Below are positions 1 to 38,764 of a stretch of 38,764 bases of DNA, in pieces (within the stretch, counting starts at the first letter, position 1; every line of letters starts with the position of its first letter). Position numbers and translations under genes: made by a program. The notes below the pieces were generated by a model. That model was not told the origin of the DNA, did no database searches, and was given only the letters and a program-made list of their open reading frames with translations. Source of the DNA: a candidate division Zixibacteria bacterium HGW-Zixibacteria-1 (GTDB lineage Bacteria > Zixibacteria > MSB-5A5 > GN15 > PGXB01); contig PGXB01000034.1 in the NCBI GenBank assembly GCA_002838945.1, positions 1 through 38,764 of the forward strand. The letters are read 5' to 3'.

Positions 1-2
1 TC

Positions 3-98
3 AACATCTGAACACCTCCTGTCCTTCGGGACTCAGGATGAGAAAGAATCATAATAATAGTATCCTTTCTCCGTGTCCACTAAATCGGGGGAACTTCA
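3..98 (-). mobile_element. IS end (IS3-like), left copy, truncated by contig end
   Basis: This 96-bp stretch is a perfect reverse complement of 38669-38764. Read on the minus strand it starts TGAAGTTCCCC and a 25-bp segment ends GTGGACA, giving the TG...CA style of IS3-family terminal repeats. About 80 bp inside, an AGGAGG ribosome site is followed by ATG at 7-5, as expected for an orfA start, and then the contig ends. Identity between the two copies stops exactly at 98, which marks the element boundary. The family is inferred from the ends; no transposase sequence is available. Confidence 0.65.
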
Positions 99-566
99 TA
101 TCAACCACTCTAAATATAAGCAAATATATGATTGGATTATGTGTGGTGATGGAAGAGTAATATTAGGCGGAACGCGATACTGGAAAGAGCTATCCAAAAT
201 GGAATCCTATCTTAGCTTTGTGACTCAATTATCAAAAAAAACAAGACTGTCGTATTAAAAAATGGTGATGTCGATGTTAGGGAGAGGATATTGCAAAGCA
301 AGATTGGCGATGAAAGGGCAGATAGCCATATTGTTGCCATTGCAATTGTATCAAGATGTCGTCTTATATGTACCCTTGATATTAGATTAACACAGCTTTT
401 AAAAGATCGTTGCTTCTATCCAAAGGGTCAACGCATTCCCACCATATTTAATGGACGAAAATCAAAGCAAAATATGACCTTTAATAAATATATGACGGAT
501 TTATGCAAGCCAGCAACTCGATTAAATAAATCAAATCGTCGAAATCTGGAAAAATTCTGTTGTTAG
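99..566 (+). pseudogene. PIN-domain-like nuclease, 5' truncated by IS and frameshifted
   Basis: Frame 1 encodes a segment with KYKQIYDWI and VILGGTRYWKEL. Frame 3 continues it with GDVDVRERI, then DSHIVAIAI and LICTLD, the conserved acidic patches of PIN-like ribonucleases, typically of toxin type. The N-terminal strand with the first catalytic Asp is missing because the IS ends at 98. The two frames join at a run of eight A (234-241). The run is consistent with loss of one A, or with a -1 slip on A AAA AAA. Downstream of LLKD the C-terminus is basic. An apparent GTG start at 73 lies inside the IS end and is not native. No antitoxin partner is visible. The PIN assignment is by motif pattern and the gene is probably inactive. 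Confidence 0.6.
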
Positions 567-610
567 ATATAGCAATTCAGCATGGATGAAGTCTCCGTCA
601 GGCAGGCGCG

Positions 611-631
611 GCCCGGAGCTTCGCTCCGGGC
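611..631 (+). terminator. GC-rich hairpin after PIN remnant
   Basis: A nine-base-pair stem, GCCCGGAGC / GCTCCGGGC, encloses a 3-nt loop and is followed by TTCTT. It lies 45 bp after the PIN remnant stop and could be its terminator. The U-tract is short. Confidence 0.45.
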
Positions 632-731
632 TTCTTAAACCAAATTTTTCTACAAAAACTACATCACTTTGTTGTTAATTCCATCCGGGGGTATTATAGA
701 GGAGTGTTTGATTGAAAAATATGTTCTTACA

Positions 732-883
732 CGTCGTTGCGAGCGAAGAGATGCGCCAAAGGCGCAGATCGAAGCGCTGCAATCATGCCACTTTTGGCAT
801 AAAGGCCATAATTTCGGCGAAATGCGACGAGATTGCCACGTCGTCCATCTTCGTCCGATGGCTCGACTTCACTCCTCGCAACG
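732..883. repeat. Palindromic interspersed repeat-like element
   Basis: The left edge CGTCGTTGCGAGCGAAG and the right edge ACTCCTCGCAACG are imperfect inverted repeats, with further internal palindromes such as TGCCACTTTTGGCA. The 'CGT(C/T)(G/A)TTGCGAG...GAAG' plus 'GATTGCCACGTCG' wording is typical of a dispersed intergenic repeat type seen in many bacteria. Only one copy is in the window, so multicopy status is inferred. Confidence 0.4.
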
Positions 884-1158
884 CCGATCATTGTAGCGGC
901 CGACCCATGTGTCGACCCGTCGCTTGGAGAGTAGGAATATCGAAAATTTAAAAACGCAAAAACAAAGCCAATTCCGTGTAAATGCATGGTGCATTATTTA
1001 GTACAGTGAAATTTATTATAAAAACAAAGCCGTCTAAACATCAATTTGATGGTAATTTGGTAAGGCAGTACCATAGACCTGTTTATTTATGGAATCCCGT
1101 AGCATAGTTCCGGGATGCGCTGGGCCATGATGATTCCACAATCCGCCGAAGCGCATGG

Positions 1159-1208
1159 GGCACCCCGGCTTTCAAGATGTCGGGAGCACGAGGCTCCTGA
1201 CCTACGAA
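1159..1208 (-). repeat. Dispersed hairpin element, copy A
   Basis: On the minus strand the order is TTCGTA, then a hairpin GTCAGGAGC / GCTCCCGAC (one wobble), then AAAGCCGGGGTGCC. The same ordered blocks recur at 16218-16283 with small changes. The element sits just 3' of the dockerin gene and might act as its transcription end. Confidence 0.4.
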
Positions 1209-1225
1209 AAACTAAGCCCGGACCG

Positions 1226-4200
1226 CTACGGGCAGTTCGGCGGCGGACCGCCTTTATATAGATATTTGATCAAATATAAAATATCGAGAATGTTGACACT
1301 GCCCGAGTTGTTGACATCCGCATTCTCCATGGCGGCGGGTGTGGACCCGCCCTTATAGAGATAATTGATTAGAAACGTGATATCAAGAAGCGTAATGGAG
1401 TTATCACCGTCGACATCGCCGCAAATACTGCTGCACCCCGCGAAAAAGGCACCCATGAGAGTATTGCAGCTGTTGTTGTCGGCCGCGCAGGGCGAAGCCG
1501 GGTCAAGACGAAAATCGCCGCCGCTCCGGTCGCAGAAAATCGGATCGGCCGTAATGTTGCCGTATGCGTCGCCGGCATACGGCGCCATAGTACCGGTGAT
1601 CCAGTCGCCGCCAGGATTGCCGTATGAGTTGTTGCAGGTGCATTCGGCATCGACTACAAACGTAACCAGGAAACCGGCATTCAGGTTGAAAGCAAAAATA
1701 TTTCCCGAGATAAACGATGCCGGCAGCATATCGCTGATCGCGCCTTCTTTCGGCGGCTCATAGTCATACAGCATCCCGCAGCCGTTTTCGACGATGGTAT
1801 TGGTGTACATCTCAAGGTTGCCCGATGCAAACAGCTTGTAGTCCACCCCGCAGCCGCCATTGCCGCGAATAAGCGTACTGCAAATAGCGATATCGGCCTG
1901 CCATCGGACAAAGACGCCGTCACTGTCATTGTAGGATATATTGCAGTTAAACAGCTCCGGCCGCGAGTTAAACTCCGGCCCGCTGCCGACCTGAAGCCCA
2001 AAACCGCTGTTGTAAATAATGTCACAATTATAAATACTCGGCGAACCACCGTTGGTACAGCGCACACCATTACCATCATTTTCGATTACGATACAATTGC
2101 GTATAACCGGTGTTGCATTGTTGCATAAAATCGCGCCGCTGTCGGCATACATGGGCGAGTAAGCGCCCGTTATCGTAAATCCCTCCAAACGCGCCTGTTC
2201 GGTTTCGCCTTTATAAAACCCAACACCGAACCGTGGATTCAGAGCATTGGCTTCACAATCGATGATGGTCATCTCCGGACCCGATTCAGAGACGACAATA
2301 ATACTCTTGCCCAGAAAATCCAGTTCCCGGTTGCCCGGCCCCATATAGGATCCGGCCGCGACCAGCACCGTATCGAAATCAGCCGAAAGATCGATAGCCG
2401 CCTGAATGGTGGGGGCATCGCCGGTTCCATCGGCCTTCACATATCGCTTGGTGGATGATTCACAGGCATCGCCTATGCCATCCTCGTCGGTGTCTTCCTG
2501 CAAATGATTAAATACCGACGGACAGTTATCGAATGCATCGGCCACACCATCGCCGTCATAGTCATCATACTGGCTGCAGCCGACACCGTATTTCCCGATC
2601 AGGACGCCGCACTGATTCAGCGGGTGCGCCGCTGCGCACGGCGAAAGGGCATCAATATCGAGACTGAGAAAGGTGGTGTCGCAGAACATCGGATCCAAGG
2701 ACAGATTACCGTATTCATCGCCGGCGCCGTAATCGGTCCTGACCCAGTCGCCATTACCGTTTCCAAAAGAGTTACAGCACAGAATTTCATAATCGGAATA
2801 GCCGAAGTCGTTCTCGATTCCGATGCCGCTATTGTAGGCCGACAGGCAATAGGACAATGTCGATGTTCCCCGGTCAGCCTTTTCATTATCTTTTGGGGGC
2901 GTCCATTCGAAATAAAAGCCGTTCTGATTGTTATAGAAAGTACAGCCGCTGACATGGAACTCCACCGGCCAGAAAACGACTACCGCGCAATAGTTATTGT
3001 CTATCAGGACGCAGTCGGTCATTTCAAGAATGTGACTGCCCCAACCGTTTGCCAGTATTCCATAATTGTTGCCGTCGAATAGCGACCCGGTAATCCGGAC
3101 CGATGCCTCGCTGACTTCGAGCCCGAATAGCCCGTTGTCAATAAATCTGCAGTTGCTTACTTCAATGATTCTCGTCGAATCATTGATATAACCTATCAGC
3201 CCTGCCTGGGCATTGCCTGTTATCAGGCAGTTGCGGACCGTTATTGCAGCTCCGCTCATATAAACGGCCGCCCGGCCTATAAAACTACCGTCGTCCCAGT
3301 ACGCCCCCGTGATGGTGAACCCGTCGATAACCGCCGTCGTATCCTCCCCGCTGTGAAGATAAAAGGCGCGATGCTGATCGGGATCGCTGCCCTCGCAGTC
3401 AATCACGGTTACATTCGCGCCGTCTTCCGATACCAGGACAATATTTTTGCCGTTGAAATCGAGATCACGGTTGCCGTCGCCGGTATATGTCCCCGCCGCC
3501 ACCAGCACCGTGTCGAACGTCACGGACGAATCGATGGCCGCCTGAATCGTCGGGGCGTCGCCGCTGCCATCCGCCTTGACATACCATACTCGCGGAAGAA
3601 CATCGCAACTGTCGCCAATGCCATCACCATCAAGATCCTCCTGGGCCGGATTGAAAACCGACGCACAGTTGTCGATCTCATCCGGGACACCATCCAGATC
3701 ACTGTCGGTTACATACTGACAGTTTGTGCCGTAGGCGCCTATGAGGACGCCGCACGGATTATAGGGATGTCCCGCCGCGCAGGGCGAAAGTTCATCGATA
3801 TAACAATTCATTGCGGCCGTATCGCAAAAATATGGATTCAGCGAAAAATTGTTAAAATCCGGATCCAGCTCGGTCGTCCCATGAAAATCCCCGCCCGGAT
3901 TGCCATAGGCGTCACAGCATTGCAAATCCCCGTAGCTCCATTCATAATCGATACCATAATTCTGATTGAAGGCAAAAAGGCAATTTGTAATCATGCCGAA
4001 TCTGTTTCCCGTTTCTCCCTTGGGTGGATCATCCATGAGCTTCATACCACTCAGATTGCCGACAAAGGTGCAGTTGTTGATCGTCTGTGATCCATAAAAG
4101 CCATGCAGAAAATTGAGCCCATACCCGCCGTTGCCGTACATCAGGCAATTATCCATATCGAGAAACGAGGGCCCGCCTGCGTGGACGCCGTTATTGACAT

Positions 4201-4750
4201 TGAATATCATCTGCGAGTTACTGATATACCCGCTGCCGTAAATAGTTATACCTTCAAGGTTGTATGAAAAAACACAATCCTCGATTACAACATATTCCGG
4301 CCAGGATGCACTGATTATACCGGAGCAGACATTTTCTGTGACAATACAATTCCGCATCGTCACATGAGCCCCGGTGACATAAACAGCGGCATAATCATCG
4401 AAGGCATTCGTGATCGTGAAACCCTCGATGACGGCGGCATCTTCTTCCCCCTCATGAAGATAAAACGCCCGATGATTTTCCATTTCGGTGCCGCCGCAGT
4501 CGATTATCGTCAATTCCGGCCCCTGATCGCCCAGCAAAATCACATTTTTCCCGAGAAACTCCAGATCGCGGTTGCCATCGCCGGAATAGGTTCCCGCAGC
4601 AACCAGCACCGTGTCGCCGCTCATGGCGCCGTCGATGCCGAGCTGAATGTTACTTGAGTCTCCCGGAACATTGATAAGCCCGGATAGGGCAGTAAACGGG
4701 ACCAAAAAGATAAGCCCCAGGACAATTGCAAGTGTTTTGATTGCGGCCAT
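1226..4750 (-). CDS. Secreted triple beta-helix protein with TSP3 repeats and C-terminal dockerin
   Basis: This 1174-aa protein has a signal peptide (about 1-25) and three modules of about 320 aa (starting near 26, 390 and 765). Each module opens with 'DTVLVAAG(T/S)Y' and 'IIDC' blocks and continues as right-handed parallel beta-helix repeats of the NosD/pectate-lyase type (TITGAY, MRNCI, NNxxG). Modules 1 and 2 are each followed by Asp-rich thrombospondin type 3 calcium repeats (DLDGDGIGDSC style). The C-terminus (about 1110-1174) is a two-repeat dockerin type I domain ending YLYKGGPPPNCP. An upstream GGAGGG site supports the ATG. It is likely exported, with a surface or polysaccharide-related role. 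No catalytic residues can be assigned, and no cohesin is in the window. This is a recognisable architecture with unknown substrate. Confidence 0.85.
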   Translation of the reverse strand: MAAIKTLAIVLGLIFLVPFTALSGLINVPGDSSNIQLGIDGAMSGDTVLVAAGTYSGDGNRDLEFLGKNVILLGDQGPELTIIDCGGTEMENHRAFYLHEGEEDAAVIEGFTITNAFDDYAAVYVTGAHVTMRNCIVTENVCSGIISASWPEYVVIEDCVFSYNLEGITIYGSGYISNSQMIFNVNNGVHAGGPSFLDMDNCLMYGNGGYGLNFLHGFYGSQTINNCTFVGNLSGMKLMDDPPKGETGNRFGMITNCLFAFNQNYGIDYEWSYGDLQCCDAYGNPGGDFHGTTELDPDFNNFSLNPYFCDTAAMNCYIDELSPCAAGHPYNPCGVLIGAYGTNCQYVTDSDLDGVPDEIDNCASVFNPAQEDLDGDGIGDSCDVLPRVWYVKADGSGDAPTIQAAIDSSVTFDTVLVAAGTYTGDGNRDLDFNGKNIVLVSEDGANVTVIDCEGSDPDQHRAFYLHSGEDTTAVIDGFTITGAYWDDGSFIGRAAVYMSGAAITVRNCLITGNAQAGLIGYINDSTRIIEVSNCRFIDNGLFGLEVSEASVRITGSLFDGNNYGILANGWGSHILEMTDCVLIDNNYCAVVVFWPVEFHVSGCTFYNNQNGFYFEWTPPKDNEKADRGTSTLSYCLSAYNSGIGIENDFGYSDYEILCCNSFGNGNGDWVRTDYGAGDEYGNLSLDPMFCDTTFLSLDIDALSPCAAAHPLNQCGVLIGKYGVGCSQYDDYDGDGVADAFDNCPSVFNHLQEDTDEDGIGDACESSTKRYVKADGTGDAPTIQAAIDLSADFDTVLVAAGSYMGPGNRELDFLGKSIIVVSESGPEMTIIDCEANALNPRFGVGFYKGETEQARLEGFTITGAYSPMYADSGAILCNNATPVIRNCIVIENDGNGVRCTNGGSPSIYNCDIIYNSGFGLQVGSGPEFNSRPELFNCNISYNDSDGVFVRWQADIAICSTLIRGNGGCGVDYKLFASGNLEMYTNTIVENGCGMLYDYEPPKEGAISDMLPASFISGNIFAFNLNAGFLVTFVVDAECTCNNSYGNPGGDWITGTMAPYAGDAYGNITADPIFCDRSGGDFRLDPASPCAADNNSCNTLMGAFFAGCSSICGDVDGDNSITLLDITFLINYLYKGGSTPAAMENADVNNSGSVNILDILYLIKYLYKGGPPPNCP

Positions 4751-4824
4751 TTTTTATCCCTCCGGCAAAATGGTAAGCGAGAACACGATCGGTTCTTTCG
4801 ATTGATCCGGAACTTATTATATAT

Positions 4825-4852
4825 AATATATGATTTACTCGATATCTGTCAA
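4825..4852 (-). promoter_or_regulatory. Sigma70-like promoter for the beta-helix dockerin gene
   Basis: On the minus strand, TTGACA (4852-4847) is followed after 16 nt by TATATT (4830-4825), within a longer AT-alternating run. The predicted start lies about 65 nt upstream of the dockerin gene ATG. Confidence 0.6.
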
Positions 4853-5098
4853 CATATGAGCCATCTGAGCCCAAAAATAATACGCATCCAGATAAAGGGC
4901 AATTTTGGAATTTTTGTTATCCCCTCTGGAGAAAGTTATCCGATGACTACGAACGCTAGAAGGATACGAAATATAAACGCGTCAAGGGATGGAATATAGC
5001 TGTTGTATTGAGGCCTGTTGCCACCGAAGGGCGGGTCTTAAAACCCGCCCCGGCATGGATGATTTTATAGTAATAGTATTTATTTAACCTGATATACT
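4853..5098. other. Intergenic, no gene seen
   Basis: Beyond the promoter and the hairpin near 5029-5050 I see nothing convincing. No open frame has a ribosome site. Confidence 0.5.
5029..5050 (-). terminator. Hairpin downstream of gatD
   Basis: GGGCGGGT / ACCCGCCC arms of 8 bp enclose a 6-nt loop, about 50 bp past the gatD stop. There is no clear U-tract, so it may be a processing or weak termination structure. Confidence 0.4.
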
Positions 5099-6484
5099 CT
5101 ATCGGTTAAAGCGGCCGATGAATTCCTCGACCTCGGGGATACCGCCCTGCATGATCAGGTAACCGTCGAATGGCTCGCGGGGAGTGATTTCGCCCGCGAT
5201 CGGGGTCAGCATCATTTTCCTGACCTCGGCCGGATCGGTCGTCTGCGCCAGCACCCAGCCCAGTTTGGTATAGGCCGCTTCGGGAAGCATGTTCTCACCG
5301 GGGATGACGCCCAGTTCCATCATGTCGCGCCCGGTGTCGTAAACGTACATCTGCACATAGCCCCAGAGTGTCTGCACCGTCATGTAAAGCGCGATACCTT
5401 TTTCATGGGCCTTTTTTAACGCCGGATAAAGCGGTTTATTGACATGCCCCAAACCGGTTCCGGCAATGACTATCCCCTTGTAGCCGTTGTCGATCAGCGC
5501 TTCGATGATATCGGGCTGCATGTTGGGGTAATAATAGACGATGGTCACTTTCTCTTCAAAAACCGCCTTGACATCGACATTGCGGTCGTCGCGACGGCGC
5601 TTGTAATCGGTTTTGATCGGCGTGAATTTCTCAGGCGTAACCGTGGCAATCGGAGTGTCGCCGACGGTGCGGAAAGTGGAGCGGTAGGACGAATGCATCT
5701 TGCGGACACGGGTCCCCCGGTGCAGCAGGTTGTACTCATCGGAGGTCGGCCCGAACATGCACACCATCACTTCGGCGATATCGGAATGTCCGGCGGTGAA
5801 AGCGGCACAGCGAAGATTGAAGGCGGCATCGGACGACGGCCGGTCGGAGGAACGCTGCGAACCGACCATGACGATCGGCACCGGGCTGTTCTGCACCATG
5901 TAGGACAGCACCGACGCGGTATGATGCATGGTGTCGGTTCCATGGCCGATGACGATACCATGGACGCCGTTGCGGATCTGCCGGCCGATTTCCTCGGCCA
6001 GGGCCTTCCATTGTTCCGGACCCATATTCTCGGAAAAGACGCCGAACAATTTCAGCGTTTCGAGATTGCAGATATCGGCCAGTTCCGGCACGGCGCCATA
6101 AAGTTCGCCCGGTGTGAAAGCCGGAATGACGGCGCCGGTGCGGTAATCGAGCCGCGAGGCGATGGTTCCGCCGGTTCCGAGAAGGGTCACGCTTGGTTTA
6201 TTATCCGAGAATGGAAAGGCTTTTTCGGGAATCTTGTAAATCGCTTCCTTGAAGCTGGTTTCCTTGATTTCGGTGATACGGTCGGCCCGGATACCGATAT
6301 TGTAGCCGGTTTTCAGTTTCAGGACAATATGGTCACCGTCGGCGGTTTCAGAGCGGGGCAAAATAACGCCCTCGAAATTGCCCTTGTCGGTTTTGAGGAC
6401 CACACTGGCCCAGACACGTCCCCCCAGCGACTGAAGAACCTCTTTGGCCCGGCCTTTATATCCCTTAAATGCAGCGTCATTCAT
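5099..6484 (-). CDS. gatD: Glutamyl-tRNA(Gln) amidotransferase subunit D-like asparaginase (GatD)
   Basis: GatD is the glutaminase subunit of the archaeal GatDE amidotransferase that converts Glu-tRNA(Gln) to Gln-tRNA(Gln). The 461-aa length fits the family. An N-terminal beta-barrel-like segment (about 1-85) precedes the L-asparaginase I-type domain. GTGGTIAS (103-110) carries the nucleophilic Thr, HGTDTM (181-186) the second Thr/Asp pair, and Lys-containing motifs follow. No gatE, gatA, gatB or gatC is in the window, so the partner is unknown; a stand-alone asparaginase role is possible. The gene is transcribed alone, divergent from the aldehyde dehydrogenase. An archaeal-type GatD in a bacterium suggests old transfer. 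The family call is firm, the physiological role less so. Confidence 0.85.
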   Translation of the reverse strand: MNDAAFKGYKGRAKEVLQSLGGRVWASVVLKTDKGNFEGVILPRSETADGDHIVLKLKTGYNIGIRADRITEIKETSFKEAIYKIPEKAFPFSDNKPSVTLLGTGGTIASRLDYRTGAVIPAFTPGELYGAVPELADICNLETLKLFGVFSENMGPEQWKALAEEIGRQIRNGVHGIVIGHGTDTMHHTASVLSYMVQNSPVPIVMVGSQRSSDRPSSDAAFNLRCAAFTAGHSDIAEVMVCMFGPTSDEYNLLHRGTRVRKMHSSYRSTFRTVGDTPIATVTPEKFTPIKTDYKRRRDDRNVDVKAVFEEKVTIVYYYPNMQPDIIEALIDNGYKGIVIAGTGLGHVNKPLYPALKKAHEKGIALYMTVQTLWGYVQMYVYDTGRDMMELGVIPGENMLPEAAYTKLGWVLAQTTDPAEVRKMMLTPIAGEITPREPFDGYLIMQGGIPEVEEFIGRFNR

Positions 6485-6746
6485 CTTATTTATCTCTTCT
6501 CCAAATTCAATTTTTGATAAATGAAAGGTAAAAAGCAGGAGAAGTCAAGTGGAGAAGTTCAGGAAGCAGCGTTGCGACGATAAAGGACAAAGCTTATCAT
6601 CTTTTCTATTGCGCGATTCCTCCTGAATCGCTATTTTTCCTTAAGCCGGGAATTCAACCACGGAATTTATATTGATCCCGGTCATCATGCCTCGTTTTTT
6701 TATTAATCGGAAGGGCCAGTGTTTGTCGGAAGAGAGGTAAGTATTT

Positions 6747-8204
6747 ATGACTGAAAAAATGCAGATCGGTCTGGATGTGGAATCCATCATGAAAAAGGCT
6801 GTTGAGGCAGCCGCTAAATTCAGACAATTCGATCAGGGGCAAACCGACAAGGTTGTCCGGGCGGTATATGAGGCCGGGTTCAACAATCGGGTTCATCTGG
6901 CCAAACTGGCCTGCAAGGAAACAAGACTGGGTGTCTGGCAGGACAAGGTCATTAAAAATGTCATTGCCACCCGTTTTGTATATGAAGACATCAAAAATTT
7001 GAAGACGGTCGGCGTCATATCGGAGAATAACGAAAACGGCATTATCGAAATCGCTCAGCCGATTGGGCCCATTTTTGCGGTGACGCCGGTGACCAACCCG
7101 ACCTCGACGGTTCTATTCAAGATCCTTATTTCCCTTAAATCAAGGAATCCCATTATCATCCGTCCCCACGGGGCGGCCCGGAAGTGCTCCATTGAAGCGG
7201 CCCGGATATGTTACGAAGCGGCCATCGAGGCGGGCGCCCCGGAACATTGTGTGCAGTGGATTAAAAGTTCCACCGAGGAAGAAACGCTGGCCCTGATGAG
7301 TCATAAGAAGACCGCCATGGTGCTGGCCACGGGCTCGATGGCCCTGGTCAGGGCGGCATATAGTTCGGGGAATCCGGCGATCGGAATCGGCCCGGGGAAT
7401 GTACCGGTATTTATCGGCAAGACGGCTGATGTTCCTTTCGCCGTGGAGCAGATCTTCAATTCCAAGACATTCGACAACGGAACAGTGTGCGCCAGCGAGC
7501 AGGCACTCGTGGTCAGAAAATGTCATGTCGAGGAGATGATTAAGGAGCTGAAAAAGCGGGGGGCGTATTTTCTTTCAAAAGAGGAAATTGCCAAGCTCGA
7601 ACCGGTTGCCTTCAACACAACCACCAGAACCATGCGGCCGGAAGTAATCGGCCAGCCGGCCACGGTTATCGCGAAGATGGCTGGAATCGATGCGCCTGAA
7701 GGGACCACGCTGTTAATTGCCATGCTCGAGGAAGTCGGTTTGCAGTCGCCGCTTTCGCTGGAAATACTGGCGCCGATATTGGCATTCTATGTGGCCGATG
7801 GTATCGATCAGGCAATTGATTTATGCCGGAAGATCAATCATAACGGCGGGCTGGGGCATACTATCAGCATCTTTTCCAACAATGAAGAAAGAATTTTATA
7901 TTTTGCCACGGTCATGAATGCCGGAAGAATACTGGTCAATACGCCGGCCTCACAGGGAGCCCTGGGCGGTTCGTATAATGCCCTGCAGCCGTCGATGACC
8001 CTCGGCTGCGGGACCGGAGGCAAGAATATTACGACCGATAATATCTCGGCAAAACACCTGCTCAATATTCAGCGCATCGCCAAACGGCAGGTGAGCGAAT
8101 GTATCAAAACGGAAAACATGAGTCTTTATTTCGATGAGTCGATCAGCGCATCGAAATTCGAAGAAAGATGCCTTGAAAATAATATAAAAAAGGCGACATC
8201 CTGA
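6747..8204 (+). CDS. CoA-acylating aldehyde dehydrogenase
   Basis: This 485-aa member of the AdhE N-terminal / EutE type interconverts acyl-CoA (often acetyl-CoA) and aldehyde with NAD(H). Visible marks are the cofactor-binding stretch QPIGPIFAVTPVTNPTST (about 104-121), IGIGPGNVP (212-220) and the nucleophile region FDNGTVCASEQ with Cys248. The late LGHTISIFS and GGSYNALQPSMTLGCG blocks are typical of the acylating branch. It lacks the Fe-alcohol dehydrogenase half found in full AdhE. An AGAGAGG site precedes ATG 6747. The gene is convergent with the acetate transporter, suggesting two-carbon metabolism. No microcompartment shell genes are near and the N-terminus shows no clear encapsulation peptide. 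Confidence 0.88.
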   Translation: MTEKMQIGLDVESIMKKAVEAAAKFRQFDQGQTDKVVRAVYEAGFNNRVHLAKLACKETRLGVWQDKVIKNVIATRFVYEDIKNLKTVGVISENNENGIIEIAQPIGPIFAVTPVTNPTSTVLFKILISLKSRNPIIIRPHGAARKCSIEAARICYEAAIEAGAPEHCVQWIKSSTEEETLALMSHKKTAMVLATGSMALVRAAYSSGNPAIGIGPGNVPVFIGKTADVPFAVEQIFNSKTFDNGTVCASEQALVVRKCHVEEMIKELKKRGAYFLSKEEIAKLEPVAFNTTTRTMRPEVIGQPATVIAKMAGIDAPEGTTLLIAMLEEVGLQSPLSLEILAPILAFYVADGIDQAIDLCRKINHNGGLGHTISIFSNNEERILYFATVMNAGRILVNTPASQGALGGSYNALQPSMTLGCGTGGKNITTDNISAKHLLNIQRIAKRQVSECIKTENMSLYFDESISASKFEERCLENNIKKATS

Positions 8205-8230
8205 GTATTTCGACATCCTTCCAAAGTAAA

Positions 8231-8258
8231 ATACCGGCAATGAGATCATTGCCGGTAT
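8231..8258. terminator. Shared hairpin between convergent genes
   Basis: A near-perfect 28-bp palindrome has 12-13 bp arms reading ATACCGGCAATGA on either strand. It lies between the dehydrogenase stop and the transporter stop and is likely a bidirectional terminator, though the U-tract is weak. Confidence 0.6.
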
Positions 8259-8301
8259 CGATTAACTGAATAACTTGTTCAATAATCCTGAATTATCAAT
8301 T

Positions 8302-8886
8302 CTAAGCATTCATTACACCCAGCGGCAGCACTGTTTTTCCATACACTTCATTAAGGACCTGTGCTATAGCGGTATAAAAAGCCGAAAGGCCGCAAATGAT
8401 TCCTTCAAAACCGGCCAGGCGGGTGATGGAGGCATTCCCCGTGGCATCACCGAGCGCCAGCAGCCAGAAGAGAATTGTCAGTGTCGCAAACACGAATTGA
8501 AGAGCGCGGTTGAGTTTCAGGGTCCCGATAAACATGCAGCAGGTGAAAAAGCCCCAGATAAACAGGTATGCGGCCATGGCTCCTTTGGTCGGGCCGTCGC
8601 CCCAACCCATTTTGGGTAATACGAGAAGCGCCACCAGGGTCAGCCAGAAAAGGCCATAGGAAGTAAAGGCAGTAGTACCAAAGGTATTCTTTTTCTTCCA
8701 TTCCATAACACCGGCAATAATCTGCGCGATGCCGCCGTAAAAAATTCCCATGCCGAGGATCATGGTATCAAGCCCAAAGAAACCGGCATTGTGAAGATTC
8801 AGGAGTACGGTCGTCATGCCGAAGCCAAGAAGCCCCAGTGGAGCCGGGTTGGCGGTGCTATCTTTGATTTCAGTAACAGTATGCAT
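8302..8886 (-). CDS. satP: Acetate uptake permease, GPR1/FUN34/SatP family
   Basis: A 194-aa inner-membrane protein with about six hydrophobic helices. The family signature [14 protein letters not shown] is at about 14-27, [17 protein letters not shown] at about 48-64, and G-rich helices complete the usual length. SatP-type proteins import acetate/succinate with protons. The start follows GAGAGGGACC. The convergent neighbour is a CoA-acylating aldehyde dehydrogenase, compatible with acetate handling, but the two do not form an operon. The family assignment is clear; the exact substrate is inferred. Confidence 0.9.
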
Positions 8887-9167
8887 GGTCCCTCTCAGAA
8901 AATCAAATGTTTGACAGCAAAACTAATTCAAAAGTGAATTTGAAAATAAGCAAATGCCGGAGAATCTGCAAGGCAAATCGATTTATCGACCCCGATATCA
9001 GTACCAATTTAGGAGAGATAAAAAAGGACAAAAAGACATTTGGTTTAATGCAGCAGCGGGCTTATAATTCTCATAAATTAAGTCGCGTTAACCGGCAATG
9101 GCTTTAAATGCCCGACGCGTATGATATTCTGAATGTTATTAACAGGAGTTTTTTTCAGGGAGTGCAT

Positions 9168-10253
9168 ATGCCCCGTTTGGTTTGTTTAATGGCAGTGATA
9201 TTTCTGGTGGCGGCTTTTTCGGACAGGGCCGAAGCCTCATTCAATGATTCCGGCTGGACCGTTTTGTATCAGGAAAATTTCGATACCGATTTCGAGGCCT
9301 CCGACGGGCAGACATTCGGGACCGACGATTGGCTGGTGTTCCAGCTTCTGAACGGCGGTGCGATTACGGTGGCGAATGGTTATGCCTGGCTCAATGCGCC
9401 CGATTTCTGGAATGCGGCCCTGATCAGAAGTGTCGGGCATCTTCCGAATGAATACAAAGTTAGAACCAAAATCGGATATATAAATTACGACTTGACCAAT
9501 TATGAGCAAGCCGATTATGATAACCCGGCTTTCGATAGTCATGGCGGTTACTATGAAAACGGAATGTATTTTCTGACCATCACCGATGACACCTGTTCGG
9601 GAAACGAGTGCGCCGAACAATGGTGGCATTATCACCGCAAGATGGTCATCGATGTGGATAACCATATCAATTACGGCGGCGGCGGACAGACTTTTCACCC
9701 GGTTTACATGGTTTATATGGCGCCGGAAACCAACAGCGGCGGCAATCTCCTGAGAACCTGGACCGGCACATATTGGGATACATCGGACTGGAACTGGAAC
9801 GTGGCTTATACTTACGCCTACAACAGCTGGTATTATGCCGAACTGGAGAAGAAAAACGGCCAGATTATTCTGAGATTATATGATGGCAACCAGAATATAT
9901 TAAAAGAGACGACGCCGGTTAATCTGGATCTGGTTTTTGCCATGGATGTCGGCGAGTTCCTGTATTTGGGCGAGCCGCACACCGATGATTATGAAGGCGA
10001 TGTCCGCATCGATGAAATCACGCTTCTGGTCCCGGAAAGCGGCCCTGGGTATATTTGCGGTGACGCCAACGGCAATGGAGCCCTGAATATCCTCGATATC
10101 ATTTATATAATACACTATCTGTATAACGGCGGACCGGCGCCGGTTCCGCCGGAATCAGCCGACACCGACGGCAGCGGGACGCTTAATATTCTGGATATTA
10201 CTTATCTGATTGCCTATCTCTACCGGGGCGGCCCGGCCCCGATTTGCTCCTGA
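9168..10253 (+). CDS. Secreted dockerin protein with lectin/glucanase-like N-terminal region
   Basis: The start at 9168 is preferred over an upstream in-frame codon because AGGGAG precedes it and a signal peptide follows at once (MPRLVCLMAVIFLVAAF, cut near AEA). The protein is about 361 aa. Residues about 30-290 are rich in Trp/Tyr and read like a beta-sandwich of the concanavalin A-like (GH16/LamG) kind, but the EXDXXE catalytic box is not seen, so binding rather than hydrolysis is possible. The C-terminus is a two-repeat dockerin (ALNILDIIYIIHYLY and TLNILDITYLIAYLY) ending GGPAPICS, related to that of the 1226-4750 protein. No cohesin partner is in the window. Confidence 0.75.
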   Translation: MPRLVCLMAVIFLVAAFSDRAEASFNDSGWTVLYQENFDTDFEASDGQTFGTDDWLVFQLLNGGAITVANGYAWLNAPDFWNAALIRSVGHLPNEYKVRTKIGYINYDLTNYEQADYDNPAFDSHGGYYENGMYFLTITDDTCSGNECAEQWWHYHRKMVIDVDNHINYGGGGQTFHPVYMVYMAPETNSGGNLLRTWTGTYWDTSDWNWNVAYTYAYNSWYYAELEKKNGQIILRLYDGNQNILKETTPVNLDLVFAMDVGEFLYLGEPHTDDYEGDVRIDEITLLVPESGPGYICGDANGNGALNILDIIYIIHYLYNGGPAPVPPESADTDGSGTLNILDITYLIAYLYRGGPAPICS

Positions 10254-10383
10254 TTTTAGGCAGGTGGTCGATTATGCGGTGGATGGCCGGAACTCAAATT
10301 GACATTTCCAGGTCCAGAGCTTGAAATTAAGTCCTTGATTTGACGTTAAGGCATTAATCTGCAATAAGTTTGCATGGGAAGTG

Positions 10384-10412
10384 AGAATATTATTTTCAAT
10401 TGCTTGACAAAG
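10384..10412 (+). repeat. 29-bp promoter repeat, copy 1
   Basis: This is identical over 29 bp to 10790-10818 and contains TTGACA. It shows that the region upstream of the tRNA was duplicated together with tRNA sequence. Confidence 0.85.
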
Positions 10413-10433
10413 GCGATAAGTTATATTTATAAG
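10404..10433 (+). promoter_or_regulatory. Promoter ahead of tRNA-like copy 0 and the GIY-YIG gene
   Basis: TTGACA (10404-10409) is followed after 17-18 nt by TTATAA/TATAAG. The predicted start is at about 10440, exactly where the tRNA-like sequence begins, as expected of a tRNA promoter copy. Confidence 0.6.
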
Positions 10434-10443
10434 GGTTTTTGAT

Positions 10444-10481
10444 CGCGGGGTGGAGTCCGCCGCGGCGGAGTAACTCGTCGG
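10444..10481 (+). repeat. Degenerate tRNA-fMet 5' fragment, copy 0
   Basis: This begins CGCGGGGTGGAG like the intact tRNA at 11072. In place of the D-loop it has a CCGCCGCGGCGG palindrome, then AGTAACTCGTCGG. Similarity ends before the anticodon. It lies 38 bp upstream of the GIY-YIG start codon. Confidence 0.8.
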
Positions 10482-10519
10482 CATTTCAATCACAGCAGGT
10501 TCAGTGGGATCCCAGAGTA

Positions 10520-10783
10520 ATGTATATTGTTTATGTTATCAAATCGGCGTCAGGCCGCAGATATACGGGACACACGAGCGATCTTGAAAGGCGCCTGATT
10601 GAACATAATAGCGGCATGTGCAGGACGACCAAGGGCGAATCGACCTGGAAGGTTGCCTATACCGAGGAATATGCGACGCGCTCGGATGCGATGAAACGCG
10701 AAAAGTGGCTCAAAAGCGGCCGAGGGCGTGATTTTCTGGAATCGATTTTGGATAAGACTATTTCCCGCAATAATTTTACTTGA
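10520..10783 (+). CDS. Small GIY-YIG nuclease domain protein
   Basis: An 87-aa single-domain GIY-YIG protein of the UvrC-N/YhbQ-like kind. YIVYVIKS carries the GIY-type strand, YTGHT the YIG-type strand, and DLERRLIEHN the catalytic Arg helix. The tail KREKWLKSGRGRDFL is the usual C-terminal signature. ATG 10520 is chosen because the domain starts there; the open frame upstream merely reads through the tRNA-like copy. Such singletons often sit just 3' of tRNA genes in other genomes. Here the gene is sandwiched between two copies of the tRNA-fMet promoter/5' region, with the second promoter copy starting 7 bp after its stop. It could be the enzyme of a tRNA-targeting mobile unit, but that role is inferred. 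Confidence 0.8.
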   Translation: MYIVYVIKSASGRRYTGHTSDLERRLIEHNSGMCRTTKGESTWKVAYTEEYATRSDAMKREKWLKSGRGRDFLESILDKTISRNNFT

Positions 10784-10789
10784 GGCTTA

Positions 10790-10818
10790 AGAATATTATT
10801 TTCAATTGCTTGACAAAG
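10790..10818 (+). repeat. 29-bp promoter repeat, copy 2
   Basis: Exact duplicate of 10384-10412. It begins 7 bp after the GIY-YIG stop codon and restores a promoter ahead of the tRNA-like array and the intact tRNA. Confidence 0.85.
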
Positions 10819-10837
10819 CCATTAAAATTTATATATT
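10810..10837 (+). promoter_or_regulatory. Promoter of the tRNA-like array and tRNA-fMet
   Basis: TTGACA (10810-10815) is separated by 16 nt from TATATT (10832-10837). Transcription would start near 10845 and run through three tRNA-like units into the real tRNA. Confidence 0.65.
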
Positions 10838-10849
10838 GGGACTCTTGAT

Positions 10850-11071
10850 CGCGGGGTGGAGTCCGCCGTGGCGGAGTAGATCGTCGGACACATCTTCGGG
10901 ATCACCAAAAAATTTATTTTGATCGCGGGGTGGAGTCCGCCGTGGCGGAGTAGATCGTCGGGCACATCTTCGGGATCACCAAAAAATTTATTTTGATCGC
11001 GGGGTGGAGCCCGCCGTGGCGGAGTAGCTCGTCGGGCTCATCTTCGGGATCACCAAAAATTTAATTTTGAT
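10850..11071 (+). repeat. Array of three 74-bp tRNA-fMet-like units
   Basis: The units start at 10850, 10924 and 10998, exactly 74 bp apart, and the intact tRNA follows at the same period (11072). Each has the acceptor 5' strand and CGCGGGGTGGAG, a TCCGCCGTGGCGGA-type palindrome replacing the D-loop (CCCGCC... in unit 3), AGTAG(A/C)TCGTCGG, CTTCGGG(A)TCACCA and an A/T linker. The T-arm and 3' acceptor strand are absent, so they cannot fold as tRNAs. The unit nearest the intact gene is most like it, and units further upstream have diverged more. Confidence 0.85.
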
Positions 11072-11149
<78 letters not shown>

Positions 11150-11297
11150 AAACATTATCCTACAATCAGTTACAAGAACACTCAAAATTCTATTGCCTTA
11201 AGGCTGGGTGCCCGAAGGTCAAAGAGGTTTTATCTGTTGTTTTCTGTTAGTTGTTGCGAGTAGCAAGAATTCATCAAACTAATATGCCCTTTTTAAG

Positions 11298-12329
11298 CTA
11301 GAATCCAAAGGCGACTTGAAATATAGCAGCATCTTCTGCCTCTTTATTGGCTTGGTATTCAAGTCTTAGTTCAATTATATCATTAATATTATGACCAAGT
11401 CCGGTGCTAGTCCGGGCAATATCAGCGCTTTTTTGATCCGGACGGAATTCATCATATCGTCCGATTAAGTACCAACTTCCGATACCATAGAAACCCTGTA
11501 GGTAGAAGCCATCATTGGTGAAATTTGAATTATCGTCCGACTCAAACCGATGAGCAATATACTCTCCTTTGAATTTGAAGTTTTCAATCGAAACCTGAAT
11601 ATCTACCCCGGCAAGAAGCATATCATGGGTCTGGTCCAAACCGTAAATCCTTGCTAAGGAACCACCCAGTTCAAACGATCCATTCAGAATAAGACCAAGA
11701 CGTCCTCCAATAGCAAGATCGTTATGAGTTTCCAATTCCTCGCCAGAAGGATCAGTACCTTCATAGCTAAAGCCATTTGCAACAAAAACTGTGACGTTAC
11801 CCCAGGTCGCTTCGGTTGAAGCATATCCACCAATGTCATTCCACGAGTCGTGTGTATTCTCTATCACCAGTGGCGAGGAGATAAGCTTGCGGTCGATGGA
11901 GGGATATACATGCCAGTCTATTCCGAACGGCACATCATGCTGGCCTCCGCCAATCGTAAAATTGTTGATTCCCAGAAACGAGGGTCTGGATTCACTGACC
12001 GACCACGCGTTGTAGTCTGCGGTGAAGGCGCCGATGGTGAAGCTACCTTCATCGTATGCTATAGCCAAAGCGATCGCAAAGCGATCGGTCAACTCAGACT
12101 CAAGGTCAACCTCGGCCTGGCCAATATCGAAGGTGCTACCATCGTTATTGTCCTGAAAGGTGGTCAGCAGGTCACCGAAACCCATGATCTGTAGAGTCGT
12201 TGACTCATTGATGGCAATTTCAGTAGGCCGTGGCCCCGCAGGAACGGTAGGGGTCGTATCCTGGGCGTTGGCAAGTGTTGCCAGTGCCAGAACCAGAATG
12301 AGACCTGTTATTAGCATTCTCATGAACAT
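11298..12329 (-). CDS. Outer-membrane porin-like beta-barrel, last gene of the feo operon
   Basis: 343 aa with a signal peptide (cut after about 22, ANA-QD). Alternating amphipathic strands throughout and a terminal phenylalanine (FQVAFGF) are typical of BamA-inserted barrels; the overall style is that of phosphate-selective porin O/P-like proteins. An AAAGGA site precedes the ATG, 12 nt after the stop of the small Cys-rich gene, so it is probably co-transcribed with feoAB. This suggests an outer-membrane path for ferrous iron or another small solute. No TonB box or plug domain is visible, so it is not a siderophore receptor. The barrel call is solid; the substrate is inferred from context. 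Confidence 0.7.
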   Translation of the reverse strand: MFMRMLITGLILVLALATLANAQDTTPTVPAGPRPTEIAINESTTLQIMGFGDLLTTFQDNNDGSTFDIGQAEVDLESELTDRFAIALAIAYDEGSFTIGAFTADYNAWSVSESRPSFLGINNFTIGGGQHDVPFGIDWHVYPSIDRKLISSPLVIENTHDSWNDIGGYASTEATWGNVTVFVANGFSYEGTDPSGEELETHNDLAIGGRLGLILNGSFELGGSLARIYGLDQTHDMLLAGVDIQVSIENFKFKGEYIAHRFESDDNSNFTNDGFYLQGFYGIGSWYLIGRYDEFRPDQKSADIARTSTGLGHNINDIIELRLEYQANKEAEDAAIFQVAFGF

Positions 12330-12341
12330 ATCGTTATCCTT

Positions 12342-12515
12342 TCATCTATCATTTATCTTCAAAAGAGTAGTTTTGTTTTCACATTTATCTAATATGGGAC
12401 AGGGGCCGCTACAGGTGCAACCACTCTTCTTACCGGATGTAGTCAGGTAGATCGATCTGGCTATTAACGCTATGGCGGAGCCTACGATTCCAATGACAAT
12501 GACTATTTCCATCAT
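12342..12515 (-). CDS. FeoB-associated Cys-rich membrane peptide
   Basis: A 57-aa open frame starting MMEIVIVIGIVGSAIALIA has one N-terminal membrane helix followed by a short cytoplasmic tail with CTCSGPCPILDKC. This matches the FeoB-associated Cys-rich family, in which CxCxxxCP...C is typical. A strong AAGGAGG lies just upstream, 9 nt after the feoB stop, so it belongs to the operon. The likely role is to help FeoB, perhaps in iron binding or assembly. The identification rests on motif and position and is strong for such a short gene. Confidence 0.85.
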   Translation of the reverse strand: MMEIVIVIGIVGSAIALIARSIYLTTSGKKSGCTCSGPCPILDKCENKTTLLKINDR

Positions 12516-12524
12516 AACACCTCC

Positions 12525-14717
12525 TTAAATCCCAATTCCAAAGAGTGAACCGAGCTGGAAGGTGGCTACAGTCACAACCCAAGCCAAAGCGGTCAATCCG
12601 CCGAGTTGGAACAGAGCCCACTTCCATGAGTTACTTTCCCTTTTGGTTATCGCGATTGTCGCCATGCAAGGAGCGCTAATAAGCGTGAAGAGCATAATGC
12701 AGAACGCCACCAGAGGACTGTAATTGGCGGCTAATTTCCCGCGTAGAGCGTCTGATTCCTCATCAGCCTCACCAACCGCGTACACAATACCCATCTGCGC
12801 AACAAACACTTCTTTTGCTGCGAAGGAGCCGATCAGGGCAGTACCAATTCTCCAGTCGAACCCCATGGGGCTGATGATTGGCTCCAGCCAATGCCCAATT
12901 CTACCGGCGACCGTATAAGCCATCTCTTCTGCCTGCTGTACTTGAGCAAGAGACTCCAACTTCTCATCGAGAATAGCCTGGGCTATTTCCGGTTCCGCAT
13001 TAGGCATTTGTACTGCAACCTCATATTCGGTTGTTGCTTGTGTGGAGGCGGCCTCATAATCCTGATCGAAGACCACTTTCTGGGGATAGGATGTCAGAGC
13101 CCAGAGTACGATTGACACGCCGAGAATGATAGTACCAGCTTTTTTAAGATAGAGCCAGCCTCGCCCCCACATGTGAATTAAGACTCCCTTGAGTGTAGGC
13201 ATTCGATACGGCGGCAACTCCATCACAAAGGGTGTCGATTTGCCCTTAAATACAGTTGATCGGAGAAGCTTGGCCGATACGATAGCCAGGAGAATACCGA
13301 TGACGTAAATAGTCCACAACATGGCTCCATGCCACATCTGTGGGAAGAAGGCGGGAATTATCAGGGCGTAAATCGGCAGACGTGCACCACAACTCATTAA
13401 AGGAGCCACCATCATAGTTGTGAGTCGATCTCGTCGGTTCTCCAGAGTCCGAGTGGCCATGATCGCCGGAATAGTGCAACCAAAACCAATGAGCATTGGA
13501 ATGAAGCTCTTGCCGTGAAGACCAATCTTGTGCATGAGCCGATCCATGATAAAGGCGGTTCGTGCCATGTAACCTGAATCCTCGAGAATAGCGATAGCCA
13601 GGAAAAGCAGGAGAATATTCGGAAGGAAAACTACCACACCGCCTACACCGCAAATGATGCCATCCAGCAGGAGCGACCTAAGAGCACTGTCGGAACCGAC
13701 CGGCCACCAGGATTCAACCGTTCCGCCAAGCCAACCGAACAACTCTTCGATCCACCCCATCATCGGATCGCCCACAGTAAAAGTCAGGTGGAAGACTGCA
13801 TACATCAACCCCAGAAAGAGTGGCAACCCCAGAACACGATTGGTTACTACGCTGTCAATTTTATCTGAAGTTGTCTTTCTCTGCTCGATGGTCGAAGAGA
13901 CAGTTTCTTTGAGTACTCCTGAAATATAGCCGTACCGTTGATCGGCAATCAGTATCTCTGGGTGATCACCCATGATGCTTTCGAGACGGTTCTTACTCTG
14001 CTCAACCTCTTTGTGGAGACCGGCGGCATTACGCAGATTCTGGTTACCGGCAAGGTTCAGAACCTCGCTATCGCCCTCAAGGAGTTTGATTGCCAGCCAC
14101 CTTCGATGGTGACCTGAAAAAGTTCCGTTCTCGCTTACTACGATCTCCTGCAGCTTCTGGAGTTCTCGATCGATTTCTTTCCCGTAGCTGATTGATGTAG
14201 TGCGGTTGCCATTAGATTCCAAAGCCGTCTTAACGGATGTACTTAGAAGTTCTTCTATGCCCTTATTACGATGGCCAACGGTGGATACTATCGGTACGCC
14301 AAACAACTGGGAGATTTGGTCAAGGTCGAACCGAACCCCTCTGGACGCAGATACATCGCTCATGTTGAAGGCAAGTACCAATGGAACGCCCATTTCCATG
14401 AGCTGTACAGCCAGATACAGATTTCTCTCAAGATTCGAAGAGTCAATGATATCAATTACAACATCAGGTTTTTCTTCAACGAGGAAATTACGAGCCACTT
14501 CCTCTTCAAGCGAGTGCGGCGTGAGGCTATAAACGCCAGGCAGGTCGACAACTTCAAGTTCGTGATTCTGGAATCGTCGCGTTCCTGATTTCTTCTCCAC
14601 TGTCACACCGGGATAATTCCCCACGTGCTGATGCGCACCGGTAATGGCATTAAACACCGTTGTCTTACCGGAATTTGGATTGCCGGATAAAGCCACTTTG
14701 ATCTTCTTGCGTGTCAT
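12525..14717 (-). CDS. feoB: Ferrous iron transport protein B (FeoB)
   Basis: 730-aa inner-membrane Fe(II) transporter. The N-terminal G-protein domain has G1 GNPNSGKT (about 12-19), DLPG (G3) and NMSD (G4). A helical spacer follows, then a membrane part with two Gate/NFeoB-C type repeats (GCTIPAIMATRTLENRRDR region; SCGARLPIYALI; late SPMGFDWRIGTALIGSFAAKEVFV). Length and motif order are normal. AGGAAG lies before ATG 14717. It sits after feoA with an 81-bp gap holding a 28-bp palindrome, so it may have its own iron-regulated promoter as well as read-through. Base use is more AT-rich than the flanking core genes, fitting an acquired island. Confidence 0.97.
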   Translation of the reverse strand: MTRKKIKVALSGNPNSGKTTVFNAITGAHQHVGNYPGVTVEKKSGTRRFQNHELEVVDLPGVYSLTPHSLEEEVARNFLVEEKPDVVIDIIDSSNLERNLYLAVQLMEMGVPLVLAFNMSDVSASRGVRFDLDQISQLFGVPIVSTVGHRNKGIEELLSTSVKTALESNGNRTTSISYGKEIDRELQKLQEIVVSENGTFSGHHRRWLAIKLLEGDSEVLNLAGNQNLRNAAGLHKEVEQSKNRLESIMGDHPEILIADQRYGYISGVLKETVSSTIEQRKTTSDKIDSVVTNRVLGLPLFLGLMYAVFHLTFTVGDPMMGWIEELFGWLGGTVESWWPVGSDSALRSLLLDGIICGVGGVVVFLPNILLLFLAIAILEDSGYMARTAFIMDRLMHKIGLHGKSFIPMLIGFGCTIPAIMATRTLENRRDRLTTMMVAPLMSCGARLPIYALIIPAFFPQMWHGAMLWTIYVIGILLAIVSAKLLRSTVFKGKSTPFVMELPPYRMPTLKGVLIHMWGRGWLYLKKAGTIILGVSIVLWALTSYPQKVVFDQDYEAASTQATTEYEVAVQMPNAEPEIAQAILDEKLESLAQVQQAEEMAYTVAGRIGHWLEPIISPMGFDWRIGTALIGSFAAKEVFVAQMGIVYAVGEADEESDALRGKLAANYSPLVAFCIMLFTLISAPCMATIAITKRESNSWKWALFQLGGLTALAWVVTVATFQLGSLFGIGI

Positions 14718-14759
14718 AACTTGAGCTTCCTATTTATACAAACTTATTTTCGTATTCAT

Positions 14760-14787
14760 ATAATTGTTTGGCAAGCCAAACAATTAT
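14760..14787 (-). promoter_or_regulatory. Palindromic operator upstream of feoB
   Basis: 13-bp perfect arms (ATAATTGTTTGGC / GCCAAACAATTAT) are separated by AA. The core TTTGGC-AA-GCCAAA matches the core of the palindrome in the dtxR promoter (15875-15890). It is best explained as the binding site of the operon's DtxR-type regulator. A TTGTTT / TATGAA pair with 17-nt spacing overlaps it on the minus strand. Confidence 0.75.
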
Positions 14788-14798
14788 GTCAAAAAAAA

Positions 14799-15077
14799 CT
14801 ACTCCACCAAAACTTTCAGAGCCATACCTCGACCAAGCACCAAACGGCTCCCTTTGACAGCAACGACCATGGGGCCTCTGCGGCCATTGCTGATCACCTC
14901 AAGTATGACGCCGGGAACCAGTCCCATTGAGGATAATCTTTCGCACAGACCGTTTCCGGCATTGATCTTCACGACTCGAAATTGATGTCCCATAATTGCC
15001 ATAGCCAGTGGAACGGTTACTTTTGCGTGTTGTTCAGTGGACATGTATGACTTGTACCTTGCTGTTAATTCGCTCAT
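14799..15077 (-). CDS. feoA: FeoA-domain protein
   Basis: 92 aa with one SH3-like FeoA domain. Visible family marks are LCERLSSMGLVPGVILEVI (about 44-62) and the closing GSRLVLGRGMALKVLVE. FeoA is a small cytoplasmic partner needed for FeoB function. Its ATG overlaps the stop of the upstream regulator by ATGA, so translation is coupled. An internal ATG (residue 12) could be an alternative start because the first 25 residues are an extension. This is the second FeoA domain in the operon; the other is fused to the regulator. Confidence 0.92.
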   Translation of the reverse strand: MSELTARYKSYMSTEQHAKVTVPLAMAIMGHQFRVVKINAGNGLCERLSSMGLVPGVILEVISNGRRGPMVVAVKGSRLVLGRGMALKVLVE

Positions 15078-15829
15078 AGTTTTTCAACCGTTATCTTTTT
15101 GGCTTCATCTTTGCGCAGGGAAAGATGATATCCCTTTACTTTTACTTCAATAGGGTCGCCAAGAGGCGCTACTCGTTCAACCTCTATAAGTGATCCCGGA
15201 GTAACTCCCATTTCAGCGATACGTCGACGGGCATCACCTTGACTATCAATCTTCACAATTCGACCTTTTAGGCCGGGTTCCAGTTCATTCAACTGTATAG
15301 TCATACGCTGTTTTCCTTCACAATCTTTTTTTTTGTCTTTAATATTATCCAAAATTCCTATAACGCATTTCTCACAGCTTTCCATAGTGTCGTCGTGATC
15401 GCAATGATACCCAAACCCTTTTATCCATTTGCTCCCTCCACGCGGACAAGTCTCAACAAACTCAACGAATTCAACGAACCGCTCCAGGATTTTGGGCGAA
15501 ACAGCGTGTTCCATCTTACAAGCCGCTTCATCAGCGTGCTTTTCTTCAACGGCAAGAACCTTGGTGAAAAAGTCGCGAAGTACTTCGTGGCGTCGAATAA
15601 CATCCTTCCCCAGAACTTCACCTTTCCGAGTCAAAGTCACTAGTTCATAAGGTGCGTAATGGACCAATTTCCGTTCGGAAAGAGCTTTTAGCGCGCCAGT
15701 CACAGAAGAATAGTTGACCTTCAGTCGCTTCGAAATGTCTTTTACGCGGGCCGCCTGCTTCTCAGCAATCAGATTGTAAATGGCTTCAAGGTAATCCTCG
15801 AGGCTGGCGCTTAAAATCTCAACAGACAT
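15074..15829 (-). CDS. DtxR-family metal repressor fused to FeoA domain
   Basis: 251 aa. A winged helix (about 1-75, VKDISKRLKVNYSSVTGALKAL) is followed by the DtxR metal/dimer domain (HEVLRDFF, then CKMEH at 104-108, with ligands of the DtxR/MntR pattern). A linker with five Cys (128, 143, 152, 155, 170) comes next, then a C-terminal FeoA/SH3-like domain from about 176. It heads the operon and its promoter contains a palindrome that recurs before feoB, implying autoregulation and control of iron uptake. The Cys cluster (H-CDHDD-CEKC) resembles the segment seen in Fe-sensing DtxR-FeoA proteins and might bind metal. Fe versus Mn specificity cannot be read. Confidence 0.88.
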   Translation of the reverse strand: MSVEILSASLEDYLEAIYNLIAEKQAARVKDISKRLKVNYSSVTGALKALSERKLVHYAPYELVTLTRKGEVLGKDVIRRHEVLRDFFTKVLAVEEKHADEAACKMEHAVSPKILERFVEFVEFVETCPRGGSKWIKGFGYHCDHDDTMESCEKCVIGILDNIKDKKKDCEGKQRMTIQLNELEPGLKGRIVKIDSQGDARRRIAEMGVTPGSLIEVERVAPLGDPIEVKVKGYHLSLRKDEAKKITVEKL

Positions 15830-15871
15830 TTAATAATCTATCCTCTTCAAGTATTGTTTTGCCTTACGAAG

Positions 15872-15900
15872 ATAGTATGGCATGCCAAACATATTGTCAA
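15872..15900 (-). promoter_or_regulatory. Operon promoter with embedded DtxR-type operator
   Basis: TTGACA (15900-15895), 17-nt spacer, TACTAT (15877-15872). The palindrome GTTTGGCATGCCATAC (15890-15875) fills the spacer and the start of the -10 box, so a bound repressor would block polymerase. The core matches the feoB operator. Confidence 0.75.
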
Positions 15901-16104
15901 GCATTATTTTTGAATTTTTCACTTTTTGGGAACTCACATGAAATTGTATGAAGTGTAACATACACTTCTTTCTAACATTTTTCTAACATAATTAGCCAAA
16001 ACAAGAGATAATAAGAGAAAACACCAGACAAAAGGCTCAAGCTAAGTTGTTGCTATTATTGCCTGTTAGTGTCTGGTGCTTTCTACTGTTTGGACTAATG
16101 TACA
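15901..16104. other. Island right-end non-coding stretch
   Basis: No gene is seen. Inverted arms CACCAGACA (16022-16030) and TGTCTGGTG (16070-16078) could be a terminator-like or recombination-arm structure next to the att-like repeat. No integrase is encoded here. Confidence 0.4.
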
Positions 16105-16152
16105 GGCTCATAACCCGAAGGTCAGGGGTTCAAATCCCCTCCCCGCTACCAA
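16105..16152 (+). repeat. attR-like tRNA-fMet 3' fragment
   Basis: A 48-bp perfect copy of 11102-11149 without any 5' tRNA half, followed within 6 bp by a strong terminator. It marks the far end of an element integrated at the tRNA gene. It is not a functional tRNA. Confidence 0.85.
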
Positions 16153-16157
16153 CTTTT

Positions 16158-16180
16158 AAGCCCTGTTTCGGGCTTTTTTT
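16158..16180 (+). terminator. Rho-independent terminator of the original tRNA locus
   Basis: AAGCCC / GGGCTT stem, 6-nt loop and a run of seven T. It lies where a tRNA terminator should be but is now 5 kb from the intact tRNA. Confidence 0.8.
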
Positions 16181-16217
16181 ATATTGAGAAAATGAAATAA
16201 AAGAATCGGGAGCACCT

Positions 16218-16283
16218 TTCGTAACTCTGGATCACCAATCGGGCTCCTGATTTATCCCAACAATTTTCCAAAGCCAGGGTGCC
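16218..16283 (+). repeat. Dispersed hairpin element, copy B
   Basis: TTCGTA, GCTCCTGA and AAAGCCAGGGTGCC blocks occur in the same order as copy A (1159-1208, minus strand). A TCGGGAGCAC decamer stands just before it (16206) and recurs alone at 22275. Confidence 0.35.
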
Positions 16284-16387
16284 GAATTTGGCTGGTGATC
16301 GATATTGAGACCGATTATATTAACTCGATTTTCGATTTGGAATCAGTTGAATGAGGCAAAGATTGAAATGTAAGGGAATTAAATAGG

Positions 16388-17320
16388 ATGAATATCTGTA
16401 ACAATATTCTGCAGGCTATTGGGAATACTTCGATGGTGCAGCTTCGCAAGGTTGTGCCACCCGGCTGCGGGAAAATATTCGTGAAACTCGAATGGGAAAA
16501 TCCAACCGGTTCGATGAAAGACCGCACGGCACAGGCCATGATTTCGCGGGCCGAAGAAGACGGCCGGTTGAATCCGGGGGATACGATCGTCGAATACACC
16601 GGCGGCAGCACCGGTATATCGCTTGCATTGGTCTGTGTTGCCAAGGGGTACCATCTTCATATCGTGACATCCAATGCCTTCAGTCAGGAAAAGCTGAAAC
16701 ATATGTCCGCTCTCGGCGCGGAGCTGACACTGGTGCCGAGTGAAGGAGGGTTGACCACCAAAAAACTGATTCTGGATATGATCGAGGCCGCCCGGGAAAT
16801 CAGCAAAAAACCGCATACTTTCTGGAGCGATCAGCTCAATAATCATGACAGCATTGCCGGGTACTATCCCCTGGGTGAGGAAATCTGGAACCAGACAGGT
16901 GGAAAACTTGATGCCTTCGTTCAATGTGTCGGCACGGCGGCTTCGGCGCGAGGTGTGGCCAGTGTGCTGAAGCGCCACAATCCGAAGATTAAAATAATAA
17001 TTGTCGAGCCGGCGGAATCAGCGGTGTTGTCGGGCGGCCAGGCGGGACCACACAAAATCGAAGGAGTCGGGATCGGTTATACTCCGCCATTGTGGGAACC
17101 GGATCTGGCGGATGAAATTATTCCGGTCGGTACCGATGACGCCAAGGCCATGGCCCGGCGCCTTGCCTGTGAGGAGGGCCTGTTTGCGGGGACATCTTCG
17201 GGAGCCAATGTAATCGCGGCCATACGAGTGGCGGAGCAACTAGGTCCGGAGGCGCGCATAGCCACTTTGATGGTGGATTCCGGTTTGAAGTACCTTAGCA
17301 CGGATGTTTTCAGAAAATAG
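16388..17320 (+). CDS. Cysteine synthase family PLP enzyme
   Basis: 310 aa, fold type II PLP beta-synthase. IGNTSMVQLR (11-20) opens the domain, NPTGSMKDR holds the Schiff-base Lys44, TGGSTG (71-76) takes the place of the usual TSGNTG substrate loop, and GTSSGAN (about 277-283) binds phosphate near the end. It would make cysteine from O-acetylserine (or a phospho-variant) and sulfide, or act in transsulfuration. The missing Asn in the substrate loop and the lack of a cysE neighbour leave the substrate open. A GTAAGGGAA site lies before ATG 16388. It is the first gene after the tRNA terminator. Confidence 0.85.
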   Translation: MNICNNILQAIGNTSMVQLRKVVPPGCGKIFVKLEWENPTGSMKDRTAQAMISRAEEDGRLNPGDTIVEYTGGSTGISLALVCVAKGYHLHIVTSNAFSQEKLKHMSALGAELTLVPSEGGLTTKKLILDMIEAAREISKKPHTFWSDQLNNHDSIAGYYPLGEEIWNQTGGKLDAFVQCVGTAASARGVASVLKRHNPKIKIIIVEPAESAVLSGGQAGPHKIEGVGIGYTPPLWEPDLADEIIPVGTDDAKAMARRLACEEGLFAGTSSGANVIAAIRVAEQLGPEARIATLMVDSGLKYLSTDVFRK

Positions 17321-17348
17321 AGGATTCTATTAATCCCGGTAAAATGAT

Positions 17349-17891
17349 CTATTTGTTGGACAAGCCTGCGGCGGCCCGCATCCTATCGAATGCGGAAGAG
17401 TGCCCGGTGGCGTAAAAGTCCAGAACCTGATCCGCACATTGCTCAACAGTCAGGGCATGTGTGTCCAACTCAATATCGTAAAGCTTTCCCAGATGTATAT
17501 TTTCGATTTGTGCTTTTGCAAAACCCTGGCGCCGGCTGTCACGTTTACGCTCTCTTCGCTCGAGTTCTTCCAGCGGGCAATGCAAACCGACGAACAGAAC
17601 ATAGCGCCCGCCCAAAATTTCCAGGCATTGATCCATCCAGCTCTTATCAACCAGAACATGGTCAACGATCAGATTATTGCCCTCCTCAGCCATCACCCCA
17701 ATAGATCGGTTCATGCCGCTCACCATCCGCATGAACATGTCCATATCGTCAGTTCGTGGCAGCATTTCGATAAAGGCATCAAGTTGCAAATGGAGGAAAT
17801 CCTCCTTCAAACGCTTCTGCAATTCTTTGGCCAGACGGGATTTCCCCGAGCTGGAAACCCCGTTGATGAATATAATTTTCCCCGGATTCAT
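17349..17891 (-). CDS. Chloramphenicol phosphotransferase-like P-loop kinase
   Basis: About 180 aa from ATG 17891, preferred because AAAGGAAAG precedes it and the domain begins at once with KIIFINGVSSSGKS (Walker A). LQLDAF follows the P-loop region, then IVDHVLVD and LHCPLEELERRERKRDSRRQGFA, which is the lid of the CPT family. The fold phosphorylates a small hydroxyl compound; only the Streptomyces enzyme is known to act on chloramphenicol, so resistance should not be assumed. It is convergent with the cysteine synthase gene, with a 28-bp gap. Confidence 0.8.
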   Translation of the reverse strand: MNPGKIIFINGVSSSGKSRLAKELQKRLKEDFLHLQLDAFIEMLPRTDDMDMFMRMVSGMNRSIGVMAEEGNNLIVDHVLVDKSWMDQCLEILGGRYVLFVGLHCPLEELERRERKRDSRRQGFAKAQIENIHLGKLYDIELDTHALTVEQCADQVLDFYATGHSSAFDRMRAAAGLSNK

Positions 17892-18064
17892 GATATACTT
17901 TCCTTTGCAGAGATCCGTGACTTCAGAGATAGCCAGGCACAGCACTTATTCAATATAATTTGCAAAGATAATGAGTCGGTGTCAACTAAAAGCCTCGGCC
18001 ACAGATTCACCGGCAGCGGGCAAGTTATATTTCTGGACGAAAAAGCTGGGAGTCCAAACCACGG

Positions 18065-18523
18065 TTGATTGACAAGATATCCATTACCGAGCCGGCGGCC
18101 GACCCGTTCACGCATATTGGAGTTGCTCTGGATAATTCGGATATAGATGAGTTCGTGATTTCCCGCGCGATGTCCCTGGCGAAAATTCATAAGGCTGAAA
18201 TTACTTTGATTCATGTCTCCGACGCCCCCGGCGCCCAGGTTTATGGTGAGAATATATCGGATGAACACACCCGGGATGATATCGATTTTATCAGTGAAGT
18301 GGCCGAAATTCTAAAACATCAGGGTTATAATGCCCGGTCGGTTCTGAAAACCGGTCAGGCCGCGCAGGAAATCATCAAAGCCGTCAGGGATGAGAAAATC
18401 GACCTGTTTATTATGGGCTCACACGGACATCGATTGATAGGCGACATGTTTTACGGTGAAACAGTTTCCACCGTCAGGCACAATCTTGATGTCCCTATCA
18501 TGGTCGTGAAGGCCCAGGCCTGA
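18065..18523 (+). CDS. Universal stress protein, UspA family
   Basis: 152 aa with one Usp domain. It opens with HIGVALDNSDIDEFVI and has ITLIHVSD and the ATP-binding loop MGSHGHRLIGDMFYGETVSTVRH, closing VPIMVVKA. The GxxG...GS/T pattern suggests the ATP-binding branch. The only good start is TTG at 18065 with GGGAG about 12 nt upstream. It is divergent from the CPT-like gene. Confidence 0.85.
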   Translation: MIDKISITEPAADPFTHIGVALDNSDIDEFVISRAMSLAKIHKAEITLIHVSDAPGAQVYGENISDEHTRDDIDFISEVAEILKHQGYNARSVLKTGQAAQEIIKAVRDEKIDLFIMGSHGHRLIGDMFYGETVSTVRHNLDVPIMVVKAQA

Positions 18524-18703
18524 TGATTATTGCGACAGTGGAATATTTTCTATATTAAACGAAGCCGCTTTTTTGTTCGCGAATATCATTCATGGCTTTT
18601 TTATTTCCGGCTTACATTGGATCAAAATGTAGTATGAATCACGGTTTTCTTTTATTATATTTGGCGTTATGCCACATTCTTACTTTGATTGGAGCAGTTG
18701 ATC

Positions 18704-19813
18704 ATGTTCCACACCATCTTACTTGCCTCATGGTCGATATTCCACCTTTATATTCTCTGGCGCGCCTCTTCTTTACCAATTATCAAACGCCATACTTCCC
18801 GCCTGCCACTGGTTATCATGACGGCAGCTCTATGGGCGACTTATTTTCTGCCTGAGAAAGTCGGTGAAATCGGATTGGGTTCCTTATCCGGGCCGTTGGA
18901 GCTTTTCCAAATGAATTGGCTCGGGACAACCTTCCTGATATTCACCTGTCTTTTCATTGTCGATATAGTCACTATTTTCGGCTTTCTGTTTAAGAAATAT
19001 CTCGCGTTCTTGCGCACCATGGCATTTATAGCTGGAATAGTCCTTGCGATATTGGCTTTGTACCAGGGTTATCGGGCCCCGGTCGTGCGCGATTATGAAA
19101 TCAGTCTGTCGCAACTGCCCCGGCAATATGACGGTTTGGTGCTGGTTGCTGTCTCCGATTTGCATGTTGGTACCTTCCTCGATGAAGAATGGCTGGAAGC
19201 GCGCGTAGCCCAGGTGAATGCCCTTCACCCGGATTTAGTGGTACTGTTGGGGGATCTGTTCGAGGGCGACAGCCCGGGGGAGCGCAAGAAAAGTATGATA
19301 CACCTGTTCCATGATATATCAGCCCCCATGGGCGTTTGGGCTGTTACCGGTAATCATGAATCGCACGGAGGACTCGACCCCACTATTCAGTTTCTGGAGG
19401 AAGCCGGCGTGCATATGCTGCGGAACCAGTGGAGCGAGCCCGGGCCCGGGTTAATTCTGGCCGGAATTGACGACCGTCATAATCATAATCGGATTCCCGA
19501 CACAACCGACCCGGTTGCGCAGGTTCTGGCGGGCAGGCCTTCTTCGAGCGCCACTATTTTTCTTTCTCATCGGCCTCAAGGGGCCGAAGAAGCCGCGGCC
19601 GCCGGGGTTGGATTGATGCTTTGCGGTCATACTCATGGCGGACAACTATGGCCCTTCACTTACATTTCCGGCCTGGCCAACTCCCTGCTGGCCGGGGAAT
19701 ATATCATAAACGGGATGCCGGTTATTGTCTCCCGTGGCACGGGCACCTGGGGCCCGCGTATGCGCCTGTGGTACCCGGGGGAAATTCTCCGCATTGTGCT
19801 TCGATGCAAATAA
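18704..19813 (+). CDS. Membrane-anchored metallophosphoesterase
   Basis: About 369 aa. The ATG at 18704 is chosen because GGAG lies 9 nt upstream. The first about 125 residues contain four hydrophobic helices; the calcineurin-like domain follows with all motifs: SDLHVG, GDLFEGD, GNHES, SHRP and GHTHGG. The arrangement is that of YaeI/YkoQ-type phosphoesterases, some of which act on lipid substrates such as UDP-diacylglucosamine-like molecules. The active site would need two metal ions. The substrate is unknown and the gene appears to stand alone. Confidence 0.88.
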   Translation: MFHTILLASWSIFHLYILWRASSLPIIKRHTSRLPLVIMTAALWATYFLPEKVGEIGLGSLSGPLELFQMNWLGTTFLIFTCLFIVDIVTIFGFLFKKYLAFLRTMAFIAGIVLAILALYQGYRAPVVRDYEISLSQLPRQYDGLVLVAVSDLHVGTFLDEEWLEARVAQVNALHPDLVVLLGDLFEGDSPGERKKSMIHLFHDISAPMGVWAVTGNHESHGGLDPTIQFLEEAGVHMLRNQWSEPGPGLILAGIDDRHNHNRIPDTTDPVAQVLAGRPSSSATIFLSHRPQGAEEAAAAGVGLMLCGHTHGGQLWPFTYISGLANSLLAGEYIINGMPVIVSRGTGTWGPRMRLWYPGEILRIVLRCK

Positions 19814-19967
19814 TAGCACCCGGGTTATGTCTCAAATATTAAATAATGAAATACGCTGTTTTTAGTACTGCTTAGTGCCGGTTGTGTCGTTGACTATATT
19901 TGATGATGCCTGAAGGATAAAGCTCAATAACCCTTCGGATTCTTATTCGGTCACATCAGGAATTTTG

Positions 19968-20981
19968 CTAAACTAAATCCGGGCGTAACGGCCCCATAAG
20001 CTGGATGAATTGTCGAAGTAACGACTCGTCGAACCCCTCATCATCCGCGGACATTGTTTTAAGCGCAGAGAATGTGCCTTCCGCGTGACGATAGACGCGA
20101 TTTGTTGTCATGGCATCAAAGGCATCCGCAATGGCCACGATCTTGCCATATATATGGATATCGTCCTGTCCAAGGCCGGCGGGATATCCCTTGCCATTTC
20201 CTCTTTCGTGATGTTGCAGGATAGGAATATATGATGTCCGCGAAATCAGATCTGTCTCTGACATGAGTTCGACGCCCCATTGCGGGTGCCGGCGCATGGT
20301 CTGCCATTCGGATTGGTCAAGAGGACCGGGTTTATAAAGAATCGACTCCGGAATCCTGGCCTTGCCGACGTCATGCAATATTGCCCCGGTGGCAATTTCT
20401 ATCAAGTCATTGGTTCTGTCAATTCCGGCAGTATGGGCCAGTGCCAGAGAAAAAGTACATACATTTACCGAGTGAGTAAAGACACTGTAGTCGAACGACA
20501 TGACCTTAAGCATGTTGAAAAAGGCATTCTTTCCTTCCAGCACATACAGAACCGTTGATTCCACAAAGGCCTGGCTGTCCTTGATGTTCTGGCACTTGGT
20601 CGGATCAGTAAAGACATCTCGCACCAATTCCTTGGCGCTGTCATAGACTATGCTGGACTTCGTGAAGTCATCCACCGACTCGTCGGCGAGAATGCGACTT
20701 ATATGGGTTCTTATATACTGCTGGTACTCGTGTCGTTGAGTAGCGGAGATATAAAGTCGGTTCAGGTTTCGATTCAGCAATTCCTTGCATGTTTCCGAAG
20801 TCAAAGGAAACTGGGCGGAGCGATAGAGGATCATGCTTCGACCATCAAATATATATAGATCGAAGTCAGGAATGGTGTCGGCGGTCAGCGAGTGGGCATA
20901 TATCGGTAAATACCCCTGAAGCCCTTGTCTTTTCAGAATCGATTCTACTGTTGGCTGCATGGTATTTATTATTGACAACAT
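19968..20981 (-). CDS. HD-GYP cyclic-di-GMP phosphodiesterase
   Basis: 337 aa. An N-terminal region of about 150 residues without a recognised domain is followed by HD-GYP. Motifs are HSVNVCTFSLALA, ILHDVGKARIP, HHERGNGKGYPAGL (HHE and GYP) and VAIADAFDAMTTNRVYR. The domain breaks down c-di-GMP to control motility or surface life. No receiver or membrane segment is present, so it is likely cytoplasmic, with the N-terminal part as an unknown sensor. The first ATG has a weak ribosome site; a second lies 21 nt inside. Confidence 0.9.
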   Translation of the reverse strand: MLSIINTMQPTVESILKRQGLQGYLPIYAHSLTADTIPDFDLYIFDGRSMILYRSAQFPLTSETCKELLNRNLNRLYISATQRHEYQQYIRTHISRILADESVDDFTKSSIVYDSAKELVRDVFTDPTKCQNIKDSQAFVESTVLYVLEGKNAFFNMLKVMSFDYSVFTHSVNVCTFSLALAHTAGIDRTNDLIEIATGAILHDVGKARIPESILYKPGPLDQSEWQTMRRHPQWGVELMSETDLISRTSYIPILQHHERGNGKGYPAGLGQDDIHIYGKIVAIADAFDAMTTNRVYRHAEGTFSALKTMSADDEGFDESLLRQFIQLMGPLRPDLV

Positions 20982-21414
20982 GGACTTTGGGCTTTATGCA
21001 GAAGTCACAGGTATTAGATCAAGATAATGGGGCGGCCCGACCTTTCAAATTGGTCAGTTTCGACTTTTTGGGTATATTTTGCACGATTCCATACTTGTCG
21101 CGCAGTTCTTCCCTCTATTATTACAGCAAAACAAGGCAAGACTGAATTTATCTTATTTTATTTCCATGGAATGACTTGGAAATTGGCTTCTGAGCGTATG
21201 TCAACATTGGTCCTGACCTGCGAAGGATATGCCGCCATTATGCAGCAGACTGTGCAACCACAGCGATCAATAGTCCCAACCGTGGACTGAAGCGATATTA
21301 CTCATCTGCTTGCCAGACAAGGCGTTACAATAATCGGCCCGATTCGAGGACAATTGGCAGGGGTTTTGCGCAAATAGCGGTAGAATGAAGTGTCTATGCC
21401 ATAAGGAGATGACC
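20982..21414. other. Non-coding stretch, no gene seen
   Basis: It holds only short frames with no ribosome site or motif. AAGGAGA at its right edge is the ribosome site of the lipoprotein at 21415. Confidence 0.5.
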
Positions 21415-22194
21415 ATGAAAAAGATATTAATCGGCGCGGTTGTTCTGGCGGCTGTCTCCCTGTTTGCGTTCGGGGGCGGCTGCGACAAAGAGAAAATTAC
21501 CGAATCGAGCGAGTACGTTCATGATATCCGGTATATTCAGCTGCCTCCCGACACTGTCTTTCATATCGATACCGTCATCAACAATGATTCGGTCACGGTT
21601 CATGTCACCGATACGGTTCTCGTGATCGACACCATCTCAACCATCGACACCGTCTCAACCATCGACACCGTCATTCAGGTCAATCATGTTTATGACACGG
21701 TAACGGTTCATGATACGGTTGTTACGGTACAGAATCATTATGATACGACTATTATTATCGATACGGTTGTGACGGTGCAGAATCATTATGATACGACGAC
21801 TATTATCGACACCGTCCTGACAGTTCAGTGCAATCCCAACGAATACTTTGCCGTGGCCGCTTTGCATTATTACAGCGACCCGCTGGTTCTGGAATTTGCC
21901 TATGAGCAGTTCGGATACAGCGACGGTTGGATATTTTATCTGTCGTCATTTCAGCTTGACCTGACCAGGCAGTCCTCGAGTGTTTATGATATTTATGGCT
22001 ATATCGACTACTGGGCGCCCGACTGGTCCGGCTACTACCCGCTGGAGTTTTACTGGCGGATGATTTACAACGGCGGTGATCCGGCCGATCTGGATAATTG
22101 GGAAATAGCGGAACCTCCCGCAAGAGTGGGAACTCACGTCCCCGGTATAAAATTGATCGCAAATCCGACCGAAGCGCAGCGGACGTTTCGCTGA
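21415..22194 (+). CDS. DTV-repeat lipoprotein
   Basis: 259 aa from ATG 21415 (AAGGAGA upstream). The signal peptide ends in FGGGC, giving a lipobox-like Cys23. Residues about 45-140 carry about ten (I)DTV-type repeats spaced 6-16 apart (TDTVLVIDTI, STIDTV, VHDTVVTVQNHYDTT). These likely form an elongated beta-rich stalk rather than a coiled coil. The last about 115 residues are a Tyr/Trp-rich domain I cannot name. It probably sits on the periplasmic or outer face of a membrane. It stands alone with its own strong terminator. Confidence 0.7.
   Translation: MKKILIGAVVLAAVSLFAFGGGCDKEKITESSEYVHDIRYIQLPPDTVFHIDTVINNDSVTVHVTDTVLVIDTISTIDTVSTIDTVIQVNHVYDTVTVHDTVVTVQNHYDTTIIIDTVVTVQNHYDTTTIIDTVLTVQCNPNEYFAVAALHYYSDPLVLEFAYEQFGYSDGWIFYLSSFQLDLTRQSSSVYDIYGYIDYWAPDWSGYYPLEFYWRMIYNGGDPADLDNWEIAEPPARVGTHVPGIKLIANPTEAQRTFR
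21712..21807 (+). repeat. Tandem 48-bp duplication in lipoprotein gene
   Basis: Units 21712-21759 and 21760-21807 differ at only a few positions and encode two copies of a 16-residue DTVVTVQNHYDTT block. Shorter 18-bp ATCGACACC(G/A)TCTCAACC repeats lie upstream (about 21628-21672). Confidence 0.85.
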
Positions 22195-22220
22195 TTATAA
22201 GCTACCCCCATCACGAGATA

Positions 22221-22248
22221 AAAAAAGCCCCGCAGCCGGGGCTTTTTT
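22221..22248 (+). terminator. Rho-independent terminator after lipoprotein
   Basis: AAAAAAGCCCCG / CGGGGCTTTTTT with a short loop. It is symmetric, so it may also stop transcripts of the opposing permease gene. Confidence 0.92.
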
Positions 22249-22296
22249 GTTACTGAAAGAGTTTATGTAAGCGGTCGGGAGCACAAGATTATCGGC

Positions 22297-23109
22297 TTAA
22301 TTTAAACGAATAAACTTCCGCATTATGGCTATAAGCAACAGTAGAATTCCAAAAGCGCACACAATGGTTGCTCCGGTTGGTGTATCGAGCCAAAAAGACA
22401 AAACCAGGCCAATTGCAGACCCGATAAACCCAAAAATCCAACCATACATAAGACGCAATCCGATTCGCTTTGTCATTAAAGCTGCAAATACTGATGGTAC
22501 AACCAGGAAAATAAAAACCAGCAGTACTCCGCAAATTTTGACCGAAGACGTCACCACCACGGCAAAGGAGGCATAAAAAAGAAAATCCCAAAATCTGGAA
22601 GAGGACAGGGTTTTTCCATTATTGAAAGTCAGAGCTATAAATTTGCTTCTGGCAAACCAATGAAAAGCGCCCACAATCGTATATGCAAGCAGGGTTTTTA
22701 GGACAGCACTCGGCGAAACGGTCAATAAACTTCCTACCAGAAGGTATCGAATATGCTCTGCCCCTTCAGGAGAATGGCTTACCGCCAAAATGGCGGCTGC
22801 CGAACTGACAGCATAGACTATACCAATGATTGCCTCTTGGGGGATAATGCCTTCTATACTCCTGGTGAAAGTAAAGATGCCTCCCCCCGTGAGTGCAAAC
22901 AGTAATGCAAAAAAGTACGAGATCATTCCGTCGGCAGGATAACCTAACAGAATAGCCATTGTAATTCCAAAAGCCGCGACTTGCGCCAGGGAGAGGTCGA
23001 TGAAAATGATCCCTCTTTTAATGACATGAAGTCCGAAATAGGTATGTATGCCCACCAATATCAGACTGGCTAAAAAGGGCCATATGAGAAACGGCAAGTA
23101 TTCGATCAC
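22297..23109 (-). CDS. Metal ABC transporter permease (ZnuB/TroC family)
   Basis: 270 aa with about eight membrane helices. Family marks are GIHTYFGLHVIKRGIIFIDLSLAQVAAFG at the start, the conserved EAIIGIVYAVSSAAAIL stretch and VVTSSVKICGVLLVFIFLVVPS. It forms the channel for zinc or manganese. Its start overlaps the binding-protein stop by 4 nt, so the two are translationally coupled. No ATPase follows; the operon ends here, facing the lipoprotein terminator. Confidence 0.9.
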   Translation of the reverse strand: MIEYLPFLIWPFLASLILVGIHTYFGLHVIKRGIIFIDLSLAQVAAFGITMAILLGYPADGMISYFFALLFALTGGGIFTFTRSIEGIIPQEAIIGIVYAVSSAAAILAVSHSPEGAEHIRYLLVGSLLTVSPSAVLKTLLAYTIVGAFHWFARSKFIALTFNNGKTLSSSRFWDFLFYASFAVVVTSSVKICGVLLVFIFLVVPSVFAALMTKRIGLRLMYGWIFGFIGSAIGLVLSFWLDTPTGATIVCAFGILLLLIAIMRKFIRLN

Positions 23110-23993
23110 TTCAGCCCCCCCAGCAAGACATTTACATTCCCCTCCAACCAGTCAATGTAAGATTCATTCTTGTCCTTTCCACCAATTGATGGATATAATG
23201 TTACGACTTTGGCCCCGGTGTCCTCAGCTATTTTTTGAGGTATCCGCTTATCGAAATATGGTTCCATTGCAATAACTTTGATTCCCCGCTTTTTTATCAT
23301 TTCAGTCAATTCTTTGACGTGTGAAGGTGATGGAGGGATGCCCGGGTATGGCTCTATAAAACCGGCCGCAATTAAACCAGTATATTCATTGAAATAAGGC
23401 CAGGAATCATGATAATAGACTATTTCCATGCCCTTCAGAAATTGGATTTTGGGGCGTATATTTTCGAGGTCTATCGAAATATGGGAAATAAGACTATCCA
23501 TTCTGGAGCGATAAAAAACTGCATTTTCGGCATCGACATATTTTAAACCTTCCAAAATTGATTTCAATATTGGTTCGACATTCTGGGGACCAATCCAATA
23601 ATGCGGATTTCCTCTTGGATGAATATCGCCGTATCTGGCATCAGCCTTAAATGTAGGAACTTCAAGCGGCTTGATATACTTGGAACAATCAATAATCGTC
23701 AGTTTGTCATTTCGCGAGCCGTCAATAAGTTGATCCATCCATTTATCAAGCTCCAGCCCGACTTTGAAAACAATATTAGCTTTGGCGATTTTCGCCATAT
23801 AGCTTGGCCTGACTTCGACAAAATGAATATCGGCATTGGGGGAGGCAATGGAGTTAACTTTTACCAGATCGCCGCCCATAGCATTGACCCAATAGGCCAG
23901 GTCGGAAGTCGATGTAACTACATTTATTTCCCCGAAAACTGGCCCGGAAAGGGTCAATAAAACAATAATTGACAACAATATTTTTTTCATCAT
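23106..23993 (-). CDS. Metal-binding periplasmic protein (ZnuA/TroA family)
   Basis: 295 aa with a signal peptide (cut after about 21). Metal ligands of the family are visible as IHFVE (first His), NPHYW (second His), YYHDSW (third His) and the late acidic MEPYFD stretch. There is no His-rich loop between the first ligands, which is more like TroA or low-His zinc proteins. It captures Zn(II) or Mn(II) for the adjoining permease. It starts 9 nt after the outer-membrane gene stop. Zinc is favoured by context but not proven. Confidence 0.9.
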   Translation of the reverse strand: MMKKILLSIIVLLTLSGPVFGEINVVTSTSDLAYWVNAMGGDLVKVNSIASPNADIHFVEVRPSYMAKIAKANIVFKVGLELDKWMDQLIDGSRNDKLTIIDCSKYIKPLEVPTFKADARYGDIHPRGNPHYWIGPQNVEPILKSILEGLKYVDAENAVFYRSRMDSLISHISIDLENIRPKIQFLKGMEIVYYHDSWPYFNEYTGLIAAGFIEPYPGIPPSPSHVKELTEMIKKRGIKVIAMEPYFDKRIPQKIAEDTGAKVVTLYPSIGGKDKNESYIDWLEGNVNVLLGGLK

Positions 23994-24002
23994 TACACCT
24001 TA

Positions 24003-25163
24003 TTAAAAATTATGTGGTCTATGAGGGCCAAGGCTTATCACCAGTTGCATTTTCGCTTCCCAATAGCCATCGCTCTCATTCGTATCGATCCAGTGCCCTG
24101 CAATTCTTATCAGGCTGGTTTCTTCTATTGGCGCAAAGCCGACAAAAAGACCGGCCCGGCATGTATTATTCCGATGCGCTATTGGCTCTTGCTGATCTTC
24201 AAGGTTTTGGATTTCATCAAGCCTTACCCATTCAAGAATACCGCCTATATTGTATTTCTGCCGGAAACGGTAGTCGATATATCCATACGAACCATATGAA
24301 TATAAATCGTCTTCATTGGCCCCGGATTGGCTGATACGCATTATGCCTTCCGCTTCGACCTGGAGGGATCTGTACCTGGACGGCTTGCTTTTATATTTAA
24401 TATCTCCTCCAATAATCCAGCTTCGGAGTTGCTCAGGATCTCCGATCTCATCCACATCATGCTCGTCGTTTCCAGCAAAGCCAGATACTGCATTCAGGAC
24501 AGATCCGCCGATCGCAAGTTCAGCGGATTCCGATAAAGAAAGCGATGTTGTCAATCTGCCAAAAAAGCCAAGATCTCGCTTATCTTCCGAATCCTGTTCA
24601 ACCGCTGCGGTGCTATCATCTTCCATATGCTCATGCTCACGGGGAGTCAAGGCATCGCCCTTAAGAAGCCCGCACATCAATTCAGTAAAAGCTCCTCCGG
24701 TGGGAAGCGCTATCGAAGCCCGGATTGTCATATCCGACAAACCTTCTTCGCCAAAGAAATATTCATGAGGCAAGGGGCGATCAATAAATGAATAAGCATG
24801 GGGATGAATGGGATTGAGCCGGCCAAATTCAAGCAAGTATTTGCCGACTCTTAAATTGGTCCTGAAAGGCAAGCCTCTTAAGAAAGTCGCATAAGCTTCC
24901 TCTATTTCGGCGTTATGGTCGCCATGCCAGCCCATTACAATATCAGCCCTGACATAAGGATTTAAATAGCCATTTATATTCAACTCCACTTCTGGATCTG
25001 CTAAATTCAATTTTTCTTTTTCATTGCTTCGAGCAGCATCGCCGTGACTGAATATCCGGAAATCTCCAATAGCCGAAATATCCGGATTTAAAGTCGTCTG
25101 TGAGTAAATGTCCTGGTGGACAAATAACAAAGCAAGACCTAAACATATTATTCCAATCCGCAT
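24003..25163 (-). CDS. Outer-membrane beta-barrel of the metal-uptake operon
   Basis: 386 aa with a signal peptide (cut near IYSQ). Barrel-like strands run throughout, with RVGKYLLEFGRLNPIHPHAYSFIDRPLPHEYFFGEEGLSDMG-type porin wording, ending in ...PHRPHNF with the terminal Phe. Surface stretches rich in His/Asp/Glu (HGDHNAE, REHEHMEDD, NDEHDVDE) could collect metal. No TonB box or plug is seen. It is immediately upstream of the metal-binding protein, so it is the likely outer-membrane entry for zinc. This His-loop arrangement is an inference from sequence and position. Confidence 0.75.
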   Translation of the reverse strand: MRIGIICLGLALLFVHQDIYSQTTLNPDISAIGDFRIFSHGDAARSNEKEKLNLADPEVELNINGYLNPYVRADIVMGWHGDHNAEIEEAYATFLRGLPFRTNLRVGKYLLEFGRLNPIHPHAYSFIDRPLPHEYFFGEEGLSDMTIRASIALPTGGAFTELMCGLLKGDALTPREHEHMEDDSTAAVEQDSEDKRDLGFFGRLTTSLSLSESAELAIGGSVLNAVSGFAGNDEHDVDEIGDPEQLRSWIIGGDIKYKSKPSRYRSLQVEAEGIMRISQSGANEDDLYSYGSYGYIDYRFRQKYNIGGILEWVRLDEIQNLEDQQEPIAHRNNTCRAGLFVGFAPIEETSLIRIAGHWIDTNESDGYWEAKMQLVISLGPHRPHNF

Positions 25164-25221
25164 AGATTACTCCTGTTTTCATCAGTACGCGTTGTTATAA
25201 AAATCTGTTGAGTATCGATTA

Positions 25222-25524
25222 TTATAAGAGTGAAATAAAAGAAAAGATGGCCGGCGGAGCCCTAATTACGGCTGCCAAAATGCGAAGAAACAAGACAAAG
25301 TTTTTACCTTTTTTTTGAATATAAAAAAGAAAATCAGCACGAAAAATCAGGCTAAAAACCGCTAAAATTACCAGAGTCGCCGCTAATAGACAAATATGGC
25401 AATTGGCATGATCGTCAAGGCAATAAGTTATATGATAAAGAACTGCCGCAAGGCATGGTAGTAAGATCAATAATGCCAGTACGGCCAACCAGATTGGTAT
25501 TGCGTTTTTCTGACCTTTTTCCAT
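25222..25524 (-). CDS. Small Cys/His membrane protein heading metal operon
   Basis: 100 aa with two or three hydrophobic helices. A loop reads C-LDD-H-AN-C-H-I-C (residues 35-45), a compact potential metal site between helices 1 and 2. I do not recognise a named family. It is first in the minus-strand operon with the barrel, binding protein and permease. A TTGACA box (25562-25557) lies about 35 nt upstream of the ATG, which itself carries GGAAAAAGG ahead of it in weak form. A role in metal sensing or handling is suggested by position only. Confidence 0.6.
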   Translation of the reverse strand: MEKGQKNAIPIWLAVLALLILLPCLAAVLYHITYCLDDHANCHICLLAATLVILAVFSLIFRADFLFYIQKKGKNFVLFLRILAAVIRAPPAIFSFISLL

Positions 25525-25607
25525 GACTTTTTAAATAAAAATAATATTTCATTGATTGTCAATAAAAAATCATAGGAAAATTCATAATTATAACGACAGC
25601 CTGTTTC

Positions 25608-25632
25608 CTGCTCCGATATCATATTGGAGCAG
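25608..25632 (-). terminator. Hairpin downstream of mfd
   Basis: CTGCTCC / GGAGCAG arms enclose an 11-nt loop, about 28 bp beyond the mfd stop. There is no U-tract. Confidence 0.4.
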
Positions 25633-25659
25633 TGGTAATTATAAAAGCAGCAGAATGGG

Positions 25660-28600
25660 CTAGAGTCTATTCAGCAGTGACCGGAGGTAGGCCAACCGCT
25701 GGTTTCTGGCGAGTTGGGTCAAATCAAGGCGGATCATCATGGTTTCGGCAAAGGAAAATTCCATCGGATACTCGGTCACACGCCGCCAGTTTTCGATTTC
25801 CTTGCGCTCGAATATTTTGTCGGCATCGAAATACATTTCGACCATCCCGCTCCGGAGCCTGATCTTATTTATTTGGTGCGCGAAGGCGGAAACTTTCACC
25901 GCCGCCGCCTCGAACAGGTTATTCACTTCATCGGGCGGTTTGCCGAACCGATCCTCGACATCATCGCGGATTTTTTCGATCTCCTCGAGCCGCCTCGATC
26001 CGGCGATTTTCTGGTATATCTCGACTTTCTGCTGTTTGATATCGACGTAGTATTCGGGGATGAGCACCTCGATGTCCATCTCGATCTTGGTATCCGGCAC
26101 TTTAGGAACCTCTTCCCCCTTCAGTTCCGCAACCGCTTCCTCGAGCAGTTTGGTGTAGAGATCAAAACCGACCTCTTCGATAAAGCCGGACTGCTGCGCG
26201 CCGAGGATATTCCCGGCGCCGCGGATCTCGAGGTCTTTCATGGCCAGCGCAAATCCAGAGCCGAGGTCGGCATGCGCCTCGATGGCACGGAGCCGTTTGC
26301 GGGCATCATCGGAGATGAGCCGGTACGGCGGCGTCAAGAGAAAAGCGCGGGCATGCACCGAAGAGCGCCCGACCCGCCCGCGAAGCTGGTAAAGCTGCGC
26401 CAGGCCGAAACGGTCGGCGCGGTTGATGATGATGGTATTGACCGTAGGGATATCGAGACCGGATTCGATGATCGAGGTGGACAGCAGCAGTTGGAACCGC
26501 CCGGAGAGAAACGCCAGCATGATGCCCTCGAGCGATTTTTCATGCATCTGACCATGCGCCACGCCGATCTCGACCTGCGGAACGATTTTCTTGAGGTAGC
26601 GGTACATCGCCTCGATGGTCTGCACCCGGTTATGCACAAAAAAAACCTGGCCGCCGCGGTCGATTTCATGCAGGATGGCTTCGGCGATAACCTCGGGATC
26701 GAATTCGGAAATGTTGGTTATGATGGGAAGGCGATCCTTGGGCGAGGTATTTATCAGCGACATATCGCGCGCGCCCATGAGCGACATCTGCAGCGTCCGG
26801 GGAATCGGGGTTGCGGTCAGGGCGATGGTATCGACGGTGGTTTTGATCTTGCGCAGTTTTTCCTTGTGCTTGACACCGAAACGCTGTTCCTCGTCGATTA
26901 TCAGCAGGCCCAGATCCTTGAATTCGACATCTTTGGAGAGCAGGCGATGGGTCCCGATGATGATATCGACCTTGCCTTCGGCCAGTTCCTCGATAATCGC
27001 CTGTTGCTGTTTGCGCGTGCGAAAACGGGAAAGCATCTCGACCCGAACCGGGAAATCGGTCAGACGCCGGCTGAAGGTACTGAAATGCTGCTGGGCAAGA
27101 ATGGTCGTCGGCACCAGCACCGCCACCTGCTTGCCGCCTTCAACCGCTTTGAAAGCGGCCCGGATGGCCACTTCGGTTTTGCCATAACCGACATCGCCGC
27201 ACACCAGCCGATCGGCCGGAATCGGTCTTTCGAGATCGGATTTGACATTATCGATAGCCTTAAGCTGATCGGTGGTCTCTTCGAACGGGAAGGATGCTTC
27301 GAGCTGTTTCATCCAGGTCGTATCCGGGCCGAACGAATGGCCCGGCCGCGTTTTGCGGGCGGCATAAATCTTGAGCAGATCGGCGGCCATGTCGGCAATA
27401 GCTTTTTTGGTGCGCGCCTTGACCTTCTCCCAGCCGGTTCCTCCGAGTGATGACAGGCGCGGCGTGGTGTCTTTTCCCGAATACTTTGAAACATAGTTGA
27501 ATTCCTCGATAGGCACATACAACTTATCGCCGTCGGCATATATCAAAAGCAGGCAGTCGCGGGCTCGGCCGGCCGCCTCGATTGTCTTAAGTCCCTGATA
27601 ACGGGCGATTCCAAAACTGGTATGCACGACATAGTCACCTTCGGTAAGGCTGGTGTAATTCTGAATCGCCACGCCCTCTTTGAATTTCTTCCGGCGCAGG
27701 CGGCGGTAGTGGCGCCCGAAAATCTGGTGGTCAGTCAGAACCGCAAAGCGGTGGGTCTTGCAGACAAAGCCGCCTTTGAACTGGGCGACTTCGATAGGAA
27801 GCACCGCCGGAGACTCGATTTTTTCGCTGAGGAGTTCATTCAATCGCGCCGCCTGGCCCGAATTGTCGGCGGCAATAAAGAACCTGATACCGGTCCGATA
27901 ATAGGCATCGACCGTTGTCGAAAGCAGATCAAGTCTTGAACCGAGCGCCGGATGATCGCGGCATTCGAAATCGATGATATGCTCCCGTCCTCCTTTGAAC
28001 GGAACGAGATCTATTTTGCGGCCGTTGTCAAAATGCTGTTCCACTTTTTTCAGGTTGGCATAATATTGATCGACTGCGGGCGGATTTTTCATCCGCTCCA
28101 GAATCCGGTCGTGCCGCTTTTCGGCATCTTTTAGAATATCGTCTATCTCGGCTTTGACATTTCCGGCGCCCTTGAGAAAGAAAATCGGATCGGTTGCGAT
28201 AAAATCGAACAGGCAGCCGCGCTCCATGCCGAATGAAACCGCGAGCCATTCGAGGCCGGGCAGTTCGGGATCATTTATATAGCGCGCCCGGATAAGATCG
28301 GCATCATCTTCCGGCATGGTTTCGATAAACCGCTCGACCGTTTCCAGCCGGATCGATACCTCGCGGCGCGGCAGCAGTTCGACCTGATCAAGCTTCTCGG
28401 TCGTGCGCTGAGTGGCAACATCGAACTTGCGGATGGTATCGATCTCATCGCCGAAAAACTCCACGCGGACCGGATGCTCGAAGCCGGGCGAAAAGAAATC
28501 GATGAGGCCGCCGCGGACGGCAAAATCGCCGATTTCCTCGACAAGATTGACGCGCTGGAAACCCATGACGGTCAACTTTTCGGCCAAAGTATGAATTATC

Positions 28601-29079
28601 GCTTCATCGCCCACTTTTAGAATCAGGCTGCCGGATTCAAAATCGCCGGCGGTAATAGTCGGTTCGATAATAGCCGAGATCGGAGCCACAACGACTCGGG
28701 CAAGATTTCGTTTAAGGCGGGCAATGGTGGACAGCCTTCGGCCGATTATCTCGGCCGGGGCCGCCCGGAATTCATAGGGGGGCGCCTGGAGCGACGGGAA
28801 ATGATCGACCGACTTTTCACCCATCAGGAAATTGAGATCATCGTAGAGATCATCGGCTTCCTCGGAATCGGAAGTCACGACAATAATCGGCCGTTTGATT
28901 TTGCGGCTCAATTCGGTGATCAGCATCGCCGGCGAGGAGCCGGCCAACCCGGTTATGGTTATTTCCTGGTCCTGGCTGTTTTCGATTTTATTGAGCAGCT
29001 CCAGATAGGGCATCGACTCGCGAAACCGCTCATTTATGGAATCAAGGTAGCTTCGTTTGTATTCGGTCGCGGTGCTCAT
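25660..29079 (-). CDS. mfd: Transcription-repair coupling factor Mfd
   Basis: 1139 aa. The N-terminal UvrB-like region (about 1-350) is followed by the RNA-polymerase-interacting CarD-like domain (about 470-545, EGDYVVHTSFGIARYQGL). The RecG-like helicase has Walker A GDVGYGKTE (about 627), the DEEQ box (about 725), TATPIPRTL and GRVGRSS. The C-terminal TRCF domain ends the protein. Mfd frees stalled RNA polymerase and recruits UvrA. The length is normal and the region is GC-rich with core-like codon use, in contrast to the adjoining AT-rich metal operon. It stands alone. Confidence 0.98.
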   Translation of the reverse strand: MSTATEYKRSYLDSINERFRESMPYLELLNKIENSQDQEITITGLAGSSPAMLITELSRKIKRPIIVVTSDSEEADDLYDDLNFLMGEKSVDHFPSLQAPPYEFRAAPAEIIGRRLSTIARLKRNLARVVVAPISAIIEPTITAGDFESGSLILKVGDEAIIHTLAEKLTVMGFQRVNLVEEIGDFAVRGGLIDFFSPGFEHPVRVEFFGDEIDTIRKFDVATQRTTEKLDQVELLPRREVSIRLETVERFIETMPEDDADLIRARYINDPELPGLEWLAVSFGMERGCLFDFIATDPIFFLKGAGNVKAEIDDILKDAEKRHDRILERMKNPPAVDQYYANLKKVEQHFDNGRKIDLVPFKGGREHIIDFECRDHPALGSRLDLLSTTVDAYYRTGIRFFIAADNSGQAARLNELLSEKIESPAVLPIEVAQFKGGFVCKTHRFAVLTDHQIFGRHYRRLRRKKFKEGVAIQNYTSLTEGDYVVHTSFGIARYQGLKTIEAAGRARDCLLLIYADGDKLYVPIEEFNYVSKYSGKDTTPRLSSLGGTGWEKVKARTKKAIADMAADLLKIYAARKTRPGHSFGPDTTWMKQLEASFPFEETTDQLKAIDNVKSDLERPIPADRLVCGDVGYGKTEVAIRAAFKAVEGGKQVAVLVPTTILAQQHFSTFSRRLTDFPVRVEMLSRFRTRKQQQAIIEELAEGKVDIIIGTHRLLSKDVEFKDLGLLIIDEEQRFGVKHKEKLRKIKTTVDTIALTATPIPRTLQMSLMGARDMSLINTSPKDRLPIITNISEFDPEVIAEAILHEIDRGGQVFFVHNRVQTIEAMYRYLKKIVPQVEIGVAHGQMHEKSLEGIMLAFLSGRFQLLLSTSIIESGLDIPTVNTIIINRADRFGLAQLYQLRGRVGRSSVHARAFLLTPPYRLISDDARKRLRAIEAHADLGSGFALAMKDLEIRGAGNILGAQQSGFIEEVGFDLYTKLLEEAVAELKGEEVPKVPDTKIEMDIEVLIPEYYVDIKQQKVEIYQKIAGSRRLEEIEKIRDDVEDRFGKPPDEVNNLFEAAAVKVSAFAHQINKIRLRSGMVEMYFDADKIFERKEIENWRRVTEYPMEFSFAETMMIRLDLTQLARNQRLAYLRSLLNRL

Positions 29080-29388
29080 TTATCACTCCAAGCACGAAAG
29101 CCCCACCCGAAATGCGGGAGGGGTGTTGTTTTATTTTATTTGTCGGGTATTATTTTAATAAATTCAACCCGATAAATCAATCACTTTTGTCTAATACGCT
29201 GAATAATAGTCATTTGTTCCCGCGGAAAGTCGTGGGAATTTATTCTATTCCCATGATTATAGGCCGATTGCCTTTCTTTCCTTTATATGTTATTTTTCCT
29301 CTCCGGCAAATGATATTTGTTGGAGAGATTTTGTAGATTTAATTTTGACCTAAAAAAGAAAAAATTTTGTAATAAACCAGGAATAACA
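29080..29388. other. Intergenic stretch with one hairpin
   Basis: CCCC-A-CCCG / CGGG-A-GGGG arms (about 29101-29123) are followed on the plus strand by a T-rich run. No gene precedes it on that strand, so its role is unclear. Nothing else is supported. Confidence 0.4.
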
Positions 29389-29715
29389 ATGAATGACGAT
29401 GAAAGAGACAGGGAGTTGGCCAGGTCGTTATTCGGGAGCGTCGGAAAGGCAAAAGCAACCGGCGGACATGTTCCCGACAGGAACAAGCTTTTGCAGCCTC
29501 TTGAGCACCCGAAATCGGTCATACATTCTTTTTGCACCGGGTGCGGATTATATCTTGAGCGATTTATGATAAGCGCCGAGGACAGGGCCGGAGCCGCCAA
29601 TATCCCGATCCCGGATAATCTTGACGGCTACTACATGGAAACCGAAAGCTGCAGTCTTTGTGACAGTCGGGATCCATTGGTGGTTTTCAAGAAAATTGAT
29701 GACTTGCCCGGATGA
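29389..29715 (+). CDS. Small zinc-ribbon-like protein, unknown function
   Basis: 108 aa from ATG 29389, chosen because CCAGGA lies 6 nt upstream. Two CxxC pairs (CTGC and CSLC), about 40 residues apart, suggest a zinc ribbon. The N-terminal third is acidic/charged with no signal peptide, so it is likely cytoplasmic. I do not recognise a family. It is convergent with the DNA methyltransferase gene. Confidence 0.55.
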   Translation: MNDDERDRELARSLFGSVGKAKATGGHVPDRNKLLQPLEHPKSVIHSFCTGCGLYLERFMISAEDRAGAANIPIPDNLDGYYMETESCSLCDSRDPLVVFKKIDDLPG

Positions 29716-29775
29716 TTCCGCGCTTTGCACGATCATGGTTGCATATCGTTTCTAATCATCGGAGAGCTTTGAGCT

Positions 29776-30747
29776 TTACTTCCTGCGGCGCATGCCTTTC
29801 TTAGTATCAAGACTCGCCTGATCGGGCAGGGTGTTCCGCTCCCAGAAAACGCCGCCGGTGAGCCCCTGTATCGAGATATCATCATCGGCAAGTTCCAGTC
29901 TTCGCTCGGCCAGAAGACAGTACTCCTCTTCGATCTCGACACCGAGATATTTTCGGTTCAGTTTTTTGGCTACGACCGAAGTGGTCCCGCTTCCAAGAAA
30001 CGGATCAAAAACCAGATCGCCCGGATTGCTGCCGGCATGGACCAACTTTGCGATCAGCTTTTCACTTTTCTGGGTGGGATGATCGGTGTTTTCCGGCATC
30101 GACCAGAACGGGATGGTGATATCGGTCCATAGATTCGACGGGGCGGTATCGCGGTAATTGCCGGTTTTGGTTTCTTTCCAGTCTTTGGGGGTACCGTCGT
30201 CATGGCGGTACGGTGCAATAACCTTGCGCCGGAGTTTCACATCGCTGACATTGAAAGTAAACTCTTTCGAGACCGTGCAGAACCAGATATCCTCGCTCGA
30301 GTTTTTCCAGTTTTTCGAGGCGCCTCTCCCCTTCTCGCGCTCCCAGGTGATGCGGTTGCGGACGATGAAAAATTTTGATGCCGCCGCAAAGATCGAGGCG
30401 GAACTGAACCAGTCGCCGCAGATATAAATGGTGGCGGTTTTTTTGAGAAGCGGTTTCAGGACGGTCAGCATCTCGTACAAATAATTTGTGTAATCATCGA
30501 CCGACCGACGGCTGAAACGGCTGCCATTGAAGTTTTTGTCGAGATTGTAAGGCGGATCGAGAATCATCAGATCGACCGATGCCTTTGGCAGGACAGGGAC
30601 CAGCTCACGATAATCACCACAGATTGTGGAATTGAGAGGAATGGGCGGGCCGGGCAGGGATTCGAGACGAACTAATTTTTTCAGAAGGCGTTTACGATCA
30701 GCGGCGGTCAGCGAGATGGTTCGGTTTCTCGGTGCACGCTGTTTCAT
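29776..30747 (-). CDS. Site-specific DNA methyltransferase, N6-adenine/N4-cytosine type
   Basis: 323 aa. The motif order is beta-class: catalytic DPPYNL (64-69) comes first, and the AdoMet motif DPFLGSGTT with HPTQKSEKL follows near 225-255, with a basic C-terminus. DPPY favours adenine-N6. It methylates DNA at an unknown site. GAGGATTGTT precedes the ATG, 27 bp after the stop of the 636-aa protein, so it may be the last gene of the TetR-headed operon. No restriction gene is adjacent; the BglII-type remnant is 8 kb away. It is probably an orphan methyltransferase. Confidence 0.88.
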   Translation of the reverse strand: MKQRAPRNRTISLTAADRKRLLKKLVRLESLPGPPIPLNSTICGDYRELVPVLPKASVDLMILDPPYNLDKNFNGSRFSRRSVDDYTNYLYEMLTVLKPLLKKTATIYICGDWFSSASIFAAASKFFIVRNRITWEREKGRGASKNWKNSSEDIWFCTVSKEFTFNVSDVKLRRKVIAPYRHDDGTPKDWKETKTGNYRDTAPSNLWTDITIPFWSMPENTDHPTQKSEKLIAKLVHAGSNPGDLVFDPFLGSGTTSVVAKKLNRKYLGVEIEEEYCLLAERRLELADDDISIQGLTGGVFWERNTLPDQASLDTKKGMRRRK

Positions 30748-30774
30748 AACAATCCTCGCACAGCGATTTGCAAT

Positions 30775-32685
30775 TTATTTAGAAAACCGTGTCGAGATCT
30801 GCTGATCCAATCCGGCTGCCGCGGCCGCCGGCGCCACAGAGATCGGCTCGAAAATAATGCTCATGATTTCCGATTTGAGCGCAATTAGATCCTGAATGAA
30901 CTTGTCACGTTCGCCGGCATCAAGCTTCCCGGCCAGATTCTGGTAATACTCGATACCGTCCAGCAGGTTTTGCTTGAATTCGGCAAAATACTTGGCGGTC
31001 CGATTCAACAGGCCTTCCCTTGTCTTTTTCAATTCTTTAAGAAGGTATTCAATAAACAGTTTCAGTTCGGTAATAAACATGTGAGGGCGCTGCGATCCTG
31101 ACAGCAATGAAACGCGGCCATAGATATGGCTTATCATTTCCTCGAGTGTGGCAATTTTTTTGAAGCTGATAATATTGGGGCCGCAGCAAACAGCCGTCTT
31201 GGCGATCGATTCCAGACCGTTTTTCAACTCGGCCCCGCCGGCCAGATCAAGACAGATACAGGAACGGCTGATGACTTCTTCGCGGATTGATTCTTTCATT
31301 TCCTGCGGCATTTCTTCGCTGTCCAATTGGATCAGTCGTTTTTTCTGATATTCCCGCGAGGCCCGGCACAACGGTAATTTCGAAAATTCAGTATCGGAGC
31401 CGAGGTATCCCTTGGGGCAGGGACTTCCGGGTTTTCCCTGTCGGATTCGCTCGAGGCGGATTTCCTCGCTTTCGGAAGTTTTCAAGTTCCAGAACGGAAC
31501 GCCGAGAGGGGAACAATCGGTCAGACAGATATCATCGGCCCTGGCCGCAATCAATTTACGCAGATGCACCGCATCCACATTGGTTACTTCCGGGACCAGC
31601 AGAAACGGCGAACCCCACCCGATGCTATCCAGATGGAAATAATTCAGCAGAAACTGATGCTCGGCGTATGTTCCGACACCACCCTGGGCCGTTAGATGAA
31701 CCGGCATAGTCGGCGGACTGGGGCGTCCAAGGGAAACCAGCGCCTTTTTGTAATCTTCATAAAGTTCCTCAGTCAGCGCCTCGCGGTTTTGAAGGAATTC
31801 TTCAATGATTGGACCCATCAATGATCCCTTGGTTGCAAAAGCATGACCGCCGCAATTAAGACCGGATTCGATGCGATATTCCGATACCCACAATCCATAG
31901 CGGGCCAGAAGTTTACCCTGAAGCGCAGCTGATCGGTAATCGCTCACTTTTAGAATTAATTGCTTCTTGGGAAGATTGCCGTCAACCGGGAAGAAGTCAT
32001 CAAAATTGGCAATGTATGCATACAAACGGCGGTTGACACCGGCCGAAAGCACGATTGAAGAATGTAATGTACTTTTGGCATAACCCCGAAGGGCCGACAT
32101 GGCCAGCGCATATTCCGGCGCCAGTTTGACTCCCTTGTGATACATATCGCGATCAAGCTTGGTCATTATATTGACATCGATTTTGCCCGGGGCCATATGA
32201 CAGCGAAGCATTTCCTGCAGAACGGCTTTTTTCTGCGGATTGTCGGTTGCCCCCATTGCATTGTAAACCTGTTTCATGCCGCCGTTGGGAAGCAAATCGA
32301 AATATCTGACCAGGTCGCTTCCGGGCTCAAATGGCAATGCCTGTATGGCCACTGCCTGTTCCGCGACCAATTCATCGATTAGATTGAGATAGGCGGTGAT
32401 ACGTCGTGCTCGAGCATCTTCTTCCCGCTCCATGATCGGTTGAAAGGGGCGATTATAATTCCTGCTATGGAACATGCGCATTTTTTCCATCAATATATCA
32501 TCACCGATCGAGATGACCGAAGTAATTCCATATTTAGCGACACGCAGCGGCGTATCGATGGTAAATCCGGTACCCATGACCGGGATATGAAAAGTATGAG
32601 GCTTGACCTGTGTGTGCCCGACAGAGGTATCGCATATCAAGCAGGTCGAGCTGTGAAGGTGGTTGTCATTGCAACTACCGCTCAT
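30775..32685 (-). CDS. Conserved 636-aa protein, TIM-barrel-like, unknown
   Basis: No named family is recognised with confidence. The body opens MGTGFTIDTPLRVAKYGITSVISIGDD and has GLNCGGHAFATKGS and GGVGTYAEH, in a style reminiscent of flavin-dependent TIM-barrel enzymes such as nitronate monooxygenases; similar proteins occur uncharacterised in Bacteroidota-like genomes. An N-terminal extension carries a CxxC plus His cluster (about 5-25), and late Cys pairs (SCICLD, VCCGP) may be redox or metal sites. The strong AGGAGG before the first ATG supports keeping the extension. It starts 3 bp after the TetR stop and is presumably controlled by it. The enzymatic reading is an inference. Confidence 0.6.
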   Translation of the reverse strand: MSGSCNDNHLHSSTCLICDTSVGHTQVKPHTFHIPVMGTGFTIDTPLRVAKYGITSVISIGDDILMEKMRMFHSRNYNRPFQPIMEREEDARARRITAYLNLIDELVAEQAVAIQALPFEPGSDLVRYFDLLPNGGMKQVYNAMGATDNPQKKAVLQEMLRCHMAPGKIDVNIMTKLDRDMYHKGVKLAPEYALAMSALRGYAKSTLHSSIVLSAGVNRRLYAYIANFDDFFPVDGNLPKKQLILKVSDYRSAALQGKLLARYGLWVSEYRIESGLNCGGHAFATKGSLMGPIIEEFLQNREALTEELYEDYKKALVSLGRPSPPTMPVHLTAQGGVGTYAEHQFLLNYFHLDSIGWGSPFLLVPEVTNVDAVHLRKLIAARADDICLTDCSPLGVPFWNLKTSESEEIRLERIRQGKPGSPCPKGYLGSDTEFSKLPLCRASREYQKKRLIQLDSEEMPQEMKESIREEVISRSCICLDLAGGAELKNGLESIAKTAVCCGPNIISFKKIATLEEMISHIYGRVSLLSGSQRPHMFITELKLFIEYLLKELKKTREGLLNRTAKYFAEFKQNLLDGIEYYQNLAGKLDAGERDKFIQDLIALKSEIMSIIFEPISVAPAAAAAGLDQQISTRFSK

Positions 32686-32688
32686 AAA

Positions 32689-33258
32689 TTACCTCCTGTA
32701 TATGCCGTTTATCATCATTTCCAGCATATTGTCAACCATGGTCTCCAGCGATATTTTATATTCATCCAGAGCCCATTGAAATTCCAGTGAGGCCAGCGCG
32801 ACAATAAGAACATGCGCGGCCATTTCCACGTTATTGATGACAAGCTCGTTACGTTTTATTCCCTGCAGCAAAATATCTTTGACTATTTCCTGCTCCGACT
32901 TGAGAAATTGCTGCCTGATCTGAGCAATATGGGGCCAGTAATCGCCCCAGGTTTCATAAGTGACACGGTAAAAATTTACAAACTCAGGGACTTTCCCCAG
33001 TCGAGTCATCAGATGGGCCTTAAGCTTGTCGGCTACTTCCGAATGAGAGTCGACCGCATGTCTTATCGAGGACAGAAGTTGGCCGGTTTCGGTCTGGAGA
33101 ACGACGTCAAAAATTTCATTTTTGTTCTTGAAAATTTTATAAATGGTAGCTTTGGAAATATGGGCTTCCCTGGCGATATCATCTGTAGTGACCTTCCGGA
33201 GTCCGAACTGTGCGAACAAAACCTGAGCCGCGTCGATAATCTGCGACTTCCTATCCAT
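32689..33258 (-). CDS. TetR/AcrR-family transcriptional regulator
   Basis: 189 aa. The helix-turn-helix (about 1-50) reads FGLRKVTTDDIAREAHISKATIYKIFKNKNEI, the standard TetR pattern. The remaining helical domain would bind an unknown small ligand. It is the first gene of a probable operon with the 636-aa protein and the methyltransferase. Its own promoter contains a 28-bp palindrome, implying autorepression. Confidence 0.92.
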   Translation of the reverse strand: MDRKSQIIDAAQVLFAQFGLRKVTTDDIAREAHISKATIYKIFKNKNEIFDVVLQTETGQLLSSIRHAVDSHSEVADKLKAHLMTRLGKVPEFVNFYRVTYETWGDYWPHIAQIRQQFLKSEQEIVKDILLQGIKRNELVINNVEMAAHVLIVALASLEFQWALDEYKISLETMVDNMLEMMINGIYRR

Positions 33259-33276
33259 AAGAAACCCTTACAAATA

Positions 33277-33319
33277 AAAAACGTATTTTATATTATACGT
33301 TTTTGGGTTTAATTAGCAA
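33277..33319 (-). promoter_or_regulatory. TetR operon promoter with palindromic operator
   Basis: Ten-bp perfect arms (AAAAACGTAT at 33277-33286, ATACGTTTTT at 33295-33304) are 8 bp apart. On the minus strand TTGCTA (33319-33314), 16 nt, then TATAAT (33297-33292), the latter inside the palindrome. Occupancy would block the promoter. Confidence 0.75.
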
Positions 33320-33586
33320 CCTATTTTTTCACTTTTTTACATTTATTTATAGCAGACTATAATTTTTCACTGTCAATTAATGTTATAGTGTTGCCATTAA
33401 ATGACTTAGACTTCAAATTCTGTCGATTTATCCTAACCTGGCTTGGCCATGTAAATGGCCGAAAATCGGAGTCAAAAATTCCCCTTTGGCCAAATTATGC
33501 GAATAAATTATTTTGATTATGCGAAAGGATTAGCCCTCTAAGCTTCCATAATAATAAAAAAGTAAACTAACTTCGGGAGATTCAGG
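33320..33586. other. Intergenic stretch with a spaced direct repeat
   Basis: No gene is seen. ATTATGCGAA occurs at 33494-33503 and 33516-33525, 22 bp apart (about two helical turns), upstream of the DJ-1/propeller gene; it could be an activator site. Confidence 0.35.
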
Positions 33587-35428
33587 GTGCAAAAAATTTT
33601 ATTACCTCCAATAATAATTACTACCATCTTACTTCTTATTGTCTGTGGAACGGGTTTGAGTCCGCTCAAAAGTAAATCGAATAACAGCGGAATGAATATT
33701 CTGCTTCTGGTCAGTCGTAATTATGGCGCTAATTATTTCTTGTATCGCGATATTTTTGAGCAGTACGGCTGGAAAGTAACTCATGGCGGTGTCCTTAAGG
33801 AGATACCGGCCTGCCCGCCGTACTATTACCGTTATCAATTGCCTGTTATAGTCCCGGACATCATGACAAATGAAGTAAAAAACCCCGGCGAATATGATTG
33901 TGTGGCAATTATGCCATCCACTTCATTCTTTTCTCCGGTTCCCTTCGATGAATTCGTCAATGATCCACCCACTTTGCAGTTGATATCAACGGCAGTGAAA
34001 CAAAATATTCCGGTTATATCATCATGTGCCGGAGCGCGGGTTCTGGCGGCGGCCGATGTAATCAGAGGTAAAACCATCATAGGAAACCAGGAATTTAAGG
34101 ACGAATATGAATCGGCCGGGGCATCGGTTGTGGACAAGGACCGCCCGCCTATTATTGACGGCAGCATTATAACAACCGCCCGCGGGATGTATTACAGCAT
34201 GGTCAATTGCATGGCCATGGCGACAGCCATCGAAGAAAGACAGGCGAAAGGAAAGCATCCGAATTACCCGGAAAAAGAATTTATTTTTTCCGATGCCGTC
34301 GATTTCGCGCCGGATACAATTGTATGGGCGCGGACTTTCGGCGGGTTTGTGGCCGACGGCGGCCAGGCGGTATGCAGGACCGAAAACGGCGGTTTTTTAA
34401 TTGTCGGCTACACCTTCTCGCATGGATCGGGTGACGCCGACATTTTGGCCGTCAAGACCGATGCCGAAGGAAAGAAAGTCTGGGCAAAAACCTTCGGCGG
34501 CGCCGGAACAGAATACGGTTACGGATGTGCAGCGGTTGATGACGGGTATGTTATCACCGGTTATACGACATCATATGGGGCGGGTTCGAAGGATGTTTAT
34601 CTGGTCAGAATCGACTCCAGGGGCAATGAAATCTGGTCAAAGACTTTCGGAGGTGCAAGCTGGGATGTCGGCAAAGCTGTCTCCAGAGCGGTCGATGGCG
34701 GTTATGTCATCTGCGGATTTACGCATTCATCGGGAAGCGGCGAAGAGGATATTTATTTGATAAAGACGGATACCGCCGGCAATGAAGTCTGGTCGAAAAC
34801 TTATGGTGAAGAGCGCTCGGAAACCGGCAACTCGGTTTATGCAATGGCTGATGGAGGATATATAATCGGGGCCACGACCGGGACGACCGAAGGGGGCAAC
34901 AGCGATTTTTATCTGATCAAAACCGATTCCGAAAGCAATGAAGTTTGGTCAAGGAAATACGCCACGAACGGAAGCTATGGCCATGGTTTTGACTGGTGCA
35001 ATTCGATGTGTCCGACAAAGGACGGCGGCTTTATAATGGCCGGATATTCCGATTGCGAAGATATCATGAATGCCCATGTCATCAAGATCGATTCGATGGG
35101 CAATGAAGTCTGGTCAAAATCATTCGGTAACAGCAAATTTTATGATTACGGCAATTCTATATGTGCCAGTGATGACGGAGGGTATTTAATCGGCGGGACG
35201 GCCAAGGCAGTTGACAGCGCCACTACTTACAATAATGATTTCTACATAGTCAAGCTTGACTCCGACGGTAATATACTGCGGCAACATGTGATCGGCGGGG
35301 CCGGGTCAGAATGGGGCAGCCAGATTTATGAAACGGCAAGCGGGGATATTATTCTGGTTGGACAGACCAGCGACCGGGATTCCGAGTCATTTGATGTCTG
35401 CATGATAAAATTGCGCGGCGCCGACTGA
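33587..35428 (+). CDS. DJ-1/PfpI-like domain fused to beta-propeller, lipoprotein
   Basis: 613 aa from GTG 33587 (GGGAGA upstream). The signal peptide ends LLLIVC (Cys20), a lipobox, so it is probably anchored on the outer face of a membrane. Residues about 36-215 are a DJ-1/PfpI class I glutaminase-like domain with nucleophile-elbow Cys in ISSCAGARVLAAADVIRGK (Cys147). Residues about 245-613 hold about seven repeats of the type DGGYVI.GYT.S.GSGD.YLIK.D..GNE.WSKTFGG, i.e. beta-propeller blades of the kind common in secreted proteins. The fusion is unusual. It could be a surface enzyme or chaperone displayed by a propeller; neither partner nor substrate is visible. Confidence 0.8.
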   Translation: MQKILLPPIIITTILLLIVCGTGLSPLKSKSNNSGMNILLLVSRNYGANYFLYRDIFEQYGWKVTHGGVLKEIPACPPYYYRYQLPVIVPDIMTNEVKNPGEYDCVAIMPSTSFFSPVPFDEFVNDPPTLQLISTAVKQNIPVISSCAGARVLAAADVIRGKTIIGNQEFKDEYESAGASVVDKDRPPIIDGSIITTARGMYYSMVNCMAMATAIEERQAKGKHPNYPEKEFIFSDAVDFAPDTIVWARTFGGFVADGGQAVCRTENGGFLIVGYTFSHGSGDADILAVKTDAEGKKVWAKTFGGAGTEYGYGCAAVDDGYVITGYTTSYGAGSKDVYLVRIDSRGNEIWSKTFGGASWDVGKAVSRAVDGGYVICGFTHSSGSGEEDIYLIKTDTAGNEVWSKTYGEERSETGNSVYAMADGGYIIGATTGTTEGGNSDFYLIKTDSESNEVWSRKYATNGSYGHGFDWCNSMCPTKDGGFIMAGYSDCEDIMNAHVIKIDSMGNEVWSKSFGNSKFYDYGNSICASDDGGYLIGGTAKAVDSATTYNNDFYIVKLDSDGNILRQHVIGGAGSEWGSQIYETASGDIILVGQTSDRDSESFDVCMIKLRGAD

Positions 35429-35458
35429 CGGCAGCCCGACGCCTGTTGGGAATCAAAA

Positions 35459-36379
35459 TCAGACGCCAAGAAAACGCAGCGCCGTTTGGGCATATATTTG
35501 AGCCACCGGCAGCAGGGTCCTCAACTCGACATACTCGCCGGCGCAGTGGTGGTTGGCCCCTTTGGGGCCGAAAACGATAGTCGGGATATTGCCCTCACCG
35601 GCAAAAACATTGGCATCGACAATTCCGCGGTGCCCGGCGAAATGGGGTGCAACTCCAATCACTTCTGAATAGACATCCTTGAAAATTTTGCTAAAGGATG
35701 TCTGTTCATCGAGGACATAAGGTTCATAGGCAGGTGGAGGCGTTTCGATTTCCACCGTTGATTTCAGTCCAAGCGAGTCAATCAGTTCTCTCATATCGCG
35801 AACGGCGATTTCGACCGTTTCGCCGGGGACAGTCAATCGGGTAATGATTATTTCACATCGTTCGGGTACGACAATGGCATATTCTTTATAGCCGCCGTCG
35901 ATTTTAAGGGCGCAGACGGTCCCCTTGGCGAACAAAGGATGCTCCCTCATTTTGAGTTTACTCAATTGGCCGATAATGGCGGCGGCGTCATCGATGGCAT
36001 TGATGCCGCCCAGGTGGGGTCGAAAAGCATGAGCCGCTTTGCCTTTTATGATAAGTTTATACAGCACTTTGCCGGTAACGGCCAGCGGCAGGTAATCTTT
36101 TTCCGAATCGCCGTAAAAATGCTCCGCATGCAGCATGGCCCCGCATTTTGCATAATCGGTTTTCAGGAATGCTTTTGCGCCAAGACTGAGACCTTCCTGA
36201 TCGACCGTGACCGCCAGACCGAGACGCCCGGCCTTGCCGTCGAGTAAACCGGATTTGACAAGTGATTTGAATGCGGCCATCATACAGGCCAGCCCGGCTT
36301 TCATATTGATCGCACCGAGACCATAAAGACTTTCCCGTGGAGCGATATTAGCTCCTATTACTTCTGAAATAATAGGCAT
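35459..36379 (-). pseudogene. M20-family peptidase/deacylase, N-terminally truncated and decayed
   Basis: 306 aa match the body of ArgE/DapE/ACY1-type metallopeptidases, including the lid dimerisation part (GGINAIDDAAAII, KGKAAHAFRPH) and the final metal His (HHCAGEYVE). The usual first about 80 residues with HxD are missing; an in-frame TAA stands three codons before ATG 36379. The LYGLGAINMKAG block has Asn25 where the bridging Asp belongs, and TVDQEG has Gln61 where the catalytic Glu belongs. It is therefore probably inactive. The break at 36380 is where the AT-rich mobile patch with the HNH gene begins. Confidence 0.7.
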
Positions 36380-36410
36380 GTATCCTTATCACCAACTAAA
36401 TTGAAACGAC

Positions 36411-36448
36411 ATGCAAGCCAATATACAAGGCTATGCAACCGCTTGCAT
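36411..36448. repeat. Inverted repeat near junction of decayed peptidase
   Basis: ATGCAAGC (36411-36418) and GCTTGCAT (36441-36448), 22 bp apart, lie just outside the truncation point. A smaller CCTTGA-ATG-TCAAGG palindrome is at 36541-36555. They may be insertion-boundary structures or hairpins of no function. Confidence 0.35.
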
Positions 36449-36600
36449 ACCAATGACTTAATGTATACTTCTTATCCATCTAAAAGAAAGCCCTTCCCTT
36501 GCACTCAGGCTTTTTGGGGTGTCCCGACATATCCCTGAAGCCTTGAATGTCAAGGACGATACCTCGAAAGGCCATCTCTTGGGTATCTTCGATCGTCAAT

Positions 36601-37041
36601 TTAATTGGTGATAGGTTGTCTCTTGTGCCACTGCCGGTGACAGGAATCACACAACACTTGATACTTCAAACGATCAAAATTTGATCTCACGATGGAAAGC
36701 CAATATAAATGACTGTGGCCAGATTTATCGCGGTGCTCTATCCCGTTACCTTGTTGGTGGTGGATAACTAAGAGTTTTAGATCACTTTCACCACACACAG
36801 CACAGCAACACTGTAACTGACTCACTCCCGCGAGACAATCCAGGCGGAGCAATCGCCTATAAAGCCTGTGCCGGGCTTTACACTTTGGTCTCTGACTGTA
36901 GGTTTTCATGTAGCTTTGATAATAGGTGCACTTACAGATTTTACACTGATTATCAACTCCGTCATATTGCGCCCGATTATGGTAGAACTCATCGGTTGAT
37001 TTGGTCTGTCCGCATGTGGGACATCTTTTCACTCGGCTCAA
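36601..37041 (-). CDS. HNH endonuclease with N-terminal zinc finger
   Basis: 146 aa from TTG 37041, supported by AAGGAGG 7 nt upstream. The N-terminal CPTCGQTKSTDEFYHN...CKICK is a zinc finger commonly seen in phage-encoded HNH proteins. The HNH part is CAVCGE...LLVIHH...YQVLCDSCHRQWHK, with the two CxxC pairs and catalytic His-His. It cuts DNA in homing or phage packaging contexts. It sits against the truncated M20 gene, in a patch of other small zinc-finger genes, so a mobile origin is likely. Confidence 0.82.
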   Translation of the reverse strand: MSRVKRCPTCGQTKSTDEFYHNRAQYDGVDNQCKICKCTYYQSYMKTYSQRPKCKARHRLYRRLLRLDCLAGVSQLQCCCAVCGESDLKLLVIHHQQGNGIEHRDKSGHSHLYWLSIVRSNFDRLKYQVLCDSCHRQWHKRQPITN

Positions 37042-37128
37042 ATTTAACCTCCTTAATAGATTACTTTATCTTTTTATACAGCAACTCGCTTGCCAATGGA
37101 AGAGCCGTGTCGGCACATATTGGTAAGC

Positions 37129-37143
37129 AACCATAAATTATGG
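37129..37143. promoter_or_regulatory. Small palindrome between HNH and plus-strand genes
   Basis: ACCATA-AAT-TATGGT lies in the divergent promoter region (37042-37316). It may be a regulator site for the phage-like genes; no other support. Confidence 0.3.
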
Positions 37144-37316
37144 TTTTAACACCACAATCTTAAAACATTTCCAATAAAACTAAAAAGCATCGGTTTTCAT
37201 CCGGTTGTATTTTGGAAACGTTAAAATACAGTTCCTTGTATCATGGATTCACCTATCTTGGTTTGGCACGTCCATTGCGATACTTTTTTATAGAACATAG
37301 CAAAGGAGAAGAGAAA

Positions 37317-37568
37317 ATGTTGTATACCGATCAGAAACCGAATGCCGAATCCAAAGAATGCGATCACAATAATTTTGACAGTCTTGCCGGACAGATCGTT
37401 TGTTTAGACTGCGGTCAAATTCTGGATGAAGCCGATACGATCAAGGAAATAGAGGATGATGAACCGGCCTGTGACCATCCGGATGAAAACTGTCACTTGG
37501 GAAAAGGACAGGACGAACGGATATGCAATCTCTGTGGTCGGACGTTTTATCGGTCAAGTAAATCATAA
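37317..37568 (+). CDS. Small zinc-finger protein, phage-like
   Basis: 83 aa from ATG 37317, with AAAGGAG about 9 nt upstream; the open frame upstream is not used. It has CDHNNF...IVCLDCGQ and CDHPDENCH...ICNLCGRTF, i.e. two potential zinc-binding clusters, and an acidic middle. No named family. It is the first of three tightly spaced plus-strand genes, divergent from the HNH gene. Confidence 0.6.
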   Translation: MLYTDQKPNAESKECDHNNFDSLAGQIVCLDCGQILDEADTIKEIEDDEPACDHPDENCHLGKGQDERICNLCGRTFYRSSKS

Positions 37569-37589
37569 CCTATAGAAAGCGAGGTTAAA

Positions 37590-37907
37590 ATGTTAAAGAA
37601 TCACAAATTACTGGACGCCTTAATTGAACGTAATGCACTCAAGATCAAGTTGGCCGAGATTGAAAAGGCCATCAAGGAAACGGCGGAATATCTCTATCAG
37701 GAAGCCGGTGAAGATTCAGTTCTACAAGTGAGCGGTAATAAGATTGAATGTCGGTGTATTCGCCGAATCGCTCCAAAATATAAGGAACTGGCTTTTGAAC
37801 TGGTGGGTGAGCATCCCGAACGCCTACAGGAATTGGCCGACAGCGACCGGAAACGGTTCATAAATGAAACGATCAGCTATCAAATTCACATCTTAAATCA
37901 GGAGTAA
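37590..37907 (+). CDS. Small helical protein, phage-like, unknown
   Basis: 105 aa with a predicted helical N-terminus (NALKIKLAEIEKAIKETAEYLYQEA, coiled-coil-like) and a charged remainder; there is no signal peptide. GCGAGG precedes the ATG. I do not recognise it. It lies 21 bp after the zinc-finger gene and 2 bp before the next, so it is one operon with both. Confidence 0.55.
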   Translation: MLKNHKLLDALIERNALKIKLAEIEKAIKETAEYLYQEAGEDSVLQVSGNKIECRCIRRIAPKYKELAFELVGEHPERLQELADSDRKRFINETISYQIHILNQE

Positions 37908-37909
37908 TA

Positions 37910-38104
37910 ATGAAAACCAAAGCCATGAAAACCAAACGTTGCTGTTGCCGGTTTCATACCGGAGAGCGCATCCTGCCTATTGAGCGATTCAATAAATCCA
38001 AAGGCAGACAGGGTATTATGAACTGGTGTAAGGATTGCCAGTCCTATTATGGTTGGCTGAAGCGGCACGATCTGCTGGAAATTGAAAAGCAATTCAGCAA
38101 GTGA
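37910..38104 (+). CDS. Small zinc-finger protein resembling HNH N-terminal finger
   Basis: 64 aa. CCCRFHTGERILPIERFN...WCKDCQ is the same kind of finger as residues 7-37 of the HNH protein at 36601-37041, without the nuclease part. AGGAG precedes the ATG, 2 bp after the previous stop. It may be a free-standing DNA-binding or recruiting partner of the HNH enzyme, or a remnant of one; the link is an inference. Confidence 0.6.
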   Translation: MKTKAMKTKRCCCRFHTGERILPIERFNKSKGRQGIMNWCKDCQSYYGWLKRHDLLEIEKQFSK

Positions 38105-38135
38105 CCGCCTGCATACCGGCAGGGTGAGAAAGGGG

Positions 38136-38668
38136 CTACTCTATATCAATTCCAAGGATGAATACCGGAATATCAATATCCGCAATTCCACGTGCCTTTA
38201 AGTCCCACGCAAACTGCTCGAAATAGGAAACGCCCGTTGACATTTCATCCGCAAAGTGCTTAACTCCAACAATCTCAATTCCAGTGTCAATATAGCCAAG
38301 TTTATGGAATATTGTCATTTTAGCACAGACATTATAAACCATAAAGGCATACTTTCCGAACTGTAGCTCTATACCCAGCTTTTCCTTTACGAAGTCCATT
38401 TCTCTAAATGCACCCTTGCCCATTGCCGGTGGTTTATATCCTGCAACATATAAATCTGTTGGATAATCGCATTTTACGCGCACAGGTTTCCAACTATAAT
38501 TGGTAAATTGCTCCTTAAATACACCATTTAGCTCTCTGGGAGCATACAATTCTCGCCCTGGCATGGTCTTCTCTTTACTAATCTTAGTCATGTGCTCGGA
38601 GGCATCTATTGATTTGATTATCGTCTCAACTTCTTTAAATAAGTGAGGGTATTTCGACAATACGACTT
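38136..38668 (-). pseudogene. BglII-family type II restriction endonuclease, 5' end replaced by IS
   Basis: About 177 native residues match the BglII family: SKEKTMPGRELYAP, DFVKEKLGIELQFGKYAF and EMSTGVSYFEQ. The catalytic set D-x8-E-x-Q (Asp112, Glu121, Gln123 in the fused frame) has the spacing of BglII Asp84-Glu93-Gln95. The usual N-terminal 'xxIVExYSHLNG' stretch of about 15-20 residues is absent because the IS ends at 38669. The frame stays open into the IS to an ATG at 38729, adding 20 foreign residues, so a chimeric product is conceivable. No methyltransferase lies beside it inside the window; it could be beyond the IS. Confidence 0.75.
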
Positions 38669-38764
38669 TGAAGTTCCCCCGATTTAGTGGACACGGAGAA
38701 AGGATACTATTATTATGATTCTTTCTCATCCTGAGTCCCGAAGGACAGGAGGTGTTCAGATGTT
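38669..38764 (+). mobile_element. IS end (IS3-like), right copy, truncated by contig end
   Basis: Perfect inverted copy of 3-98. The terminal repeat starts at 38669 with TGAAGTTCCCC. An AGGAGG site and ATG at 38760 begin the presumed transposase orfA two codons before the window ends. The target-duplication bases cannot be compared because the other ends of both copies lie outside. Confidence 0.65.

Follow-up and report, generated by a model that had tools for sequence, protein, structure and literature searches.

The dtxR-feo-porin operon of this Zixibacteria genome lies exactly between an intact tRNA-Met gene and a duplicate of the 3' end of that gene, and this bounded position is the main new point of the analysis. 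Because of the exact placement, the operon resembles a plug-in cassette that entered in one piece. The features of this locus in the window (the whole stretch of DNA that was analysed, 38,764 nucleotides) are as follows:

11072..11148, plus strand: intact tRNA-Met gene (anticodon CAT; ARAGORN), the left border of the insertion
11102..11149, plus strand: direct repeat copy 1, 48 bp, the 3' part of tRNA-Met from tRNA position 31
11298..12329, minus strand: porin-like outer-membrane protein, 343 aa, signal-like N-terminus, C-terminal Phe (PF13609)
12342..12515, minus strand: Cys-rich membrane peptide, 57 aa, FeoB_associated-like (PF12669, below cut-off)
12525..14717, minus strand: feoB, 730 aa (TIGR00437, above cut-off)
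14799..15077, minus strand: feoA, 92 aa (PF04023)
15074..15829, minus strand: DtxR-family regulator, 251 aa, with HTH, metal-binding/dimerisation domain, Cys linker and FeoA/SH3-like domain
16105..16152, plus strand: direct repeat copy 2, 48 bp, the duplicate tRNA-Met 3' end without a tRNA gene, the right border
16388..17320, plus strand: PALP (pyridoxal-phosphate enzyme) gene, the chromosomal right flank

Taken as a whole, the sequences make it probable that the operon serves metal uptake, most likely of Fe(II), that it arrived in one piece, as a 5-kb cassette, at the 3' end of tRNA-Met, and that it would be repressed by its own DtxR via two operators. The parts of such a metal-uptake kit are familiar; the packaging is less so.

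The two repeat copies are 100% identical over 48 bp and lie 5,003 bp apart, and the interval between them is filled almost edge to edge by the operon and its promoters. The relative G008 has the empty site: its tRNA-Met is followed 166 bp on by the orthologous PALP gene (86% identity). A homologue of window 5099-6484 is found a few kb off, on the other side of the G008 tRNA-Met, which matches the layout of the window. Thus, both marks of a tRNA-site genomic island are present, the 3'-end repeat at the far border and the empty site. The tRNA-Met(CAT) gene is a known island site (PMC10872708). Tycheposons and other tRNA-bounded additive islands, such as the tRNA-Met and tRNA-Lys islands of Methylophilaceae (PMC10872708), likewise have nutrient-type cargo flanked by a tRNA gene and by repeated copies of the tRNA's 3' end; however, the cassette in the window is just 5.0 kb, contains one operon, and is recombinase-free. 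No recombinase gene was found between the two tRNA-Met repeats, and the interval is therefore not classed as an autonomous element or tycheposon. A search of the same genome for an integrase of the tRNA-Met kind found none at E<=1e-30. We infer that the cassette entered by site-specific recombination, using an integrase which came from elsewhere or was lost later.

The repeat might also be the relic of a larger integrative element that decayed, in which case the operon survived and did not move by itself; we rate this reading at somewhat below an even chance. Elements of about 26.7 kb occupy the same tRNA-Met in G041 and G035, where the repeat likewise begins at position 31-32 and a tyrosine integrase overlaps the tRNA-Met end, and shortened integrases adjoin this tRNA-Met in G054, G032, G012, and G040. 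In the underlying comparison of tRNA-Met copies, the 49 partial tRNA rows were tallied by eye. However, tblastn detected no trace of an integrase remnant downstream of the tRNA-Met in the window, and the edge-to-edge occupation of the interval by the operon and its promoters also argues against a decayed element. The proposal that an integrase remnant follows every copy of the tRNA was rejected, because the integrase gene overlaps the tRNA 3' end and its terminator, and most of the short tblastn matches correspond to this region in antisense; G032 and G045, whose match extends further, are the exceptions. Among 55 related-operon loci scanned for tRNA genes (51 of the 80 related loci plus L138 and L140-L142), no tRNA-bounded operon like that of the window was found, and tRNAs lie near the operon only at L042, L043, L065, and L141. 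The tRNA border is therefore a property of the window's locus, not of the operon family. As a separate observation, G009 contains a Fur-family gene and a peroxidase-family gene between tRNA-like repeats.

The minus-strand operon runs from 15829 to 11298 in the tightly spaced order dtxR-feoA-feoB-Cys-rich peptide-porin. The dtxR and feoA genes overlap by 4 bp; the following gaps are 81 bp (feoA-feoB), 9 bp (feoB-peptide), and 12 bp (peptide-porin). FeoB contains PF02421, PF17910, PF07670 (two stretches), and PF07664, corresponding to the G, cytosolic helical, Gate, and C-terminal domains. With 624 bits against TIGR00437 (cut-off 315.65) and its FeoA partner, it is assigned to the FeoAB Fe(II) transporters. 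The Cys-rich peptide resembles PF12669 and directly follows feoB, but it is not classed as a member at 22.4 bits (cut-off 27). The closest FeoB (66.9%) and DtxR (63.3%) are from MAGs of other phyla; the FeoB proteins tested from relatives in the order reach 39-51%, except that of G045 (64%). The tight order of feoA, feoB, and a small Cys-rich membrane peptide is shared with the usual feoAB operons that carry a FeoB-associated Cys-rich peptide. The operon in the window differs from these in having its own DtxR first, a second operator before feoB, and a porin last.

The porin scores 27.6 bits against PF13609 (Porin_4), marginally above the cut-off of 27. Porins linked to feo were predicted in 2004, with a proposed outer-membrane route for Fe(II) (Rodionov et al., PMC545781). 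The initial annotation suggested such a route as well, and what stands from it is the porin as a recurrent outer-membrane partner. By our own heuristic classifier, which misses some genes (L015 and L052 are uncounted), a barrel-like gene is next after the related units at 7 of the 38 loci with a co-directional next gene, compared with 6 of 555 control genes (Fisher p=3e-6). Loci with <1.2 kb downstream, 12 of 80, had been dropped. The enrichment persists at 5/36 (p=2e-4) when near-duplicates are removed. In G021, the gene of a porin relative (41%; 22.3 bits against PF13609, below cut-off) stands immediately after that of a Cys-motif DtxR, which has the same operator, and the unit is without feoB. 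The porin relative in G018 (59-61%) has profile matches to other barrel families only, and a Fur-box-like site (15/17) lies just after its promoter; this genome has 29 Fur-box-like places in total and a perfect Fur box before fur-feoA-feoB. In Geobacter and Desulfuromonas, porins are likewise located beside feoAB or co-regulated with it (psp near PF07396; OprB-type PF04966; PMC545781), but those belong to other porin families and are controlled by Fur, whereas the window has DtxR.

It is possible, but rather improbable, that the porin has no special role in metal entry and serves general diffusion, a bystander which came to follow feo by chance. The weak Porin_4 similarity would fit such a protein, and no feo or DtxR neighbour was found for 15 of the 16 other porin rows in the order (2-4 kb around each). 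However, the barrel proteins that account for the enrichment after these units come from unrelated Pfam families (OprB, weak Porin_O_P, and Porin_4), and the regulator and porin are kept together without feoB in G021. In E. coli, moreover, porins are important for the uptake of Fe(II) (PMC7315122).

The regulator has sequence and structure matches to MntR, IdeR, and DtxR, and scores 56 bits against PF01325 and 77.9 bits against PF02742, both above cut-off. Its third domain matches PF04023 (FeoA, SH3-like; 83.7 bits). Residues 174/178-251 superpose on FeoA structures with Z 13.5-14.9 and rmsd 0.8-1.8 over 74-78 aligned positions, and a structure search with the regulator returned both DtxR and FeoA folds. 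An FeoA-like domain at the C-terminus belongs to the normal architecture of DtxR/IdeR, as their SH3-like third domain (PMC7762939). Between domains 2 and 3 lies the linker:

15320..15448, minus strand: Cys linker with Cys 128, 143, 152, 155, and 170, the first four conserved in relatives

The initial annotation had described a regulator with its own FeoA domain and a five-Cys linker. The five cysteines are indeed there; the FeoA part is the ordinary third domain rather than a special fusion, and nothing was found in support of the view that it senses the transport state. At least four linker Cys occur in 69 of 79 related regulators, most commonly spaced C-x14-C-x8-C-x2-C (alignment of 78 of the 80 related frames plus the window). 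Of the 80 frames, 28 are shorter than 220 aa, some of them cut at contig ends or split, and many of these still have the Cys motif. The AlphaFold model gives the linker pLDDT values of 65-84 by blocks. A literature search, with most subscription journals outside its coverage, found no description of a conserved DtxR Cys linker. Judging from the alignment, the linker is a conserved peculiarity of this regulator group. C. diphtheriae DtxR, M. tuberculosis IdeR, B. subtilis MntR, and P. gingivalis PgMntR share with the window's regulator the winged helix, the metal/dimerisation domain, the FeoA/SH3-like third domain, and a palindromic box over the promoter; the four-cysteine linker sets it apart from them.

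The candidate primary metal site (D12, E15, H81, C104, E107, and H108) is conserved in 78-79 of 79 relatives. The ligand roles are presumed from alignment to MntR/DtxR. This is a mixed Asp-Cys-Glu-His set, in which the Asp matches MntR and the Cys matches DtxR. The Mn-responsive PgMntR has the same set, and its DNA binding is better with Mn. This likeness would fit a manganese (or mixed Mn/Fe) system, in which an MntR-like regulator controls a FeoB carrying Mn(II), as proposed for P. gingivalis FeoB2; so would the N-terminal part of the regulator, whose best matches in PDB and NCBIfam are MntR proteins. Such a system is considered unlikely. The feo genes are the usual Fe(II) system, and FeoB is encoded within 5 kb of 48 of the 80 related regulators. 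The Fur-box-like site stands at the closest porin relative, that of G018, and the feo operon of this genome has a Fur box too. In addition, those members of the family which are reported as unresponsive to Fe lack the third domain (PMC7762939). Fe(II) is most likely the metal of this operon.

Two candidate operators and their promoters were located:

15872..15900, minus strand: predicted promoter P1, TTGACA-17-TACTAT, enclosing operator 1
15876-15889: candidate operator 1, TATGGCATGCCAAA, in the dtxR promoter, one mismatch to the symmetric form
14763..14792, minus strand: promoter-like P2, TTGACA-18-AACAAT, enclosing operator 2; the -10 AACAAT is weak
14767-14780: candidate operator 2, TTTGGCAAGCCAAA, a perfect palindrome in the feoA-feoB gap

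In the window alone, the 14-bp palindrome pattern with <=2 mismatches was found 4 times against 2.65 expected, i.e. it is not rarer than chance. The palindromes are credible as operators because they lie in TTGACA promoter spacers, are 85% alike over 20 nt, and recur upstream of relatives. The box TTWGGCNNGCCWAA with <=2 mismatches is present at 40 of 79 loci (shuffles: mean 2.8, max 8), a count that is somewhat favourable because the consensus was sharpened after data inspection. These 79 loci, the window included, have a regulator of at least 150 bits against that of the window; the survey dropped 12 of 110 loci without the anchor motif, plus two duplicates. TTGAC[AG] occurs within 13 nt before the box in 13 of the 42 boxed regions (all 98 regions; background 2.8%), and TTGACA-N5-TTTGGCNTGCCATA is common to the window and, in its own order, G009 and G021. 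The window box TTTGGCNNGCCAAA differs from those of most DtxR/IdeR/MntR relatives, which are TTAGG-type. That the hairpin-capable palindromes are instead terminators or sites of another regulator is very improbable, since a terminator scan found none there, and since they are placed between -35 and -10 and are conserved upstream of this kind of DtxR gene. The initial annotation, which named these five genes in this order and placed palindromes in the operon promoter and the feoA-feoB gap, is correct on all of these points and in its coordinates, and its self-contained operon with two matching operators is borne out by gene content, spacing, and palindromes. The tRNA-Met borders of the operon had escaped it.

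No further exact operator site was found in the same genome. It has 12 places with <=1 mismatch, compared with 44 for the reversed control; of the 10 other one-mismatch places, 6 were inspected, and 5 of these are inside reading frames. A global regulon in this genome was rejected, with no credible extra target among those 6 of 10. A search with TTTGGCNTGCCAWA in G000, G009, G021, G045, and G018 led to six inspected places outside DtxR genes. L202 and L204 are inside reading frames, and L201, L203, and L205 are intergenic without an evident metal link. L198 (one mismatch) is part of the fur-feoA-feoB promoter of G018, beside the perfect Fur box; nothing is concluded from it, because G018 is without a DtxR of this kind. 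The host also has a second feo operon, whose operator is unlike that of the cassette. The equivalent position is taken by a perfect box of another sequence, TTAGANNNNTCTAA, both at the native feo regulator (C39) and at 10 of the 11 family loci that were examined, and the predicted native operator of C39 is TTAGAGTATTCTAA.

When iron is sufficient, a metal-loaded DtxR dimer would occupy both operators, which are nearly identical and are each placed between -35 and -10, and would switch off both P1 (dtxR-feoA onward) and P2 before feoB (feoB-Cys peptide-porin). When iron is short, DtxR would be released from the operators. The porin might then provide metal entry across the outer membrane, and FeoB would import the metal across the inner membrane. 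A further proposal, which is speculative and has a small chance of being right as a whole, is that the tRNA-Met locus of this order acts as a docking port for small, recombinase-free, self-regulated stress or nutrient cassettes (here and in G009), for whose movement larger elements supply their tRNA-Met tyrosine integrase in trans, and that the regulator is a two-input sensor which, besides its classical metal site, binds a second metal or an iron-sulfur cluster in the conserved four-Cys linker.

The Cys linker marks a widespread DtxR group, many members of which probably come from usually anaerobic lineages. The cassette and the resident feo system have non-matching operators, and the cassette would therefore be regulated separately. 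From outer-membrane pore to inner-membrane pump, a whole metal-uptake pathway may be contained in one regulated unit. The cassette thus offers a direct handle on the question of dedicated outer-membrane channels for feo operons.

The cassette is a single minus-strand operon lying between tRNA-Met and a duplicate of the tRNA 3' end. The initial annotation described dtxR, feoA, feoB, a Cys-rich peptide, a porin, and two palindromes; every element proved right. The features of the locus are:

11072-11148, tRNA-Met
11102-11149 and 16105-16152, 48-bp perfect repeat of the tRNA-Met 3' part, 5003 bp apart
15829-15074, minus strand, dtxR
15077-14799, minus strand, feoA
14717-12525, minus strand, feoB
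12515-12342, minus strand, Cys-rich peptide (57 aa)
12329-11298, minus strand, porin-like protein (343 aa)
15876-15889, minus strand, site 1, putative operator between TTGACA and TACTAT (spacer 17)
14767-14780, minus strand, site 2, putative operator between TTGACA and AACAAT (spacer 18)

The cassette genes overlap or are spaced by 9-81 bp; the 81-bp feoA-feoB gap, which contains site 2, is the sole sizeable one. The repeat extends from tRNA position 31 to one base beyond the CCA, and its two copies enclose the five genes and both operators. The next gene beyond the cassette encodes a PALP enzyme (16388-17320). Among 15 relatives searched, PALP orthologues (81-89% identical) were identified in the genomes G009, G008, G017, G001, and G006, and a partial one (75%) in G020. 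In G008, tRNA-Met is followed by 166 bp and then PALP; a homologue of window 5099-6484 lies a few kb off on the other side, like in the window. The G008 locus is an empty site. In G009, about 10 kb separate tRNA-Met from PALP, and degenerate tRNA-end copies flank Fur-family and peroxidase-family genes. G006 has four tRNA-end pieces ahead of PALP. No tRNA was found within the 18 kb read near PALP in G017, and the G001 contig ends too soon for this comparison. The nearest matches of the cassette FeoB and DtxR are in MAGs labelled Planctomycetota, Phycisphaerae, Cloacimonadota, and Deltaproteobacteria. Acquisition from outside would fit, because these two proteins are closest to MAGs of other phyla. 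The base composition differs little (GC 46.3% vs 48.5%). Two more tRNA-Met 3'-end copies occur in the host genome, at G000:C1:200965-201011, with no tRNA gene seen adjoining, and at G000:C65:255-301.

A tRNA search in 60 genomes gave 49 partial rows; by an eye count, 23 of them, in 16 genomes, begin at tRNA position 31-33. In G041 and G035, elements of ~26.7 kb lie between tRNA-Met and a tRNA piece starting at position 31-33, and their tyrosine integrase (PF00589) overlaps the tRNA end. This integrase, whole or shortened, adjoins tRNA-Met in nine genomes (G034, G035, G041, G006, G022, G054, G032, G012, and G040); none was found in the host genome at E<=1e-30. Duplicated 3' ends, mostly beginning at position 31-33, occur downstream of tRNA-Met across the order, often several in a row (window; loci L227, L231, L235-L252). 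Among the cargo are a restriction-modification methylase, an AcrB-type pump, and a Fur-family gene with a peroxidase. The window also has a small GIY-YIG nuclease gene (10439-10783) between two 121-nt direct repeats, 81% alike (region 10361-11083), followed by three 74-nt tandem repeats resembling degenerate tRNA-Met; in G006, frames of a similar kind are flanked by tRNA ends (L231 3684-4305).

The palindrome pattern is by itself not rare within the window at two mismatches, and in the whole host genome its one-mismatch places are fewer than those of the reversed control. The operator case therefore rests on placement and conservation. For 98 loci (the window, relatives, and own-order loci), the region preceding the best DtxR-like frame was taken; 12 further loci were left out, since the anchor motif was not found in them. 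The box TTWGGCNNGCCWAA, a consensus picked after looking at part of these data, was present with <=2 mismatches in 42 of 98 regions (dinucleotide shuffles: mean 2.9, maximum 7). For the 79 loci with regulators >=150 bits, the numbers were 40 with <=2 mismatches (shuffles: mean 2.8, maximum 8) and 21 with <=1 (mean 0.27). TTGAC[AG] occurs within the 13 nt preceding the box in 13 of the 42 boxed regions, vs 2.8% of all such windows. TTGACA-N5-TTTGGCNTGCCATA is common to the window, G009, and G021, all from the same order; a fourth own-order genome with such a regulator, G045, has TTAGTCGCGACTAA. A one-mismatch copy of the cassette box, TTTGGCTTCCCAAA, adjoins a perfect Fur box in the fur-feoA-feoB promoter of G018 (L198 4583-4596; G018:C134:60082-60095), where no DtxR of the cassette kind was found.

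The host has a second dtxR-feoA-feoB at G000:C39 (L154 1293-4264). Its regulator is a 158-aa frame without a FeoA domain, and its box, TTAGAGTATTCTAA, is perfect and lies within the TTGACA promoter. The cassette box is unlike this resident box, because C39 and 10 of 11 family loci examined carry the perfect pattern TTAGANNNNTCTAA at the matching place; the miss is L105 (G001, same genus). The host carries two feo operons with differing boxes, which are probably regulated separately.

The fused FeoA domain had been regarded as a special feature. This view was not upheld, since the domain is the SH3-like domain known in the DtxR family, as described in PMC7762939; the cassette regulator is an ordinary three-domain DtxR protein. 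Of 79 aligned relatives, 78 or 79 retain each of D12, E15, H81, C104, E107, and H108. The metal is likely iron, although PgMntR, with the same Asp-Cys-Glu-His set, responds to Mn (PMC4805248). Between domains 2 and 3 lies a Cys linker, with cysteines at 128, 143, 152, and 155 in 75, 55, 74, and 61 of the 79 relatives; all four occur together in 42, and at least four cysteines anywhere in the stretch in 69. Cys170 is not conserved (3/81). Some short relatives that lack the FeoA domain retain the motif, and native regulators of the order have one or two linker cysteines at most. These cysteines might form either a structural Zn site or an Fe-S cluster. In G009, the gene after a Cys-motif DtxR with a TTTGGCTTGCCATA box encodes a TonB-dependent receptor rather than a Feo protein or a porin (L140 6070-9527; G009:C16).

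In G021, a 41%-identical porin relative directly follows a Cys-motif DtxR bearing the cassette-type operator, and feo forms a separate fur-feoA-feoB-peptide operon. The closest porin relative (59-61% identity) is in G018, a genome without a DtxR match. After the promoter of this porin gene, TTGACA-16-TATAAT, comes ATGATAATGAATTTCAA, which differs at two positions from the delta-proteobacterial Fur box given in PMC545781. G018 has 29 Fur-box-like places vs 4 for the reversed control, and a perfect Fur box precedes its fur-feoA-feoB. The other porin loci scanned have no Fur box within 2 mismatches. An inverted repeat, ACACA...TGTGT, lies in the promoter spacer of the G018 porin relative, in addition to the Fur-box-like site (L139 about 7690-7760; G018:C93). 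Another regulator may act at this promoter.

In other phyla, a gene called barrel-like by a home-made heuristic follows the regulator/feo unit in 7 of 38 loci (those with a co-directional next gene, out of 68 with enough sequence). Among 555 control genes in these loci, the heuristic called 6 barrel-like (Fisher p 3e-6); with near-duplicates removed, the first count is 5 of 36 (p 2e-4). Pfam assigned such proteins to unrelated families, with OprB in L036, L043, and L052 and a weak Porin_O_P in L032; three of ten submitted proteins had no match or no barrel-type match. Feo-linked porins were proposed in 2004 as candidate Fe(II) routes (in PMC545781), and in E. coli, porins contribute to the uptake of Fe(II) (PMC7315122). 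Elsewhere in the window (22297-25163), genes for a ZnuA-type binding protein and an ABC-3 permease come after one for a 386-aa protein, which starts with a signal-like segment and matches no Pfam family; an adjoining ATPase gene was not noticed. The region may encode another metal importer that has an outer-membrane protein of its own.

The regulator family, feoAB, and the feo-porin linkage are known in kind. Islands bounded by tRNA genes and carrying nutrient cargo are also known, as in the tycheposons of Prochlorococcus. Islands of this type, some of them at tRNA-Met, are described in PMC10872708; the cassette shares the tRNA border with those described there, but is one 5-kb operon and has no integrase. 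The novelty lies in how these parts are combined: one integrase-less, self-regulated feo-porin operon of 5 kb as the entire insert, with an operator unlike that of the resident system, together with a widespread Cys-linker group of DtxR proteins.
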